Shown here: piece by piece, positions 1 to 64,000 of the stretch | Position numbering within the stretch: the first letter of the stretch is position 1 | Layout: each line of letters starts with the position of its first letter | Origin: Catenuloplanes atrovinosus | Lineage (GTDB): Bacteria > Actinomycetota > Actinomycetes > Mycobacteriales > Micromonosporaceae | Assembly (NCBI RefSeq): GCF_031458235.1 | Contig: NZ_JAVDYB010000001.1 | Location: 992,001 to 1,056,000, forward strand | Length of the DNA stretch: 64,000 nt | Direction: 5' to 3' | The notes under the pieces: model-generated | Databases searched by the model: none | What the model was told of the DNA's origin: nothing | What the model saw: the letters and a program-made list of their open reading frames with translations, nothing else | Position numbers and translations under genes: made by a program

Positions 1-1
1 G

Positions 2-259
2 CTCCGGCTGCGCATCTACGGCGGCCGGCTGCACGGCACGGTCGCCCGGCTCTCGCTCTCCGGCACCACCGCGTTCTCCCGCGACCGCCCCGCCACGCTG
101 AACGCGCCGGTCGACGAGTGGGTCCCGTTCACCGTGCCGGTCGCGGACCTGCTCCCGGGCGGCGGCCCGATCCGCCGCATCGACCTGGAGATCGCCACCG
201 AGGCCGTCCCGAACGCGTACCGCTTCTTCATCGACGACGTGGAATTCACGCGATCATGA
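2..259 (+). CDS. C-terminal fragment of a probable secreted protein with a jelly-roll (CBM-like) end
   Basis: The frame is open at the window edge and gives about 85 residues up to TGA at 257-259, so only the C-terminus is present. It is rich in beta-strand-like segments and ends FFIDDVEFTRS. The pattern of a final strand with (F/Y)-(I/L)-D-D-(V/I)-x-F is common at the end of jelly-roll carbohydrate-binding modules in secreted actinobacterial glycosidases. This is resemblance only: no catalytic part is visible. The stop overlaps the start of the histidine kinase gene (ATGA), so the two are probably co-translated. Confidence 0.55.
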   Translation, partial: LRLRIYGGRLHGTVARLSLSGTTAFSRDRPATLNAPVDEWVPFTVPVADLLPGGGPIRRIDLEIATEAVPNAYRFFIDDVEFTRS

Positions 260-1491
260 GCGAGTTCGCGAGCGAATCGCCGACCACGGCGGGTCCGCGG
301 TCGCACGGCGGGTCCGGCATGAGCGGCCAGCTCGTCGCGCCGGCCGCGATCGCCCGGGCCGTGCTGCTCGGGCGCGCGGTCGTGACCGTCACCGCGGCCG
401 CCGCGGGGCTGCTGCTGATCGATGAGCGGTGGCGGGTCCCGGCCGTGGTCGCGCTGGTGGTGGCCGCCACCGTGGCGCAGGTCGCGGTGCTCACCCGGCG
501 GCCCGGCGCGCTGGTGCGGCACCCGTGGCCGGCGCTGCTCGCGGACCTGCTGGTGGCCGGCGGCGTGCTGGCGCTCAGCCGCGGCGGCATGGCGTTCTTC
601 TGCTACTCGGCCGGCGCCGCCGCGCTGGCCGGCGCGCTGATCGGCATGCGCGCCCTGCCGCTCTGGGCGCTGCACGCCGCGCTCGGGTTCGCCTCGGCCG
701 CGGTGCTGCTGCGGCAGAGCCGCCCGTCGCCCGAGGTGACCGCGTTCGTCGCCGCGTTCCCGGTGCTCGGCCTGCTGGCCGGGGTCGGCGCGACCGTGGC
801 GACCGCGGCGCTGGTCCGGTACGTGGAGCTGACCGTGGCCGTGGTCGCCTCCGCGCAGCGTTCGGCCGCCGCGTCCGAGCGCGCCCGGCTGGCCCGCGAG
901 CTGCACGACTCGGTGGCGAAGACGCTGCGCGGCGTCTCGTTCGCCGCGGTCGCGCTGCCGCAGTCGCTGCGCCGCCACCCCGCGCTCGCCGAGCAACTCG
1001 CCGACACCGTCTCCCGTGGTGCCGAGGCCGCCGCCCGGGAGGCGCGGGAGCTGATGGAGGGCCTGCGCGCCGACGACCCGGGCGAGGACTTCGGGTACGG
1101 CGTGGCGCGCGCGTGCCGGGACTGGGAGCGGCGCACCGGCATCCCGGTGCGGACCAGCATCGACGACGTCGATCCACCGCTGGAGACCCGGTACGAACTG
1201 CTCCGCATCCTGCGCGAGGGCCTGGCGAACGTGGAGCGGCACGCCCGCGCCGCCCGGGTCTGGGTGCGGGTCGCCGCGATGCCCGGCGAGGTGGAGCTGA
1301 GCGTGGCCGACGACGGCGTCGGGTTCGCCGCCGCGAGCCTGGACGACCTGCGCGCGGCCGGCCGGCTCGGGCTGGTCGGCGTGCACGAGCGGGCGAGCGG
1401 CGTGGGCGGCGCGGCCGAGGTGCGCTCCGCGCCCGGCGAGGGCTCGCTGCTGCGGGTCCGGGTGCCGGTGCCGGCCGGTGCCGCCGCGTGA
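256..1491 (+). CDS. NarL-type two-component sensor histidine kinase (HisKA_3)
   Basis: The 411-residue product begins at the ATG inside the ATGA overlap with the upstream gene. Residues about 29-200 are hydrophobic and form four to six membrane segments with no large extracellular sensor domain. The dimerisation/phosphoacceptor motif ARELHDSVAKTL places the phosphorylated His at about residue 217. An N-box (EGLANVERHARA) and the G-box region (DDGVGF, GRLGLVGVHERA) of a HATPase_c domain follow. Family knowledge: HisKA_3 kinases autophosphorylate and pass phosphate to NarL/LuxR-type regulators. The next gene is such a regulator and overlaps by GTGA, so they are a pair. The signal is unknown. 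An upstream in-frame ATG (118) would add residues lying wholly inside the previous gene and is less likely. Confidence 0.9.
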   Translation: MSEFASESPTTAGPRSHGGSGMSGQLVAPAAIARAVLLGRAVVTVTAAAAGLLLIDERWRVPAVVALVVAATVAQVAVLTRRPGALVRHPWPALLADLLVAGGVLALSRGGMAFFCYSAGAAALAGALIGMRALPLWALHAALGFASAAVLLRQSRPSPEVTAFVAAFPVLGLLAGVGATVATAALVRYVELTVAVVASAQRSAAASERARLARELHDSVAKTLRGVSFAAVALPQSLRRHPALAEQLADTVSRGAEAAAREARELMEGLRADDPGEDFGYGVARACRDWERRTGIPVRTSIDDVDPPLETRYELLRILREGLANVERHARAARVWVRVAAMPGEVELSVADDGVGFAAASLDDLRAAGRLGLVGVHERASGVGGAAEVRSAPGEGSLLRVRVPVPAGAAA

Positions 1492-2144
1492 TCCGGGTGC
1501 TGGTGGTGGACGACAACCCGACCGTGCGGGACGCGCTCCGCGCGCACCTGGACGCGTCCGGGGCCGCGCTGGTGGTGGGGGAGGCCGGGGACGGGCGGGC
1601 GGCGCTGGACGCGGCGCGCCGGCTGCGCCCGCACGTGACGCTGCTGGACTACCGGATGCCGGTCGCGGACGGGCTGTCGATCGTGGCGGAGCTGGCGCGG
1701 CTGACCGCGGTGCTGACGTTGACCAGCGACGACAGCGACGCGGTGGTACGCGAGATGCTGCGCGGCGGCGCCCGTGGCTACCTGGTGCACGGCGAGTTCG
1801 ACCCGGCCGAGCTGCTGCGCGCGGTGACCGTGGTGGCGTCCGGGCGGAGCTGGCTGTCACCGGCCGCCGCGACCGTGGCCGCGGAGGCGCTGCGGCGCGC
1901 GCAGGAGACGGCGGAGGCGGCGGCGCGCGAGGCGGAGCGGCTGGACCGGGCCCGCCGGCGGTACGGGCTGACCGCGCGCGAGCGCGAGGTGCTCGACCTG
2001 GTCGCGGAGGGCCTGGCGAACGTGGTGATCGCGGAGCGCCTGGGCCTGACCGAGAAGACCGTCAAGAACCATCTGCACGCGGTCTTCACCAAGCTCGGCG
2101 CGCGCAACCGGACCGAGGCCGTGCTCCGCTGGACCGGCCGCTGA
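1488..2144 (+). CDS. NarL/LuxR-family response regulator
   Basis: The 218-residue protein starts at a GTG overlapping the kinase stop. The receiver domain has VVDDN near the N-terminus and the phosphoacceptor Asp at about residue 54 (LLDYRMP). A short Ala/Glu/Arg-rich helix (about 130-155) links to a LuxR-type helix-turn-helix with the usual LTAREREVLDLVAEG start and EKTVKNHLHAVFTKL recognition helix. It is the cognate partner of the preceding kinase and should act as a DNA-binding dimer. A 7-bp stem (GGACCGG/CCGGTCC, 2131-2152) spans the stop codon. The target is unknown; a DevR-like inverted repeat immediately downstream is a candidate site. Confidence 0.92.
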   Translation: MIRVLVVDDNPTVRDALRAHLDASGAALVVGEAGDGRAALDAARRLRPHVTLLDYRMPVADGLSIVAELARLTAVLTLTSDDSDAVVREMLRGGARGYLVHGEFDPAELLRAVTVVASGRSWLSPAAATVAAEALRRAQETAEAAAREAERLDRARRRYGLTAREREVLDLVAEGLANVVIAERLGLTEKTVKNHLHAVFTKLGARNRTEAVLRWTGR

Positions 2145-2150
2145 GCCGGT

Positions 2151-2170
2151 CCTGGGACTTTCGGCTCAGG
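2151..2170 (+). promoter_or_regulatory. Imperfect inverted repeat resembling a DevR/DosR-type box
   Basis: CCTGGGACTTTCGGCTCAGG lies just after the response regulator stop and about 70 bp before the DUF1996 lipoprotein. Its core GGGACTTTCGGCTC is close to the GGGACTWWNGNCCC boxes bound by DevR/DosR-type NarL-family regulators. The outer CCTG/CAGG arms are symmetric. Assigning it to the adjacent regulator is inference. Confidence 0.35.
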
Positions 2171-2238
2171 AAACGGGTTCCCGGCGGATCTAGCCTGCTC
2201 CCGGACGTACCCCTCCATGTGGGAATCGGAAGGAAGCC

Positions 2239-3342
2239 GTGAGAACCGATCGCCTGAGCCGCCTGGTGCCGGTCGTGGCGCTGGTGCTGGCCGCGAGTGC
2301 CTGCTCCGTGACGACCGTGCCGACCGCGGACGGCTCGTCGGCGCCCGCGCTGGTGCTGCCGACCTGCCTGCCCGCGGAGTACGCGGACCTCGCCACGCCG
2401 GCCGAGCGGGCCGGCGTGACCATGCCGCCGTGCGCGCCGGCCACCGGGGCACCGTCCCCGGCCGGCACGCCGGCCGGCGCGCCCCCGTCGGCGTCGCCGT
2501 CGCCCAGCCCGTCCCGGACCGGCGGTGGCGGCGCCGCGCCCACCGTGACCACGCCGGTGACCGTGCCGACGTTCGACGGCCCGCCGCCGCGCGCGCAGTA
2601 CCGGGAGGTGGCGGCGAACTGCACGATGACGCACCGGCGCGGCGACGACCCGATCGTCTTTCCGGGGCTGACCGGCGCCTCGCACGACCACACGTTCGTC
2701 GGAAATCCGGCGACCGACGCGTTCAGCACGCCGGAGAAGCTGGTCGGCGGGAAGACCTCGTGCCAGGACCCGAAGGACGCCTCGTCGTACTGGTTCCCGA
2801 CGCTGCTGCAGAACGGCAAGGCGCTGACGCCGCAGCAGGTGACGGTCTACTACAAGTCCGGCATCGACGACTACCGGCGGGTGCGCCCGTTCCCGGCCGG
2901 CTTCCGGCTGCTGGTCGGCAACGCCAAGGCGCCGGCCGGTGAGACGTTCCAGGGCACCTGGAGCTGCGGCGGGCAGACCGGCCCGGAGATCCCGGCGTCG
3001 TGCCCGGACGGCTCCTCGCTGATCGTCCGCCACAAGGCGCCGAGCTGCTGGGACGGCAAGCACCTGGACACCCCGGACCACAAGTCGCACATGGCGTGGC
3101 CGGTGCGGGGGGAGTGCCCGCGGAGCCACCCGGTGCCGCTGCCGATGTTCGAGATGAAGGTGCCGTACAAGCTGCCCGGCGGTGTTACCAAGGGGCTGGC
3201 GCTGTCGTCCGGGGCGGCGAACACGTTCCACTTCGACTTCATGAACGGGTGGGACCCGGCACGCCAGGCCGAGGTGATCGCGCACTGCGTGAACGGTGGA
3301 CGACAGTGCAACGGAGTCGGGTACGACCAGCACAAGCCGTGA
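2239..3342 (+). CDS. DUF1996-containing secreted lipoprotein
   Basis: The 367-residue protein starts at GTG 2239 behind GGAAGGAAG. Its N-terminus is a lipoprotein signal (RLSRLVPVVALVLAASAC) with the modified Cys near residue 22. A Pro/Ser/Thr/Gly-rich linker (about 65-110) leads to a DUF1996 domain with the hallmark HDHTFVGNP stretch, conserved Trp/Cys residues and a DFMNGWDP segment near the end. Proteins of this family are secreted in fungi and actinobacteria, sometimes with carbohydrate-binding modules, and their activity is not established. It is a single gene, possibly controlled by the upstream two-component system. Confidence 0.85.
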   Translation: MRTDRLSRLVPVVALVLAASACSVTTVPTADGSSAPALVLPTCLPAEYADLATPAERAGVTMPPCAPATGAPSPAGTPAGAPPSASPSPSPSRTGGGGAAPTVTTPVTVPTFDGPPPRAQYREVAANCTMTHRRGDDPIVFPGLTGASHDHTFVGNPATDAFSTPEKLVGGKTSCQDPKDASSYWFPTLLQNGKALTPQQVTVYYKSGIDDYRRVRPFPAGFRLLVGNAKAPAGETFQGTWSCGGQTGPEIPASCPDGSSLIVRHKAPSCWDGKHLDTPDHKSHMAWPVRGECPRSHPVPLPMFEMKVPYKLPGGVTKGLALSSGAANTFHFDFMNGWDPARQAEVIAHCVNGGRQCNGVGYDQHKP

Positions 3343-3356
3343 CCGGCACCACTTCC

Positions 3357-3377
3357 GATACGAAACGGTTCCGTATC
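3357..3377. promoter_or_regulatory. TetR-type operator O1 (21-bp palindrome)
   Basis: The site reads GATACG-AAACGGTTC-CGTATC. Its ends are perfect inverted repeats and its centre is quasi-symmetric. It is an inverted copy of the site at 3406-3426, and the two centres are 49 bp apart. Both sit in the intergenic region before the MFS exporter, which is followed by a TetR gene. Confidence 0.82.
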
Positions 3378-3405
3378 GCAACGACACGTTGTAGTGTCTC
3401 GCACG

Positions 3406-3426
3406 GATACGGAACCGTTTCGTATC
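3406..3426. promoter_or_regulatory. TetR-type operator O2 (21-bp palindrome)
   Basis: GATACG-GAACCGTTT-CGTATC is the exact reverse complement of O1 and ends 21 bp before the MFS start codon, overlapping the likely promoter/5' leader. Binding by the TetR protein encoded at 5151-5765 would repress the exporter. That assignment is inference from position and symmetry. Confidence 0.82.
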
Positions 3427-3447
3427 GAAACTTCTGGGGGGACGCGG

Positions 3448-5049
3448 ATGGATCCGCAGACCAACACCGGTCACCCGCGGCGCTGGGCCATTCTCGGCGT
3501 CCTGGTCATCAGCCTGCTCGTGGTCGTGCTCGACAACACGATCCTCAACGTCGCCATCCGCGTGCTCGCCGACCCGAACGAGGGCCTCGGCGCCACCCAG
3601 GCGGAGCTCGAGTGGGCCGTCAACTCGTACACGCTGGTCTTCGCCGCGCTGCTGTTCAGCTTCGGCATCCTGGGTGACCGCTGGGGCCGCAAGCGCTTCC
3701 TGATCGCCGGCCTGCTCATCTTCGGGCTCAGCTCGCTGGCGTCGGCCTACGCGCAGACCCCCGGCCAGCTGATCGCGACGCGCGCGCTGATGGGTCTCGG
3801 CGGCGCGGCGATCATGCCGGTCACGCTCTCCATCATCTCGGTCGTCTTCGACCCGCGCGAGCGCGCCCGGGCGATCGGCCTCTGGTCCGGCTCGGTCGGC
3901 CTCGCGGTCGCGATCGGCCCGATCCTCGGCGGCGTCCTGCTGGAGCACTTCTGGTGGGGCTCGGTCTTCCTGATCAACGTACCCATCGCGCTGCTCGGCA
4001 TGGTCCTGATCGCGGTGCTGGTGCCGGAGTCGCGCAACCCGAACCCGGGCCGGATCGACCTGCTCGGCGTGGTGCTCTCCGTGGTCGGCCTCACCTCGCT
4101 GGTCTACGGCATCATCGACGGCGGCGAGAACGGCTTCGACCAGCCCGCGGTGTGGGCGTTCATCGTGGCCGGCGTGGCGGTGCTGGCCGCGTTCGTCGCC
4201 TGGGAGCGGCGGTACGCCTACCCCTCGCTGGACGTCAAGCTGTTCCGCAACGGCCGGTTCTCCGCCTCGATCGCCTCGATCGGCCTGGTCTTCTTCGCCA
4301 GCATGGGCACGTTCTTCTTCATGAGCTTCTACCTGCAGCTGGTCCGGGACTACACGCCGCTGCAGACCGGCCTGCTGCTGCTGCCGTTCGCCGTGGCCCA
4401 GCTGGCGTTCGCGCCGGCCAGCGCCGGCATGGTGCAGCGCTTCGGCGGGCGCGCGGTGTCGGTGGCCGGTCTCGCGCTGGTCGGCGTGTCGCTGCTCGGG
4501 TTCCTGCTGGTCGACACGGACGTCCCGATCTGGGTGGTCGCCGTGCTCTTCTTCGTCCAGGGCGCCGGCATGGCCAACATCATGCCGCCGGCCATGGAGG
4601 CGGTCATGTCCACGCTGCCGCGCGAGCGGGCCGGCGTCGGCTCCGCGATCAGCAACACGATCCGGCAGGTCGCGGTCGCGCTCGGCATCGCGGTGCTCGG
4701 CTCCGTGCTGGCCGCGGTCTACCGGAGCCAGATCGCCGACGCGGTCGCGCCGCTGCCGGACGCCGCGCGGGACGCGGCCTCCGAGTCGATCGCCGGCGCG
4801 TACGCGGTGGCGGCGCAGGCCGGGCCGCAGGGTGCCGGGCTGGTGACCGCCGCGAACGACGCGTTCGTCAACGCCATGCACGTCTCCGCGGTCGTCGGCG
4901 CGGTCGTGGTGTTCATCGGCGTGCTGGTCGCGCTCAGGTGGCTGCCCGGCCGCGGCCGGGCGGCGCACACGCCGCCGACGCAGGTGGAGCGGGTCCGCGA
5001 GGAGGTCGCCGAGACCGGTGGCGATCCGAACCTGGTCGACGTCCGATAA
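3448..5049 (+). CDS. MFS multidrug exporter, DHA2 (EmrB/QacA) family
   Basis: The 533-residue protein has about 14 hydrophobic segments, as expected for DHA2 drug:H+ antiporters. Family motifs are visible: LDNTILNVA in the first helix, motif A (GDRWGRKRFLI) in loop 2-3, and an antiporter motif-C region (GPILGGVL) in helix 5. The ATG at 3448 follows GGGGGGAC. An upstream GTG (3394) would place the start inside the operator region and is rejected. It should expel toxic compounds across the cytoplasmic membrane. The TetR gene downstream and twin operators upstream form a typical substrate-inducible efflux unit. The substrate is unknown. Confidence 0.92.
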   Translation: MDPQTNTGHPRRWAILGVLVISLLVVVLDNTILNVAIRVLADPNEGLGATQAELEWAVNSYTLVFAALLFSFGILGDRWGRKRFLIAGLLIFGLSSLASAYAQTPGQLIATRALMGLGGAAIMPVTLSIISVVFDPRERARAIGLWSGSVGLAVAIGPILGGVLLEHFWWGSVFLINVPIALLGMVLIAVLVPESRNPNPGRIDLLGVVLSVVGLTSLVYGIIDGGENGFDQPAVWAFIVAGVAVLAAFVAWERRYAYPSLDVKLFRNGRFSASIASIGLVFFASMGTFFFMSFYLQLVRDYTPLQTGLLLLPFAVAQLAFAPASAGMVQRFGGRAVSVAGLALVGVSLLGFLLVDTDVPIWVVAVLFFVQGAGMANIMPPAMEAVMSTLPRERAGVGSAISNTIRQVAVALGIAVLGSVLAAVYRSQIADAVAPLPDAARDAASESIAGAYAVAAQAGPQGAGLVTAANDAFVNAMHVSAVVGAVVVFIGVLVALRWLPGRGRAAHTPPTQVERVREEVAETGGDPNLVDVR

Positions 5050-5063
5050 TCGCCGTGCTCACG

Positions 5064-5100
5064 GTGTCCCCCAGGCCGCGGAAACCGGCGTGGGGGACAC
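5064..5100 (+). terminator. Stem-loop between the exporter and tetR
   Basis: GTGTCCCCCA and TGGGGGACAC form a perfect 10-bp stem with a 17-nt loop that itself holds GCCG/CGGC. There is no T-run, as is usual in high-GC actinobacteria. It could end or attenuate the exporter transcript before tetR. Confidence 0.6.
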
Positions 5101-5150
5101 CACCGCACCCGCGCCGGCCGGTTGAAATCAAGATCAAGGAGAATGGGACG

Positions 5151-5765
5151 ATGACACTCACCGCGCCGGATGCGCCGCGACCGCCCGAGCCGCGCGCGCC
5201 AGGGCGCCCGCGGAGCAGCCGCGCGGACGAGGCGATCATCGAGGCCACGCTCGACCTGCTGGCCGAGGGCAGCAGCATCGAGGCGCTCGCCATCGAGGCG
5301 ATCGCGGCCCGGGCCGGCGTCGGCAAGGCCACCATCTACCGCCGCTGGGCGGGCAAGGACGCGCTGCTGCGCGACGCGCTGGCCCGCCTCAAGCGCCCGC
5401 CGGCCGACCCGGACACCGGCGACGTGCGCGAGGACCTGCTGATCCTGGCGCGGTCCATCGGCAAGAACAAGGACCCGCGCGCCGAGAAGATCATGCCGTG
5501 CCTGGTGCCGGAGGCGATGCGTTCCGCGGAGCAGTACACGACGTACCAGCAGATCGTCGAGCCGCGCCGCGCGGTCACCCGGGAGATCCTGCGCCGCGGC
5601 ATCGCGCGCGGCGAACTGCGTGCCGACCTGGACGTCGAGGTGGTGCTGACCGCGCTCACCGGCCCGATCCTGATCCAGCGGATGCTGCGGTGGAACCCGC
5701 GGCTGGACGAGGAGCGGTTCCCCGAGCAGGTCGTCGATCTCGTGATGAAGGCGATCACGGCCTGA
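5151..5765 (+). CDS. TetR-family transcriptional regulator of the adjacent exporter
   Basis: The 204-residue protein starts at ATG 5151 after a good AAGGAG site. After a Pro/Arg-rich lead, the TetR_N helix-turn-helix spans about residues 27-72 ([28 protein letters not shown]). The rest is an alpha-helical ligand/dimer domain of the TetR_C type common to Streptomyces efflux regulators. It probably binds the two palindromes upstream of the MFS gene and releases them on binding substrate. It reads in the same direction as the exporter, separated by a stem-loop. Confidence 0.9.
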
Positions 5766-5807
5766 GGCGTGTCGCCGCGAGCGGGCGCGCGCGGCGGCGC
5801 TAAGGTG

Positions 5808-5823
5808 TCGAACAGGTGTGCGG
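5808..5823 (+). promoter_or_regulatory. LexA (SOS) box-like sequence before ruvC
   Basis: TCGAACAGGTGTGCGG lies 25 bp before the ruvC start. The first half TCGAAC is perfect for the actinobacterial SOS box (TCGAAC-N4-GTTCGA). The second half GTGCGG keeps G, T, C and G at four of six positions. In mycobacteria the ruvCAB operon belongs to the LexA regulon, so control by DNA damage is plausible here. Confidence 0.55.
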
Positions 5824-5847
5824 CCGGACTCGGGGAGGGGTGGGCGC

Positions 5848-6423
5848 GTGCGGGTGCTCGGCATCGACCCGGGCCTGACCCGGTGCGGCGTGGGCGTGGT
5901 CGAGGGCGTGCCCGGCCGTCCGTGCACGCTGGTGGCGTACCACGTGGTCCGCACCGACGCCGCCGACGAGCTGCCGGTGCGGCTGCTGCGCCTGGAGACC
6001 GAGCTGAACGAGCTGGTCGCGCGCTACGAACCGGAGAGCGTCGCGGTCGAGCGGGTCTTCGCCCAGCACAACGTGCGCACCGTGATGGGGACCGCGCAGG
6101 CCAGCGCCGTCGCCGTGCTCTCCGGCGCGCGGCGCGGGATAGCCGTGGAGACGTATACGCCGAGTGAGGTCAAGGCCGCCATCACCGGCTCCGGCACCGC
6201 GGACAAGGCGCAGATGATCACCATGGTCCAGCGCCTGCTCCGGCTGGACGCGCCGCCCAGGCCCGCGGACGCGGCGGACGCGCTCGCGCTCGCGATCTGC
6301 CACGTCTGGCGCGGCGGCACCCGGGCGCGCGTGGCCGCGGCCGCGGCGAAGATCGAGGCAGCGGTGCGGAAGGCCAAGACCGAGCAAGCAGCGGCGGTAC
6401 GCCAGCGAGGGGGGACCCGATGA
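5848..6423 (+). CDS. ruvC: Crossover junction endodeoxyribonuclease RuvC
   Basis: The 191-residue protein starts at GTG 5848 behind GGGGAGGGG. RuvC cuts Holliday junctions symmetrically, as the resolvase of the RuvABC complex. The RNase H-fold catalytic carboxylates are visible: Asp in GIDPGLT near the N-terminus, Glu in VAVERVF, and the C-terminal acidic pair in [12 protein letters not shown]. The C-terminal tail (after about residue 165) is Ala/Lys/Arg-rich and longer than in E. coli. Stop and ruvA start overlap by ATGA, so ruvC, ruvA and ruvB form one operon. Confidence 0.97.
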
Positions 6424-7022
6424 TCGCCAGTGTCCGGGGGCGGGTGGTGGCCGTCGCGCCGGACGCCGCCGTGATCGAGGTCGGCGGCGTCGGCATGGCC
6501 GTGCAGTGCAGCCCGAACACGCTGGCCGGCCTGCGCCTCGGCGAGGAGGCGCGGCTCGCCACCTCGCTGGTGGTCCGCGAGGACTCGCTGACGCTCTACG
6601 GTTTCGCCGACGACGACGAGAAGCAGCTGTTCGAGCTGCTGCAGACCGCGTCCGGGGTCGGGCCGCGGCTGGCCCAGGCCGCGCTCGCGGTGCACTCGCC
6701 GGACGTGCTGCGCAAGGCGATCGGCGGCGGCGACACGGCGACGCTCACCCGCGTACCCGGGATCGGCAAGAAGGGCGCGGAGCGCCTGGTCCTGGAACTC
6801 CGCGACCGGATCGGGCCGCTGCCGATCGGCGCGGACGGCGTCACCGGGCCGACCTCCGGCGCCTGGCAGACCCAGGTCGCGCAGGCGCTCACCGGGCTGG
6901 GTTGGACGCAGAGTCAGGCCGACCAGGCGGTCGCCATGGTCGCGGAGACCGTCGACGGCCCCACCCCGCCCGTCCCGCAGCTGCTCAAGCAGGCGATCCG
7001 GCTGCTGGGCAAGACCCGATGA
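6420..7022 (+). CDS. ruvA: Holliday junction branch migration protein RuvA
   Basis: The 200-residue protein has the three RuvA domains: an N-terminal OB fold ([23 protein letters not shown]), a middle domain with two helix-hairpin-helix motifs ([22 protein letters not shown]), and a C-terminal RuvB-contacting domain (about 155-200) after a short linker. It binds four-way junctions as a tetramer and loads RuvB. Its start overlaps the ruvC stop. Confidence 0.97.
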
Positions 7023-7068
7023 GCGCGTGCGCCGCACCGCGTGACCGCGGCGGGGAGGCCCGGCCGGC

Positions 7069-8118
7069 ATGAGTTCCGAAGACGTGATCGTCTCCGCCTA
7101 CGCGAACCCGGGCGACCGGGAGGCGGAGGCCAGCGTCCGGCCGAAGCGGCTGGACGAGTTCATCGCGCAGCACCGCGTGCGCGACCAGCTCGACCTGCTG
7201 CTGAAGGGCGCGCTCGGCCGCGGCGCGCCGCCGGACCACATCCTGCTCTCCGGCCCGCCCGGTCTCGGCAAGACCACGCTCGCCAACATCGTCGCGGCGG
7301 AGCTGGGCGTGGGCATCCGCACCACCAGCGGCCCGGTGATCGAGCGGTCCGGCGACCTGGCCGCGATCCTCACCAGCCTCTCCGAGGGCGACGTGCTGTT
7401 CATCGACGAGATCCACCGCATCGCGCGCCCCGCGGAGGAACTGCTCTACAGCGCGATGGAGGACTTCCGGGTCGACGTGGTGGTCGGCAAGGGCCCCGGG
7501 GCCACCGCGATCCCGCTGGACGTGGAGCCGTTCACGCTGGTCGGCGCCACCACCCGGTCCGGCCTGCTGACCGGCCCGATGCGCGACCGGTTCGGCTTCG
7601 TCGCGCACCTGGACTTCTACGACGCGGCCGATCTGGAGGCGCTGATCCGCCGCTCGGCCGGCATCTTCGGCGTGCCGATCACGGACGACGGCGCCGCCGA
7701 GATCGCCCGCCGCTCCCGCGGCACGCCCCGCATCGCGAACCGGCTGCTCCGCCGCGTGCGCGACTTCGCGGAGGTGCGCGCGGACGGCGTGGTCACCCGC
7801 GACGTGGCCAAGGCCGCGCTCAAGGTCTACGACGTCGACGACCTGGGCCTGGACCGGCTGGACAAGGCGGTCGTGCACGCGCTGGTCACGTCGTTCCGCG
7901 GCGGCCCGGTCGGCCTGTCGACGCTGGCCGTCGCCGTGGGGGAGCAGCCGGACACGGTCGAGGAGGTGTGCGAGCCGTTCCTGGTGCGGGCCGGGCTGCT
8001 GGCGCGCACGCCGCGCGGCCGGGTCGCCACCGAGGCCGCGTGGCACCATCTCGGCAAGACGCCGCCCGGCCCGATCTCACTCGGTCAGCCCGACCTGTTC
8101 TCGAGGGGCGGGGAGTAA
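7069..8118 (+). CDS. ruvB: Holliday junction branch migration ATPase RuvB
   Basis: The 349-residue AAA+ protein has Walker A at about 62-69 (GPPGLGKTT), Walker B at about 110-116 (LFIDEIHR), a sensor-1 region (ATTRSG), the arginine-finger region (GPMRDRFG), and the C-terminal winged-helix domain ([15 protein letters not shown]). It drives branch migration as a hexameric ring on RuvA-bound junctions. A 46-nt gap with GGGGAGG separates it from ruvA. Confidence 0.97.
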
Positions 8119-8260
8119 TCGGGGATCAACGGATTGCACGCCCCTACGACGAGTTTTCAGTCACAGGGGCTACACTCGCCGCGATCCGATAGACATTAAT
8201 CTGCCTCCTCGCCCGCGCTCCGCCGGCCGTCGGGCAGACCACCAGCTGGAAGGTCTCAGC

Positions 8261-8659
8261 GTGTTCACACCTATTGCACAACAGGCGGCGAGCGGCTCCG
8301 GCAGCCCGATCCCGATGATCCTCATGGTGGTCGGCCTGGTGGCCGTCACGTACTTCATGATGATTCGTCCGCAGCAGAAGCGCCGCCGCGAGGCCGAGCA
8401 GATGCAGAGCCGGCTGACCGTCGGCGACGAGGTGGTGACCATCGGCGGGCTGTACGGCACGGTCGCCGGCCACGACGACGAGACCGTCACCATCGAGGCG
8501 CACCCCGACGTGCTGCTGCGCTTCGCCCGCCCGGCGATCGCCCGCGTCGTGACCAGGGCGGACGCGCCGGAGGCCGAGGAGGCCGTCGCGGTCGCGGACG
8601 AGACCCCGGCCGACTCGCAGCGTGCCTCTCTGGACAGCAAGGACGTTGTCAAGGAGTGA
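8261..8659 (+). CDS. yajC: Preprotein translocase accessory subunit YajC
   Basis: The 132-residue protein starts at GTG 8261 behind CTGGAAGG. One membrane helix (about residues 14-35, PMILMVVGLVAVTYFMMIRP) precedes the conserved RPQQKRRREAEQMQ basic segment and a small soluble domain (VGDEVVTIGGLYGTV). The acidic/Ala-rich tail after residue 105 is not conserved. YajC associates with SecDF, and secD and secF follow at once. Between ruvB and yajC (8119-8260) lie AT-richer words such as TACACT and TAGACATTAAT that could be promoter elements, but no confident -35/-10 pair stands out. Confidence 0.94.
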   Translation: MFTPIAQQAASGSGSPIPMILMVVGLVAVTYFMMIRPQQKRRREAEQMQSRLTVGDEVVTIGGLYGTVAGHDDETVTIEAHPDVLLRFARPAIARVVTRADAPEAEEAVAVADETPADSQRASLDSKDVVKE

Positions 8660-8677
8660 CCCCTTCACAAAGGGTCA
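8657..8677 (+). promoter_or_regulatory. Small stem-loop at the yajC stop / secD leader
   Basis: TGACCC and GGGTCA pair around a 9-nt loop that can add two A-T pairs, starting at the yajC stop codon. The 162-nt yajC-secD gap also contains GATAAT (8690-8695), a possible -10 element for a separate secD start. The stem may tune read-through from yajC. Confidence 0.35.
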
Positions 8678-8821
8678 TCGAAGTTGTTGGATAATCGCGC
8701 GAGGTGTGCCCGCCAGCGGGTCCCTCTCGCACCACACCACGCTCCTCGCCGGTTCGCGTCGGCGCTCCAACTCAGCCGCCCCACCCGGCGGCCACCAGGC
8801 CCGTAAAGGAACTCAACAGCC

Positions 8822-10762
8822 GTGGCACCACCTCAGGGACAGATGCGCCCCGGGCGGCAACTCGCCGTGCTCGGCCTGATCTTCGTCGTCCTCTTCCTCA
8901 TGGTCTTCTTCGTCGGCGGCAAGGGCAGCTTCACCGACCGTCTGGAGCCCAAACTGGGCCTGGACCTGATCGGTGGCACCCGGGTCACGTACACGGCGAC
9001 CACCATGGACGGATCGGACCCGCCGGCGGAGCAGCTCGAAGAGGCCCGTCAGATCATCGAGAGCCGCGTCAACGCGCTCGGCGTCTCCGAGGCGGAGGTG
9101 GTGGTCGAGGGCAACCGGAACATCGTCATCTCGCTGGCCGGCGAGAACCGGGACGATCTGAAGCAGGTCGGTGAGGCCGCCCAGCTGCGCTTCCGGAAGG
9201 TTCTGAAGGCCGCGGACGGCTCCGGTGTCGCGCCGCAGGTCACCGAGACCGCCACGCCGTCGCCGGGCGCGTCCGCGTCGCCCGGCGCCAGCGGCTCCCC
9301 GGCGCCCAGCCCGTCCGGCGCCGCGGTGACCTCCAGCCCGTCCGCCAGCGGCGGCTCGGGCGGCGGCACCGGCGGCCAGGGCGGTGGCGCGGAGGCGACC
9401 CCGACGCCGACGCCGGCCGCGTCCGGCGACCCGTCCGCCACGCCGACCCCGGCCCCCAGCGGCTCCGCGACGCCGGCCCCGGTCAGCACGGACGTGGCCG
9501 CGATCCGCACCGCCATCCAGAAGAAGGTCGGCGACGCCGCCTGGGCCGCCGCGACCGGCCTCCAGGGCGTGGCCGACCTGACCACCGACCCGACCCTGGC
9601 CGAGACGCTGGCGCCGTTCGCCACGCTCAGCCCGGAGACGGAGGTGTGGGCGCTCGACCCGGCCATGCAGTTCAACGTGCCGCAGATCAGCTGCGCGCTG
9701 CTGGACGCGCGCCCGGCCGGCTCGATCGTCGACGAGACCAAGCAGGCGGTCGCCTGTGAGGCCGGCGCGAAGTACCTGCTGGACGTGGCCAAGGTGCTCG
9801 GCACCGACGTCGAGGGCGCCAGCGGCGTGCTCGACCAGCAGACCGGCGACTGGGTGGTCAGCCTCGACTTCACCGGCGAGGGCCAGGAGAAGTGGACCGC
9901 GCTGACCCGCGAGGCGTACAACAACGAGGGCGGCACCTGTGACCAGACCGCGCTCGGCGACGGCAGCCGCTGCCGCGTCGCGGTGGTGCTGGACAACCAG
10001 GTGATCTCCTCGCCGGAGATCCAGGCCGTGCTCACCGGCGACTCGCAGATCACCGGCAGCTTCAACTCCGCCTCGGCGAACGAGCTGGCGTCCAAGCTGC
10101 GGTACGGCGCGCTCCCGCTGACCTTCGTGGCCGACGAGGCGCAGAACGTGTCCGCCACGCTCGGCGCGGAGCAGCTGCGCGCCGGTCTGATCGCGGCCGG
10201 TCTCGGCATGGCGCTGGTGGCGATCTACGCGTTCTTCTACTACCGCCTGCTCGGCACCGTGATCTTCCTGAGCCTGATCCTGTCCGCGCTGCTCACCTAC
10301 GGCGCGCTGATCGTGCTCGGCCGGCAGATCGGCTTCACGCTGACGCTCGCCGGCATCGCGGGCTTCATCGTGTCACTCGGCGTCGCGGCCGACTCCTTCA
10401 TCATCTACTTCGAGCGATTGAAGGACGAGATCCGCGAGGGCCGCAGCCCGCGCAGCGCGGTCGGCCGGGCCTGGACCCGGGCCCGCCGCACGATCATCTC
10501 GGCCAACGCGATCTCGCTGATGGCCGCGGTCGTGCTCTACGTCGTCTCGGTCGGCCAGGTGAAGGGCTTCGCGTTCGCACTGGGTCTGGCCACGCTGCTC
10601 GACCTGATCGTCGTGTTCCTCTTCCGGCACCCGGTGATGACCATGTTCGCCCGGACCAAGGCGTTCCTCTCGCCGCGGGTCAGCGGCCTGGGCCGGGTCG
10701 TGGCCCAGAAGCCGACCGCCGACACCGTCAAGCCGCGCTCGTCGCGCGTGAAGGAGGCCTGA
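8822..10762 (+). CDS. secD: Protein translocase subunit SecD with a Pro/Ser/Thr-rich insert
   Basis: The 646-residue protein starts at GTG 8822 behind TAAAGGAAC. The first transmembrane helix (about 13-33) leads into the large extracytoplasmic region (P1 head and base). Five further helices begin near residue 452 (LRAGLIAAGLGMALVAIYAF). Typical SecD motifs LGLDLIGGTRVTY and GVAADSFIIYFERLKDE are present. With SecF it uses the proton motive force to complete export. The unusual part is residues about 141-221 of the periplasm-side region: almost only P, S, T, A and G, with many TPTP/SPSP steps. secF follows after one nucleotide. Confidence 0.95.
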   Translation: MAPPQGQMRPGRQLAVLGLIFVVLFLMVFFVGGKGSFTDRLEPKLGLDLIGGTRVTYTATTMDGSDPPAEQLEEARQIIESRVNALGVSEAEVVVEGNRNIVISLAGENRDDLKQVGEAAQLRFRKVLKAADGSGVAPQVTETATPSPGASASPGASGSPAPSPSGAAVTSSPSASGGSGGGTGGQGGGAEATPTPTPAASGDPSATPTPAPSGSATPAPVSTDVAAIRTAIQKKVGDAAWAAATGLQGVADLTTDPTLAETLAPFATLSPETEVWALDPAMQFNVPQISCALLDARPAGSIVDETKQAVACEAGAKYLLDVAKVLGTDVEGASGVLDQQTGDWVVSLDFTGEGQEKWTALTREAYNNEGGTCDQTALGDGSRCRVAVVLDNQVISSPEIQAVLTGDSQITGSFNSASANELASKLRYGALPLTFVADEAQNVSATLGAEQLRAGLIAAGLGMALVAIYAFFYYRLLGTVIFLSLILSALLTYGALIVLGRQIGFTLTLAGIAGFIVSLGVAADSFIIYFERLKDEIREGRSPRSAVGRAWTRARRTIISANAISLMAAVVLYVVSVGQVKGFAFALGLATLLDLIVVFLFRHPVMTMFARTKAFLSPRVSGLGRVVAQKPTADTVKPRSSRVKEA

Positions 10763-10763
10763 C

Positions 10764-11927
10764 ATGGCTGCCAAGGAAGGTCTCGCCAGTCGCCTCTACA
10801 AGGGCGAGGCCGGTCTCAACATCATCGCCCGGCGCCGCATGTGGTTCGTGGTGGCGGCGATCGGCGTGCTGATCGCGGTCGGCAGCTTCGCGTTGCGCGG
10901 CTTCACGCTCGGCATCGAGTTCACCGGCGGCACCGAGTTCCAGGTGCCGGCCGCGGGCGTCACGATCCCGGAGGCGTCGGACGCGGTGGCCAAGGCGATC
11001 GAGGCCGCGGACCCGGGCGACGAGATCAAGGTCGAGTCGTCGCAGCAGGTCGGCGACGCCGCGACCGGCACCATCCTGATCCGGACCGGCGAGGTCTCGG
11101 CCGAGGACTCGATCGAGATCAAGAACTCGGTGGCGGGGACGCTCGGCGTCGACCCCGCGCTGGTGTCGAACAGCCAGGTCTCCGGCGCCTGGGGTGCCTC
11201 GGTGACCGAGCGCGCGGTGCTGGCGCTGCTGGTCTTCATCGCGGTGGTCTCGCTCTACCTGGTCCTCCGGTTCGAGTGGCGGATGGCGGTCGCGGCCGTG
11301 GTCTCGCTGCTGCTGGACCTGGTGCTCACCGCGGGCGTCTACTCGATCGTCGGCTTCGAGGTCTCGCCGTCGACGGTCATCGGCTTCCTGACGATCCTCG
11401 GTTACGCGCTCTACGACGTGGTGGTCGTCTTCGACAAGGTCCAGGAGAACACCCGCGGCATCACGGCGGGCAGCAACCAGACCTACGCGGAGGCGGCGAA
11501 CCTGGCGATCAACCAGACGCTGATGCGGTCGATCAACACCTCGCTGGTGGCGCTGCTGCCGGTCGGTGGCCTGCTCTTCATCGGTGCCGGTCTGCTCGGC
11601 GCCGGCACGCTGGAGGACCTGGGCCTGGTGCTGTTCGTCGGCATGGCGCTGGCGATCTACTCGTCGCTGTTCTTCGCCACGCCGGTGCTGGTCGCGCTCA
11701 AGGACTTCGAGCCGCGGATCAAGGTGCACAACCAGCGGGTGCTGTCCCGCCGGGCGGCGCTGGCGAACCGCGCGGCCGAGGGCGGCGCGGAGACCGCGGC
11801 CGGGGAGTCGGAGCACGCGCTGGCCGGCTCCACGCCGCGGGTCGGCGCCCGGCCGAACACCAAGCGCCAGAACGCGGGCAACCGCGGCGGGCGCCCGGGC
11901 AGCACCGGGGCCAAGCGCCGCGGCTGA
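10764..11927 (+). CDS. secF: Protein translocase subunit SecF
   Basis: The 387-residue protein has six membrane helices with the SecF signatures GIEFTGGTEFQV after helix 1 and GYALYDVVVVFDKVQENTR in the SecD/SecF family core. The C-terminal 70 residues are cytoplasmic, basic and Gly/Arg-rich (RVGARPNTKRQNAGNRGGRPG), a disordered tail often seen in actinobacterial SecF. It pairs with SecD in the membrane. A strong stem-loop follows the stop. Confidence 0.95.
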   Translation: MAAKEGLASRLYKGEAGLNIIARRRMWFVVAAIGVLIAVGSFALRGFTLGIEFTGGTEFQVPAAGVTIPEASDAVAKAIEAADPGDEIKVESSQQVGDAATGTILIRTGEVSAEDSIEIKNSVAGTLGVDPALVSNSQVSGAWGASVTERAVLALLVFIAVVSLYLVLRFEWRMAVAAVVSLLLDLVLTAGVYSIVGFEVSPSTVIGFLTILGYALYDVVVVFDKVQENTRGITAGSNQTYAEAANLAINQTLMRSINTSLVALLPVGGLLFIGAGLLGAGTLEDLGLVLFVGMALAIYSSLFFATPVLVALKDFEPRIKVHNQRVLSRRAALANRAAEGGAETAAGESEHALAGSTPRVGARPNTKRQNAGNRGGRPGSTGAKRRG

Positions 11928-11938
11928 GAAACCTCACC

Positions 11939-11974
11939 GAAGGGCCCGTCCGGCGTCAGCCGGGCGGGCCCTTC
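11939..11974 (+). terminator. Terminator hairpin after secF
   Basis: GAAGGGCCCG and CGGGCCCTTC pair perfectly (10 bp) around TCCGGCGTCAGCCGGG, which itself can fold (CCGGC/GCCGG). It ends the yajC-secD-secF unit. Confidence 0.75.
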
Positions 11975-12031
11975 GCCATGGAACGCGGCCCCGAGTTGAA
12001 GTCCGGCCGCGGACTCCCGAAGAATGACTCC

Positions 12032-12592
12032 GTGACATCCACTCCCTCACTCTCCGGCGACCTCGGTGCCGACGTGGCCGCGCTGGTCGCGAGCCGGACG
12101 CTCGACGTGCCCGACTTCCCCAAGCCGGGCATCCTGTTCAAGGACCTGATGCCGCTGTTCTCCGACGGCATGGTGTTCAAGGAGACGATCGACGCGATCG
12201 CCGCCCACCACGGCCCGGACTCGTTCGACGTGGTCGTGGGCGTGGAGGCGCGCGGGTTCGTGATCGCGGCCGCGCTGGCCTACGCGACCGGCGTCGGCGT
12301 GGTCCCGATCCGCAAGGCGGGCAAGCTGCCCCGCAAGACCCACTCCGAGTCGTACGCGCTGGAGTACGGCGAGGCCACGCTGGAGGTGCAGGAGGACGCG
12401 TTCGTGGCCGGGCAGCGCGTGCTGGTCGTGGACGACGTGCTGGCCACCGGTGGCACCGCGCGGGCCACGCTGGACCTGGTGGAGAAGGCGGGCGGCACGG
12501 TCGCCGGGTTCACCGTGCTGCTGGAGCTGGCGTTCCTGGAGGGCCGCCGGCGACTCGCCGGTCGTACCGTTGATGCGCTCTTGACCGTTTGA
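12032..12592 (+). CDS. apt: Adenine phosphoribosyltransferase
   Basis: The 186-residue protein converts adenine and PRPP to AMP in purine salvage. The PRPP-binding motif VLVVDDVLATGGTARA is clear, as are the APT signatures DFPKPGILFKDLMPLF and VEARGFVIAAALAY. The GTG at 12032 is chosen because an in-frame ATG further upstream (11978) lies directly behind the secF terminator; the ribosome site is weak for both. The apt-rel order is the usual one in actinobacteria. Confidence 0.94.
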   Translation: MTSTPSLSGDLGADVAALVASRTLDVPDFPKPGILFKDLMPLFSDGMVFKETIDAIAAHHGPDSFDVVVGVEARGFVIAAALAYATGVGVVPIRKAGKLPRKTHSESYALEYGEATLEVQEDAFVAGQRVLVVDDVLATGGTARATLDLVEKAGGTVAGFTVLLELAFLEGRRRLAGRTVDALLTV

Positions 12593-12746
12593 TCCTTGTT
12601 CGTCGGATGGTCGAGCGTGGGGTGTCTCCGCTGGCCGGACGGGTACGATTGGCGTCCGGACGTGACGCCCCGGTGGCGCGGACGTGGACCGGGCGGATAC
12701 GGTCAGGGCGTCCACACATGTGGCCGATGGGAGAGGTGAGGGGTCG

Positions 12747-15254
12747 ATGTCGAGTCACGTCGCCTCTCCCGGTGAAGGCGGAGCAGGCGAGGGCGCGGTG
12801 GCGACGAACGAGGTGGAGCGACTCCCGGACATCGTCTCGGCCGTCGAGGCCGAGCGGGTGCCCGAGCCCCCGATGAACGATCTCGAGCCGCATCCCACCG
12901 ACGACGGCGACGGCGTGGTGCTGCCGTTCCCCGGCGGCCCGAGCGTGGCCGACCAACTGGCCGCCGGCGAGCAGGAGGAGGACCCCACCTTCCTGTCCAA
13001 CGCGCCGTCCGGCCGCCGCGTGCGCGCCCGCCTGGCCCGGTTCAACGCGCCGTGGCAGACGCCGCAGGTCGCGGAGGTGCTGGAGCCGCTGATCTCGATC
13101 CACCGGGCCTCCCACCCGAAGGCGGACGTCCGGCTGCTGCAGCGCGCGTTCGACGTCGCGGCGAAGTGGCACCTCGGGCAGTACCGCAAGTCCGGCGATC
13201 CGTACATCACGCACCCGCTCGCGGTCGCCACCATCCTGGCCAACCTGGGCATGGACACGACCACGCTGGTCGCGGCGCTGCTGCACGACACCATCGAGGA
13301 CACCGACTACAGCCTCGACGCGATGCGCACCGACTTCGGCGGCGAGGTCGCGCTGCTGGTCGACGGCGTGACGAAGCTGGACAAGGTGAAGCTCGGCGAC
13401 GCGGCCAAGGCGGAGACGATCCGCAAGATGGTCGTGGCGATGGCGAAGGACCCGCGCGTCCTGGTCATCAAGCTGGCCGACCGGCTGCACAACATGCGCA
13501 CGCTGACCTTCCTGCCCCGCGCCAAGCAGGAGCAGAAGGCCAAGGAGACGCTGGAGATCCTCGCCCCGCTGGCGCACCGGCTGGGAATGAACACGATCAA
13601 GTGGGAGCTGGAGGACCTGTCCTTCGGGTTCCTGTTCCCCAAGCGGTTCGAGGAGATCAACCGCCTGATCGGCGAGCACCAGCCGCAGCGCGACACGCTG
13701 CTGCGCGAGGTGACGAAGAAGGTCCAGGCCGACCTCAAGTCCGCGAAGATCAAGGCGGAGACCACCGGCCGTCCCAAGCACCTGTACTCGATCTACCAGA
13801 AGATGATCGTCCGGGGCCGGGACTTCAACGACATCTACGACCTGGTCGGCGTGCGCATCCTGGTGGACACCGTGCGCGACTGCTACGCGGCACTCGGCGT
13901 GATCCACGCGAACTGGCAGCCCGTTCCCGGCCGGTTCAAGGACTACATCGCGATGCCGAAGTTCAACATGTACCAGTCGCTGCACACCACCGTGATCGGC
14001 CCGTCCGGCAAGCCGGTGGAGATGCAGATCCGGACGTACGCGATGCACCGCACCGCCGAGTTCGGCATCGCCGCGCACTGGAAGTACAAGGAGCAGAAGG
14101 GCGCGACCGTGGTCGGCCCGCCCGCGCACATCGACGAGATGACCTGGCTGCGGCAGTTGCTCGACTGGCAGCGCGAGGCCAGCGACCCGAGCGAGTTCCT
14201 GGACGCGCTCCGCTTCGACCTCTCCAGCCAGGAGGTCTACGTCTTCACGCCGAAGGGCGACGTCATCCCGCTGCCTACCGGTTCGACGCCGGTCGACTTC
14301 GCCTACGCGGTGCACACCGAGGTCGGCCACAAGTGCATCGGCGCGCGGGTCAACGGCAAACTGGTCCCGCTGGAGTCCACGCTCTCCAACGGCGACGTGA
14401 TCGAGATCTTCACGTCCAAGTCCGACTCGGCCGGCCCTTCGCAGGACTGGCTCGGCTTCGTCAAGTCCCCGCGGGCCCGCACCAAGATCCGGCAGTACTT
14501 CAACAAGGAGCGCCGCGAGGAGGCGATCGAGGCCGGCAAGGAGGCCATGGTCAAGGCCATGCGCAAGCAGGGCCTGCCGCTCCAGCGCCTGCTCACCTCC
14601 GACGCACTCATCGCGATCGCCCGCGACCTGCACCTCAACGACGTCTCCGCGCTCTACGCCGCGGTCGGGGAGAACCAGGTCTCCGCGCAGTCCGTGGTGC
14701 AGCGCCTGGTCGCCGGCTACGGCGGCGAGGAGGGCGCGGTCGAGGACATCGCCGAGACCGCCGTCCCGACCCGCCCGCCGAGGACCCGCGCCACCGGCCA
14801 CGACCCGGGGGTCGAGGTCCGCGGCGTCTCCGACGTCTGGATCAAGCTGGCCCGCTGCTGCACCCCGGTGCCCGGCGACTCGGTCTTCGGCTTCGTCACC
14901 CGCTCCGGCGGCGTCAGCGTCCACCGCGACGACTGCGCCAACGCCGAGGACCTCAAGGTCCAGGAGGACCGCATCGTCACGGTGACGTGGAAGCCCACCA
15001 GCGCCTCCACGTTCCTGGTCGCGATCCAGGTCGAGGCGCTCGACCGCCACAAACTCCTGGCCGACGTGACCCGGGTCCTCTCCGACGAGCGCGTCAACAT
15101 CCTCTCCGCCACCGTGACCACGACCCGCGACCGGGTGGCGGTGAGCCGCTTCAGCTTCGAGATGGCCGACCCCAAGCACCTCGGCCACCTGCTCGCCGCG
15201 GTCCGCAAGGTCGACGGCGTCTTCGACGCCTACCGGGTGACGTCAGGCGCCTGA
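12747..15254 (+). CDS. relA: Bifunctional (p)ppGpp synthetase/hydrolase (Rel)
   Basis: The 835-residue protein starts at ATG 12747 after GAGAGGTGAGGGG. The first 100 residues are acidic and disordered. Then come the HD hydrolase domain with an intact HDTIED motif (His about 180), the synthetase domain ([39 protein letters not shown]), a TGS domain from about 497 ([14 protein letters not shown]), the Cys-containing zinc-finger/helical region ([11 protein letters not shown]) and a C-terminal ACT domain from about 756. Both active sites look complete, so the enzyme should make and degrade the stringent-response alarmone. Its stop is followed by one of the dispersed repeats described below. Confidence 0.97.
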
Positions 15255-15260
15255 TTTCCA

Positions 15261-15330
15261 TTTTCCCGCTTCCGGCGGGCCTGTTCCCGCATGCTCCCGC
15301 GGGCACCGGTCGTCGCTGGCGCTCCTCCCT
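15261..15330 (+). repeat. Dispersed GC-rich repeat, locus 1 (one 18-bp core)
   Basis: TTTTCCCGCTTCCGGCG precedes the core CCCGCATGCTCCCGCGGG (15286-15303) and a tail GCTGGCGCTCC. The same core occurs at 29227, 29306, 29385, 45583 (minus), 45705 (minus) and 63084. It starts 7 bp after the rel stop codon. Confidence 0.7.
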
Positions 15331-15378
15331 GCACGATCGTGGCGAGACGTGATCTCTCCCGGAATCGCGACTGATCGC

Positions 15379-15441
15379 CCACTTTGTGAGCCTCAGGCAC
15401 CTTATTCGCCTGGAATTACGTGCCTGAGCCTCACATAGTCG
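15379..15441 (-). repeat. 63-nt hairpin element, copy A (degenerate, minus orientation)
   Basis: The arms at 15379-15407 and 15413-15441 are separated by a 5-nt loop. Read on the minus strand it matches copy C (63448-63510) closely, including CACGTAATTC in the first arm, GAATAA in the second, and the A.A mismatch. It has several unpaired substitutions (for example TATG versus TTTG), so it looks like a decaying copy. Confidence 0.75.
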
Positions 15442-15926
15442 CTATCGACGATCAGCGCCGTCGCCGATATGCCGAAATTTCGGACGGAGGCTTCGCGTGC
15501 CGGCGGTGTTCATATGGAAAATGTCCGGCCGGGCGGCACCGGATCATGTCGCAGACCGGCAGAGACAGGCCGGTCCGGTCCTCCCGGTGTGCGGGCGATG
15601 CGGCTGCCTGCGCAGGGGCCCCAGGCAAGCCGGTGATCACCTTGATCGGCGCTCAGGGCCCGCGCCGGCGTTCGGCCGGGTGCTTCGGCCGGTCGGCTTG
15701 GTGGCGGCACGCGACTCGGTGAGCTGGGACAGCGGCGCGGCCGGGCGTCCGATGGCCCGGTGGCTGGGGCGATGGTGGCGGGGCGGCGGCGCGGCTGGAC
15801 AGTGGAGGGGCCGGGCGTCCGGTGCGGCGACGCGGCGGTGTGACCGAGAGGCGACGTGACCAGCCGGCGGTATGACCAGGCGGGGCCCCGGCGGTCGCCG
15901 GGAAGGGCGTGCCGGGGGAACGAGAA

Positions 15927-15956
15927 GGCCCCCGTCGCCGGGAGGGGACGGGGGCC
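15927..15956 (-). terminator. Terminator of the cyclophilin operon
   Basis: GGCCCCCGTC and GACGGGGGCC form a perfect 10-bp stem with a 10-nt loop, 17 bp beyond the stop codon of the minus-strand cyclophilin gene. Confidence 0.75.
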
Positions 15957-15973
15957 GGGGGAACTCGGGAGGG

Positions 15974-16798
15974 TCAGGCGGCGGCGACCGTGACCGTTTG
16001 GATGTTGACCTCGTTCTTGGGGTGGCCGCCGCCCGGGCTCGGGTCGAAGGCGCCGTCGTGGCCGGCCTCGGTGGCCTTCTTCAGGATGGCGAGGCCGGCC
16101 TCGGAGACCTTGCCGATGATGGTGTAGTCCGGGGACAGCTCGACGTCCTCGTAGATGAAGAAGAACTGGCTGCCGTTGGTGCCGTCCGCGCCGCTGTTGG
16201 CCAGGGCGACCACGCCCGCGGGGTACGCCGGCAGGTCGTTCGTCGGCAGGTACTCGTTGCTGTAGCGGTAGGCGGGCCCGCCCGTACCGTCGGACTCGCG
16301 GTAGCCCTCGCCCTTGGCGCTCGGGTCGCCGCACTGGAGCATGCCGGGGAACATGCGGTGGCACTTGGTGCCGTCGAAGAACTTCTTGCCGGACAGGAAC
16401 GTGAACGACTCGACCGCGCACGGCGACTTGGTCCGGTCCATGGTCACGTCGACCGCGCCGAAGTTCGTGGTGACCGTCATGACCGACTTGCCGGTGTTGG
16501 CGGCGCTGGCCGGCGGCGTGCCCACGTCGACCGTGGTGCCCTGGCCCTGGTCCGGCGACGGCGTCCAGGTGCAGGTGGTGGTGCCGGCCTGCACGGGGGA
16601 GGCGGTGGTGTCGTCCTCCCGCAGCACCGTGACCGCGATCAGCACGCCGGCGGCCACGATCAGGACCGCCGCGCTCGCGGAGGCCACGATCCAGAGGGTC
16701 TTGCGCCTACGCGCGGCGGCCTCTCGGCGAGCCGCCATCTCGCGCTCGAGCTTTGCCCGTGCTGCGGCGCGCTGCTGCCGCTCCTTGATGGACGACAC
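15974..16798 (-). CDS. Membrane-anchored cyclophilin-type peptidyl-prolyl isomerase
   Basis: The 274-residue protein has an N-terminal basic helix (KERQQRAAARAKLEREMAARREAAARRRK), one membrane span (about 34-58) and an extracytoplasmic cyclophilin domain (about 105-274). Active-site features are retained: CHRMFPG carries the catalytic Arg, and NGSQFFFIY the Gln/Phe substrate-pocket residues. It should catalyse cis/trans isomerisation of X-Pro bonds in exported proteins. It is the second gene of an operon with another cyclophilin (52-bp gap). Paired membrane cyclophilins at this place, next to rel, are also known in other actinobacteria. Confidence 0.9.
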   Translation of the reverse strand: MSSIKERQQRAAARAKLEREMAARREAAARRRKTLWIVASASAAVLIVAAGVLIAVTVLREDDTTASPVQAGTTTCTWTPSPDQGQGTTVDVGTPPASAANTGKSVMTVTTNFGAVDVTMDRTKSPCAVESFTFLSGKKFFDGTKCHRMFPGMLQCGDPSAKGEGYRESDGTGGPAYRYSNEYLPTNDLPAYPAGVVALANSGADGTNGSQFFFIYEDVELSPDYTIIGKVSEAGLAILKKATEAGHDGAFDPSPGGGHPKNEVNIQTVTVAAA

Positions 16799-16850
16799 GG
16801 TGTTCCTCCTGGATGACTATGTGCTGGCAGCCGATAAGAGTGAGGGTAGG

Positions 16851-17711
16851 TCAGGAAGCTGTGGACGCGGAGGCGGCGGGCGCGGGCGGTGCGGCGGTGG
16901 CGCCGACCTCGCCCACGGTCAGCGACGTGATGAGCACGTCGGACTTGGGCACGACCTTCTCGCCGGCCTCGTTGGCGACGGTCTCGGTCTTGCCGATCTC
17001 CTGCACCGTCTCCAGGCCGGTGGCGACCGACCCGATGATCGGGTACTGCGGGGTGGCCGGGTTGAAGTCCTTGAAGAAGATCAGGAACTGGCTGCCGTTC
17101 TGGCCCGGGGTGGGCGAGGTCAGCGCGATCGTGCCGGCCGGGTACGCCGGGGTGACGCTGCCCGACGGCGGCGCGGACGGGTCGGTGGCGGCCGGCACGT
17201 TCTCGTCCCAGTACGTGTACGTCGGCCCGCCCAGCCCGTCACCGGTGAGGTCGCCGCAGTGCAGCGCGCCCTCCTCGGTGATCTCCGTGCACTTCGAGTT
17301 GTCGAAGTACTGCCGGCCGGCCAGGTAGGTGAAGCTGGCCACGGAGCACGGCGCGTCCGTGATGTTCAGCGTGGCGGTCACCGGCGCCAGCGAGTTGAAC
17401 GTGATGGTCGCCGGCCGGGTGCCCTCGGACGGGATGTTCTCCGTCGGCGGCTGGCCCACGTCGCGGCTGGAGTCGGCCGCGGACTGGGTGGTCCACGCGC
17501 ACGACTCGCCGCCGGCCTCGGTGCTGTCCTCGTCGCGGTCGAAGACTCCCAGCGCCCAGACCGCGACGCCCGCGCCGAGCAGCACCACGACGCTGATGGC
17601 GGTGATCGCCCCGAGCCGGCGCCTGCGGCGCTCCTTGGCCGCCCGCCGCGCCATCTGACGGTCGAGCTTCGCGCGCGCGAGCTTTCGCTGACGAGCCTTG
17701 CTGGGAGCCAC
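16851..17711 (-). CDS. Membrane-anchored cyclophilin-like protein lacking the catalytic Arg
   Basis: The 286-residue protein has the same layout as its downstream neighbour: a basic N-terminal helix, one membrane span (about 33-55) and an external cyclophilin fold ending in an Ala/Pro/Ser tail. The catalytic segment reads SKCTEITEEGALHCGD, so the His-Arg pair of active cyclophilins is replaced by Thr-Glu. NGSQFLIFF keeps the Gln but changes one pocket Phe to Leu. It is therefore probably a weak or inactive isomerase serving a binding or scaffold role. A small CGCACT/AGTGCG hairpin (17747-17761) lies in its leader. Confidence 0.85.
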   Translation of the reverse strand: MAPSKARQRKLARAKLDRQMARRAAKERRRRRLGAITAISVVVLLGAGVAVWALGVFDRDEDSTEAGGESCAWTTQSAADSSRDVGQPPTENIPSEGTRPATITFNSLAPVTATLNITDAPCSVASFTYLAGRQYFDNSKCTEITEEGALHCGDLTGDGLGGPTYTYWDENVPAATDPSAPPSGSVTPAYPAGTIALTSPTPGQNGSQFLIFFKDFNPATPQYPIIGSVATGLETVQEIGKTETVANEAGEKVVPKSDVLITSLTVGEVGATAAPPAPAASASTAS

Positions 17712-17922
17712 GAGTCCTATCTCCTGTCACAGTCCGCGGGGGCGATCGCACTTTGAGTGCGGCACGCCACACGAGGGCGTAGTGTACGGCCCGGCGCTGT
17801 GAAAGTGACGCTCAGGTAGCGCCGACACGCCATCAAAGATCATCGACGCGCTTCGCGCCCTCCGGATTGTCGTTTGCCGGTGCGGATAAGCTGGTCGCGA
17901 AATCCCGGACCATGGAGGGCAC

Positions 17923-18609
17923 GTGCTCGTCGACGGCTTTGCGGCCGATGCCTTCGGGACCAACTGCTACGTGGTGGCGACCGGTCCCGGGGAGCGGTGC
18001 GTGGTGGTCGACCCGGGCATCGGCGTCGTCGACCGGCTCGAGGAACTGCTGGCGAAGCACCGTCTCCAGCCCGCCGCCGTGCTGCTCACGCACGGGCACC
18101 TGGACCACACGTTCTCCGTGACGCCGGTCTGCGGCGCGCGCGGCATCCCGGCGTACGTGCACTCCGGCGACCGCGAGCTGCTGACCGACCCGGCCAAGGC
18201 GCTGTCGATGGACTATCGGGCGCTGTTCGGCGGCCGGTTGGAGTACGCGGAGCCCGACGACGTCGTGGAGATGACCGACGGCGCCGTGCTGAGCCTGGTC
18301 GGCCTGGAGATCGCGGTCGACCACGCCCCGGGCCATACCGGCGGGTCGGTGCTGTTCCGGCTCCCCGGCGAGCGGGAAGAGGAGATCTGCCTCTCCGGGG
18401 ACGTGCTCTTCGCGGGCTCCATCGGACGCACCGACCTGCCGGGCGGCAGCATGGACGCCATGCTGACGAGCTTGCGGGAGAAGATCCTGCCGCTCCCCGA
18501 CGACACCGTCGTCCTGCCCGGCCACGGCCCCGCCACGACCATCGGGCGCGAGCGCGCCACCAACCCGTACCTTCGCGAGCTGCGCGACGCGCCGGCCCGC
18601 GGCCTGTGA
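17923..18609 (+). CDS. Metallo-beta-lactamase-fold hydrolase, glyoxalase II-like
   Basis: The 228-residue protein starts at GTG 17923 and contains the metal motif THGHLDH (about 56-62), a later His in APGHTGGS, the bridging Asp in LSGDVLF and the final His in LPGHGP. This is the full set for a dinuclear MBL hydrolase. Its length and the GSIGRTDLPGG stretch fit the hydroxyacylglutathione hydrolase/YcbL branch. Actinobacteria lack glutathione, so the substrate is more likely another thioester. It is divergent from the cyclophilin operon and 30 bp before hisS, an order conserved in mycobacteria. Confidence 0.88.
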   Translation: MLVDGFAADAFGTNCYVVATGPGERCVVVDPGIGVVDRLEELLAKHRLQPAAVLLTHGHLDHTFSVTPVCGARGIPAYVHSGDRELLTDPAKALSMDYRALFGGRLEYAEPDDVVEMTDGAVLSLVGLEIAVDHAPGHTGGSVLFRLPGEREEEICLSGDVLFAGSIGRTDLPGGSMDAMLTSLREKILPLPDDTVVLPGHGPATTIGRERATNPYLRELRDAPARGL

Positions 18610-18639
18610 CGGGTTCTCGATCAAGAGGAATCGATTGTC

Positions 18640-19980
18640 TTGAGCAAGATCATGCCGTTGTCCGGCTTCCCCGAGTGGCTGCCGTCGCAGCGCCTCATCG
18701 AGCAGGAGATCATCGGCCGCGTCCAGCGCACGTTCGAGCTGTACGGCTTCGCGCCGCTGGAGACGCGCGCGGTGGAGCCGCTCGACCAGTTGCTGCGCAA
18801 GGGCGAGACGTCCAAGGAGGTCTACGTCCTGCGCCGGCTCCAGGCCGACGACGGCGAAAGCGGATCGGCTGACACTGGGCAACGAGATGAACTTGGCCTG
18901 CACTTCGACCTGACCGTGCCGTTCGCCCGCTTCGTCCTGGAGAACGCGGGCAAGCTGCAGTTCCCGTTCCGCCGCTACCAGATCCAGAAGGTGTGGCGGG
19001 GTGAGCGCCCGCAGGAGGGCCGGTACCGCGAGTTCTACCAGGCGGACATCGACATCGTGGACCGGGACTCGCTGCCCGCGCACTACGAGGCCGAGATCCC
19101 GCTGGTGATCGGCGACGCGCTGGGCGGGCTGCCGATCCCGCCGGTGACGATCCAGGTCAACAACCGCAAGGTCCTGGAGGGCTTCTACCGCGGGCTCGGC
19201 ATCGAGGGTACCGAGGACGTGCTGCGCCAGGTCGACAAGCTCGACAAGATCGGACCGGCCAAGGTCGCCGAGCTGCTCACCGGCCAGGGCCTGTCCGCGG
19301 CGCAGGCGGAGAGGGTGCTCGCCCTCGCCGAGATCACGGCGCCGGACAGCGGCTTCGCGGACCGGGTGACGCGGCTCGGCGTGAGCGACCCGCTGCTCGA
19401 CGAGGGCCTGGAGGAGCTGGTCCGGGTGGTGGACACCGCGGTCGCGGAGAAGCCGGGCCTGGTCGTGGCGGACCTGCGGATCGCACGCGGCCTCGACTAC
19501 TACACCGGTACCGTCTACGAGACCCTGCTCCGGGGGTACGAACGGTTCGGCTCGATCAGCTCCGGTGGCCGTTACGACAACCTGGCCACCGCGGGCCGGG
19601 ACGTCTTCCCCGGCGTCGGCATCTCGATCGGCATCACCCGGCTGCTCGGCATCCTCTTCGGCCGCGACGCGCTCACCGCGTCCCGCTCCGTGCCGACCTG
19701 CGTGCTGGTCGCGGTGAACAGCGAGGAGGAGCGCCCGCGCAGCGTCGCGGCCGCGGCGGCGCTGCGCCGCAACGGCATCCCGGCCGAGGTGGCGCCGAGC
19801 GCCGCGAAGTTCGGCAAGCAGATCCGGTACGCGGAGCGGCGCGGCATCCCGTTCGTCTGGTTCCCCGGCGAGCGCGACTCGGTGAAGGACATCCGCTCCG
19901 GCGAGCAGGTCGACGCGGACGCGGCCACGTGGACGCCGCCGGAGGAGGATCTGCGGCCGGTCGTCTCCGCGGCCGTCTGA
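18640..19980 (+). CDS. hisS: Histidyl-tRNA synthetase
   Basis: The 446-residue class II synthetase has motif 2 (FRRYQIQKVWRGERPQEGRYREFYQADID), the HisA motif GLDYYTGTVYE, motif 3 (GISIGITRLLG) and a C-terminal anticodon-binding domain from about 345 (PTCVLVAVNSEEERPRS). The TTG at 18640 is preferred because AGAGGAA lies nine bases ahead; the in-frame ATG at 18652 is the alternative. It is the last backbone gene before the accessory stretch. Confidence 0.95.
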   Translation: MSKIMPLSGFPEWLPSQRLIEQEIIGRVQRTFELYGFAPLETRAVEPLDQLLRKGETSKEVYVLRRLQADDGESGSADTGQRDELGLHFDLTVPFARFVLENAGKLQFPFRRYQIQKVWRGERPQEGRYREFYQADIDIVDRDSLPAHYEAEIPLVIGDALGGLPIPPVTIQVNNRKVLEGFYRGLGIEGTEDVLRQVDKLDKIGPAKVAELLTGQGLSAAQAERVLALAEITAPDSGFADRVTRLGVSDPLLDEGLEELVRVVDTAVAEKPGLVVADLRIARGLDYYTGTVYETLLRGYERFGSISSGGRYDNLATAGRDVFPGVGISIGITRLLGILFGRDALTASRSVPTCVLVAVNSEEERPRSVAAAAALRRNGIPAEVAPSAAKFGKQIRYAERRGIPFVWFPGERDSVKDIRSGEQVDADAATWTPPEEDLRPVVSAAV

Positions 19981-19993
19981 TCTCACGCGTACG

Positions 19994-20023
19994 CGGCGCG
20001 GCGGCGCAGGATTCGCCGCGCCG
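19994..20023 (+). terminator. Terminator hairpin after hisS
   Basis: CGGCGCGGCG and CGCCGCGCCG form a perfect 10-bp stem around a 10-nt loop, 14 bp after the hisS stop, followed by TTACG. Confidence 0.75.
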
Positions 20024-20164
20024 TTACGCTGAGTGTGCAACATCTCACAAATGAGTGACGCGGCCTGTGAGGTGTCCTTAAACGGCAAGACATCTACGGG
20101 TACGGATGCGTGAAATCGCGCGACCCTAGCTTCTCTGCACCCGCACCGGCAGAGAGGAAGTCGG

Positions 20165-21385
20165 ATGTCACGAGGTCTGCGGAGTCCGTTCGTCGCGCTG
20201 GGGCTCGCCGTCGCGCTCGCCGTCACGGCCGGTTGCGTCGGCGAGGCGCCGTCGGGGGGCGCGGCGAGCGGCGACACGATCAAGGTCGGCGTCCTGCACT
20301 CGCTCAGCGGCACCATGGCGATCAGCGAGGTCACGGTCAGGGACGCCGAGCTGCTCGCGATCGAGGAGATCAACGCCGCCGGCGGCGTGCTGGGCAAGAA
20401 GCTGGAGCCCGTCGTCGAGGACGGCGCCTCGGACTGGCCCACGTTCGCCGAGAAGGCGCAGAAGCTGATCAGCCAGGACCGGGTGGCGACGGTCTTCGGC
20501 GGGTGGACGTCCGCCAGCCGCAAGGCCATGCTGCCGGTCTTCGAGCGCAACCGGGCGCTGCTCTGGTACCCGGTGCAGTACGAGGGGCTGGAGAGCTCGC
20601 CGTACATCTTCTACACCGGCGCCACCACCAACCAGCAGATCGTGCCCGGCCTGGACTACCTCAGGGAGCAGGGCAAGAAGAAGGTCTTCCTGGTCGGCAG
20701 CGACTACGTCTTCCCGCGTACCGCCAATAAGATCATCAAGGCCTACGCCGCGGCGAACGGCATGGAGATCGTCGGCGAGGAGTACACACCGCTCGGCCAC
20801 ACCGAGTACAGCACCGTGGTGAACAAACTCGGTCAGGCCCGCCCGGACGCGGTCTTCAACACGCTGAACGGCGACTCCAACGTGGCGTTCTTCAAGGCGC
20901 TGCGCGGCGCCGGGATCACCGCGGACGCGATGCCCACGGTCAGCGTGAGCGTGGCCGAGGAGGAGGTCGCCGGCATCGGGCCGGACAACATCGCCGGTCA
21001 CCTGGTCGCCTGGAACTACTACCAGACCACGCCGGGCGCGGCGAACCAGACGTTCGTCGCCGCGTTCAAGGCCCGGTACGGCGCGAACAAGGTCACCTCC
21101 GACCCGATGGAGGCCGGCTACAACGCGGTCAAGCTGTGGGCCGCCGCGGTCGCGAAGGCCGGCACCACCGAGACCGAGGCGGTCAAGGCCGCGGCCAAGG
21201 GCATCGCGCTGGACCTGCCGGAGGGCACGGTCACGATCGACGGCGAGAACCAGCACGTGTTCAAGACCGCGCGGATCGGCCTGGTGCAGCCGGACGGCCA
21301 GATCCGGGAGGTGTGGAACTCCGGGCAGCCGATCAAGCCGGACCCGTACCTCAAGGGCTACTCCTGGGCGACCGGGCTGAGCTGA
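20165..21385 (+). CDS. urtA: Urea ABC transporter, substrate-binding lipoprotein UrtA
   Basis: The 406-residue protein starts at ATG 20165 behind GAGAGGAAG. A lipoprotein signal ends AVTAGC. The mature part is a periplasmic-binding fold of the branched-chain amino acid/amide type ([16 protein letters not shown]). The stretches [17 protein letters not shown] and [22 protein letters not shown] are typical of UrtA rather than LivK. It captures urea outside the membrane for UrtBCDE. It heads a five-gene operon in which each junction but one overlaps. No clear GlnR site could be placed in the 184-bp upstream gap. Confidence 0.95.
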
Positions 21386-22236
21386 TGGCCATCCTCAACC
21401 AGCTGTTCATCGGCGCGAGCATGGGCGCGGTGCTGCTGCTGATCGCGCTCGGGCTGACGTTCACGTTCGGCCAGATGGGCGTGATCAACATGGCGCACGG
21501 CGAGTTCATCATGATCGGTGCCTACACCGCGTACGTGCTGCAGGGCGTGGGTCTGCTGGTCGCGCTGCCGGTGGCGTTCCTGATCGCCGGCGCGCTGGGC
21601 GTGGTCCTGGAACGGCTGCTGATCCGCCGCTTCTACGGCCGGGCCCTGGACACGCTGCTGCTCACGTTCGGCGTCAGCCTGATCCTGCAACAGCTCGCCC
21701 GGGACATCTTCGGCGCGCCGAACGTGGGCGTCACCGCGCCCGCCTGGCTCACCGGCGGCGTCGGCCCGCTGCCGTACAGCCGGATCTTCATCCTGGTCCT
21801 GGCCCTGGCCTGCGTCGCCGCGATCGCGGTCTACCTGACCCGGATGCGGCAGGGCCGCCGGATGCGCGCGGTCATGCAGAACCGGCAGCTCGCGGCCGTC
21901 AGCGGCGTCGCCACCGAGCGGGTCGACCAGCTCACGTTCCTCCTCGGCTCCGGGCTGGCCGGCGTCGCGGGTGTGGCGCTGACGCTGATCGGGCCGGTCG
22001 GGCCGTCGCTCGGCACCTACTACATCGTGGACGCCTTTCTCATCGTGGTGGCGGGCGGGCTCGGCCGGCTGGGCGGCGCGGTGATCGCGGCGTTCGCGCT
22101 GGGCGTGCTGAACAGCTTCGTCGAGTTCTGGACCGACGCCAGCCTCGCCAAGGTGGTGGTGTTCGCCGTGATCGTCGCGTTCCTCCAGATCCGTCCGCAG
22201 GGCCTGTTCGTCCTCCGCACCCGGGCCCTGACATGA
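21385..22236 (+). CDS. urtB: Urea ABC transporter permease UrtB
   Basis: The 283-residue membrane protein has about eight hydrophobic helices. The LivH-family segments GLTFTFGQMGVINMAHGEFIM and GLGRLGGAVIAAFALG are clear. Its start ATG shares the A of the urtA stop (TGATG). It forms the permease dimer with UrtC. Some UrtB proteins carry a long N-terminal domain; this one is the short form. Confidence 0.94.
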   Translation: MAILNQLFIGASMGAVLLLIALGLTFTFGQMGVINMAHGEFIMIGAYTAYVLQGVGLLVALPVAFLIAGALGVVLERLLIRRFYGRALDTLLLTFGVSLILQQLARDIFGAPNVGVTAPAWLTGGVGPLPYSRIFILVLALACVAAIAVYLTRMRQGRRMRAVMQNRQLAAVSGVATERVDQLTFLLGSGLAGVAGVALTLIGPVGPSLGTYYIVDAFLIVVAGGLGRLGGAVIAAFALGVLNSFVEFWTDASLAKVVVFAVIVAFLQIRPQGLFVLRTRALT

Positions 22237-23303
22237 GGGCCTCCAGGTGGGGTGTGTTCCTCGTCGTCGCGCTGCTGCTCCTCGCCGCTCCGGCGCTGCT
22301 GCCCGCGTTCCGGCTGGAGCTGCTGGCCAAGTGGCTCTGCTACGCGATCGTGGCGGTCGGCATCCACCTGGCCTGGGGGCGGGGCGGCATGCTCACACTC
22401 GGCCAGGGCGTCTTCTTCGGGCTCGGCGGCTACGCCATGGGCATGCACCTCAAGCTCGCCGACGCCGGGCCCGGTGCGCTGCCCGACTTCATGGTGTGGA
22501 GCGGCGTGGAGACGCTGCCCGCGCTCTGGGCGCCGTTCCGCGACCCGGTCTTCGCGCTGGCCATGGTGGTCGTGCTGCCCACCGTGACCGCGCTGCTGCT
22601 CGGCACGCTGGTGTTCCGGCAGCGGGTGCGCGGTGCGTACTTCGCCGTGCTCTCCCAGGCGCTCGCGGCCGCGTTCGTGATCCTGCTGGTCGGCCAGCAG
22701 GGCCTCACCGGCGGCACCAACGGGCTGACCAACGTGCGGTACTTCTTCGGCCTCGACCTCTACGACCCGGCGGGCAAGCGGATCGTCTACTACCTGGTGC
22801 TCGGCGCGCTGCTGGCGGTGTTCCTGGCCGCGTGGCAACTGTCCCGCAGCCGGCTCGGCCGCCTGCTGGTCGCGGTCCGGGACGGCGAGGACCGGGTGCG
22901 GTTCCTCGGCTACGACCCGGCCGTGGTCAAGACGCTGGTCTACGCGGTCTCGGCGGCCATGGCCGGGATCGCGGGTGCGCTGTTCGTACCGGTGGTGGGC
23001 ATCCTCGGCCCGGCCGACCTGGGCGTGGTGCCGTCGCTGGAGATGCTGGTGGCGGTCGCGATCGGCGGGCGCTTCTCGCTCGGCGGCGCGATCGGCGGCG
23101 CGGTGCTGTACCACTACGCCAGCACCGGGCTCAGCGAGACGTTCCCGTCCGCGTGGACGTACCTCCAGGGCGCGCTGTTCATCGCGGTGATGCTGTGGGC
23201 GCCGCGCGGCCTGGCCGGGCTGCTCGCCTCCGGCCTGTCGCTGCTGCGCCGCCGGAGAGCCTCGCCACCGGCGGCACCCGCGCCCGAGGAGGTGCCGGCA
23301 TGA
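22233..23303 (+). CDS. urtC: Urea ABC transporter permease UrtC
   Basis: The 356-residue LivM-family permease has about ten helices, with HLAWGRGGMLTLGQGVFFGLGGY and the EAA-like loop region RDGEDRVRFLGYDPAVVKT. It overlaps urtB by ATGA. The C-terminus (SLLRRRRASPPAAPAPEEVPA) is basic and then Pro/Ala-rich. The protein fits UrtC by length and by place in the operon. Confidence 0.94.
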   Translation: MRASRWGVFLVVALLLLAAPALLPAFRLELLAKWLCYAIVAVGIHLAWGRGGMLTLGQGVFFGLGGYAMGMHLKLADAGPGALPDFMVWSGVETLPALWAPFRDPVFALAMVVVLPTVTALLLGTLVFRQRVRGAYFAVLSQALAAAFVILLVGQQGLTGGTNGLTNVRYFFGLDLYDPAGKRIVYYLVLGALLAVFLAAWQLSRSRLGRLLVAVRDGEDRVRFLGYDPAVVKTLVYAVSAAMAGIAGALFVPVVGILGPADLGVVPSLEMLVAVAIGGRFSLGGAIGGAVLYHYASTGLSETFPSAWTYLQGALFIAVMLWAPRGLAGLLASGLSLLRRRRASPPAAPAPEEVPA

Positions 23304-23390
23304 CCGAGCGAAGCGAGGGCATCAGGGGGCTCAGCCCACGTAGGTCATGCCGACGGGGGAGCGAAGCGGAGGAGGCGGCATGACCGGACG
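23298..23390 (+). repeat. Imperfect duplication of the urtD 5' end between urtC and urtD
   Basis: GGCATGACCGAGCGAAGCGAGG...CAGGGGGCTCA at the urtC stop is repeated about 80 bp later as GGCATGACCGGACGGCTGGAGGTCAGGGGGCTCA at the urtD start. GGAGCGAAGCGGAGGAGG lies between them. The first copy opens a 27-codon frame (23300-23383) that is out of frame with urtD. This is the only urt junction that is not an overlap. Confidence 0.55.
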
Positions 23391-24138
23391 GCTGGAGGTC
23401 AGGGGGCTCAATGTGGTCTTCGACGGCTTCCATGCGCTCACCGACCTGGACTTCACGGTGCAGCCGGGCGAACTGCGGTTCCTCATCGGGCCGAACGGCG
23501 CGGGCAAGACCACGCTGATCGACGTGATCACCGGGCGGGTCCGGGCCACGTCCGGCTCGGTCCGGTTCAACGGCACCGAGCTGCGCGGGCGCCGGGAGCA
23601 CGCGATCGTCCGGCTCGGCGTCGGCCGTACCTTCCAGACCTCGGTCGTCTTCGAGGAACTGAGCGTGCTGGAGAACCTGGACCTGGCCGCGTCCTTCCGG
23701 CGGAGCCCGCTCGCGCTGCTGCGCGCGCGGCGCGGCGTCTCCGCCGAGGTGGCCGGGGTGCTGGAGACCACCGGCCTGACCGAGCTGGCCGACCGGCCGG
23801 CCGGTGTGCTCTCGCACGGCCAGCGCCAGTGGCTGGAGATCGGCATGCTGCTGGTGCAGCGGCCCAGCCTGCTGCTGCTCGACGAGCCGGTGGCCGGCAT
23901 GAGCCGGGCGGAACGCGAACGCACCGGCCGGCTGCTCCAGACCGTGGCGAAGGAGCACACGGTCGTGGTGATCGAGCACGACATGGAATTCCTGCGCCGG
24001 TACGCCAGCCAGGTCACGGTGCTGCACGAGGGCCGGCTGCTCCGCGAGGGCTCGGTCGCGGACGTGCAGGCCGATCCACGCGTCCGCGAGGTCTACCTCG
24101 GACGGTCGCGGTCCGAGCCGGAGAGGGAACCCGCATGA
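23380..24138 (+). CDS. urtD: Urea ABC transporter ATP-binding protein UrtD
   Basis: The 252-residue ABC ATPase has Walker A GPNGAGKTT, the LSHGQRQWLEIGM signature and Walker B LLLLDEPVAGM, with the LivG-type VGRTFQTSVVFEELSVLENL segment. The ATG at 23380 is preferred for its GGAGGAGGCGG site; an upstream in-frame ATG (23347) lies in the duplicated linker. It energises urea import with UrtE. Confidence 0.94.
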   Translation: MTGRLEVRGLNVVFDGFHALTDLDFTVQPGELRFLIGPNGAGKTTLIDVITGRVRATSGSVRFNGTELRGRREHAIVRLGVGRTFQTSVVFEELSVLENLDLAASFRRSPLALLRARRGVSAEVAGVLETTGLTELADRPAGVLSHGQRQWLEIGMLLVQRPSLLLLDEPVAGMSRAERERTGRLLQTVAKEHTVVVIEHDMEFLRRYASQVTVLHEGRLLREGSVADVQADPRVREVYLGRSRSEPEREPA

Positions 24139-24833
24139 CGCTCGACGTGTCCGGACTCGATGTGGCGTACGGCCGCGCGCAGGTGCTCTTCGGGGTTGAT
24201 CTCCACGCCCCCGCCGGGGAACTCACCTGCGTCATGGGCCGCAACGGCGTCGGCAAGTCCACGCTGCTCAAGGCCATCATGGGCGTGCTGCCCGCGCGCG
24301 CCGGCACGATCACGTTCGAGGGCGAGGACATCTCCACCCTCAAGACCCACCAGCGGGTACGCCGAGGGCTCGGCTACGTCCCGCAGGGCCACGAGACGTT
24401 CCCACAGCTCACCGTGGCCGAGAACCTCCAGGTCACGCTGGAGGCCGCGCCCGGCGGTCAGCGGTCCGCGCTGGACGAGGCGCTCGACCTGTTCCCGGCG
24501 CTGCGCGCGCTGCTCCCGCGCCGCGCCGGCTTCCTCTCCGGCGGCCAGCAACAGCAGCTCGCGATGGCCCGCGCGCTGGTCACCCGCCCCCGCATGCTGC
24601 TGCTCGACGAGCCCACCGAGGGCATCCAGCCCTCCATCATCGTCGAGATCGAGGAGGCGATCGCGCGCCTGCACACCGAGGCCGGGCTCGCCATCCTCCT
24701 CATCGAGCAGTACCTGGAGACCGCGCTCCGCCTGGCCGACCGCTTCCTCATCCTGGACGCCGGCGAGGTCGTCCGCGCCGGTCCTCGCGCCGCCCTCCAC
24801 GACGACTCCCTCCACCACCTCCTCTCGGTGTGA
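24135..24833 (+). CDS. urtE: Urea ABC transporter ATP-binding protein UrtE
   Basis: The 232-residue LivF-type ATPase has Walker A GRNGVGKST, signature LSGGQQQQLAMARAL and Walker B LLLDEPTEGIQPSIIVEIE. The last is typical of UrtE (QPSI instead of the LivF APxx). It overlaps urtD by ATGA and completes urtABCDE. No hairpin separates it from the convergent chemotaxis gene 14 bp away. Confidence 0.94.
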   Translation: MTLDVSGLDVAYGRAQVLFGVDLHAPAGELTCVMGRNGVGKSTLLKAIMGVLPARAGTITFEGEDISTLKTHQRVRRGLGYVPQGHETFPQLTVAENLQVTLEAAPGGQRSALDEALDLFPALRALLPRRAGFLSGGQQQQLAMARALVTRPRMLLLDEPTEGIQPSIIVEIEEAIARLHTEAGLAILLIEQYLETALRLADRFLILDAGEVVRAGPRAALHDDSLHHLLSV

Positions 24834-24847
24834 CCCGGTGGCCGGCG

Positions 24848-26476
24848 TCAGTAGGTGAAGCGGGAGACCGTGCTCTGGAGCTCGTTGGACATCCGGGAGA
24901 GCTCGGCGGCGGAGCGCTGGGCGTCGGCGACCGACTCGGCGGTGATGCGGGCGTTCTCCGCCACGTTGTCGATGCTGGCGCTGATCTGGCCGGTGGCGTT
25001 GGCGGCCTCGGTGACGTTGCGGTTCATCTCGGCGGTGGTGGCGGATTGTTCTTCGACGGCGGAGGCGATGGTGGTGGTGTAGTCGTTGATGCGGCCGATG
25101 ACTTCGGCGATCTCCTGGATGGCGGTGACGGCCTGGTTGCTGTCGGCCTGGATGGCCTCGACGCGGCGGGAGATGTCCTCGGTGGCGCGGGCGGTCTCCT
25201 GGGCGAGGTCTTTGACCTCGGTGGCGACGACGGCGAAGCCTTTGCCGGCCTCGCCGGCGCGGGCGGCTTCGATGGTGGCGTTGAGGGCGAGCAGGTTGGT
25301 CTGTTCGGCGATGGCGGTGATGACCTTGATGACGTCGCCGATCTGGCGGGAGGACTCGCCGAGCGTGGCGATGGTCTGGTTGGTCGACTCGGCCACGGCC
25401 ACGGCCTGACCCGCGACCTCGGCGGCGTTGTTGGCGCTCTGCGCGATCTCGCCGATCGCGGCGCCCATCTCCTCGGAGCCGGCCGCGACCGTGGTCACGC
25501 CCTGGGAGACCTCCTCGGACGCGGCCGAGACGACCTTCGCCTGGGTGGAGGCCTCCTCGGCGTTCTTGGCGATCTGGTTCGCGATCACCGAGGTCTGCTC
25601 CGCGGCGGCGGCGAGGCTCTGTGAGGCGGCGCCGACGGAGGCCACCACCTCGCGGGTCTGCCGCAGCGCCCGCGTCAGCATGCCGGCCATCTGGCCGACC
25701 TCGTCCCGGCCGTGCACGTCCGGCTCCAGCGTGAGGTCACCCTCGGCCATGTGGCTCAGCGAGCGCTTGACCTTGGCCAGCGGGCCGACGATCTGCCGGG
25801 CCACCCAGATGCCGAGCGCCAGCGCGAGCAGGATGCCGACGAGGCCCACGACCACCAGCGTGATCTCGCCGGTCTCGGCGGCGGCGCTGGCCTCCTCCGC
25901 ACGCAGCTTGGCCTGGCCGGCCTCGGCCGCGTTCTCCGCCTCGATGGCGTCGGCGGCGTCGGTCATCACCGGCACGAACTGCGCGCGGTACTGCGTGAAG
26001 AACTCCGCGGTCCGGTTCTGTTCCGCCAGCGGGATGAGCGTGTTGTCGGCCAGGTCCACCAGCCGGACGAAGTCCTCCTCGAACGTCTTCATGGCATCCG
26101 CGTCGACGGCGTGCGACAGGTACGAGCCGATCCCCTCGTCGATGCTGCGCTCCCGGTCGTCGATCTCGGGCCGCAGCGTCGTACGGGTCTCCGTGCTCGC
26201 GCCGCCGTACTCCAGGACGCGGGCTCGCCAGGTCTGGAAGTCCCGTTGCAGCGACGACAGCACGGTCAGCGGCGCCACGTTGTCGGTGTAGAGCGTGTCC
26301 GCCTTCTGGTCGAGCGTGTCGAGCTCCACGTACCCGGTGACGCCGATGACGCCCGCGGCGATCGCGGCGACCGCCACGGCGGAGAGGATCTTCGAGTTCA
26401 CGCTCCGGTCGGTGAACCAGCGTGCCGGGCCGCCGCGCCGAGCGGACGGCGCGGCAGCGGAGGGCTCAGTGCTCAT
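24848..26476 (-). CDS. Methyl-accepting chemotaxis protein
   Basis: The 542-residue receptor has a short cytoplasmic N-terminus, TM1 (about 30-52), a periplasmic four-helix-bundle sensor (about 53-205), TM2 (about 206-228), a HAMP domain (about 229-282) and a long signalling coiled coil. The hairpin tip [19 protein letters not shown] that contacts CheA/CheW is intact. It senses small ligands and controls flagellar rotation through CheA. No other chemotaxis or flagellar gene is in the window, so it is an orphan receptor. Its presence implies motility, perhaps of spores. It is convergent with urtE. Confidence 0.93.
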
Positions 26477-26494
26477 CTGTCATCTCCCGCTCGG

Positions 26495-26532
26495 ACCGGA
26501 TGCAACCCGAAACACACCGGACTGCAACCCGA
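26495..26532 (-). promoter_or_regulatory. Two direct repeats upstream of the chemotaxis receptor gene
   Basis: ACCGGATGCAACCCGA (26495-26510) and ACCGGACTGCAACCCGA (26516-26532) repeat with a 21-22-bp period, two helical turns, 19 bp upstream of the start codon. This arrangement suits a regulator binding twice on one face of the helix. The binding protein is unknown. Confidence 0.5.
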
Positions 26533-26581
26533 TCGACCGGGAAACGCGCGGTCTTACGTTTTCCGCCCGTTTAGCGTGGTG

Positions 26582-27076
26582 TCACAGCTCGAAGATGAGG
26601 CAGCTCGACGTGCCGTGGGCCAGGAGCTTGCCGGCCGCGTCGGTGAGCCGCGCCTCGGCGAGCGCGGTCCGGCGTCCCCGGCTGAGCAGGGTGCCCTCGC
26701 AGCGCACCCGGCCGGTCGCGAGGGTGACCGGGCGGACGAACTTCACGGTCAGATCCAGCGACGTGTAGCCGACGCCGGCCGGCAGCGTGGTGTGCACCGC
26801 GCACGCCGCCGCGGTGTCCAGCAGCGTCGAGATGACGCCGCCGTGCACGGAGCCGAGCGGGTTGTAGTGATACTCCTGCGGGTCCAGGTCGATGCCGATC
26901 CAGCCCTCCTTCGCCTCCATGCCCGCGATCCCGACCGTGTGCATGATCGGCGGGGCCGGCAGCTCGCCCGCGCACATCGCCCGGATCAGGTCGAGGCCGC
27001 CGCGGCGACCGAGGTGAGCGGCGACGGCGGCGGGGTCCGTCCAGGTGTACGTACGGCTGCGCTGAGTCTCTTCCAT
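26582..27076 (-). CDS. PaaI-type hotdog-fold thioesterase
   Basis: The 164-residue product has the 4HBT/PaaI features: YHYNPLGSVHGGVISTLLDTAAACAV (the HGG motif on the hotdog helix) and VKFVRPVTLATGRVRCEGTLLSRGRRTALAEARLTDAAGKLLAHGTS. Such enzymes hydrolyse acyl-CoA or aryl-CoA thioesters. The ATG at 27076 has GGGAGG ahead. A TTG at 27112 would extend it by 12 residues, but its TTGACA lies in the divergent promoter region with the HxlR gene. A link with the HxlR regulator next door is likely. Confidence 0.85.
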   Translation of the reverse strand: MEETQRSRTYTWTDPAAVAAHLGRRGGLDLIRAMCAGELPAPPIMHTVGIAGMEAKEGWIGIDLDPQEYHYNPLGSVHGGVISTLLDTAAACAVHTTLPAGVGYTSLDLTVKFVRPVTLATGRVRCEGTLLSRGRRTALAEARLTDAAGKLLAHGTSSCLIFEL

Positions 27077-27132
27077 GGACGCAGCCTCCCAGCCGGTTGC
27101 TGGGTCTGTCAACGAGACTTAGCCTGGTTGTC

Positions 27133-27612
27133 GTGAGACCCGAGGCGTTGAACTGGTCCGTGGAGAACTGCCCGATCGACGGCACGATGGCCGTGCTCGG
27201 CGAGAAGTGGGCGGTCGCGGTGATGCGCGAGGTGTTCAGCGGCGTCCGCCGGTTCGAGGACATGCGCGAGCGCACCGGCGTGCCCCGGCAGGTCCTCACC
27301 AACCGGCTGGCCATGCTGGTCGAGCAGGGCCTGCTGCGCCGCGAGCCCTACCAGGAGCCGGGCAGCCGCCGCCGGTACGAGTACCGCCTCACCCCCAAGG
27401 GCTTCGACCTCTACCCGATCCTGATCGCGCTGCGCGCCTGGGGCGAGCGCTACCTCACCGGGCCCGAGGGACCGTCCGTGCGGGCGATCCACCGCGGCTG
27501 CGACGCCGACGTCCACCTCACCGTGCACTGCGCGGACGGCCACGAACTGACCGACCCGCGCGAGGTCGCGCTGACGCCCGGCCCGGGGGCGATTCGTCTC
27601 GATCCGGCATAG
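27133..27612 (+). CDS. HxlR-family winged-helix regulator
   Basis: The 159-residue protein has the HxlR signature: an early Cys (ENCPIDGTMAVLGEKWAVAVMREVFSGVRRFEDM) and the winged helix with VPRQVLTNRLAMLVEQGLLRREPYQ and RYEYRLTPKGFDLYPIL. The Cys near residue 12 is often redox-active in this family. GTG 27133 is taken as the start; a GTG/ATG further 5' would overlap the thioesterase promoter. It is divergent from the thioesterase and 8 bp before the MFS gene, and could control both. Confidence 0.88.
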   Translation: MRPEALNWSVENCPIDGTMAVLGEKWAVAVMREVFSGVRRFEDMRERTGVPRQVLTNRLAMLVEQGLLRREPYQEPGSRRRYEYRLTPKGFDLYPILIALRAWGERYLTGPEGPSVRAIHRGCDADVHLTVHCADGHELTDPREVALTPGPGAIRLDPA

Positions 27613-27620
27613 ACTGCGGC

Positions 27621-29198
27621 GTGTCGATCACCGGTCCGCTGCGCATCGCCGTCTACCGCAACCTCTGGCTCGCGGTCCTGGTCAGCAACGTCGGACTCTG
27701 GATGCAGACGGTCGGCGCCCAGTGGCTGCTGGTCGCCGAGCCGAACGCGTCGACGCTCGTCTCGCTCGTCCAGACCGCCAGCCTGGCACCGGTGTTCCTG
27801 CTCGCGCTGCCGGCCGGCGCGCTCGCCGACAGCCTCGGCCGGCGCCGCCTGCTGCTGGCCGTGCAGGCCGGGCTCGCGCTGGTCGCCGGCCTGCTCACGC
27901 TGCTGACCGCGCTCGGCGACGTACACCCGGCGCTGCTGCTCACGTTCACGTTCGCGCTCGGCGCCGGCCAGGCGCTCACGCTTCCCGCGTGGCAGGCCAC
28001 CATCCCCGACCTGGTGCCGCGCGACCAACTCGTCTCCGCGTCCGCACTCGGCTCGATCAGCATCAACGCGGCGCGCGCGGTCGGGCCCGCGGTGGCCGGC
28101 CTGCTCATCGCGCAGGCCGGCGCCGCCGTCGTGTTCGGCATCAACGCGCTCACGTTCGTGCTGTTCGCCGCCGTGCTCGCGGCCTGGCGCCCGGACCGTA
28201 CCAGCGCGCCGCGCACGCCGGAGCCGTTCACGTCCGCGGTCCGCGCCGGCACCCGGTACGTACGGCACTCGCCGGTGGTCCGCCGCATCCTGCTCCGCGC
28301 CGTGCTGTTCATCGCGCCCGGCAACGCGCTCTGGGCGCTGCTCCCGCTGGTCGCCAGCCAGCGCCTCGGCTTCGGCTCCGGCGGATACGGCCTGATGCTC
28401 ACCGTGCTCGGCGCCGGCGCGGTCGCCGGCGCGTTCCTGCTCGCGCCGATCCGCGACCGGATCTCCAACAACCAGATGCTGCTCGCCGCCGGCATCGGAT
28501 ACGCCGCCGTGCTCGCCGTGCTCGGCCTGGTCCGGGTGCCCGCGCTCGTCATGATCGCGCTGCTGCCCGCCGGCATCGCCTGGGTCGCGGTGCTGTCCAC
28601 CATCAACGCGTCCATGCAGCTGTTCCTGCCCGGCTGGGTGCGCGCCCGCGGCCTCGCGATCTACCAGATCGTCATCTCCGCCGCCCAGGCGCTGCCCGCG
28701 CTCGCCTGGGGCCTGCTCGCGGACGCCACCGGCCTCCCGGTCGCGCTCACCGCCGCCGCCGCGCTGATGCTGGCCGGCGCGCTCACGCTGCGCTTCTGGG
28801 CGCTGATCGACACCCGCACCATGGACCGCGCCCCCGCCGTCTTCTGGCCCGAACCCCACCTCACGCTCGAACCCGACCCGCGCACCGGCCCCATCCTGGT
28901 CACGGTCCGCTACAAGGTCAGCGCCGCCAACGCCCCCGCGTTCGTGACGGCCATGGACGCGGTCCGCCGCGCGGTCCAGCGCACCGGCGCGTACCGCTGG
29001 GGTCTCTTCCGCGACGGCGCCGGCTCCGGCACCTTCGTCGAGGTCTACCTCGTCTCCTCCTGGGAGGAACACCTCCGCCAGCACACCGGCCGCCTCACCG
29101 GCGCCGACCGGGCCGCCGAGGAACACGCCCGCTCCCTCGCGGACGGCCCACCCGAGGTCAGCCACCTCTTCCCCGCCACCGCCGCACCAACCGCTTGA
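27621..29198 (+). CDS. MFS transporter, MFS_3 (enterobactin exporter-like) family, with a C-terminal soluble domain
   Basis: The 525-residue protein has 12 predicted helices in about residues 10-400 (FRNLWLAVLVSNVGLWMQ-type start, QWLLVAEP, PAWQATIPDLVPRDQLVSASALGSI), typical of MFS_3 transporters. Residues about 410-525 form a soluble C-terminal domain with ILVTVRYKVSAANAPAFVTAM and VEVYLVSSWEEHLRQH, resembling an antibiotic-biosynthesis-monooxygenase-like ferredoxin fold. MFS_3 proteins often carry this. The GTG at 27621 is 8 bp after the HxlR stop. The substrate is unknown. Confidence 0.87.
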   Translation: MSITGPLRIAVYRNLWLAVLVSNVGLWMQTVGAQWLLVAEPNASTLVSLVQTASLAPVFLLALPAGALADSLGRRRLLLAVQAGLALVAGLLTLLTALGDVHPALLLTFTFALGAGQALTLPAWQATIPDLVPRDQLVSASALGSISINAARAVGPAVAGLLIAQAGAAVVFGINALTFVLFAAVLAAWRPDRTSAPRTPEPFTSAVRAGTRYVRHSPVVRRILLRAVLFIAPGNALWALLPLVASQRLGFGSGGYGLMLTVLGAGAVAGAFLLAPIRDRISNNQMLLAAGIGYAAVLAVLGLVRVPALVMIALLPAGIAWVAVLSTINASMQLFLPGWVRARGLAIYQIVISAAQALPALAWGLLADATGLPVALTAAAALMLAGALTLRFWALIDTRTMDRAPAVFWPEPHLTLEPDPRTGPILVTVRYKVSAANAPAFVTAMDAVRRAVQRTGAYRWGLFRDGAGSGTFVEVYLVSSWEEHLRQHTGRLTGADRAAEEHARSLADGPPEVSHLFPATAAPTA

Positions 29199-29674
29199 TC
29201 TATCTCCCGCTTCCGGCGTGGTGCGGCCCGCTTGCTCCCGCGGGCGCTGTGCCGGCTCCGGGGGCGACCCCGGACCCCGATCTTCCCGCTTCCGGCGTGG
29301 TGCCGCCCGCATGCTCCCGCGGGCGCTGTGCCGGCTCCGGGGACGACCCCGGACCCCGATCTTCCCGCTTCCGGCGTGGTGCCGCCCGCATGCTCCCGCG
29401 GGCAAACCCGCGGCGGGCTCCGGCTCCGCTGGCGCTCCGCTCCACCCGCCGCGTCGGAGCCGGTTCTCGGCGAGGTCACCACGAGCCGCGGGTGGACCGG
29501 CCACCTGATCCGGCCGCGCCCGCGTCACGTCCGCCTGCCGGAGATCGCCGCCGCACGATCTGTCCGTGGCGGCGTGCGGCCTGGTGCGCGGATTCGGGAT
29601 GGGGGCCGCCGTCATGCCGTGGCGCTGATCGGACGCGGCCCGGGGGCTGAGTCGGCACGCTCGCGCGCCGCGGG
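29199..29674. other. Non-coding region holding the tandem 79-bp repeat
   Basis: About 475 bp lie between the MFS stop and the convergent SDR gene. The left half is the tandem repeat (29205-29412). It continues into a tail containing CGTCGGAGCCGGT (around 29450) that is shared with the loci at 45.5 and 63.1 kb. The rest (29500-29674) shows no gene or signal that I can name. Short frames through the repeats give repetitive translations and are not taken as genes. Confidence 0.6.
29205..29412 (+). repeat. Dispersed GC-rich repeat, locus 2: tandem 79-bp units
   Basis: Units start at 29205, 29284 and 29363 (period exactly 79). Each has TCCCGCTTCCGGCGTGGTG, an 18-bp core (29227, 29306, 29385; the first with TTGCT instead of ATGCT) and CCGGCTCCGGGG. 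The third unit is incomplete. The array begins 7 bp after the MFS stop. Confidence 0.88.
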
Positions 29675-30508
29675 TCAGGTGGGGAGGAGGGCGGTGATGG
29701 GCGTGGCGGGGTGGCCGGAGAGGAGGGCGACGTGGTCGGTGACGGGGGAGAGGGAGCCGGAGGCGATGGCGGTGTAGGTGGAGATCCAGGCGTCGAGCTG
29801 CCAGGTGGGGGCGGCGTAGTGGGCGCGGGAGGCGTAGGCCTCCGGGAGCGTCTCGGGGTGGTAGGTGATCGGGCGGCCGGTGTGCCTGGTCAGCAGCGCG
29901 GCGACGTCGGCGAGGGAGACGGCCTCGGGGCCGGTGAGGTGGTAGACGCGGTTCGCGTGCGGGGCGGGGGTGCGGAGCACGGCGGCGGCGCAGTCGGCGA
30001 CGTCGGAGCGGGACACGGCGGAGACGCGGCCGTCGGCGGCGGGGCCGCGGATGACGCCGTCGGGGCCGGGCAGCGTGAGCAGGAAGTCGGCGTAGAGGTT
30101 GTCGCGCAGCGCGGTCCAGGTGAGGCCGGAGGCGCGCAGGTGCTCCTCGGTCGCGTGGTGATCGCGGGCCAGCGTGAACGTGGCGTCCGGCGCGGCGCCG
30201 AGGAACGAGATGTAGACCAGGTGGCGTACGCCCGCGGCGGCGGCCGCGTCGATGAACGCGCGGTGCTGGTCGACGCGGTCGGCGGACTCCGCCGCCGAGA
30301 CCATCAGCGCGACCTCGACGCCGTGCAGTGCGCGTTCGGCGGCGGGGCGGTCGCCGTACGAGGCGGGTACCACCGTGGCGTGCGGCAGCGCGGGGGCGCG
30401 CTCGGGCGAGCGGGCGAGGAGGCGCAGCGGGAGGCCGGCGGCGGAGAGGCGGCGGGCGACGGCGCCGCCGAGGTGGCCGGTCACGCCGGTCACCGCGATC
30501 TCGATCAT
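29675..30508 (-). CDS. NmrA-like atypical SDR, NAD(P)-binding protein
   Basis: The 277-residue protein begins MIEIAVTGVTGHLGGAVARRL, with a GxTGxxG dinucleotide motif of atypical SDR/NmrA proteins. HLVYISFLGAAP and LRDNLYADFLLTLPGPDG are typical of the quinone-oxidoreductase-2/NmrA group. These bind NAD(P) as sensors or reduce quinones. The ATG at 30508 is preferred over an upstream in-frame start (30547), which would lie inside the next gene. No close partner gene identifies its role. Confidence 0.82.
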   Translation of the reverse strand: MIEIAVTGVTGHLGGAVARRLSAAGLPLRLLARSPERAPALPHATVVPASYGDRPAAERALHGVEVALMVSAAESADRVDQHRAFIDAAAAAGVRHLVYISFLGAAPDATFTLARDHHATEEHLRASGLTWTALRDNLYADFLLTLPGPDGVIRGPAADGRVSAVSRSDVADCAAAVLRTPAPHANRVYHLTGPEAVSLADVAALLTRHTGRPITYHPETLPEAYASRAHYAAPTWQLDAWISTYTAIASGSLSPVTDHVALLSGHPATPITALLPT

Positions 30509-30521
30509 GACCGCGATTCTG

Positions 30522-30998
30522 TCACTCTTCGTCGTCGGTGGGCTCACGGCGTACCCGTGGCGGGGTCTTGTTCGTGGGGGTTGGGGATTGTTCGCGCGGG
30601 CCGCGCATCGGGTCGAAGAAGGCGTCCTCGGCCGACTCCGGAGCCCGGCGGAACCAGGCGCGCGCGCTCGGCGTGCTGACCAGCGCGGCGTAGATGATCG
30701 GCCAGCCCAGGCCGGGCATGCCGGCCAGCACGGTCTCGTAGACCATCCGGGCCACGGCCAGGGCGGCGCCGATGCCGCAGAGGACCAGCAGCAGGACGCG
30801 TCCCCAGCCGTGGCCGCGGAGGACGGCCCAGGCCAGGAGCAGGTAGAGCGCGCCGTACGGCACGAGCAGCCACGGCGGGAGCAGGCTGCCCATGGTGTCG
30901 CCGGAGAGTCCGAACGCGAGCGTCAGGCCGCCACCGGCGCAGAGCAGCACCGAGGTGGCCAGCACGGCGGCCGGAGGGAGCCCGCGACGCATGACCAT
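30522..30998 (-). CDS. Hypothetical four-helix membrane protein
   Basis: The 158-residue protein has four hydrophobic segments (about 8-30, 38-58, 64-84 and 92-112) and a charged, Pro/Thr-rich cytoplasmic tail ending RREPTDDEE. I do not recognise a family with certainty. It lies 13 bp upstream of the SDR gene in the same direction, so the two may be cotranscribed. Confidence 0.7.
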   Translation of the reverse strand: MVMRRGLPPAAVLATSVLLCAGGGLTLAFGLSGDTMGSLLPPWLLVPYGALYLLLAWAVLRGHGWGRVLLLVLCGIGAALAVARMVYETVLAGMPGLGWPIIYAALVSTPSARAWFRRAPESAEDAFFDPMRGPREQSPTPTNKTPPRVRREPTDDEE

Positions 30999-31115
30999 GG
31001 GCGGATCTAACCATGAGTATCGTTCGCGAATGAGTCACCGGCCGGTCCGCCTGCCGTCGTTCATCCGAACGAGGAGTCGATCATCGCGCTCCGCGTAACG
31101 GCCGGTGACGGAGGA

Positions 31116-31493
31116 TCATGAAGCGCGGCGGCGGAGGAATCCGGCGAAGAGCGCGGCGGCCACCAGCACGTGCATGACGCCGAGCGTGACGCGGGTGCCG
31201 GTGTCCATCTCGCCGGCGAGCGGGGCGAACGAGACCAGCAGCACCAGCGTCGCGACGATCGCCCAGATCACCGCGGCCCGGCGCGGGAGCAGGCGCTCCA
31301 GCAGAGCCAGGAAACCCCAGCCGAGCAGCGAGAAGACCAGGGCGAAGAGCATCACGGTGGGCAGGGGTACGTCGATGGTGCGCCCGTCCGGGGAGCTGAC
31401 GGTGAGCGGGTGACCGCCGATGCCGGCCACGGCCAGCCAGAGCAGCGCGGGTCCGAGCACCGCGGCCGCTACCGCTATGAGCCTGGTTCTCAT
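31116..31493 (-). CDS. Small four-helix membrane protein, DUF6069-like
   Basis: The 125-residue protein has four hydrophobic helices with a short extracytoplasmic loop after the first (GHPLTVSSPDGRTIDVPLPT) and a basic C-terminus (FLRRRAS). Size and layout match DUF6069 membrane proteins of actinobacteria, whose function is unknown and which often sit beside TetR genes. Its start overlaps the tetR stop by four bases, so it is probably the regulator's target. Confidence 0.75.
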   Translation of the reverse strand: MRTRLIAVAAAVLGPALLWLAVAGIGGHPLTVSSPDGRTIDVPLPTVMLFALVFSLLGWGFLALLERLLPRRAAVIWAIVATLVLLVSFAPLAGEMDTGTRVTLGVMHVLVAAALFAGFLRRRAS

Positions 31494-32206
31494 GATTTTT
31501 CCTCTCGGGTCACGGCGCCGTACAGGAAGAGGTCGACGAGGTCGGTGGCGGAGGGCGGGCCGGGCAGGCCCGGCCGGTGGAGCACGGTGAGCATGCCGAA
31601 GAGCGCGGTGGCCAGCTCGGTCGGCGAACGCCGCAGCGTCCCGGCCGCCACCTCGGGCTCGAACAGCTCGGCCAGCGCGGCGATGGTGCCCATCATGGCC
31701 CGCTCCCGGCCACCGGGCGGCGGCGCGGGGCGCGCCGTGGGCGCATCCGACGTGGGCTCATCCGATGTGGACTGGCCCGGTGTGGGCGTATCCGATGTGG
31801 ACTCGTCCGGTGCGGGTGCTTCCGAGGTGGAGGGATCGCCGGGGCGGAAGCCGGTGGCGTGCAGGGCGCCGGTGATGGTGCCGATGCGGGTCACGTAGGC
31901 GCTGAGCGTCTCGGTCGCCTCCACGAGCCGGTCCGCGAGGGGTGCGTCGAGGCTGATCGCCGCGATGTCCGCGTGCACCGCGTCCGGCTGCAGCGCCTCG
32001 GACATGCAGGCGGTGAGCAGCTCGTCCTTGTCCGCGAAGACGCGGAAGATGGTGCCCTCCGCGATGCCGGCCGCGCGTGCCACCTGCGCGGTCGTCACCT
32101 TCGCGCCGAACTCGGCGACCAGTGGCAGGGTCGTTCTGATGATCATTTCGCGGCGTTCCTCCGGGCTCATGGCCGGAGCGCGCCGCCGCGTGCCGGGTGG
32201 CGTCAT
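31490..32206 (-). CDS. TetR-family regulator with a Ser/Thr/Pro-rich internal linker
   Basis: The 238-residue protein has a TetR helix-turn-helix at about 15-65 (VTTAQVARAAGIAEGTIFRVFADKDELL). Helices up to about 125 are followed by an inserted low-complexity stretch (about 130-165) made of near-repeats of (D/E)xSTS(D/E)xPTPG. The final helices include LATALFGMLTVLHRPG. The ATG at 32206 is chosen; an upstream start (32233) would run through the operator. It is cotranscribed with the DUF6069-like gene and has a palindrome directly upstream, so autoregulation is likely. Confidence 0.87.
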   Translation of the reverse strand: MTPPGTRRRAPAMSPEERREMIIRTTLPLVAEFGAKVTTAQVARAAGIAEGTIFRVFADKDELLTACMSEALQPDAVHADIAAISLDAPLADRLVEATETLSAYVTRIGTITGALHATGFRPGDPSTSEAPAPDESTSDTPTPGQSTSDEPTSDAPTARPAPPPGGRERAMMGTIAALAELFEPEVAAGTLRRSPTELATALFGMLTVLHRPGLPGPPSATDLVDLFLYGAVTREEKS

Positions 32207-32217
32207 GCCACCAGGAT

Positions 32218-32237
32218 ATGAGTGAGTCCTCACTCAT
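32218..32237. promoter_or_regulatory. TetR operator (20-bp palindrome) upstream of tetR
   Basis: ATGAGTGAGTCCTCACTCAT is a perfect inverted repeat (9-bp arms, 2-bp centre) 12 bp before the TetR start. TGAGTGA half-sites are typical of TetR/AcrR operators. Confidence 0.85.
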
Positions 32238-32245
32238 TCAAGGGC

Positions 32246-32272
32246 CTGCCGCGCCCGGACCGGGCGCGGCAG
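32246..32272 (-). terminator. Terminator of the PanE-like gene
   Basis: CTGCCGCGCCCGG and CCGGGCGCGGCAG form a 13-bp perfect inverted repeat around one base (a folded loop would open the inner pairs), 8 bp after the stop of the minus-strand reductase. Confidence 0.75.
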
Positions 32273-32279
32273 GTCGGGC

Positions 32280-33254
32280 TCACTTGTGGTTCAGGCCCCG
32301 CATCAGCGCCAGGATCGCCCGGTTCAGCGGCACGTCCACGCCGTGCCGGTCGCCGAGCCGCACTATCGAGCCGGTGATCAGTTCGTGCTCGGTGGCCCGC
32401 CCCCCGGCCCGGTCGTAGTACATCGACGTACCGTCGTCCGGTCCGAACTCGTCGTAGACCGCGATGGTGCGCGCCACGTCGTCCTCGGTCAGCGCCGCGC
32501 CGGCCGCCGCGCCGACCCGGACCGCCTCGTGCAGCAGCGCGCGGGTCAGCGCGCGCACCGAGTCGTTCTGCTGGATGACCACCATGCGCTGCATGGTGAG
32601 CGCGGTTATCGGGTTCGCCGCCGCGTTGGTGAGCAGCTTGCGCCACGCCGCGGTGCGGAAGTCCGCCACCCGCTCCACCGCGAGCCCGGACCCGGACAGC
32701 AGCGCGGCGAACCGGTCGCCCGGCAGCGTGCTGTCCGTGGCCGCCGTGGCGGCCGGCGCGGCCGTGGTGGTGAAGCCGGCCAGCGACTCCGGGCCGGCGG
32801 TGTCCGGGCAGCCCTGCACGGTGAGCCGCGCGCCCTTGCGGTGCAGCACGTGGCCGCGCTCCAGCAGTTCGGCGGCCACGTAGACCAGCGCGGGCAGCAC
32901 CGTGGTCCCGGGCGGCAGCAGCGGGCCGACGCGCTCGGCGTGGTCGACGCCGTTCTGCAGCACGACGACCGTGGTGTCCGGGCCGATCAGCCCGTCGAAC
33001 CAGGCGGCGGCCCCGGCCACGTCCTGCGCCTTGGTGGCGAGCAGTACCCAGTCGGCGTGCCGCGCCTCGCGCGGGTCCACCAGCACCGGTACGTCCAACT
33101 CGCGCACGCGGTCGGCGCGCTCGATGACCAGCCGCTCCGGCCGGGTGCGCGCGCACATCACGACGTCGTGGCCGGCGTCGTGCGCGGCCTCCGCGACCAC
33201 CAGGCCGACCGCGCCGGCACCGATCACCGCGACGCGGGTTTGTCTCGTGGACAT
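32280..33254 (-). CDS. Ketopantoate reductase (PanE/ApbA)-family oxidoreductase
   Basis: The 324-residue protein has an N-terminal Rossmann motif VAVIGAGAVGLVVAEAA, NADP-site loop residues (CARTRP), and the family segments LLATKAQD and VVLQNGVDH. The C-terminal helical domain has WRKLLTNAAANPITAL, which carries the Lys/Asn expected for ketopantoate binding. It may reduce 2-dehydropantoate to pantoate with NADPH, or act on a related 2-oxo acid; paralogues are common, so the substrate is uncertain. It is divergent from a TetR gene with a perfect palindrome between them. Confidence 0.85.
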   Translation of the reverse strand: MSTRQTRVAVIGAGAVGLVVAEAAHDAGHDVVMCARTRPERLVIERADRVRELDVPVLVDPREARHADWVLLATKAQDVAGAAAWFDGLIGPDTTVVVLQNGVDHAERVGPLLPPGTTVLPALVYVAAELLERGHVLHRKGARLTVQGCPDTAGPESLAGFTTTAAPAATAATDSTLPGDRFAALLSGSGLAVERVADFRTAAWRKLLTNAAANPITALTMQRMVVIQQNDSVRALTRALLHEAVRVGAAAGAALTEDDVARTIAVYDEFGPDDGTSMYYDRAGGRATEHELITGSIVRLGDRHGVDVPLNRAILALMRGLNHK

Positions 33255-33271
33255 GAACCAGCCTCCCGAAT

Positions 33272-33293
33272 AACTGAGAAGATCTTCTCAGTT
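33272..33293. promoter_or_regulatory. Perfect 22-bp palindrome between panE-like and tetR genes
   Basis: AACTGAGAAGA followed by its exact complement TCTTCTCAGTT lies 17 bp from the PanE-like start. It is AT-richer than its surroundings and is the probable operator of the divergent TetR protein. Confidence 0.87.
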
Positions 33294-33364
33294 GCGAGTG
33301 TGGCCCAGCCAGTTTGCGATCTCATTACGGGGACGTGGCGAGGCCGGGCGATACAATCCCGGAC

Positions 33365-34033
33365 ATGTCGCTGCCAACGGGACGGGTCCGGTCCACGCAG
33401 GCCCCAGCAGCGGAGGAGGACGAGCGCCCCCGGCGCAGCGACGCACGGCAGCGCCGCTCCGCGCTGCTCGCCGCCGTTGGGACGCTGATCGCCGAGCGCG
33501 GGACGGAGTTTCCGCTGGCCGAGGCCGCGGAGCGGGCCGGAATCTCGACCGCCACGGCGTACCGGAACTTCTCCGACACCGGCAGCGCGGTCGATGCGTA
33601 CTTCGCCGATCTGATGGGTGATCTGCTGGAGGCGTTCGACGGGCTGCCGGTCGGCGACGACCCCCTCGCGGACATCCGTGTTCTATGTCACGAGTGGGTG
33701 GCGCAGGCCACCCGGTGGGGCGCCGCCGCCGTGCACATGCGGTCCCCGCGCGGCCTGCTGGCCCGGCGCAACATGGAGGACCCGTTCATCGGCGCGCTCT
33801 ACGACCGGCTCGCCCGGCTGGTGGAGACCGCGATGACGCGCGGCCGCATCCCGCAGCAGGACGTGCGGTTCGCGGTGCTGATGTGGGTGACGATCTTCGA
33901 CGAGCGCGTGGTCGTCGACCTCACCGGCACGCTCGGCTGGAGCGAGAAGACCGCGGCCGACCACCTCACCGAGGCGCTGCTGCGCACGTTCGGCGTACCG
34001 CCGGCGGTCCTGCCCCGGGCCATCTACGGCTGA
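33365..34033 (+). CDS. TetR-family regulator divergent from the PanE-like reductase
   Basis: The 222-residue protein has an N-terminal Arg/Glu-rich lead and a TetR helix-turn-helix at about 30-78 (FPLAEAAERAGISTATAYRNFSDTGSAV). The C-terminal ligand domain has LCHEWVAQATRWGAAAVHMRSPRGLLARRNM. The ATG at 33365 follows CCCGGAC; an upstream in-frame start (33314) is less likely because it would lie just beyond the operator. It should repress the divergent reductase and itself. Confidence 0.88.
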   Translation: MSLPTGRVRSTQAPAAEEDERPRRSDARQRRSALLAAVGTLIAERGTEFPLAEAAERAGISTATAYRNFSDTGSAVDAYFADLMGDLLEAFDGLPVGDDPLADIRVLCHEWVAQATRWGAAAVHMRSPRGLLARRNMEDPFIGALYDRLARLVETAMTRGRIPQQDVRFAVLMWVTIFDERVVVDLTGTLGWSEKTAADHLTEALLRTFGVPPAVLPRAIYG

Positions 34034-34034
34034 T

Positions 34035-34072
34035 CCGCCGGCGCGAGGAGCCCGTGCCCCCCGCGCCGGCGG
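34035..34072. terminator. Bidirectional terminator between convergent genes
   Basis: CCGCCGGCGCG and CGCGCCGGCGG form a perfect 11-bp stem with a 16-nt loop. It lies 1 bp after the tetR stop and 6 bp before the end of the minus-strand membrane protein gene. Confidence 0.8.
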
Positions 34073-34078
34073 GCGCAC

Positions 34079-36751
34079 TCACTCCGGGAACGCGTTCGGG
34101 TCGACGTCGCTGGTGCTGGCGTTGCCGCCGGTCGTCGCCTGAAGGCTGATCTCCCAGATCGTGTACTGCTCCGCGGTCGTCTCGAACGTGATCGACTCGT
34201 CGAACTTGCTGAAGTCGCAGTCCCGGTTGAACCGCGTGCCGTCGAAGTCGCTGCCGGACGTCACGAAGATCGTGTACGCGCCGTCGTTGATCGAGGTGGC
34301 GGTGAAGTTGCCCTTCGCGTGCACGTAGAACGACATCTCCGGGCTGCTCTGCCCGTTCTTCACCAGGTTGACCAGCGCGTCGCGGTCACCGCCGTTGTCC
34401 ACCTTCAGCTCGCCCAGGCCGCCGCGCACCTGCCGGTAGTAGTTGCCGTTCGGGGGACGCCGGTTCTCCTCCTTGAGCGCCTTCGGCATCCAGCCGCCGA
34501 CCTTGAAGTTGGACGCCGGGTCCGCCGCCGTCAGCGCCGTGGACGCGTCCCGCATGGCCGCGCCGCCCTGCGAGCGGGACACCACGTTCACCGCCGAGGA
34601 GCCGGTGCACAGCGTGGACCCCTCCGCGGAGAGGCTGGTGTCCAGCACGTCCGTGCTCAGCGCGCTCAGCGCCGCGACCAGCTGCTCGTGCGCGTCCGAC
34701 ACCGACTCCGGCGCGGTCACCCGCTCCAGCTCCTCCGCCTGCAGCGCGAGCATCTCGCCCAGCTCGTCCGCGGCCGTGGACAGGTCGTCCGGCTTGGTGG
34801 TCTTGTTCATCTTGTCCCAGGCCGGCTGGATCGCGCCGTCCATCGCGGACAGCATCGCCTGGTACTGCCCGGGCGTCATCGCGACCGGCGTGGGGCTCGC
34901 CGCCGGCGTGGGGCCGCCGCCCCGGCCCTGGTCGTCCGGCCCCGCCGGGTCGTTGCCCACCAGCCACGGCACCGCGAGCACGCCGGCGCAGAGCAGAACC
35001 AGGACCAGCACGCCCGCGCCGACGATCAGGCCGGTGTTGCGCTTCGGCTTCGGCGGCTGCGGAGCCGGATAACCCAGCGGGTACGCACCCGGCTGTCCCC
35101 ACCCGGGGGCGCCGCCCGCCTGCTGCTGGCCCCAGACCGGCGTGCCCGGCGCGGGCGCGTTCGGGTCCGGCACGCCGGACGTGGGGTAGCCGGCCGCGGG
35201 CACGCCGGAGGTCGGGTGACCGGGGGCGCCCGGGTAGCCGGGATGCTGCGGGTATCCGGGGGAGCCGGGCGCCGGCGGGTAGCCGGAGGCGCCGGAGACC
35301 GGCGGATATCCGGGCGCGCCGGAGGTCGGGTAGCCGGGCGTGCCGGCCGCCGGCGGGTAGCCGGAGGCACCGGACATCGGCGGGTAACCGGCGGCCGGGG
35401 CACCGGAGACGGGCGGGTGACCGGGGGCCGGGGCGCCGGAGACCGGCGGGTAGCCGGGCGTGCCCGGGGCCGGGGCACCCGAGACCGGCGGGTAGCCGGG
35501 CGTGCCCGGGGCCGGGGCGCCGGAGGCGGGCTGGTAGCCCGGGCCGGGCGTGGGCGGGTAGGCGGTCGACGGCGCGCCGGAGGTCGGCGGGATGCCCGCG
35601 CCGGCCGCGTCGCCGGAGGTGTCCGGTGCGGTGCCGCCCGGCAGCGTGTAACCGGGCGTGGGCGCGGCTGCCGTGTCGGCGGCGGCCGGCGCGGCGGTGG
35701 TGGTGTCACCGGCGGGCTCGCTCGACGCGGCGGCGGGCACGTGCTGGGTGGTCTCCGCGTTGACCGGCGCGTCGGCGGGCCGCGACTCCGGCTCGCCGGA
35801 CCGGGAGCCCGCCGCGGCCGCGGCTGCCCCCGCCGCCCCGGCCGCGAACGCGGCCGGGGCGATCACCGAGGTCTTGTCGCCGTCGTCGGCCTTCTCCGGG
35901 TCGGACGTCGCCGCCGTCGCTGGTGCCGGGGCCGCGACCGGCTCGGCCGGGGTGGTGCCGGCCGTCGGGATCACGGTGGTGTTGTCCTCGTCGGTGCCGG
36001 ACCGGACCGCCGAGGTTTCGCCGGTCGCGCGCGCCGGGGGCTCGCCGCCGGCGGCCGGCGCGGTGCCGGTGGAGATCACGGCGGTGCGGTCCTCGTCGGC
36101 GCCGGAGGGCGGCGTCGAGGTCTCGCCGGTCGCGGGCGAGGGGGTCTCGCCGGTGCCGGTGGAGATGGCGGCGGTGTTGTCCTCGTCGGCGCCGGACGGC
36201 GGCGTCGAGGTTCCGCCGGTGGCGGGCGGCGCGGTGCCGGTGGGGATCACGGCCGTCCGGTCGTCGTCCGTGGCGCCCGGCGAAGCCCCGGCGGCCGGGG
36301 TGGGGGGCGTGGCGTCCGGTGCGCTCGCCTGCGTACCGGTGGAGATGACGGTCGTCCGGTCCTCGTCGGCCGGGGCCGGTGGCGTGCCGTCCGCGCCCGT
36401 CGGGAGCACCGTGGTCCTGTCGTCGCCGGTGGGCGGAACCGCGATCGGCGCGGTCGCGTCGTAGGGCGTCGGCAGCGGAATGATCGAGGTGGTGTCCTGC
36501 CCGGCGGCGGACGTCACCGTGATGTGGATGGTGAGCTCCGGCGGCCCGTCCGCGGACGAGGCGTCGTTGCGAGGAAGCCGGAGGATCGCGCCGTCGCCGA
36601 TGCCGGCCGGCAGGTTGATCGCGATGAGCCGCCCGTCCGGCGGCAGCGCGATGGTCTTCGTCGTGCCCGCGGCCGCCTCCGCGGCGGTGAGCTCGACCGT
36701 AACGATGTCGGACCCGCCGCTGGGCAGTCCGCTCCCCGAATCCCGTGCCAT
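34079..36751 (-). CDS. Large single-span membrane protein with DnaJ-C-like N-terminus and repetitive acidic/Thr and Pro-rich regions
   Basis: The 890-residue product starts at ATG 36751 (longer in-frame starts run into the divergent promoter region). Residues about 10-65 (VTVELTAAEAAAGTTKTI ... LPAGIGDGAILRL) resemble the substrate-binding beta-domain of DnaJ without J or zinc regions. Residues about 113-294 carry seven copies of an acidic-Thr motif such as DEDRTAVIST. Residues about 360-560 are Pro/Gly repeats built on GYPPVSGAPAPGTP. One membrane helix (about 570-595, TGLIVGAGVLVLVLLCAGVLAVPWLVG) follows, then an external domain of about 290 residues ending TGGNASTSDVDPNAFPE. The disordered half is cytoplasmic. 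Function unknown; signalling or a scaffold is suggested by the Thr motifs. Confidence 0.8.
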   Translation of the reverse strand: MARDSGSGLPSGGSDIVTVELTAAEAAAGTTKTIALPPDGRLIAINLPAGIGDGAILRLPRNDASSADGPPELTIHITVTSAAGQDTTSIIPLPTPYDATAPIAVPPTGDDRTTVLPTGADGTPPAPADEDRTTVISTGTQASAPDATPPTPAAGASPGATDDDRTAVIPTGTAPPATGGTSTPPSGADEDNTAAISTGTGETPSPATGETSTPPSGADEDRTAVISTGTAPAAGGEPPARATGETSAVRSGTDEDNTTVIPTAGTTPAEPVAAPAPATAATSDPEKADDGDKTSVIAPAAFAAGAAGAAAAAAGSRSGEPESRPADAPVNAETTQHVPAAASSEPAGDTTTAAPAAADTAAAPTPGYTLPGGTAPDTSGDAAGAGIPPTSGAPSTAYPPTPGPGYQPASGAPAPGTPGYPPVSGAPAPGTPGYPPVSGAPAPGHPPVSGAPAAGYPPMSGASGYPPAAGTPGYPTSGAPGYPPVSGASGYPPAPGSPGYPQHPGYPGAPGHPTSGVPAAGYPTSGVPDPNAPAPGTPVWGQQQAGGAPGWGQPGAYPLGYPAPQPPKPKRNTGLIVGAGVLVLVLLCAGVLAVPWLVGNDPAGPDDQGRGGGPTPAASPTPVAMTPGQYQAMLSAMDGAIQPAWDKMNKTTKPDDLSTAADELGEMLALQAEELERVTAPESVSDAHEQLVAALSALSTDVLDTSLSAEGSTLCTGSSAVNVVSRSQGGAAMRDASTALTAADPASNFKVGGWMPKALKEENRRPPNGNYYRQVRGGLGELKVDNGGDRDALVNLVKNGQSSPEMSFYVHAKGNFTATSINDGAYTIFVTSGSDFDGTRFNRDCDFSKFDESITFETTAEQYTIWEISLQATTGGNASTSDVDPNAFPE

Positions 36752-37038
36752 CACTGGATTATGCAAGTGCGTGTCACGCCCTTCCCGAGCAGGGAGACGC
36801 CCGAGAAGCCCGGTTTGCAGGCCGGAAAGCCATATGTCGGTGAATGTCGAGCGGACTCGTTCATAACGGCGCGCGCAGGTGAGCCGATCACACAGTGTCC
36901 AACCCTGTCCACTTAGAGTGAAGTCGCGGATGGTGGACCGCCGCACGCTGTCCCCCTCTCGTGACGTACGTCGGATATCGACCGGGCGAACGGGGGGCGA
37001 CGGCGCAACCGGAATCCGTACGGCCGCGTGTGGACGGC

Positions 37039-38259
37039 ATGACCACCCCGCGACCACAGGCCGGAGGCGACCCGACAGTGATCTTCGCGATTCTGAGATC
37101 TCCCGCGTTCCGGGAGATCGCGCTCGCCGTCGGTGCCGCGTCCGCGCTGACCGCCGCCTGGCTGCTGATCCTGCCGCACGCGGCGACCTCCGGCGGCGAC
37201 ACGATCCACTACCTCGCGCTGGCGGAGAACCCGCGGGCGCAGGTGCACACGCCGTACACGTACCGGATGCTGACGCCGCTGCTGGCGCACGAGCTCGGCG
37301 GCCCGGAGCGCTACCGTGAGGCCTTCCGCCTGGTGAACGCGCTCGCGGTGGCGGCGTCCGGCGTCGCGGCGCACCTGCTGACCCGGCGGCTCGGCGGCAC
37401 CCGCGGCGCGGCGTACCTGGCCATGGCCGGGCTGCTCAGCCTGCCCGGGTTCCTGTTCTACCTGCACCAGCCGTACCTGATCGATCCCGCCGCGATGGCG
37501 CTGCTCGCCTGGTCGATGCTGGCCGCGCTGGCCGGCTGGACCGCGGTGCTGCCACTGCTGCTGGTCGCGGCCGCGCTCGCCCGGGAGACCGTGATCTCGT
37601 TCGCCCTGCCGATCTACATGATCTTCCGTACCCGGTGGATCGACGTCCCGGCCGCGGCCCGGACCGCGCTGGTGATCGTCCCCGGCGTGCTCGCGACCAC
37701 GGCGGTGCAGGCCAAGCCCACGCACGGCTGGCCGACCCAGGAGCTGCTGGTCCGGGCGGGCGTCCGGATCGTCGGGATGAAGCTGGAGCAGCAGGGCGTC
37801 GTGGACGCGCTCGGCATCGCGGTCGGCACGTCGCTCGGCATCTGGTGGGCGCTCGGGCTCTACGGCTTCCGGCACGCCGGACGGCTCGGCTGGCTGATGA
37901 TCCCGGTGCTGCTCCAGTTCGTGGTGGGCGGCGACTGGGGCCGGTTCTGCCTGTACGCGTTCCCCGCGCTCGTCCCGGCCGGTGCGATCGCGCTCTGGCG
38001 GCACCCGCGGCGCGCGGTGCTGATCGGCCTGGTGGTCGTGCAGAGCCTGCTGATCTTCCTAGACCTGTCGATCGACGGGCGTCCGAAGATCAACCAATAC
38101 CAACCCTCCACGTACGTCAGCCTGGCCCTGATCCCGCTCACGCTGCTCGTCCTGCTGTGGCCGTCCCGGCGGCGGGCGCCCCGCCCCGAAGCCGGCCAGG
38201 GTCTCCCGGCGGTGCCGAGGCCCAGCACGGGTGCGGAACGGGCGGCCGAGCCGCGCTGA
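37039..38259 (+). CDS. Polytopic membrane protein, possible glycosyltransferase-type (DUF2029/GT-C-like)
   Basis: About 406 residues with 9-11 hydrophobic helices. Features such as SGGDTIHYLALAENPRAQVHTPYTYRMLTPLLAHELGG (an acidic loop after helix 1 followed by YRMLTPLL) and LARETVISFALPIYMI recall membrane proteins annotated as hypothetical or GT-C/mannosyltransferase-like in actinobacteria. No catalytic motif is certain. The start is uncertain: ATG 37039 gives the longest sensible product, while GTG 37078 has a better ribosome site (GGAGG ten bases ahead). It is convergent with ureD and divergent from the large membrane protein. Confidence 0.7.
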   Translation: MTTPRPQAGGDPTVIFAILRSPAFREIALAVGAASALTAAWLLILPHAATSGGDTIHYLALAENPRAQVHTPYTYRMLTPLLAHELGGPERYREAFRLVNALAVAASGVAAHLLTRRLGGTRGAAYLAMAGLLSLPGFLFYLHQPYLIDPAAMALLAWSMLAALAGWTAVLPLLLVAAALARETVISFALPIYMIFRTRWIDVPAAARTALVIVPGVLATTAVQAKPTHGWPTQELLVRAGVRIVGMKLEQQGVVDALGIAVGTSLGIWWALGLYGFRHAGRLGWLMIPVLLQFVVGGDWGRFCLYAFPALVPAGAIALWRHPRRAVLIGLVVVQSLLIFLDLSIDGRPKINQYQPSTYVSLALIPLTLLVLLWPSRRRAPRPEAGQGLPAVPRPSTGAERAAEPR

Positions 38260-38268
38260 CCGAACGGA

Positions 38269-39060
38269 TCAGACGAGCGCCGGCGTGAGGTGCAGGCAGG
38301 CGTCCAGCGGCGCGCGGACCGCCCGCAGGTCCGCACCGATCGCGGTGGCCAGGATCGCCGGGCCCGGCAGCGGCATCACCGCGGCGGTGTCGCCGACCGG
38401 AGAGGCCGGTGGCGGCCCGCCGTCCGCCCAGGCCGGGTCGATCACCAGCAGCGAGCCGGTCGCCCGCCCGCCACCGGCCCGCAGCCCACCGGCGCCGAGC
38501 ACGGCGGGCCCGGACCAGCCCGGCGCGGACGGGCCGGCGGACAGGTCGTGGCGGTAGAGCGTGCGGCCCGCGTACCGGATCGTGGTGTGCAGCCGGACGT
38601 CGCCGCAGGGCTCCCCGTGCCGGCCGCAGACGAGCTCGTCGCGCCAGACCAGCGTGCCCCCGTCCGCCACGTCGACCTCGGTGATCGCGTCGTGGTCGCA
38701 GCCGGCCGCGCCGATCAGCGGCTCCGGCAGCCAGTGCAGCACGCCGCCGGGCGCGACCGTGGCCCGCACCTCCACCCGCGAGGTGTCCGGGCGGCCGTGC
38801 GCGTGCGGCGTGGGCAGCGCGATCGACGCCGCGACCGTACGGACCACCAGCGACGCGCCCGGCTCGACGGTGATCTCGATGCGCAGCCGGTCGCCGCCGA
38901 GCGGTCCGGCCGCGCCGCCGACCAGGTGCACGTCCGCGGGCACGCCGGGCCGCCGCGCGCCGGTGCGCCGGACCAGCAGCGGCGGCTCCCCGGCGAGCGT
39001 GGGCAGCCCGGTGCCGCCGCGCCCGTCCGGCACCGCGACGATCCGCGCGGTGGCCCGCAT
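38269..39060 (-). CDS. ureD: Urease accessory protein UreD (UreH)
   Basis: The 263-residue protein fits UreD: GGDRLRIEITVEPGASLVVRTVAASIALP, a beta-helix segment and WLPEPLIGAAGCDHDAITEVDVADGGTLVWRDELVCGRHGEPCG. UreD forms the UreD-F-G complex on apo-urease and channels nickel. It is the last gene of the operon (ureABCFGD), 22 bp after ureG. Confidence 0.92.
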   Translation of the reverse strand: MRATARIVAVPDGRGGTGLPTLAGEPPLLVRRTGARRPGVPADVHLVGGAAGPLGGDRLRIEITVEPGASLVVRTVAASIALPTPHAHGRPDTSRVEVRATVAPGGVLHWLPEPLIGAAGCDHDAITEVDVADGGTLVWRDELVCGRHGEPCGDVRLHTTIRYAGRTLYRHDLSAGPSAPGWSGPAVLGAGGLRAGGGRATGSLLVIDPAWADGGPPPASPVGDTAAVMPLPGPAILATAIGADLRAVRAPLDACLHLTPALV

Positions 39061-39082
39061 CAGCCGGCCCTCCCGCGACGGC

Positions 39083-39799
39083 TCATGAAGCGACCGGCAG
39101 CCGGGCGGTGAGCTCGCCGCGGATCCAGTCCGCCACCTGCGAGGCGCCGCGGTCCTCCGCGATGGACTGGAAGATGGTGGGCAGGTCGCCGCGGCGGGCG
39201 CGGGCGTCGCGGTCCATCACGGACAGGTCCGCGCCGACCAGCGGGGCCAGGTCGGTCTTGTTGATGACCAGCAGGTCGGCGGTGGTGACGCCGGGCCCGC
39301 CCTTGCGCGGGACCTTGTCGCCGCCGGCCACGTCGACCACGAAGATCTGCTTGTCGATCAGGCCCTTGCTGAACGTGGCCGTGAGGTTGTCGCCGCCGCT
39401 CTCCACCAGGATCAGATCGAGCGGGCCGAGCGAGGCCTCCAGGTCCTCGACCGCGTCCAGGTTCGCGGAGATGTCGTCGCGGATCGCGGTGTGCGGGCAG
39501 CAGCCGGTCTCCACCGCGCGCACCCGCTCGGCCGGGAGCACGCCGTTGCGCAGCAGGAAGTCCGCGTCCTCGGTGGTGTAGATGTCGTTGGTGACGACGG
39601 CCAGCCGCAGCTCCCCGCCGAGCGACCGGCAGAGCGCGGCGACCAGCGCGGTCTTGCCGGAGCCGACCGGGCCGCCGATGCCGATCCGGAGCGCGCGCGG
39701 CGCGGCGCCGGAGGCGGGGGCGGGGGCGTGCGGGTCGGGGCCGGCGTCCATCGGTCCGTGGCCGTGCGGCAGGGAACCGTCGGTGTCCTTATGAGGCAA
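39083..39799 (-). CDS. ureG: Urease accessory GTPase UreG
   Basis: The GTPase core is unmistakable: Walker [32 protein letters not shown], the metal-site CPH motif ([11 protein letters not shown]), [19 protein letters not shown] and the NKTD guanine motif. UreG hydrolyses GTP to drive nickel insertion. The TTG at 39799 gives 238 residues, has GGGAGG nine bases ahead, and adds a His-containing tail ([16 protein letters not shown]) like that of many UreG proteins. It overlaps ureF by 11 bp. The alternative ATG at 39751 (222 residues) lacks a nearby ribosome site. The His-rich tail may partly make up for the absence of UreE. Confidence 0.93.
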
Positions 39800-40448
39800 A
39801 GAGACGCACCTCCCAGGTGGCGTGGTGTTCGGCGCCGATGTCCAGCAGCGGCGCACCGTCGGCCGGCAACTCGTCGACCGGCTTGTCGAGACAGGTCATG
39901 GCGCGCTCCGCGATCGCGTCGCACTCCGGGGCGAGCCGGGCCAGCAGCGCGTGCACGCCGTACGGGTCCAGGCCCAGCAGCCGCACGGCCGCGCTCGCCG
40001 GGCCGCCGATCGTGCCGTACGCGGCGGCCACCGCGGCCCGCGCCGGTGACACGCCGGCGGCGGAGGCGACCACGCCGAACGCGATCGGCTGGTGCGGGTC
40101 CGCGCGAGGCGGGGCCGGCACCGTCCACATCGCCCGGCCGGCCCGCAGCAGCGCGCGTCCCTGCGCGCGTGAGGCGGCCCGCAGCGCCGGCGACGGCGTT
40201 CGGACGTCGAGCCCACGATCAAGATCTTCCAGCGCCGCGGTACGACCGCAGGCCGCCGCCGCGAACGCCGCCGCCACCAGCCCGCCCGTGGCCAGCCGCC
40301 CGCGCAGGAAGCCGTCCAGGTCCTCGATCGAGCGCACCCGCCCGGCGCTGACCTGCGCCTCCAGGCCGGACGAGTGCGCGTGCCCACCCGCCGGGAGCCG
40401 CCCGTCCGCCAGGACGAGCAGCGTGGCGAGCGAGTCGGTCGCGCCCAT
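39789..40448 (-). CDS. ureF: Urease accessory protein UreF
   Basis: The 219-residue all-helical protein has the UreF marks [22 protein letters not shown] and, near the end, [40 protein letters not shown]. It bridges UreD and UreG during urease activation. Start and ureC stop overlap (ATGA). Confidence 0.92.
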
Positions 40449-42154
40449 CAGAACAGGAAGTAACGCTGGGTCATCGGCAGCGAGTCGACCGGTTGCGGCT
40501 CGACCACGTCACCGTCGATCCGGACCGTGAACGTGTCCGGCTCCACCTCGATCCGCGGCGTGGCGTCGTTCAGCGGCAGGTCGGCCTTGCCCACGTCCCG
40601 CGTGCTGGCGACCGGGACCAGGCGGCGCTTGACGTCCAGCCGGTTCGGCAGCCCGCCCTCGATCGCGGCCTCCGCGACGAAGGCCAGGCTGGTCGCGGCC
40701 GCGGCCGTGCCGTACGCGCCGAACATCGGCCGGGGCAGCATCGGCTGCGGCGTCGGGATGGACGCGTTCGCGTCGCCCATCTGCGCCCACGCGATCATGC
40801 CGCCCTTGATCACCAGCGCGGGGCGGACGCCGAAGAACGCCGGATCCCACAGCACCAGGTCGGCGAGCTTGCCGGGCTCGACGGAGCCCACCTCCCGTTC
40901 GATCCCGTGCGCCACGGCCGGGGCGATCGTGTACTTGGCGACGTACCGCCGGGCCCGGAGGTTGTCCTTGCCACCGTCGCCGGGGAGGCTGCCGCGCCGC
41001 GTCTTCATCACGTGCGCGGTCTGCCAGGTCCGCATGATCACTTCGCCGACGCGGCCCATCGCCTGCGAGTCCGAGCCGATCATGGAGATCGCGCCGAGGT
41101 CGTGCAGCACGTCCTCCGCGGCCATCGTGGTCGGCCGGATCCGGCTCTCCGCGAACGCCAGGTCCTCGGGGATCGACGGCTTCAGGTGGTGGCAGACCAT
41201 CAGCATGTCGATGTGCTCGGACAGCGTGTTCCGCGTGTACGGCCGGGTCGGGTTCGTCGAGGACGGCAGCACGTTCGGCTCGGACGCCACCGTGATGATG
41301 TCCGGCGCGTGCCCGCCGCCCGCGCCCTCCGTGTGGTACGCGTGGATCGACCGGCCGCCGATCGCGGCGAGCGTGCTCTGCACGTACCCCGCCTCGTTGA
41401 GCGTGTCCGTGTGGATCGCGGCCTGCACGCCGGACGCGTCACACACCCGCAGGCAGGCGTCGATCGCCGCGGGCGTGGTGCCCCAGTCCTCGTGCAGCTT
41501 GAACCCGCCCGCGCCGCCGCGCAACTGCTCCCACATGGACTCCTCGGAGACCGTGTTGCCCTTGCCGAGCAGCAGCACGTTCACCGGCCAGACGTCCAGC
41601 GCCTCGAACATCCGGGAGAGATACCAGGCGTTCGGCGTGACCGTGGTGGCCTTGGTGCCCTCGGCCGGGCCGGTGCCACCCCCCATGATCGTGGTGATGC
41701 CGGAGGCGATCGCCTCCTCCAGGATGCCCGGCGCGATCAGGTGCACGTGACTGTCGATCGCGCCCGCCGTGAGGATCTTGCCGTTGCCGGCGATGACCTC
41801 GGTGCCCGGGCCGATCACCAGGCCGGGGTGGACGCCGTCCATGGTGTCCGGGTTGCCGGCCTTGCCCAGCGCGACGATCCGGCCGTCCAGGATGCCGACG
41901 TCGGCCTTGATGATGCCCCAGTGGTCGAGGACGACCGCGCCGGTGATGACGGTGTCGAGCGCCTTCTCCGCGCGGGTCGCCAGCGACTGGCCCATCGACT
42001 CTCGGATGACCTTGCCACCGCCGAAGACGGCCTCGTCACCGCCGCCGCTGCGGTCCTCCTCGACCTCGATCAGCAGATCGGTGTCCGCCAGCCGGATGCG
42101 GTCACCGGTCGTCGGACCGTAGAGCGCGGCGTACCGTCGTCGGTCGATCCTCAT
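40448..42154 (-). CDS. ureC: Urease alpha (catalytic) subunit UreC
   Basis: The 568-residue subunit is complete: the HxH nickel ligands in SHVHLIAPG (about 135-137), the carbamylated Lys in [10 protein letters not shown] (about 217), [10 protein letters not shown], the mobile-flap His in MVCHHLKP and the Asp ligand in [13 protein letters not shown]. It hydrolyses urea to ammonia and carbamate at a dinuclear nickel centre. Its ATG overlaps the ureB stop. Urea from UrtABCDE is the evident substrate supply. Confidence 0.97.
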
Positions 42155-42558
42155 GCGGTTCCGTCCTCGTCTCGCGGGCCGGTGGCGCTGTCTCGCGGGC
42201 CGGTCGGGTTGTCTGCGGGGCCGGTGGTGCTGTCCAGCGGGCCGGTGGTGCTGTCCAGCGGGCCGGCGGCCTCGCCGCGCAGGCCGGGGACGATGCGGCG
42301 GCCGCCGAGCGGCACCAGGTCCACCTCGCGCGGCACGCCCGGCTCGAACCGCACGGACGTGCCCGCCGGCACCGCCAGCCGGTGCCCCCACGCGGCCCGC
42401 CGGTCGAAGTCCAGCGCCGGGTTCGCCTCCGCGAAGTGGTAGTGCGAGCCCACCTGGATCGGCCGGTCACCGGTGTTCGCCACCGGCAGCGTGAGCACCG
42501 GCCGCCCTGCGTTGATCTCGATCTCCCCGTCGCCGGGCACGATCTCTCCGGGAATCAT
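42151..42558 (-). CDS. ureB: Urease beta subunit UreB with a repetitive C-terminal extension
   Basis: Residues 1-100 are a normal UreB ([55 protein letters not shown]). Family members usually end near there. This protein continues for about 35 residues of Gly/Pro/Asp/Thr repeats ([16 protein letters not shown]...GPRDEDG) encoded by tandem 21-bp units, the clearest being GGGCCGGTGGTGCTGTCCAGC twice at 42218-42260. The tail may hang from the urease surface. The reading frame is intact and still overlaps ureC correctly. Confidence 0.93.
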
Positions 42559-42573
42559 CCGCTGCCCCTCCGC

Positions 42574-42891
42574 CTACGGGATCGGCTCGTGCACGGTGAC
42601 GAGCTTCGTGCCGTCCGGGAACGTGGCCTCCACCTGCACCTCGGCCAGCATCTCCGGCACGCCCTCCATGACGTCCGCCCGGGTCAGCACGGTCCGCCCG
42701 GCCTCCATCAGCTCCGCCACGGTCCGCCCGTCCCGCGCCGCCTCCAGGATGTAGGCCGTGATGATCGCCGTCGCCTCCGGATGATTGAGGCGCAACCCTC
42801 GCTCACGGCGCTTCCGCGCCACCTCCGCGGCGACGTGGATGAGCAGCCGATCCTGCTCGTGGCGGCTGAGGAACAAGACTCCGACCTCCAT
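42574..42891 (-). CDS. ureA: Urease gamma subunit UreA
   Basis: The 105-residue protein has the usual UreA sequence: [35 protein letters not shown] and [31 protein letters not shown]. The ATG at 42891 (MEVGVLF) gives family length; a GTG at 42927 would add 12 unconserved residues. It is the first gene of ureABCFGD. A GlnR-like box lies 63-78 bp upstream. Confidence 0.95.
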
Positions 42892-42953
42892 GTCCGCTGA
42901 CCCGGGTGCGCGCTGATCCGGGCTCACATGGCGACCGATGCTGACACCGGCAC

Positions 42954-42969
42954 GTTTCGTCCCTGTTAA
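42954..42969 (-). promoter_or_regulatory. GlnR-type nitrogen-control box upstream of ureA
   Basis: Read on the minus strand it is TTAAC-AGGGAC-GAAAC. The actinobacterial GlnR consensus is gTnAc-n6-GaAAc: the b-site is perfect and the a-site misses only its first base. After a further 6 bp comes GTGTC, a weaker third a-type site. Urease genes are known GlnR targets in Streptomyces and relatives. Confidence 0.6.
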
Positions 42970-43352
42970 CCCCTCACTGCCCGTTGATCACCACGCTACC
43001 GGCCGCCCCGCCCCACGTACCCACCTTTCGCCCCTCACCCGCCGCGGACGTTCGACATGGTCGAGGCGCCGTGGCGACGAATCGGCGATCCGTGCGAGGA
43101 GGGTCGCCTCGTACGGCGCCTCATCCCGGCCCTCGACATCGGCGGAGGCGTAGCTGCGGGGCTGAAGCGCTGTTCGAGTTTTTGCCGCTAGCGGGCAAGC
43201 GCCGACGGACCGTCCGTCTCGGTTCTGCGGCCCGGAATCGCGGCACCGAACTCTGGCTCAGGACTGCGGGCCGTAGCTGCCGACCGAGCCTTCTGATTTC
43301 GCATCGCCGTGCGAAATCTACCCATAACGTGACGCTGGTTGACCGTCCAATG

Positions 43353-43415
43353 TGGCTTTGTGAGCCGTGGGCACGTAATTCGGCGGGAATAACGTGCCTG
43401 CGGCTCACAAGGTGG
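43353..43415 (+). repeat. 63-nt hairpin element, copy B
   Basis: The arms at 43353-43381 and 43387-43415 surround the 5-nt loop GGCGG. Orientation is as in copy C (CACGTAATTC left, GAATAACGTG right). Compared with C, arm position 15 changes from T-A to G-C, and positions 16 and 17 become G.T wobbles. Pairing is thus preserved despite sequence change. Confidence 0.85.
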
Positions 43416-43571
43416 GTGGCCGGTTGGAGGCGCGGGAATGGTCGCGTTCTTGTGGGCCGTGCGGCGATGGAGGGCGTGGGGGCGGGGGCAGGCAGGGTGC
43501 ACCGCACCCTGGTTGGGGCGTGCGGGGAGAACGAGGGTGGGGGTGAGGAAAAACCGCTTCGGAGGTGTGTG

Positions 43572-44126
43572 GTGAGTCGGCTCTTTGTCGGTGGGCGGGT
43601 CTGGATGCCGGATCCGGTGGACGGGATCGATCTGCGGGTCGAGGGCGGGCGGATCGTCGAGGCGGGGCCGGGGCTGGGCCGGGACGGGGCGGAGGTCGTC
43701 GAGTGCGCGGGGCGGATGGTGGTGCCGCTGTTCGGGGGGCCGGTGCGGGTCGGTGGGGCGGCGACGTTCGCGGTGGTGGAGGCGTCCGAGGGGGCGCAGG
43801 AGATGGTGGTGTGGTGGCCGTCGCGGGGGGTGGTGCTCGTGGTGGACGGGGAGGTCGTGTCGACGGTTGACGCGGTGCCGGGGGGCTCGGCCTCGCCATA
43901 TCTGGGGATGTGGGTCGACCGGACCGGCTACATCCGGCAGGAGCTGACGGCGGACGGGCGGTATGACGAGACGCGGGCCGGGCGGCGGCATGCGTACCAG
44001 GGGGCGTTCCGGATCGATGGGGACCGGATCGTGTACCGGGATGACCAGGGATTCTGGGCCTACGGGCGGTTCGCCGACGGCGTGCTGCACCACGCGGGGT
44101 ACACCTTCGACCGGGGAGCGCGGTAG
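43572..44126 (+). CDS. Atu4866-domain protein with an amidohydrolase-type beta-sandwich N-terminus and no TIM barrel
   Basis: The 184-residue protein starts at GTG 43572, six bases after GGAGG. Residues 1-55 look like the first part of an amidohydrolase beta-sandwich (LFVGGRVWMPDPVDGIDLRVEGGRIVEAG ... GRMVVPLF). This runs directly into what resembles the C-terminal part of such a sandwich (VRVGGAATFAVVEA; GVVLVVDGEVVS), without the metal-binding barrel in between. Residues about 110-184 (LGMWVDRTGYIRQELTADGRYDETR ... AYQGAFRI ... DDQGFWAYGRF ... GVLHHAGYTFDRGAR) match the Atu4866 lipocalin-like domain. A full amidohydrolase gene follows after 2 bp. Function unknown. Confidence 0.75.
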   Translation: MSRLFVGGRVWMPDPVDGIDLRVEGGRIVEAGPGLGRDGAEVVECAGRMVVPLFGGPVRVGGAATFAVVEASEGAQEMVVWWPSRGVVLVVDGEVVSTVDAVPGGSASPYLGMWVDRTGYIRQELTADGRYDETRAGRRHAYQGAFRIDGDRIVYRDDQGFWAYGRFADGVLHHAGYTFDRGAR

Positions 44127-44128
44127 AT

Positions 44129-45436
44129 ATGGCGATGCTGTTCACCGGTGGCGCGGTCGTCACCATGGACCCGGAGATCGGTGAGCTGGGGCGCGGGGAC
44201 GTGCTGGTCTCCGGGTCCGAGATCGTCGCGGTGGGGGCGGACCTGCGTGACCATCCGGGCGCGCGGGGGGCCGAGGTGGTGGACACGACCGGGAGCATTG
44301 TGGCGCCGGGGTTCGTGGACACGCATCGGCATGCCTGGCAGGCGCAGATGCGGCGGACCATTCCGGATGTGGGGGATCTGGGGGAGTACCTGTCGACCAC
44401 GCTGGCCGGTGTGGCACCGGTCTATACGCCGCACGACATGTATGTGGGGACGCGGCTGGCGGCGCTCTCGGCGCTGGACGCGGGGATCACCACGATGCTG
44501 GACTTCTCGCACAACTCGCGCAGTGCGGCGCACTCGGACGCGGCGGTTCGTGGGCTCGTCTCGACCGGCATCCGGGGTGTGCACGCGTCGATGGGGCCGC
44601 ACTTCGGGGAGTGGGATCGGCAGTGGCCGGCCGATCTGAGCCGGCTGCGGGCGGTGCTGCCGGACGGCGGGCTGGTCACGCTGCGCCTGGCGGCGCTCGC
44701 CACGGACATCGTGGGGCCTGATCTGGTGTACGGGACGGAACTGGCCGCGGTGGCCCGTGACCTGGACATCGCGGTCAGCGTGGACGCGGTCTTCGGTGCG
44801 GCGTCGTCCGAGGCGATCCTGGGCTGGGAGCGACGCGGGCTGCTCGGGCCGGGGCTGGAGCTGATCCACGCCACCGGACTGACGCCGGACGCCTGGCGCG
44901 CGATCGGGGCGACCGGCACGGCGATCTCGCTGGCGCCCAGCTCGGACACGCAGATCGGGCTGGACACGGCGATTCCGGCGGTCGACGAGGCGCTCGCCGC
45001 GGGCGTCCGGCCGGGGCTGAGCATCGACGTGGAGGTCGCGCTGGCGGGGGACATGTTCACCCAGCTGCGGGTGTTGCTGGCGGTGCAGCGGATGCGGGCG
45101 GTGGACCGGCCGAAGGAGCGGATCACCACGCGGGACGTGCTCGGCTTCGCCACGCTGGACGGTGCGCGGACGATCGGGCTCGACGCGGTGACCGGGTCGC
45201 TGACGCCCGGTAAGCAGGCGGACCTGATCGTGGTGGACGGGGAGGCGGTCAACACCATGCCGCTCAACGACGCGATCGGCACGCTGGTGCTCGGCGCCGA
45301 CTCGCGCAACATCACGACGGTGCTGGTCGCGGGCCGGATGCTGAAGTCCGGCGGCCACCTCACCGGCGTCGACCCGGACGCGCTCCGCCGCGAGGTCACG
45401 GCATCCCGCGACGCGCTGTCCGCCGCGCTCGCCTGA
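44129..45436 (+). CDS. Amidohydrolase-superfamily enzyme (AtzB/TrzF/guanine deaminase-like branch)
   Basis: The 435-residue protein has the amidohydrolase layout: N-terminal strands (LFTGGAVVTMDPEIGELGRGDVLV), the HxH metal motif in GFVDTHRHAWQ, a His after strand 6 (LIHATGL), an Asp-containing strand 8 (GLSIDVEVALAG), and the C-terminal LTPGKQADLIVVDGEAVNTMP. The strand-5 His of typical deaminases seems replaced by Asp (VSVDAVFG), so metal binding may differ. It probably hydrolyses or deaminates a nitrogen heterocycle or amide, which would suit its place beside urease. The substrate is not predictable. Confidence 0.82.
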   Translation: MAMLFTGGAVVTMDPEIGELGRGDVLVSGSEIVAVGADLRDHPGARGAEVVDTTGSIVAPGFVDTHRHAWQAQMRRTIPDVGDLGEYLSTTLAGVAPVYTPHDMYVGTRLAALSALDAGITTMLDFSHNSRSAAHSDAAVRGLVSTGIRGVHASMGPHFGEWDRQWPADLSRLRAVLPDGGLVTLRLAALATDIVGPDLVYGTELAAVARDLDIAVSVDAVFGAASSEAILGWERRGLLGPGLELIHATGLTPDAWRAIGATGTAISLAPSSDTQIGLDTAIPAVDEALAAGVRPGLSIDVEVALAGDMFTQLRVLLAVQRMRAVDRPKERITTRDVLGFATLDGARTIGLDAVTGSLTPGKQADLIVVDGEAVNTMPLNDAIGTLVLGADSRNITTVLVAGRMLKSGGHLTGVDPDALRREVTASRDALSAALA

Positions 45437-45453
45437 CCGGCGGCGCGAGCATC

Positions 45454-45490
45454 CGGAACCGGCCGCGATCTGGGCTCGCGGCCGGTTCCG
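45454..45490 (+). terminator. Strong terminator hairpin after the amidohydrolase gene
   Basis: CGGAACCGGCCGCGA and TCGCGGCCGGTTCCG form a perfect 15-bp stem with a 7-nt loop, 17 bp after the stop codon. Confidence 0.85.
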
Positions 45491-45499
45491 CACGGGCGC

Positions 45500-45750
45500 G
45501 GTGATCGCGGCTCGCCGGGACCACCGCGGCACCGGCTCCGACGCGGCGGCCGGAGCGGCGGCGGAGGCCGCCGCGAGGTTGGCCCGCGGGAGCATGCGGG
45601 CCGGACCCGGCCGGGAGCGGGAAGATATGAATATGGGTCGGGCGCGGGACCCGCGGCGGCTGGGACGGCCGGGGTCCGGGGTGGTCCCCGGGGCTGGTGC
45701 GGTGCCCGCGGGAGCATGCGGGCCGGACCCGGCCGGGAGCGGGGAATGAG
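45500..45750 (-). repeat. Dispersed GC-rich repeat, locus 3 (two cores, minus orientation)
   Basis: Read on the minus strand, two cores CCCGCATGCTCCCGCGGG (45583-45600 and 45705-45722, 122 bp apart) are each preceded by TTCCCGCTCCCGGCCGGG-like sequence. The second is followed by CAACCTCGCGGCGGCC and GTCGGAGCCGGT. The composite order is the same as in locus 2. Apart from this and the terminator, the 426-bp gap before aspS holds no gene that I can see. Confidence 0.8.
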
Positions 45751-45861
45751 AATCCGTTTGCTGATCGGCAGGGCTGTGGTGCCGCCGGAAAAGGTGAGCG
45801 GCAGGCCTGACAGAATGCGAGGCTGACGACACCTGACAGCAACGACGAGGAGTTCACTGTC

Positions 45862-47664
45862 GTGATCCGAACTCATGACGCCGGGAGCCTGCGCGCGACG
45901 GACGCCGGCGCGACCGTGACGCTGGCCGGCTGGGTGGCCCGCCGGCGCGACCACGGCGGGGTCATTTTCGTGGATCTCCGTGACGGCTCCGGCGTGGTGC
46001 AGGTGGTCTTCCGCGAGGACATGGACGCCGCGCACGCGCTGCGCAACGAGTACTGCGTGAAGGTCGTCGGCGAGGTGGCCGCGCGGCCCGAGGGCAACGA
46101 GAACCCGGAGCTGCCGACCGGCGCGATCGAGGTGATCGTGTCCGATCTGGAGGTGCTCTCCGAGGCGGCGCCGCTGCCGATCCCGGTCGACGACGACGTG
46201 AACGCGGGCGACGACATCCGGCTCCGCTACCGCTACCTGGACCTGCGCCGCAGCGGGCCGGCGAAGGCGATCCGGCTGCGCTCCAAGGCGTCGCAGATCG
46301 CCCGGACCGTGCTGCACGAGCGCGACTTCCTGGAGATCGAGACGCCGACGCTGACCCGGTCCACGCCGGAAGGCGCGCGCGACTTCCTGGTGCCGGTGCG
46401 CCTGCAGCCGGGCAGCTGGTACGCGCTGCCGCAGTCCCCGCAGCTGTTCAAGCAGCTGCTGATGGTCGGCGGCATGGAGCGGTACTACCAGATCGCCCGC
46501 TGCTACCGGGACGAGGACTTCCGCGCGGACCGCCAGCCGGAGTTCACCCAGCTCGACATCGAGATGTCCTTCGTCACCCAGGAGGACGTGATCGACCTGG
46601 GTGAGGGGATCGTCAAGAACCTGTGGCGTGAGCTGGCCGGGCACGAGATCACCGAGCCGATCCCGCACATCACCTACCTGGACGCGATGGCCCGCTACGG
46701 CTCGGACAAGCCCGACCTGCGCTACGGCGTGGAGCTGACCGAGCTGACCGACTACCTGCGCGGCACCGAGTTCCGGGTGTTCGCGTCCGCGATCGACAAC
46801 GGCGGCTACGTGGGTGCCGTGGTGATGCCGGGCGGCGCGGCGCAGACCCGCAAGGAGCTGGACGGCTGGCAGGACTGGGCGAAGGCGCGCGGCGCCCGCG
46901 GCCTGGCCTACGTGGTGCTGGACGCGGAGACCGGCGAGGCGCGCGGCCCGGTCGCGAAGAACCTGTCCGAGGCGCACCTGTCCGGGCTGGCCGACGCGGT
47001 CGGTGCGAAGCCGGGCGACGCGATCTTCTTCGCCGCCGCGGCAGAGCGCCGGGAGGCGCAGGAGCTGCTCGGCGCCGCCCGGGTGGAGATCGCCAAGCGG
47101 GCGAACCTGATCGACGAGTCCGCCTGGGCGTTCTGCTGGGTGGTCGACGCCCCGATGTTCGAGAAGACGGACGAGGGCGGCTGGACCGCGGTGCACCACC
47201 CGTTCACCTCGCCGAACGCGGAGTGGATCGACAACTTCGAGACCGCGCCGGACCGGGCGCTGGCGTACGCGTACGACATCGTCTGCAACGGCAACGAGAT
47301 CGGCGGCGGCAGCGTCCGTATCCACCGCGGCGACGTGCAGCGGCGCGTCTTCGACCTGCTCGGCATCTCGCCGGAGGAGGCGCAGGACAAGTTCGGCTTC
47401 CTGCTGGAGGCGTTCAAGTACGGCCCGCCGCCGCACGCCGGCATCGCGTTCGGCTGGGACCGGGTCTGCATGCTGCTGGCCGGCGCCGACTCGATCCGCG
47501 AGGTCATCGCGTTCCCGAAGACCCGCGGCGGCTTCGACCCGCTGACCAGCGCGCCCACGCCGATCACGGCGCAGCAGCGCAAGGAGGCCGGCGTGGACGC
47601 GAAGCCGGCCGCCGCGGTCACGGCCGGAACCGCCGGCACGGCCGTGCCGGTCGAGCTGCATTGA
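45862..47664 (+). CDS. aspS: Aspartyl-tRNA synthetase
   Basis: The 600-residue bacterial-type AspRS has an OB-fold anticodon domain ([23 protein letters not shown]), motif 2 ([21 protein letters not shown]), the GAD insertion domain (about 290-420) and motif 3 ([17 protein letters not shown]). The GTG start has GAGGAG ahead. The Ala/Val/Thr-rich tail ([20 protein letters not shown]) is not conserved. It marks the return to the conserved chromosomal backbone. Confidence 0.96.
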
Positions 47665-48485
47665 GCCTGCTGGTCGTCGGTGCCGGAGGGCTGCTCGGCG
47701 GCGAGGTCTGCCGCCGGGCGCTGGCGCTCGGGCACCGGGTGATCGGGACGTACCACTCGGCGCCGGGGGAGATCCCCGGCGTCGGGTGGCGCCCGCTGGA
47801 CATCCGCAACCGGGTGGCGGTGCGCGAGCTGTGCGCGGCGGTCCGCCCGAGCGTCGTGATCAACGCGGCTTCCCGGTACGAGGACTGGACGGTCAACGCG
47901 GACGGCGCCGCCGCGGTCGCGCAGGGCGCGGCGGACGTCGGCGCGCGGCTGGTGCACCTGTCCAGCGACGCGGTGCACGGCGGCCGGCCCGAGCCGTACG
48001 GTGACGACGAGGCGCCGTCGCCGATCACGGCGTACGGCGCGTCCAAGGCCGCGGCCGAGACCGCGGTCCGCGCGGTGCACCCGGCCGCGGTGGTGGTCCG
48101 GACGTCGCTGATCATCGGCGACGAGCGCAGCGCGCACGTGCGGACCGCCGTCGACCTGATCACCGGCCGCCGGTCCGGCGTGCTGTTCACGGACGAGGTC
48201 CGGTGCCCGATCGGCGTCGCGGACCTCGCGGCCGCGGTGCTGGAGCTGTCCGCCGGGACCGGCGTCACCGTGCTCAACGTGGCCGGCCCGGACACGGTGA
48301 CCCGGGCCGAACTGGGCGAACTGATCGCGGTCCGCTACGGCCTGGACCCGCTGCGCGTGCCGGTGAGCACGGTCGCCGCGTCCGGCCTGCATCGCCCCGG
48401 GCACGTGGTGCTGGACTCGTCGCGCGCGTCCGGGCTGCTCACCACGCGGGTGCGCGGCATCCGCGAACTCCTCGGAGTGACATAG
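47661..48485 (+). CDS. RmlD-like sugar-nucleotide reductase (extended SDR)
   Basis: The 274-residue protein starts at a TTG overlapping the aspS stop (TTGA). It has the GxxGLLGG dinucleotide motif, [47 protein letters not shown], and YGASKAAAE with the SDR catalytic YxxxK. This is the dTDP-4-dehydrorhamnose reductase (RmlD) family, which makes dTDP-rhamnose. No rmlABC is nearby, so another sugar or a tailoring role is possible. Confidence 0.82.
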
Positions 48486-48531
48486 CCCGAATTGGGCCGT
48501 TTAAGCCCGACATAGTCGGAACCATGGCTGG

Positions 48532-49875
48532 ATGATGGTCACTCGCCGCCGCGTTCTGGCGGCCGCACTGCTCACCGGCCTGACGATGCTGACCGCGGCG
48601 CCCGCGGTCACGGCCGCGCCGGTGACGCGCCCCAACGTCCTGCTGGTCGTGCTCGACGACGCCGGGATCGGCCAGACCGAGGTCATGCGCCACACCCGGG
48701 CCTGGCTGGGCCGGACCGGCCGCGAGTTCACGCACGCGGTCGCCACCACACCGTCCTGCTGTCCCAGCCGCTCGTCCATCCTCAGCGGCCGCTACGTGCA
48801 CAACACCGGCGTCACGCAACAGGACCGGATCGGCGTCTACGACCACGACCGGACGTTGCAGCGGGAGCTGAAGCGCGCCGGGTACGCCACGGCCGCGGCC
48901 GGGAAACTGTTCAACGGCTGGGAACTGGCGAAGAAGCCGCCGCACATCGACCACTGGGCGCTCCAGCACGGCGGATACGTCAAGGCGCACTTCAACGTGG
49001 GCGGCACCGACGTGTACCCGGCGTACTCGACCACGTTCACCGGGCGGCAGGTGACCGGGTACATCGACCGGTTCGAGCGCGAGAACGACCGGCGGCCGTG
49101 GTTCATCTACGCCGGGTTCGTCGCGCCGCACTCGCCGTACACGCCGGAGCCGAAGTACGCGGACGCGCCGCTGAGCTGGCGGACCAACCCCGCCGGCCGG
49201 GAGCGGGACCGCGCGGACAAGCCGGCCTACGTCCGGCGCTTCCGGTTCAGCGCCGAGGAGGGGGCGCGAACCGCGGTCGCGCAGATGCGCACGCTGCTGT
49301 CCGTGGACGACCAGCTGGAGGCGATCCGGCGCCGGCTCGCGGCCACCGGCGAGCTGGACGACACCGTGGTCGTGCTGCTCTCCGACAACGGCAAGTCGCT
49401 CGGCGAGCACGGGCTGCCCAGCAAGTTCGTGCCGTACCAGGGGTCGATCCGGGTGCCGCTGCTGCTGTGGTGGCCGGGGCGGGTGCCGGCCGGCCGCGAC
49501 ACCCGGCTCGCGCCGCTGATCGACGTGGTGCCGACCGTGCTGGAGCTGGCCGGTCTCGCGCCCGGCTACCGGGTGGACGGCCGCAGCCTGCTCACCGGCG
49601 CGCGCCGCGACCGAGTGCTACTGGAGTACTGGCACGACGCGGTCAACGGCAGCTACCCGACCTGGGCCTCCACCTACGCGCCCGGCCGCTACCAGTACGT
49701 CGAGTACCAGGAGGGCCCGCGTGTCGTCCGGGAGTACTACGACCTGCACCGCGACCCCTGGCAGCTGACCAACCTGCTCGGCGACCGCGGCACCGCCGGC
49801 GACCCGGACGTCGGGCCGCTCTCCGCCACGCTCGCCCGGGACCGCACCTGCGTGGGGGCCGGCGACTGTCCGTGA
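48532..49875 (+). CDS. Secreted type I sulfatase (FGly-dependent)
   Basis: The 447-residue protein has a signal peptide (VTRRRVLAAALLTGLTMLTAAPAVTAAP) with an RR pair near the start. The alkaline-phosphatase-like core begins PNVLLVVLDDAG (metal Asp pair). The maturation motif C-x-P-S-R is present (CCPSRSS, target Cys about 76), so it should carry formylglycine made by an enzyme encoded elsewhere. LLSDNGKSLGEHG supplies the later metal Asp/Asn. The sulfate-ester substrate is unknown; the EREN/KPPHIDHW-type segments resemble actinobacterial N-acetylglucosamine-6-sulfatase-like proteins. Confidence 0.9.
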   Translation: MMVTRRRVLAAALLTGLTMLTAAPAVTAAPVTRPNVLLVVLDDAGIGQTEVMRHTRAWLGRTGREFTHAVATTPSCCPSRSSILSGRYVHNTGVTQQDRIGVYDHDRTLQRELKRAGYATAAAGKLFNGWELAKKPPHIDHWALQHGGYVKAHFNVGGTDVYPAYSTTFTGRQVTGYIDRFERENDRRPWFIYAGFVAPHSPYTPEPKYADAPLSWRTNPAGRERDRADKPAYVRRFRFSAEEGARTAVAQMRTLLSVDDQLEAIRRRLAATGELDDTVVVLLSDNGKSLGEHGLPSKFVPYQGSIRVPLLLWWPGRVPAGRDTRLAPLIDVVPTVLELAGLAPGYRVDGRSLLTGARRDRVLLEYWHDAVNGSYPTWASTYAPGRYQYVEYQEGPRVVREYYDLHRDPWQLTNLLGDRGTAGDPDVGPLSATLARDRTCVGAGDCP

Positions 49876-49939
49876 ATGAGATTTCGCGCGGTTGGGTACA
49901 GCCAGGTCAACCTCGTAGTACACCCCCTCGGAGGATGGC

Positions 49940-50161
49940 ATGCTGGCTCTCATCGCCGCCGGAGTCTTCGCGTTCGCGCTCCTGCTCGACCTGCTGAACA
50001 CGAACTTCGGCGCCCCCGACCTGTTCAACTGGAACACCCTGGTCCTGATCGGCCTGCTCCTGCTCGCGCTCTACCTGGGGGGCGTGGGCTCCGGGCCGCG
50101 CGCCGGCTCGGGCACCGGTGCGGGCCGCCGCTACTGGGGCCGTCGCCCGGGCCGCGGCTGA
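49940..50161 (+). CDS. Small membrane protein of unknown function
   Basis: The 73-residue protein has a good ribosome site (CTCGGAGG). Two hydrophobic helices (about 3-18 and 32-48) are joined by NTNFGAPDLFNWNTLV, with a Gly/Arg-rich tail. Small proteins with this layout are widespread in actinobacteria and uncharacterised. Confidence 0.72.
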   Translation: MLALIAAGVFAFALLLDLLNTNFGAPDLFNWNTLVLIGLLLLALYLGGVGSGPRAGSGTGAGRRYWGRRPGRG

Positions 50162-50179
50162 CGATCACAATCCAGATAC

Positions 50180-50259
50180 GGTACGGACGAGCCCGTTCCC
50201 TCCGTTCGCCCGAGGCGCACCGCCCGGCCGTTCGGAGGGGGCGGGCTCACGTCCGTACC
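50180..50259. terminator. Long imperfect inverted repeat between the small membrane gene and rarA
   Basis: The left arm (50180-50204, GGTACGGACG-AGCCCG-TTCCCTCCG) pairs with the right arm (50233-50259) over about 23 pairs, with one 2-nt bulge and two mismatches. The loop is 28 nt. It is large for a terminator, so it may instead be a regulatory structure in the rarA leader. Confidence 0.6.
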
Positions 50260-50356
50260 CCGGCTGCCGCCCCGACCACCCGCCCCGGCCGGGCTGAAGG
50301 CCGCCCTCAAATGGATCTTCATGCGGTCGGGGTCCGGCGTGCGAGGACGTGAAAGC

Positions 50357-52261
50357 GTGAGCGGTATCGTTCGTGGGGTGGAGGTCGAAGGGCTTTTCGC
50401 CGTCACCGAAACGGGCGGCGTCAGCGTGACGCCGGACCGGAACGGCACCGGCTCCGCCCTCGATGCGCAGGGTGCAAGCTTCGTCGCGCCCGGTGAGGAC
50501 TCACCGCTGGCGGTCCGCATGCGACCGCGCGTCATCGACGAGCTCGTCGGCCAGTCCCACCTGCTCGCGCCCGGTGCGCCGCTGCGCCAGCTGGTCGGCG
50601 GCGACACCCCGATGTCCGTCATCCTGTGGGGCCCGCCCGGCAGCGGCAAGACGACCATCGCGCACCTGGTGGCCGGCGCCACCAACCGCCGCTTCGTCGC
50701 CATGTCCGCGCTCTCCGCTGGCGTCAAGGACGTGCGCGCGGTGATCGACGCGGCCCGCCGGGAGCGGCGCTACGGCGGCCCGCCCACCGTGCTGTTCATC
50801 GACGAGGTCCACCGGTTCAGCAAGACCCAGCAGGACTCGCTGCTCGCCGCGGTCGAGGACCGCACGGTCACGCTGCTGGCCGCGACCACGGAGAACCCGT
50901 ACTTCTCGGTCATCTCGCCGCTGCTGTCCCGCTGCGTGCTGCTCACGCTGCACCCGCTCACCGAGGACGACGTGCGCGGCCTGATCGACCGCGCGCTCAC
51001 CGACCCGCGCGGCCTCGGCGGCACGCTGACCATCGCCGAGGACGCCGTCGAGCACCTGATCCGGCTGGCCGGCGGCGACGTGCGCAAGGCGCTGACCGCG
51101 CTGGAGGCCGCGGCCTCGTCCGCGCTCGCCCAGGGCGCCACCGAGATCGACCTCGCCACCGCCGAACAGGCCGTCGACGTGGCCGCGGTCCGCTACGACC
51201 GCGCCGGCGACGCCCACTACGACGTGACCAGCGCGTTCATCAAGAGCATGCGCGGCTCCGACCCGGACGCCGCGCTGCACTGGCTGGCCCGCATGCTGGT
51301 CGCCGGCGAGGACGCCCGCTTCATCGCTCGCCGCCTGGTCATCTTCGCCTCCGAGGACGTCGGCATGGCCGACCCCACCGCGTTGCAGGTGGCGACCGCG
51401 GCCGCGCAGGCGGTGCAGCTCATCGGCCTGCCCGAGGCCGGCCTCAACCTCTCCCAGGCCGTCATCCACCTCGCCACCGCGCCCAAGAGCAACAGCGCCA
51501 CCACCGCGCTCTCCGCGGCCATCGCGGACGTGCGGGCCGGCCGTGGCGGCCCGGTGCCGCGGCACCTGAGGGACGCGCACTACCCGGGGGCGAAAGGGCT
51601 GGGGCACGGGACCGGGTACCGGTATCCGCACGACGACGCACGCGGCGTGGTGCGGCAGCAGTACGCGCCGGACGACCTGGCGGCGGTGGAGTACTACACG
51701 CCGACGGACCGGGGGTTCGAGCGGGAGGTGGCGGAGCGGCTGCCGAAGCTGCGGCGGGTCGTCCGCGGGACGCCGGTTCCGCCGCGCCGGGAGTCGCGGA
51801 TGGCGGGTGCGGGGCCGGCCGCTCCGGCGCCGGGTGCGGGGTCGGTGGTGCCGGGCGACTCCGGTCCGGCCGCGGTCTCCTCGGCCCCGGCTGCGGTGTT
51901 CTCGTCGCCGGCTGTGGTGCCCGAGGCGCCGGCTGTGGTGTCCCAGGTGCCGGGTGACGCCGCGCCGATGGGCGTCGCCGAATCGGCGGAGCCGCCGGCC
52001 GTGGGCGCCGTCTCGGACAGGACCGCCGGCGCGGGCGGTACCGCTTCGGCTCAGGCGACCGCTACCGAGTCCGCTACCGGGACCGACCGGCTGACCGGAT
52101 CGGCCGGGGACGGCGGCACGTCGGAGGCGGTCGAGGACGACGGGCGTCCGGCGGTGCCCGAGCACGCCGAAGGCCCGGAACAGGGGCGGAGCGCCGGTGG
52201 GCGGCGGAAGGCCGGTGGCCGGCGGCGGACGCCGGAGCCGCCGGTGGAGGCGGGCGCATGA
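50357..52261 (+). CDS. rarA: Replication-associated recombination ATPase RarA (MgsA) with a long disordered C-terminal tail
   Basis: The AAA+ core has Walker [10 protein letters not shown] (about 92-100), Walker [19 protein letters not shown], sensor [11 protein letters not shown], and the C-terminal tetramerisation domain ([50 protein letters not shown]). RarA acts at stalled replication forks. GTG 50357 has GAGGAC ahead; GTG 50378 is an alternative. The family usually ends near 440-460 residues. This 634-residue product continues with about 165 residues of Ala/Pro/Ser/Val-rich repeats and a basic [14 protein letters not shown] patch. Confidence 0.93.
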
Positions 52262-52731
52262 GCCGGGAGGCGGCGCGCGGGACCGGGATCGGCACGGCGG
52301 ACCGGCGTGACCGGCCGTCCGGTGGTGGCGAAAACCGGCGACGTGGCGCACGCTCATCAGAGGGCCCGGGCCGTCCGGCGGGCGACGACGTGACGTCGGT
52401 CACCGCCGTGCGCGGTGGCGGGCGCGTGGCCTGCGGGCCCGTGGATCGGGCGTTGCCCGTTCGGGGCGGGACGCTCCCCGGGGCGGGCGAACGGTTTGTA
52501 GCTTGGTGGGTCATGCCCGGGGCGCACCGGCCGGGGACGGTCAGCCCGGGCGGCGCGCAGCCGATCGGTACGGGGCACGGCCGGCCGGCGAGCGTGACAG
52601 TGGCGGAGCGCGTCCCCGCCGGTCCGGGCACGACCGGGCGGGACGCGACGATCGCGGCCGGTGCGGCCGTGACCGGCAGGACTTGGGTGACTGACCGCGT
52701 GTCGGTGGAGACAGAGAGAGTGGTTGCGTGA
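52258..52731 (+). CDS. Doubtful hypothetical ORF between rarA and the repetitive membrane protein gene
   Basis: A 157-codon frame starts at an ATG overlapping the rarA stop and ends overlapping the next GTG start, which is why it is listed. The product is Gly/Arg/Thr/Val-rich with no hydrophobic helix or known motif, and its third-codon-position GC bias is weaker than that of its neighbours. If it is not translated, this 466-bp stretch is the leader of the large gene. A TAGCTT word near 52498 could be a -10 element. Confidence 0.3.
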
Positions 52732-55700
52732 GGGCACGGGGTTCGGACGGTGCGGACGAGGGCCAGGAGGGCGGCGGCCAGAAGCGCGGGCGCCGGTGGG
52801 GCATCGGCCGCTCCGGCACGCCCGAGAACACGGCGCCGGAGGAGGAGATCTCCGGTGAGGAGACCGGCTGGCTCGACGACCTTCGCACCGCGAAGCAGTC
52901 CAACGTCGATCTGAGCGACGGCGCGCCCGCGCTCCCCGCGGGCGCCGGCTTCCCCTCCGCGCCGGATCTGGCCCCGGACGACGACTTCGACGCTCCGGCG
53001 GGCCCCGGCGGCGCACCCGGCGCCGGCCCCGGCTTCCCGCCGGGCGGCCCGGCACCGCGCCCGAGGCCGGGCGTGGAGCCCGGTCCCATGCCTCAGGGCG
53101 GCCGCGGTCCGGACGGTGGTCCCGGCCCGGTCGTCCCCGGCGCAGCGGGCCCGGCCGGGCGGCGCCCGGACGGCGCTCCCGGTGGTCCTGGCGGCTTCGG
53201 CCCCGGCGGTCCGGTCGGTGCCAGCGCTCCGGTCGGTCCCGGTGGCCCGGGTGCGCCCGGTGGCCCGGGCGGGCGTCGTCCCGCCGGTCCCGACGGCGGT
53301 TTCGGTGGCGAGCCGACCAGCGGTGAGGTGCGCGGCGGCCGTGCCGCGGTCGGCATGGGCCCGCAGAACGGCCCCTTCGGCCCGGGTCGGCCGGCCGGCC
53401 CCCAGGGCGCGCCCTACGGCGCTCCCGACGCTCCCGACCAGGGCGGACGACGCGCGGGCGGCCCGGAGCAGGGCGTTCCGTTCGGCGGCGAGCCGACCAG
53501 CGGTGGCCGTCGCGGCGGTCCGGACGGCCCCTACGGCCCCGGCGAGCCGGGCGGCGGCCGTCGCGGCGCGGTCGAGCCGGGACGCGCGTACGCCGGGGAG
53601 CCCACGAGCGGTGAGATCCGCGCGGGTCGTCGTGCCGCGCCCGACGGTGCCTATGAGCCGACCAGCGGTGAGATCCGCGCGGGTCGTCGTGCCGCGCCCG
53701 ACGGTGCCTATGAGCCGACCAGCGGTGAGATCCGCGCGGGTCGTCGTGCCGCGCCCGACGGTGCCTATGAGCCGACCAGCGGTGACATTCGCGCGGGTCG
53801 TCGTGCCGCGCCCGACGGTGCCTATGAGCCGACCAGCGGTGACATTCGCGCGGGTCGTCGTGCCGCGCCCGACGGTGCCTATGAGCCGACCAGCGGCGAG
53901 ATCCGGGCCGGTCGTCGTGCCGCGCCGGAGGGTGCGGCCTACGAGCCGACCAGCGGGGAGATCCGGAGCGGGCGGCGGCGTGCGGCCGAGCCCGGTGCTC
54001 CGGAGCCGCGCGGCGGTGGGCCGTACCCGGCGCCGCGCCGCGGTGACGACCAGCCCGTTCCCGGTGACCGGCGCCCGGGACCGCCCGCGTCGCGGCACCC
54101 CGGGCCCGGCGAGAACGGGCCGCTGATCGACATGCGCTCCACCGCGGCCACGGACGAGGAGATGGGCGCCGGCAACCCGCAGTCGTGGGCGTTCACGCCA
54201 TCCCGGCAGAACCCCGAGGTCGGCCGGCGCGGTGGCCCGGGCGGCTCGCGGTCCCGGTTCGCCGGCCCGTCCGAGCAGTCCGGCGAACTGCCGGCGTCCG
54301 GCAACGCCCCGGCCCTGCCGCCGGGCGCGGTGGCGCCGGTGTCCGGCGGGCGTTCCGGCCCGGTCGGCAGCCGGCCCGACCACGGCGGCGGCGCGCACAG
54401 CGCGGGCGGCCCCGGCGGTCCCGGCGCGGTGCGCGACCGGTTCGGCGACGAGCGCGGCCCGGACGGCGGGCGCGGCTTCGCCGGCCCCGGCGGCCAGCGG
54501 CGTCCCGGCCCGGACGGTCCGCCCCCGGGCGTGACCGGCATCGACGGCCTCACGGGCGGTCGCCCCGGTCCGGATGGCGGACGCGGCGGGCGGCCGGGCT
54601 TCGACGGCCCCGCCGGCTTCGACGGTCCTCGCGGCGGTCGTCCCGGCGTCGATGGCCCGCAGGGCGCCCGCCCCGGTGCGGGCGGGCCGGGCGGCCGGGC
54701 CAGCGCACCCGTACCCCCGGTGATGCCCGGACGCCCCGGCGCGACGCCGCCGGCCTCGCTGCCCCCGTCGGCACCGTCGCTGCCGCCCGGCGTGGAGCCG
54801 GTGTCCGGCGCGCCGGGCAGCCCTGCCGGTCCTCGCGCGTACGGATCGGACGCGCCCACCGGCGCGGTCTCCGGCCGCGACCGCTTCCGGGCGCCGCAGC
54901 CCGCGGACGGCCCCGATCCGTCGGGCCCCGGCCGCGTGCCCGGCCAGCCCGTCGGCCCGGGCCGCGCGGGCGCGGCCGGCATGCCCGCAGCGCCGCGGCG
55001 GCCCGGCGATGACGAGCCGGGACGGCCCGGCGACGACGGCTACGGCCGGGGTCCGGGCAGCGGCGAGTACCGCCAGGTCGGCCGTCGCGGGCGGACCGGC
55101 ACCGGCGAGTTCGGCCAGGTCGGGATGCGCGGTGAGGGCTCACGTGACGGGGCGTACGGCCCCGGCGAGCCCGGCCGTCGTGGCGGCCGGACCGGCACGG
55201 GCGAGTTCGGCCAGGTCGGCATGCGCGGTGAGGGTGCGCGCGACGGCGGTTACGGCCGTGGCGGCCGGGCCGACAGCGGCGAGTTCGGCCAGGTGGGCAT
55301 GCGCGGGCAGGACGACGGCGGTCGCCGTGGCCCCGGTCGCGCCTCGGTGCCCGGCCCCGGCGACTCCGGCCCGGTCGCGTTCCGCGAGCCCGGTTTCGGC
55401 CCCGACGGCCCGCACGGTCCGGGCGGCGGCCCCGGTGGCCGCGACTTCGGTCCCGGCCGTGACGGCGGCCCCGGCGGCTACGGCCCCGGTCGTGACGGCG
55501 GTCCGGGCGGGTTCGGCCCCGGCCGTGACGGCGGCCCCGGCGGCTTCGGTCCTGGTCGCGACGGCGGCCCCGGCGGCTTCGGCCCCGGCCGGGACGGCGG
55601 TCGTGGCTACGGCCCCGGCCGTGACGGCGGCCGAGATTTCGGCCCCGACGACGGCCCAGGTGGCCGCCCAGGTCCCGACGGAGGCCCTGGCGGGCGTGAC

Positions 55701-56918
55701 GGCGGTCCCGGCGGCCCGGATTTTGGCCCGGGCCGCGAGAGCGGCCCGGCCGGCACCGGCGGTCGTGACCAGGCGTCCGCCCCGCGCGAATCAAGCCCCG
55801 ACGAGCCGGCCCTCCGCGGCCTAGCCCCGGGTGCCCCCGGCGGAAGTCCCCGGGAGATCGGTGCCGCCCGCGCCGCCGTGCGCCCACCGGCCACCGACGG
55901 CGCCGCACCCGGCCCGGCCGGCCCGCTCGGGGCTCCCGGCCCCGCCGGCGCTCCCGGCCAGGCCGCGGTCCCCGGGAAGGCGGCCGTGCCCGGCCAGGCC
56001 GCCGTGCCCGGCCAGGCCATCGTCCGGCGCGGCCCGCTGCCCGAGGAGGGCAGCCTGGACGCCGCCGCCCGTGCGGTGGCGCGCGGCCCCCGCACGCTCC
56101 CCGCCGAGATGGCCGCGCTGCCCGCGCGCGCCGCCGTGGCCGCGCTGCCCGCCGGCAACGGCGACGGCGGACCGCTGGACAGCGGCGCGCTGCGCCCCGC
56201 GGCCGGCCGGGACGGCGTACCCGCTGATGACGACGACGTCGCCGAGAAGAAGGCGCGCGAGCAGCGGCAACTGCGGCTCGGCGCGCTGGTGCTGGTGACC
56301 GTGCTGCTGCTCGGCGCGCTGCCGCTCTACTTCGGCATCCGCGCCGCGACCCGGGACCCGGTGTTCAACTCGCTGGACGACCTGGGCGTGCCCGCCTGGG
56401 CGGCGCAGAACACCGAGGACCAGATCAGCGGCTCCCGCTGGTGCTTCATCGAGTGCCGGCTGCGGGAGCGGACGGCCACGTCGGAGCGCGCGCCCGAGGA
56501 GACGACGCAGGTCTACCACACGGCGCTGGCCGGGTCCGGCTGGCAGCGGTGGGAGGTCGCGGGCTGCCCGGACCAGCCGGTGGACACCGGTGACTACTCC
56601 TGCTGGCGGCGCGACGAGCTGACGCTGGACCTGTACATCCGGCCGCCGACCTGCGCGAACGACCCGCTGGCGCAGCGTCCGTCGGTGGACCCCGAGGTCG
56701 CGGTGCCGGAGAGCACGGACGCGGCCGCACCGCCGGATCCGGCCGCGGCGGACTGCCCCGGCGCGGCGGTGTCGATCAAGGTGAACAACGCGATCGACGA
56801 CGGCCGTACGCAGCCGCAGCCGAGCGTGAATCCGGACCTGATCGGCGAGACGCCGGACGTGACGTTCGACCTGCCGACGGATCTGCCCACGGAGCTTCCG
56901 GCCCCGGAGGAGACGTAG
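52728..56918 (+). CDS. Giant Gly/Pro/Arg-rich repetitive membrane protein with an external C-terminal domain
   Basis: The 1396-residue protein starts at GTG 52728. After an acidic N-terminus (EEEISGEETGWLDDLRTAKQSN), about 1100 residues are disordered. They include six perfect or near-perfect 19-residue repeats EPTSGEIRAGRRAAPDGAY (about 291-404), a GEFGQVGMRG repeat group (about 790-870) and PGRDGGPGGFG repeats (about 909-970). One membrane helix (about 1184-1205, LGALVLVTVLLLGALPLYFGI) follows. An external domain of about 190 residues has several Cys (WCFIECR, GCPDQP, YSCWRRD, CANDP) and an acidic tail. The layout parallels the 890-residue protein at 34079. It lies upstream of a DUF948 gene and alaS. 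Function unknown. Confidence 0.82.
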   Translation: MRARGSDGADEGQEGGGQKRGRRWGIGRSGTPENTAPEEEISGEETGWLDDLRTAKQSNVDLSDGAPALPAGAGFPSAPDLAPDDDFDAPAGPGGAPGAGPGFPPGGPAPRPRPGVEPGPMPQGGRGPDGGPGPVVPGAAGPAGRRPDGAPGGPGGFGPGGPVGASAPVGPGGPGAPGGPGGRRPAGPDGGFGGEPTSGEVRGGRAAVGMGPQNGPFGPGRPAGPQGAPYGAPDAPDQGGRRAGGPEQGVPFGGEPTSGGRRGGPDGPYGPGEPGGGRRGAVEPGRAYAGEPTSGEIRAGRRAAPDGAYEPTSGEIRAGRRAAPDGAYEPTSGEIRAGRRAAPDGAYEPTSGDIRAGRRAAPDGAYEPTSGDIRAGRRAAPDGAYEPTSGEIRAGRRAAPEGAAYEPTSGEIRSGRRRAAEPGAPEPRGGGPYPAPRRGDDQPVPGDRRPGPPASRHPGPGENGPLIDMRSTAATDEEMGAGNPQSWAFTPSRQNPEVGRRGGPGGSRSRFAGPSEQSGELPASGNAPALPPGAVAPVSGGRSGPVGSRPDHGGGAHSAGGPGGPGAVRDRFGDERGPDGGRGFAGPGGQRRPGPDGPPPGVTGIDGLTGGRPGPDGGRGGRPGFDGPAGFDGPRGGRPGVDGPQGARPGAGGPGGRASAPVPPVMPGRPGATPPASLPPSAPSLPPGVEPVSGAPGSPAGPRAYGSDAPTGAVSGRDRFRAPQPADGPDPSGPGRVPGQPVGPGRAGAAGMPAAPRRPGDDEPGRPGDDGYGRGPGSGEYRQVGRRGRTGTGEFGQVGMRGEGSRDGAYGPGEPGRRGGRTGTGEFGQVGMRGEGARDGGYGRGGRADSGEFGQVGMRGQDDGGRRGPGRASVPGPGDSGPVAFREPGFGPDGPHGPGGGPGGRDFGPGRDGGPGGYGPGRDGGPGGFGPGRDGGPGGFGPGRDGGPGGFGPGRDGGRGYGPGRDGGRDFGPDDGPGGRPGPDGGPGGRDGGPGGPDFGPGRESGPAGTGGRDQASAPRESSPDEPALRGLAPGAPGGSPREIGAARAAVRPPATDGAAPGPAGPLGAPGPAGAPGQAAVPGKAAVPGQAAVPGQAIVRRGPLPEEGSLDAAARAVARGPRTLPAEMAALPARAAVAALPAGNGDGGPLDSGALRPAAGRDGVPADDDDVAEKKAREQRQLRLGALVLVTVLLLGALPLYFGIRAATRDPVFNSLDDLGVPAWAAQNTEDQISGSRWCFIECRLRERTATSERAPEETTQVYHTALAGSGWQRWEVAGCPDQPVDTGDYSCWRRDELTLDLYIRPPTCANDPLAQRPSVDPEVAVPESTDAAAPPDPAAADCPGAAVSIKVNNAIDDGRTQPQPSVNPDLIGETPDVTFDLPTDLPTELPAPEET
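53598..53939 (+). repeat. Coding tandem repeat: six 57-bp units
   Basis: Units begin at 53598, 53655, 53712, 53769, 53826 and 53883, each encoding EPTSGEIRAGRRAAPDGAY or one substitution (GDIRAG in units 4 and 5). A diverged seventh unit follows at 53943. Near-identity at the DNA level indicates recent expansion. Confidence 0.93.
55452..55645 (+). repeat. Coding tandem repeat: 33-bp units (PGRDGGPGGFG)
   Basis: Four 33-bp units (from 55452, 55485, 55518 and 55551) are followed by two shorter variants (PGRDGGRGYG, PGRDGGRDFG). They make a Gly/Arg/Asp-rich segment of the giant membrane protein. Confidence 0.85.
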
Positions 56919-57026
56919 CCGCGCGGCGGCGTGTCACTGAGGGTAGGGTTCGCACGTTGGCGCAGAGTGGACGGTGTCACCTGCCCGAATACCGAAGTGC
57001 CCGGATACCTGTGGAGGGGAAGACGC

Positions 57027-57479
57027 GTGGACGGTGGAGAGATCGCGGCACTGATCGGAGCCGGGGCGTTCGCCATGCTCGTACTGGTGCTGGCCGTGCC
57101 GATCCTGCGGCTGCGGCACACGATCGACGCGGCGACCCGGGCGATCAACGACCTGAACGACCGCACGGAGCCGATGCTGCGCAACGTGAACCTCACCATC
57201 GAGGGTGTGAACACCACGCTGGACCAGGTGCACACGTCGCTGGACGGGGTGAACGTCCAGCTGGCGAAGGTGGACACGATCACCGGGCACGTGCAGAACG
57301 TCAGCGCCAACGTGGCGAACCTGACCACCGTGGTCTCGGCCGCGGCCGCGAACCCGCTGGTGAAGGTGGCGGCGTTCGGCTACGGCGTGCGCAAGGCCGC
57401 CGCCGCCCGGCGTGGCGCCGAGGAGGAGCGCGAGGTCAAGGCGGAGCTCAAGGCGCGCCGCCGGGCCGGTCGTCGCTAA
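57027..57479 (+). CDS. DUF948-domain membrane protein
   Basis: The 150-residue protein starts at GTG 57027 after GGAGGGG. One N-terminal membrane helix (about 5-28) is followed by a long coiled coil (TIDAATRAINDLNDRTEPMLRNVNLTIEGVNTTLDQVHTSLDGVN) with the seven-residue periodicity of DUF948. The tail is basic (KAELKARRRAGRR). DUF948 proteins have no known activity. Its place before alaS is conserved among Micromonosporaceae and Streptomyces relatives (family knowledge). Confidence 0.88.
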   Translation: MDGGEIAALIGAGAFAMLVLVLAVPILRLRHTIDAATRAINDLNDRTEPMLRNVNLTIEGVNTTLDQVHTSLDGVNVQLAKVDTITGHVQNVSANVANLTTVVSAAAANPLVKVAAFGYGVRKAAAARRGAEEEREVKAELKARRRAGRR

Positions 57480-57506
57480 CGGAAACCGGCACGGAAGGAT
57501 GTGCTC

Positions 57507-57806
57507 ATGAAGCGTCTGCTCTGGCTAGGACTCGGCATCGGCGTCGGTGTCCTCGTGGTCCGTCAGGTCACGAAGATGGCGCATGCGTACACGCCGCAGG
57601 GCATCGCGGAGTCGGCCCAGGAAACCGCTGGCGGGCTGGTCGAGTCCGTACGTAGCTTCGTGGAAGACGTCCGCATCGCGATGGCCGAGCGTGAGCAGGA
57701 GATTCACGCCGCCTTCGCCGAGGGCGTGCTGTACGAGGACCAGTTCGCCGAGGAGCGGGGCTACCCGCTGGACGGCATCGACATCGAGGAAGGCCCCCGA
57801 CGATGA
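57507..57806 (+). CDS. Small membrane protein upstream of alaS (DUF6167-like)
   Basis: The 99-residue protein starts at ATG 57507 (GGAAGGA ahead; a GTG at 57501 is also possible). An N-terminal helix ([20 protein letters not shown]) precedes an amphipathic region ([42 protein letters not shown]) and an acidic end. It resembles DUF6167/YtxH-like proteins of unknown role. Its stop overlaps the alaS start (ATGA). Confidence 0.82.
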
Positions 57807-60487
57807 AGACCGCGGAGATCAAGCGACGGTACCTGGCGCACTTCGAGGCCAACGGCCACGCCGTGGTGCCGTCCGCTCCGCTGCCGGCCATTGACGACCC
57901 GAACCTGTTGTTCGTCAACGCCGGCATGGTGCAGTTCGTGCCGTACTTCCTGGGTCAGCGCAAGCAGCCGTGGCCGCGGGCCGTGTCGGTGCAGAAGTGC
58001 ATCCGTACGCCGGACATCGACGAGGTCGGCAAGACCTCGCGGCACGGCACGTTCTTCCAGATGAACGGCAACTTCTCGTTCGGGGACTACTTCAAGGCGG
58101 GCGCGATCCCGCTGGCGTGGGATCTGGTCACCAAGCCGGTCTCCGAGGGCGGCTTCGGCCTGGACCCGGAGCGGATCTGGGCGACGGTCTACCTCGACGA
58201 CGACGAGGCGATCGAGATCTGGAAGCAGACCGGCATGCCGGCCGAGCGGATCGTGCGCCGCGGCAAGAAGGACAACTTCTGGTCGATGGGCATCCCCGGC
58301 CCGGCCGGCCCGTGCTCCGAGCTCTACTACGACCGCGGCCCGGAGTACGGCCCGGACGGCGGCCCGGAGGCGGACGAGGACCGCTACCTCGAGTTCTGGA
58401 ATCTCGTCTTCATGCAGTACGAGATCACGAACGTGCGGTCCAAGGAGGAGTTCGACATCGTCGGCGAGCTGCCGGCGAAGAACATCGACACCGGCATGGG
58501 CCTGGAGCGGATGGCCGCCCTGCTGCAGGGCGTCGACAACATGTACGAGATCGACGAGATCCGCCCGGTGCTGGACAGGGCCGCGGCGCTGACCGGCAAG
58601 ACGTACGGCGCGAAGTCCGGCCACGCCGCGTCCGAGTCGCACCCGGACGACGTGCGCCTGCGCGTGATCGCGGACCACGTCCGTACCTCGCTGATGCTGA
58701 TCGGCGACGGCGTCACGCCGTCGAACGAGGGCCGCGGCTACGTGCTGCGCCGCATCATGCGCCGGGCGATCCGGGCGGTGCGGCTGCTCGGCTGGCAGGA
58801 CAAGGCGCTGCCGGAGCTGCTGCCGGTCGCGCGCGACTGCATGGCCCCGTCGTACCCCGAGGTGGCGGAGGAGTTCGACCGCATCTCGTCGTACGCGTAC
58901 GCGGAGGAGGACGCGTTCCTCGCCACGCTGCGCGCCGGCACCACGATCCTGGACACCGCGATCGCGGACACGAAGAAGGCCGGCGGGGCGAAGCTCTCCG
59001 GCGACAAGGCGTTCCAGCTGCACGACACGTACGGCTTCCCGATCGACCTGACCCTGGAGATCGCGGCCGAGCAGGGCCTGTCCGTCGACGACGAGGGCTT
59101 CCGCCGGCTGATGACGGAGCAGCGCACCCGGGCCAAGGAGGACGCGCGGGCGCGCAAGACCGGGCACACGGACGTGTCCGCGTACCGGAGCGTGCTGGAG
59201 GACGGCGGCGCGGTCGAGTTCACCGGCTACGCCGAGACCTCGCGCGAGTCGCGCGTGCGCGCGCTGCTGGACGGCAGCGGCGGCCGGCTGCAATCCGCCG
59301 GTGAGGGCGAGACGGTCGAGCTGGTGCTGGACACCACGCCGTTCTACGCCGAGGGCGGCGGCCAGCAGCCGGACAACGGCCTCATCACGGTCGGCGGCGG
59401 CCAGGTGGAGGTCTACGACGTCCAGCAGCCGGTGCCCGGCCTGATCGTGCACAAGGCGCGCGTGGTCCGCGGCGAGGTCCGGCCCGGCGAGTCCGGCTTC
59501 GCCGAGATCGACACGAACCGGCGGCGCGCGATCTCCCGCTCGCACACCGCCACGCACCTGGTGCACCAGACCATCCGGAACTTCCTCGGCGAGGCGGCGA
59601 CCCAGGCGGGCTCGCTGAACGCGCCGGGCCGGCTGCGGTTCGACTTCAACACGCCGCAGGCGGTCCCGCCGGCCGTGCTGCACGACGTGGAGCAGCAGGT
59701 GAACGAGGTGCTGCTGGCCGACCACGAGGTGCACGCGTTCATCACCTCGCAGGAGGAGGCGCGGCGGCTCGGCGCGATGGCGCTGTTCGGGGAGAAGTAC
59801 GGCGACGAGGTCCGGGTCGTCGAGGTCGGCGACTACGCGCGCGAGCTGTGCGGTGGCACCCACGTGGCCCGTTCCGGCCAGCTCGGCCTGGTGAAGATCC
59901 TGTCCGAGTCGTCGATCGGCTCCGGCGTGCGCCGCGTCGAGGCGCTGGTCGGCATCGACGCGTTCGGCTTCCTGGCCAAGGAGCACCTGCTGGTGTCCCG
60001 CCTGGCGGATCTGTTCCGCATTCCGGCGGACCAGGTGGGGGAGCGCGTCGAGCAGACCGTCACGGCGCTGCGGGACGCGGAGAAGGAGCTGGAGAAGCTG
60101 CGCGCCCAGATGGTGCTCGGCGGCGCCGGCGCGATCGCGGACGCGGCCCGGGACATCAACGGCATCGCGTACGTGGGGGCGGAGGCGCCGGAGGGCGCGG
60201 CCGGTAACGACGTGCGCACGCTGGCGATGGAGATCCGCGGGAAGATCGACCAGAAGCGCGCCGCGGTGGTGGCGGTGGCCGCGAAGTCCAACGGCAAGGC
60301 GTCACTCATCGTAGCGACCAACGCGGCAGCCCGCGATCGTGGCGTCTCCGCGGCGGATCTGGTGAAGGGTGCGCTCGGCGGTCGCGGCGGCGGTAACGCC
60401 GAGCTGGCGCAGGGCGGCGGCGTGCCCGCATCGGAGACCGTTAAGCTTCTGGGCGCGATCGAGAGGGCGATTTCCGACGCGGGCTGA
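57803..60487 (+). CDS. alaS: Alanyl-tRNA synthetase
   Basis: The 894-residue AlaRS is complete: the aminoacylation domain from residue 1 ([43 protein letters not shown]), the editing domain with HxxxH ([13 protein letters not shown]) and [10 protein letters not shown] zinc/editing motifs, and a C-terminal C-Ala domain ([30 protein letters not shown]). It charges tRNA-Ala and deacylates mischarged Ser/Gly. It is coupled to the gene before it, and its stop overlaps an ATG of the next frame. Confidence 0.97.
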
Positions 60488-60576
60488 TGGCGCCATTGCC
60501 CGATCGGCCATTACTCTTCGCATCGTGGCCCGATCGACGGCAGGAGGCGCGTGTTACAGCTTGGCAGGGTGATCGT

Positions 60577-61032
60577 GTGACGTTCACTCGCGGAGTTCGC
60601 CTGGGCGTGGACGTGGGAGCGGTGCGGGTCGGGGTCGCGGTGTGCGACCCCGACGGCATCCTCGCGAGCCCGGTGGCTACCGTTCCTCGTGACCAGAAAG
60701 CGGCCGATGATGCGGTTCCGGGCGATATGGCGGAAGTTTCACGCCTTGCCAGGGAGCATGACGCGGTCGCGGTCGTCGTGGGTCTCCCCGTCGCCCTCAA
60801 CGGGCGGGAGGGACCAGCGGCGACCCTGGTCCGCACCTATGCCGAACGACTGGAACGGGTGATCACCCCCGTACCGGTCGTTCTGACGGACGAGCGGATG
60901 TCGACGGTGGTGGCTACCCGTAGGCTGTCCGAGCGTGGCGTTCGGGGGCGGCGTCAGCGCGCGGTGGTCGATCAAGCGGCCGCCGTCGAGATCCTGCAAG
61001 GCTGGCTGGACGCGCAGCGGAGGCGCAACTGA
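60577..61032 (+). CDS. ruvX: Putative pre-16S rRNA nuclease / Holliday junction resolvase-like YqgF (RuvX)
   Basis: The 151-residue RNase H-fold protein has LGVDVGAVRVGVAVCDPDG (first catalytic Asp), VVVGLPVALNGREGPAA, and LTDERMSTVVATRRL. YqgF trims pre-16S rRNA in E. coli. The frame is open back to an ATG overlapping the alaS stop (60487, 181 residues). GTG 60577 gives the usual family length and begins at the conserved part, so it is preferred, though neither has a strong ribosome site. Confidence 0.9.
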   Translation: MTFTRGVRLGVDVGAVRVGVAVCDPDGILASPVATVPRDQKAADDAVPGDMAEVSRLAREHDAVAVVVGLPVALNGREGPAATLVRTYAERLERVITPVPVVLTDERMSTVVATRRLSERGVRGRRQRAVVDQAAAVEILQGWLDAQRRRN

Positions 61033-62225
61033 TGCTGGACGACTTGGAAGCTGCGTTCGACGAGCAGCAGCAGCCCCAGAAGGGGCGGCCGCTGCATCGG
61101 CGCAAGAAGAAGCGCGGTGGCGGCGGCAAGTCTGCCATCGCCCTGGTCCTGGTGGTGCTGATCTTCGGCGGTCTCGCCGGAGCCGGGTACTACGGATTCG
61201 ACCGGGTGCGGAACTACCTGACCACGCCCGATTACCCCGGTCCCGGTGAGGGCGAGGTGACGATCGAGGTCAAGACCGGCGACACCGCCACCGCGATCGC
61301 GAACACGCTTTACAACGCGGACGTGGTGAAGTCGGCCAAGGCCTTCATCGAGGCGGCCGACGCCAACCCGGACAGCAAGAACATCCAGGTCGGATTCTAC
61401 AAGCTCAAGAAGCAGATGAAGGCGTCCGACGCGGTGCTGGCGCTGCTCGACCTGAAGAACCGGGTCTCCACCAAGGTGACCATCCCGGAGGGTTCGACCT
61501 CGTTCGAGATCTTCCAACTCCTCTCCGACGCGAGTGACATCCCGGTCGAGGAGTTCAAGGAGGCGGCGAAGGACCCGGAGGCGCTGGGGGTGCCGGACTT
61601 CTGGTTCACCCGCAGCGACGAGAAGAAGGTCACCAAGTCGATCGAGGGCTTCCTCTTCCCGGAGACCTACAACTTCGACCCCGGCCTGACCGCGGAGGAA
61701 ATGCTCAAGGAGATGGTCCAGCACTTCCTGGCCGCCACCACCGCGATCGACTTCGTGAAGAAGGCCGAGGCCCGCCAGATCACGCCGTACGACGTACTGA
61801 TGATCGCCTCGCTCTCCGAGGCCGAGTCCGGCGTCACGGCCGACCTGCCCAAGGTCTCCCGCGTCATCTACAACACGCTGTTCGAGCCGAGCGCGGAGAT
61901 CGGTTTCAAGCCGGTCCTGCGGCTGGACGTGACCATCAACTACGGTCACCAGCTCGAGGGCCGCGACGCCAAGTCGTCGAAGAACATCACCGCGGAGGAG
62001 TTGGCCGACGGCTCCAACCCGTGGAACTCGCACCTCAACGAGGGGCTCCCGCCGACCGCGATCAACAACCCGGGCAAGGCCGCGCTCGAGGGCGCGGTGA
62101 CGCCGGCGGACGGCAAGTGGTACTTCTTCGTCGCCATCGACAAGGACGGCAACTCGGCGTTCGCCGAGACCTACGCCGAGCAGCAGGTGAACGAGCAGAA
62201 GGCCCGGGAGGCCGGGGTTCTGTGA
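61032..62225 (+). CDS. mltG: Endolytic murein transglycosylase MltG (YceG)
   Basis: The 397-residue protein has a cytoplasmic basic N-terminus (RRKKKRGGGGK), one membrane helix (about 35-55), a LysM-like subdomain and the YceG catalytic domain. This includes EGFLFPETYNF, the catalytic Glu region ASLSEAESG (about 263-265) and NPWNSHLNEGLPPTAINNPGKAAL. It cleaves nascent glycan strands and sets their length at the membrane. Its ATG overlaps the ruvX stop. The alaS-ruvX-mltG-aroE order is the same as in M. tuberculosis. Confidence 0.95.
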   Translation: MLDDLEAAFDEQQQPQKGRPLHRRKKKRGGGGKSAIALVLVVLIFGGLAGAGYYGFDRVRNYLTTPDYPGPGEGEVTIEVKTGDTATAIANTLYNADVVKSAKAFIEAADANPDSKNIQVGFYKLKKQMKASDAVLALLDLKNRVSTKVTIPEGSTSFEIFQLLSDASDIPVEEFKEAAKDPEALGVPDFWFTRSDEKKVTKSIEGFLFPETYNFDPGLTAEEMLKEMVQHFLAATTAIDFVKKAEARQITPYDVLMIASLSEAESGVTADLPKVSRVIYNTLFEPSAEIGFKPVLRLDVTINYGHQLEGRDAKSSKNITAEELADGSNPWNSHLNEGLPPTAINNPGKAALEGAVTPADGKWYFFVAIDKDGNSAFAETYAEQQVNEQKAREAGVL

Positions 62226-63055
62226 CGTCCACCCACCGGGCGGCCGTGCTCGGCAAGCCGATCGCGCATTCGCTATCACCCGTGTTGCACAACGCCGGTT
62301 ACGCGGCCGCGGGCCTCACCGGGTGGGCGTACACCGCGATCGAGTGCGCCGAGTCCGAGCTGCCCGGTCTGGTGGCCGGCCTCGGCCCCGAGTGGCGCGG
62401 CCTGTCCGTGACCATGCCGCTCAAGGAGGTCGCGCTCACCGTCGCCGCGGAGGTCAGCCCGGCCGCCGCGGCGCTCGGCGTCGGCAACACCCTGGTCCGG
62501 CGCCCCGACGGCTCCTGGTTCGCCGACAACACCGACGTGATCGGCATGGTCACCGTGCTCCGCCGCGCCGGCATCACCGACGGCGCCACCATCGCCCTGC
62601 TCGGCGGCGGCGGCACCGCCCGCGCCGCCCTCGGCGCCGCCGCCCGCCTCGGCCACGCCCCGGTCACCACCTTCGTCCGCCGCCCCGAGGCCGGCGCCGA
62701 ACTGGCCCCCGTGGCCGACGCCCTCGGCGTACCGTTCCGGGTCGCGCCCTGGTCCGACGCCCCCCACACCCTCGGCACGTTCGACGTGATCGTCTCGACC
62801 GTCCCCAAGGGCGCCGCCGACCACCTCGCCACCGGCCCGCACTGGCCCCCCACCACCGTCTACTTCGACGTGGTCTACCACCCCTGGCCCACCCCGCTGG
62901 CCGCCTGGGCCGCCACCGCCGGCTGCCCCGTCCTCTCCGGCCTCGACCTGCTCCACGCCCAGGCCCTCGACCAGTTCACCCACTTCACCGGCCTCCCGGC
63001 CCCCGCCGCCGCCATGCGCGAGGCCCTCGACCGGGCCATAGCCACAAAGCCCTGA
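62222..63055 (+). CDS. aroE: Shikimate dehydrogenase
   Basis: The 277-residue protein starts at a GTG overlapping the mltG stop (GTGA). Shikimate-site motifs are present: KPIAHSLSPVLHN, the catalytic Lys in TMPLKEVAL and the Asp in NTDVIGM. The NADP Rossmann motif is GGGGTARAALGA. The C-terminal part (YHPWPTPLAAWA; GLDLLHAQALDQF) fits AroE. It reduces 3-dehydroshikimate in aromatic amino acid synthesis. Its stop is followed within 2 bp by a dispersed repeat. Confidence 0.95.
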   Translation: MTSTHRAAVLGKPIAHSLSPVLHNAGYAAAGLTGWAYTAIECAESELPGLVAGLGPEWRGLSVTMPLKEVALTVAAEVSPAAAALGVGNTLVRRPDGSWFADNTDVIGMVTVLRRAGITDGATIALLGGGGTARAALGAAARLGHAPVTTFVRRPEAGAELAPVADALGVPFRVAPWSDAPHTLGTFDVIVSTVPKGAADHLATGPHWPPTTVYFDVVYHPWPTPLAAWAATAGCPVLSGLDLLHAQALDQFTHFTGLPAPAAAMREALDRAIATKP

Positions 63056-63056
63056 C

Positions 63057-63190
63057 CTTTTCCCACTCCCGGCGTGCCCACTCCCCGCACGCTCCCGCGG
63101 GCAAACCTCGCGCCGCCTCCGCCGCCGCTCCGGCACCGCATCGGAGCCGGTCCCGCCTTCGGTCCCGCCCCGGTGGTCCCGCGACCACCC
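63057..63190 (+). repeat. Dispersed GC-rich repeat, locus 4 (one core)
   Basis: TTTTCCCACTCCCGGCGTG precedes the core variant CCCGCACGCTCCCGCGGG (63084-63101) and CAAACCTCGCGCCGCCTCC. CATCGGAGCCGGTCCC and CGGTGGTCCCGCGACC follow, matching the tails of loci 2 and 3. It begins 2 bp after the aroE stop. Confidence 0.75.
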
Positions 63191-63272
63191 CGGCCCCGCC
63201 CGGAGGGCGGCCACCCGGGTAGCGTCACCGCGCGCCCACCCGGAACTCCTCGTCGATGGGCTGTTCGAATGG

Positions 63273-63383
63273 CGTCCTGGAGATCGCTGTTGAGTCGCGT
63301 CGTCCTGGAGATCGCTGTTGAGTGGCGTCGTTGTGGAGTTCGTTGTGAGCGGCGTCGTTGTCGAGGTCGCTGCGAGGCGCGGC
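63273..63383 (+). repeat. Imperfect 28-bp tandem repeat (about four units)
   Basis: Units start at 63273, 63301, 63329 and about 63356. The first two, CGTCCTGGAGATCGCTGTTG..., are nearly identical. The later two diverge (CGTTGTGGAGTTCGTTGTGA, CGTTGTCGAGGTCGCTGCGA). Confidence 0.7.
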
Positions 63384-63447
63384 GACGAGCAGCCCTAGCC
63401 CCTGTCGGATATTTCGGTATATCTGCCGCACTATTCGATCATCCCTG

Positions 63448-63510
63448 CGACTTTGTGAGCCTCAGGCACGTAATTCCGCGCGAATAACGTGCCTGAGGCT
63501 CACAAAGTCG
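63448..63510 (+). repeat. 63-nt hairpin element, copy C (best conserved)
   Basis: Arms of 29 nt (63448-63476 and 63482-63510) flank the 5-nt loop CGCGC. The left arm starts CGACTTTGTGAGCCTCAGGC and the right arm is its complement except for one A.A mismatch five bases from the loop end of the arm. Related copies lie at 15379 and 43353. Confidence 0.92.
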
Positions 63511-63707
63511 GTGACCAGCAGAAATCACGCAAAATAAGCGCCTTTCCCAATCACCTCGCGGCCCGGCTGCGCAGGCAACGGCAGAAGTTCGCCACCGGCG
63601 GTGCGGGCCGGGCGCGACCCTCGGGTTCACCAGGCACGATCGGCACGTGCCCCCGGTGCGAGGCCGCACCGTGCTTGTTTTCTCGTGCGCCAGCACGTAC
63701 CGCCGCC

Positions 63708-63865
63708 GCCTGGCTGTCCCCGTCGCCGTCGACCCGCCCTTGGGGTGCAGATCATCGGCAGGGCCGCCACCACCGACGAAACCGAAGCCGGCGAGACCAA
63801 AGCTGGCGGCCCTGCCGATGATCTGCTCGGCTTCGCCCGGGAGACGGTGACGGGGACAGCCAGGC
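63708..63865. repeat. Large inverted repeat with 62-bp arms
   Basis: The left arm is 63708-63769 and the right arm 63804-63865, with a 34-bp centre. The outer 23 bp match with one mismatch (GCCTGGCTGTCCCCGTC outermost). The inner 23 bp match perfectly (from GCAGATCATCGGCAGGGCCG at 63747). The 16 bp between them are only partly complementary. Confidence 0.88.
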
Positions 63866-64000
63866 ACACCAGACGCAACCCATCCACCCACGAAAAAACA
63901 GCCGGGCCAACGAACCCCGCCGCGACCGGCAAGCCACGCCCGTCCCCCGGAGCCCGAGGCCCCCCGGAGGGTGCCCGAAAAGCGGCCCACCACCTACAGC

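Follow-up and report, generated by a model that had tools for sequence, protein, structure and literature searches.

The hairpin near the right end of the window (the whole stretch of 64,000 nucleotides analysed here) is one copy of a modular intergenic repeat that occurs many times along the chromosome of Catenuloplanes atrovinosus, mostly between convergent genes. Across species the arms of the palindrome are replaced in a way that preserves their pairing, other palindromes are linked to the same flanking box in congeners, and in one congener (G003) identical palindromes stand in unrelated flanks. The explanation tentatively favoured here is a REP/BIME-like mosaic DNA repeat, specific to the species and either still mobile or mobile until recently, whose apex is read as DNA by a putative trans-acting protein.

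The unit consists of a genus-wide box (GGGCGCTCCGCGCCC-GAAATTTCGNCATAT) on one side, sometimes on both sides, of a long palindrome, whose apex dyad ACGTTAT-N9-ATAACGT is kept across genera and whose outer arms change freely while staying complementary. According to the favoured explanation, such units would be non-autonomous DNA, mobilised in trans, now or until recently, by a putative enzyme or protein, and would build up in convergent gaps, since an insertion there leaves promoters and genes intact. The reader protein would recognise the apex as a duplex, as an extruded cruciform or as a single-stranded hairpin. Mobility and function of the unit are likewise putative.

The repeat unit in the window and along the chromosome

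Copies were searched for in the own genome (G000; 8.9 Mb, a single contig) and in four congeners (G001 to G004), with a covariance model (R1) built from 41 own copies. The window carries the following features.

63448 to 63510, no strand assigned: palindrome of the focal copy, with 29-nt arms, a 5-nt loop and one A-A mismatch (86.8 bits with R1)
63468 to 63490, no strand assigned: core at the apex of the same palindrome, reading ACGTAAT-N9-ATAACGT (variant of the dyad ACGTTAT-N9-ATAACGT)
63407 to 63422, plus strand: degenerate box belonging to the focal copy, GGATATTTCGGTATAT, at a distance of 43 nt from the 59-nt hairpin core
63434 to 63449, plus strand: left dyad flank, TTCGATCATCCCTGCG in the focal copy and about TTGATCGTCCACTGTG in the family consensus (the right flank is complementary in some copies)
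15381 to 15439, no strand assigned: copy 1, in the convergent gap between relA and a cyclophilin gene
15467 to 15483, minus strand: box of copy 1, CCGAAATTTCGGCATAT (G000:1007467-1007483)
43352 to 43416, no strand assigned: copy 2, in a 713-nt divergent gap (42891 to 43605)
43312 to 43327, plus strand: degenerate box of copy 2, CGAAATCTACCCATAA (L057:1957)
63683 to 64000, no strand assigned: start of another dispersed repeat, about 360 bp long (L028:2237-2600), with an inverted box just past the window end (L028:2560)

The preliminary description had reported a 63-nt hairpin in three copies sharing 29-nt arms, a 5-nt loop and a common core, each in an intergenic gap of more than 600 bp. Inspection of the sequence confirmed a hairpin at all three places, and the arm pattern (up to three mismatches) was found six times in the window, as both arms of the three copies, a count reached by none of 100 shuffles (mean 0.00). 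Folded as DNA, the segment 63430-63535 gave -36.2 kcal/mol (z = -9.8; shuffle mean -11.9). The arm and loop lengths held for the focal copy, but copy 1 has 27-nt arms with several mismatches and departs from the quoted core (CACCTTATTC, CCTCACATA), and copy 2 scored below the palindrome cut-off used. The gap lengths were borne out, with gene ends taken from a home-made gene finder: two gaps measured 719 and 1280 nt, and copy 2 stands in the divergent gap given above. The hairpin is real, but the unit also includes the box and the dyad flanks and is larger than 63 nt. The preliminary description did not cover the box, the location between convergent genes, the arm replacement in other species or the other palindromes in the same gaps of congeners. 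Beside copy 2 stand genes that we take to be a urease cluster. The Rfam family 5_ureB_sRNA (RF02514, 57.7 bits) matched the plus strand at window positions 41718-42006, opposite the open reading frame 40448-42154.

The wider unit was delimited on the 41 own copies, oriented by their flanks, with positions relative to the 59-nt core. Conservation spanned from about -60 to about +85. The left side displayed, in order, the GC hairpin GGGCGCTCCGCGCCC, the box GAAATTTCGNCATAT, a diverged spacer of near-constant length and the flank of about TTGATCGTCCACTGTG; the right side displayed about GAGCGATCAATC, then a looser GGAAAGATCACG. The box CGAAATTTCNNNATAT (up to three substitutions) pointed inward within 60 nt in 36 of the 41 copies, at 43 nt in 23 of them, at 44 nt in 10, at 42 nt in two and at 30 nt in one (35 at 42-44 nt). 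The exact box pattern CCGAAATTTCNNNATAT occurred 32 times in G000 (control 0), and 30 of these 32 were within 250 nt of a hairpin. Most copies were one-sided, inward boxes on both sides within 130 nt being found in seven of the 41 (up to three substitutions), four of them clear. Among the 45 boxes listed for G000, no gene-sized segment lay between paired boxes, the longest inward pair within 5 kb spanning about 1 kb. Among G000 copies the arms were the most alike, with a mean pairwise identity of 0.89, followed by the box (0.53), the loop (0.48), the spacer (0.34) and the far flanks (0.30).

The repeat of about 360 bp was about 89-93% identical in four loci (L028, together with L030, L033 and L036, and partly L029), carried a long inverted repeat of its own (GATCATCGGCAGGGCCGCCA) and was located 175-450 nt to the right of five hairpin copies. 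A stretch similar to it was observed in one gap of G003.

The hairpin is not confined to the three copies of the window. At least 49 distinct strong places (at least 56 bits on the better strand) were obtained in G000 with R1, along with two at 36-38 bits and three weaker ones; matches at E up to 1 numbered at least 106 (150 of 1969 candidates scored), and at least 80 were obtained by blastn, both strands counted, with 40 of its 48 candidates scored. This copy number and the lack of a matching Rfam family agree with the dispersed, REP/MITE-like intergenic palindrome first proposed. A second family of G000 palindromes had other arms (TAAAGATGCGTAGAGC, position 9031) around the same core. Place 1589214, one of the two at 36-38 bits, bears the ACGTTATGAGG apex of a second family.

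Copies were unevenly distributed, with five of the 49 strong ones between 2.4 and 5.4 Mb (16.5 expected; the region was chosen after looking). GC skew in 20 sampled windows hinted at an origin near 7.5 Mb, and no dnaA-like start was seen by eye in the first 20 kb of the contig; a marker of origin or terminus was set aside, as the copies are uneven yet not simply centred on the origin. Regarding a plasmid or phage origin, no match was obtained at E 0.01 in 72,556 plasmid and 50,697 phage records, among which those nearest to the genome of the window are possibly absent. One viral contig displayed a short core hairpin, with no palindrome above the cut-off. A known IS terminus was likewise discarded: none was seen, and among eight own neighbour genes checked with Pfam one encoded an IS110 transposase. 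This IS110-family gene (L046:2553-3704, near 165 kb in G000) lies 493 nt from a palindrome copy; IS110 elements can target palindromic repeats. A protein with HTH_38/MarR matches, which looks like a regulator, adjoins a triple copy at 8759 kb.

Relatives in other genera and in congeners

Matches to R1 were detected in at least 17 of 354 genomes of the family and at least 10 of 44 genera, own included, both counts being lower bounds because 14 candidates were scored per genome under strict filters. The arms of these relatives were largely different yet complementary. In the cross-genus alignment (38 sequences), 346 cells were changed on both sides, where shuffles gave 114 +/- 8 and slid controls 58-101, and positions C23, T25, A27 and G43 were invariant. 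Most of these sequences were retrieved by a model in which pairing and core raise the score, a bias from which the loci chosen by box and the plain dyad scan are free. Within G000 alone covariation was modest, with 35 cells changed on both sides against 27 in shuffles, a value reached by 49 of 500 shuffles; the covariation score was reached by none.

The armless pattern ACGTTAT-N7..11-ATAACGT gave 55 sites in nine of 354 genomes and five genera (one site for the reversed control). Among the dyad sites listed, the spacer was 9 nt, or 8 nt in G306 and at one site of G324. Genus g4 was dominated by a single genome (G024), with 14 dyads, the other g4 genomes listed having at most one each. Class-wide, the exact core CGTTATTC-N3-6-GAATAACG was found in the own genome only (one of 394 genomes, three of them of the family), and the control matched one genome. 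A longer pattern returned four stretches from a collection of 84,980 species, two in Haematomicrobium sanguinis and one each in Chimaeribacter and Loigolactobacillus, the latter two looking like short hairpins by eye. The H. sanguinis stretches (L097, L098), from another actinobacterium, are two 61-nt palindromes with the core GCACGTAATTC-N5 and 28-29-bp arms, which may share an origin with the present repeat or be a case of convergence.

Several further observations were made in genus g24. The apex of its palindromes is oriented in L105 opposite to L102 and L118. A CRISPR-like array (36-nt repeat GTCGCAGCTCTCTCGGGAGCTGCCCTTCATTGAGGC) ends near a palindrome copy in L102 (G303) and in L079 (G305), and on the left side of palindromes L077, L103 and L119 stand genes that start like, and presumably encode, small DUF397 proteins.

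The congeners shared the box and displayed other palindromes. With up to one mismatch, the box occurred 10 to 74 times per genome in all five genomes of the genus and once each in two of 36 others (control 0). The own palindrome was found by blastn in none of the four congeners, and R1 matched two places in G002 only, at 52 and 37 bits. An 83-nt palindrome with 39-bp arms gave at least 80 matches in G001, at least 80 in G003 and 24 in G004 (both strands, at most 40 candidates scored), and none in G000, G002 or G024. An inward box (up to three substitutions) was located within 90 nt of the 83-nt palindrome at 24 of 25 loci, mostly at 63-66 or 74-76 nt, and in G001 the box can sit inverted on both sides of it, forming a unit of about 224 bp. 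G002 has 74 boxes without the 83-nt family, some of which adjoin yet other palindromes. Of 17 loci retrieved, 15 had been chosen by the box, and among these 15 only L268 (ACGTTAT) and L261 (ACCTTAT) displayed the core, the rest having other palindromes or none above the cut-off. By eye, a second apex class beside ACGTTAT is made up of the 83-nt palindrome and a shorter one (G003, G002), whose common skeleton reads GATCAYT..GCAAAA..AGGTCAAC-loop.

Orthologous gaps were occupied by different palindromes depending on the species. Between relA and the cyclophilin gene, G000 has the own palindrome and G001 the 83-nt one, with nothing above the cut-off in G003 or G004. Between aroE and an MFS gene, G000 again has the own palindrome and G003 the 83-nt one, with nothing above the cut-off in G001 or G004. 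In a third gap, the palindromes of G003 and G001 differ from each other, and neither G000 nor G004 has one above the cut-off. In G003, nine of ten 83-nt copies retrieved contained an identical 81-mer, and four of these copies stood in unrelated flanks, with flank identities of 20-38% in the same orientation and up to 45% when flipped. Micro- and minisatellites, such as (TTCCAG)n and GCGTTGCG arrays, were observed in the aroE and relA ortholog gaps of G003 (L192-L196) and in L177 and L186, and a 16-bp GGGCGCTGCGCCAGCC array abuts the box in G003 gaps. Contigs C2 and C24 of the draft genome G002 (L254, L255) begin inside the same long hairpin, so palindromes of this kind probably break short-read assemblies.

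Mobile repeat, host site or RNA element

Gene context in G000 was drawn from a crude, unvalidated GC-frame gene finder, which covered 41 of the 49 strong copies: 32 lay between convergent genes, eight between co-directional and one between divergent genes. Across 400 kb of G000, convergent gaps made up 55 of 342 gaps (16%), 21% of intergenic bases and 27% when restricted to gaps of at least 250 nt. Counted by distinct gaps, 29 of 38 were convergent (p <= 4e-10). Gaps bearing hairpins had a median length of 1018 nt, and sampled convergent gaps of 53 nt. Unlike in G000, the 12 palindromes counted in 500 kb of G003 were mostly co-directional (eight +H+, three -H-, one convergent), which may be due to false open reading frames in minisatellites.

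The unrelated flanks around identical 81-mers suggest that these copies were dispersed or homogenised. Against a mobile repeat, neither a target-site duplication nor a clean empty site was found in the ortholog gaps of three congeners, gaps too diverged for ends or empty sites to be defined. The spacer of G000 copies has diverged to 34% identity with arms kept at 89%, a contrast that looks more like long-term selection than like a decaying insertion. The absence of a Y1 transposase from G000 and the terminator-like positions in other genera also count against mobility. A bolder form of the favoured explanation, possible though doubtful, is that of an undescribed actinobacterial class of DNA palindromes with its own putative recognition or mobilisation protein, a fixed apex dyad, rewritable complementary arms, and a genus-wide box that would recruit or bracket the palindrome of each species. 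As part of the same doubtful proposition, ACGTTAT-N9-ATAACGT would be the apex dyad of the own class and other dyads would mark sister classes.

A host DNA site under selection, where a dimeric nucleoid, topology or replication protein would bind the dyad and the long arms would support cruciform extrusion at convergent gene ends, appears rather unlikely. The spacer and arm identities can be taken in its favour, the arms of G000 being 89% identical between a spacer and far flanks that are near random, as can the strong convergent bias in G000 and the recurrence of core and spacer length in nine genomes of five genera. It is opposed by the 337 of 354 family genomes that gave no match (in a search that loses weak matches), by the replacement of arms between species and the other palindromes occupying the same gaps, by the scarcity of copies between 2.4 and 5.4 Mb, a region picked after looking, and by the identical G003 81-mers.

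Mismatches in the stems bear on this host site as well as on an RNA. Among 1066 stem cells of the own copies, non-Watson-Crick pairs comprised 63 same-base, 14 A-C, 10 G-T and eight A-G/C-T; 57 of the 63 same-base mismatches fell in four columns, which fits a duplex read blind to A-T versus T-A. Arm changes exchanged A with T or C with G in 102 of 164 cases (5/30 and 5/32 in two small repeat baselines). The same exchange was also in excess in the box region (145/247) and at four-fold sites (124/152), so that it is not special to the arms and lends little weight to a duplex read. Each arm might be read as DNA, as the mismatch pattern faintly suggests.

The third explanation, an RNA element acting as a bidirectional terminator or as a 3'-end stabilising hairpin common to two convergent genes, is unlikely. 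In its favour, the hairpin is very stable, convergent genes flank 32 of the 41 own copies, and according to excerpts of PMC3733652 an RNA role has been proposed for the REPs of other bacteria. However, only two of 40 G000 copies were within 80 nt of the facing gene end (median 339 nt), compared with 98% of correctly identified sites within 80 bases in excerpts of PMC8355165. The 41-copy consensus lacks a U run, its outer arms terminating in AAAGTGAG or AAAGTGGG, and separate short GC-rich hairpins, presumably ordinary terminators, were found within 20 nt of the facing gene end for eight of 12 palindromes in a G000 sample.

An RNA constraint should favour G-U over A-C, and a G-U preference was absent from the own copies (G-T 10, A-C 14) and slight in the cross-genus set, whose 912 stem cells had 19 same-base, seven A-C, 12 G-T and 10 A-G/C-T mismatches. 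The folded RNA considered in the preliminary description is therefore disfavoured on the own copies, with the cross-genus pairs leaning slightly its way. No Rfam family was placed on the hairpin at gathering score, only sub-threshold matches being returned. In other genera, both neighbours were called for 28 of 35 loci (15 convergent, 12 co-directional, one divergent), and 15 of 34 loci with a facing gene end were within 80 nt of it, some within 15 nt, so that a terminator role stays possible there.

Significance and comparison with known systems

Dispersed palindromes of bacteria are usually explained by REP sequences and Y1 transposases. A REP family of the classical type, spread by a REP-associated tyrosine (Y1/HUH) transposase, would share the intergenic palindromes, convergent bias and species-specific families described in excerpts of PMC3733652, and is nevertheless very improbable here. 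This transposase was missing: Y1_Tnp (PF01797) had no match in the single-contig own genome, the same search being positive in five of 14 control genomes, which largely refutes this explanation. No consistent unpaired GTAG or CGTC tag was present at one end of the palindrome (41-copy consensus GTGACTTTGTG...CACAAAGTGGG, read by eye), and the stem of 27-29 bp contrasts with the 20-40 bp total given for REPs in the excerpts available. A site-specific recombination site for a tyrosine recombinase, with two inverted recombinase arms around a short spacer, is hardly credible, since only its geometry (inverted arms, fixed 9-nt spacer) and the opposite apex in genus g24 speak for it, and a chromosome with about 50 such sites in both orientations would undergo rearrangements.

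An earlier description of the present palindrome repeat was not found in the literature, part of which was available as excerpts, and the main text of the REP survey PMC3733652, as far as available, has no mention of actinobacteria, actinomyc, Streptomyces or Mycobacterium. The wider set of long DNA palindromes with species-specific arms and a constant central motif is apparently undescribed. A single-contig genome lacking the Y1 enzyme contains a rich palindrome system, whose arms have turned over completely and yet stay paired. The 23-bp dyad offers a precise bait for finding the protein involved, and the palindromes may explain assembly breaks in such genomes. If a host protein reads the sites, convergent gene ends gain a sequence-defined feature; if the palindromes are mobile, a mobiliser remains to be found. 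A system that processes hairpins or depends on cruciforms and has no HUH enzyme would, if true, represent a new way of spreading or maintaining short repeats.

Assembly breaks have been reported in a related context: G+C-rich stable secondary structures broke the assembly of Actinoplanes SE50/110 (PMC3364876, in excerpts). These structures are possibly the same kind of obstacle as the hairpins at the G002 contig starts, the repeat family, core and box not being described in the excerpts of PMC3364876.

Intrinsic terminators share with the repeat a hairpin in convergent gaps, often near the facing gene end in other genera; they differ in that G000 copies are mostly far from stop codons, have no U run and carry a sequence-conserved apex. 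MITEs and repeats of the ERIC and Correia types are also small non-coding units, and some copies here have inward boxes on both sides. Membership among MITEs is unproven: no target-site duplication emerged from the diverged ortholog gaps and no partner transposase from the 45 boxes listed for G000, most G000 copies have one box, and the centre, a long palindrome, is the best-conserved part.

In organisation the repeat resembles REP/BIME, which in excerpts of PMC3733652 are dispersed extragenic palindromes in species-specific families, mosaic with other motifs and with a preference for 3' ends and convergent gaps. Many extragenic palindromic copies in convergent or unidirectional gaps were found here as well, and the box, several hairpin families and the 360-bp repeat come together in the same gaps, as in BIMEs. 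Since both the Y1 transposase and the GTAG/CGTC tag are missing, the repeat is not filed as a REP, though it is BIME-like. It differs from REP/BIME by its stem of 27-41 bp, by lacking the tag and, in the own genome, the Y1 transposase, and by what it has in addition: a separate genus-wide box and exchangeable arms around a constant apex dyad.
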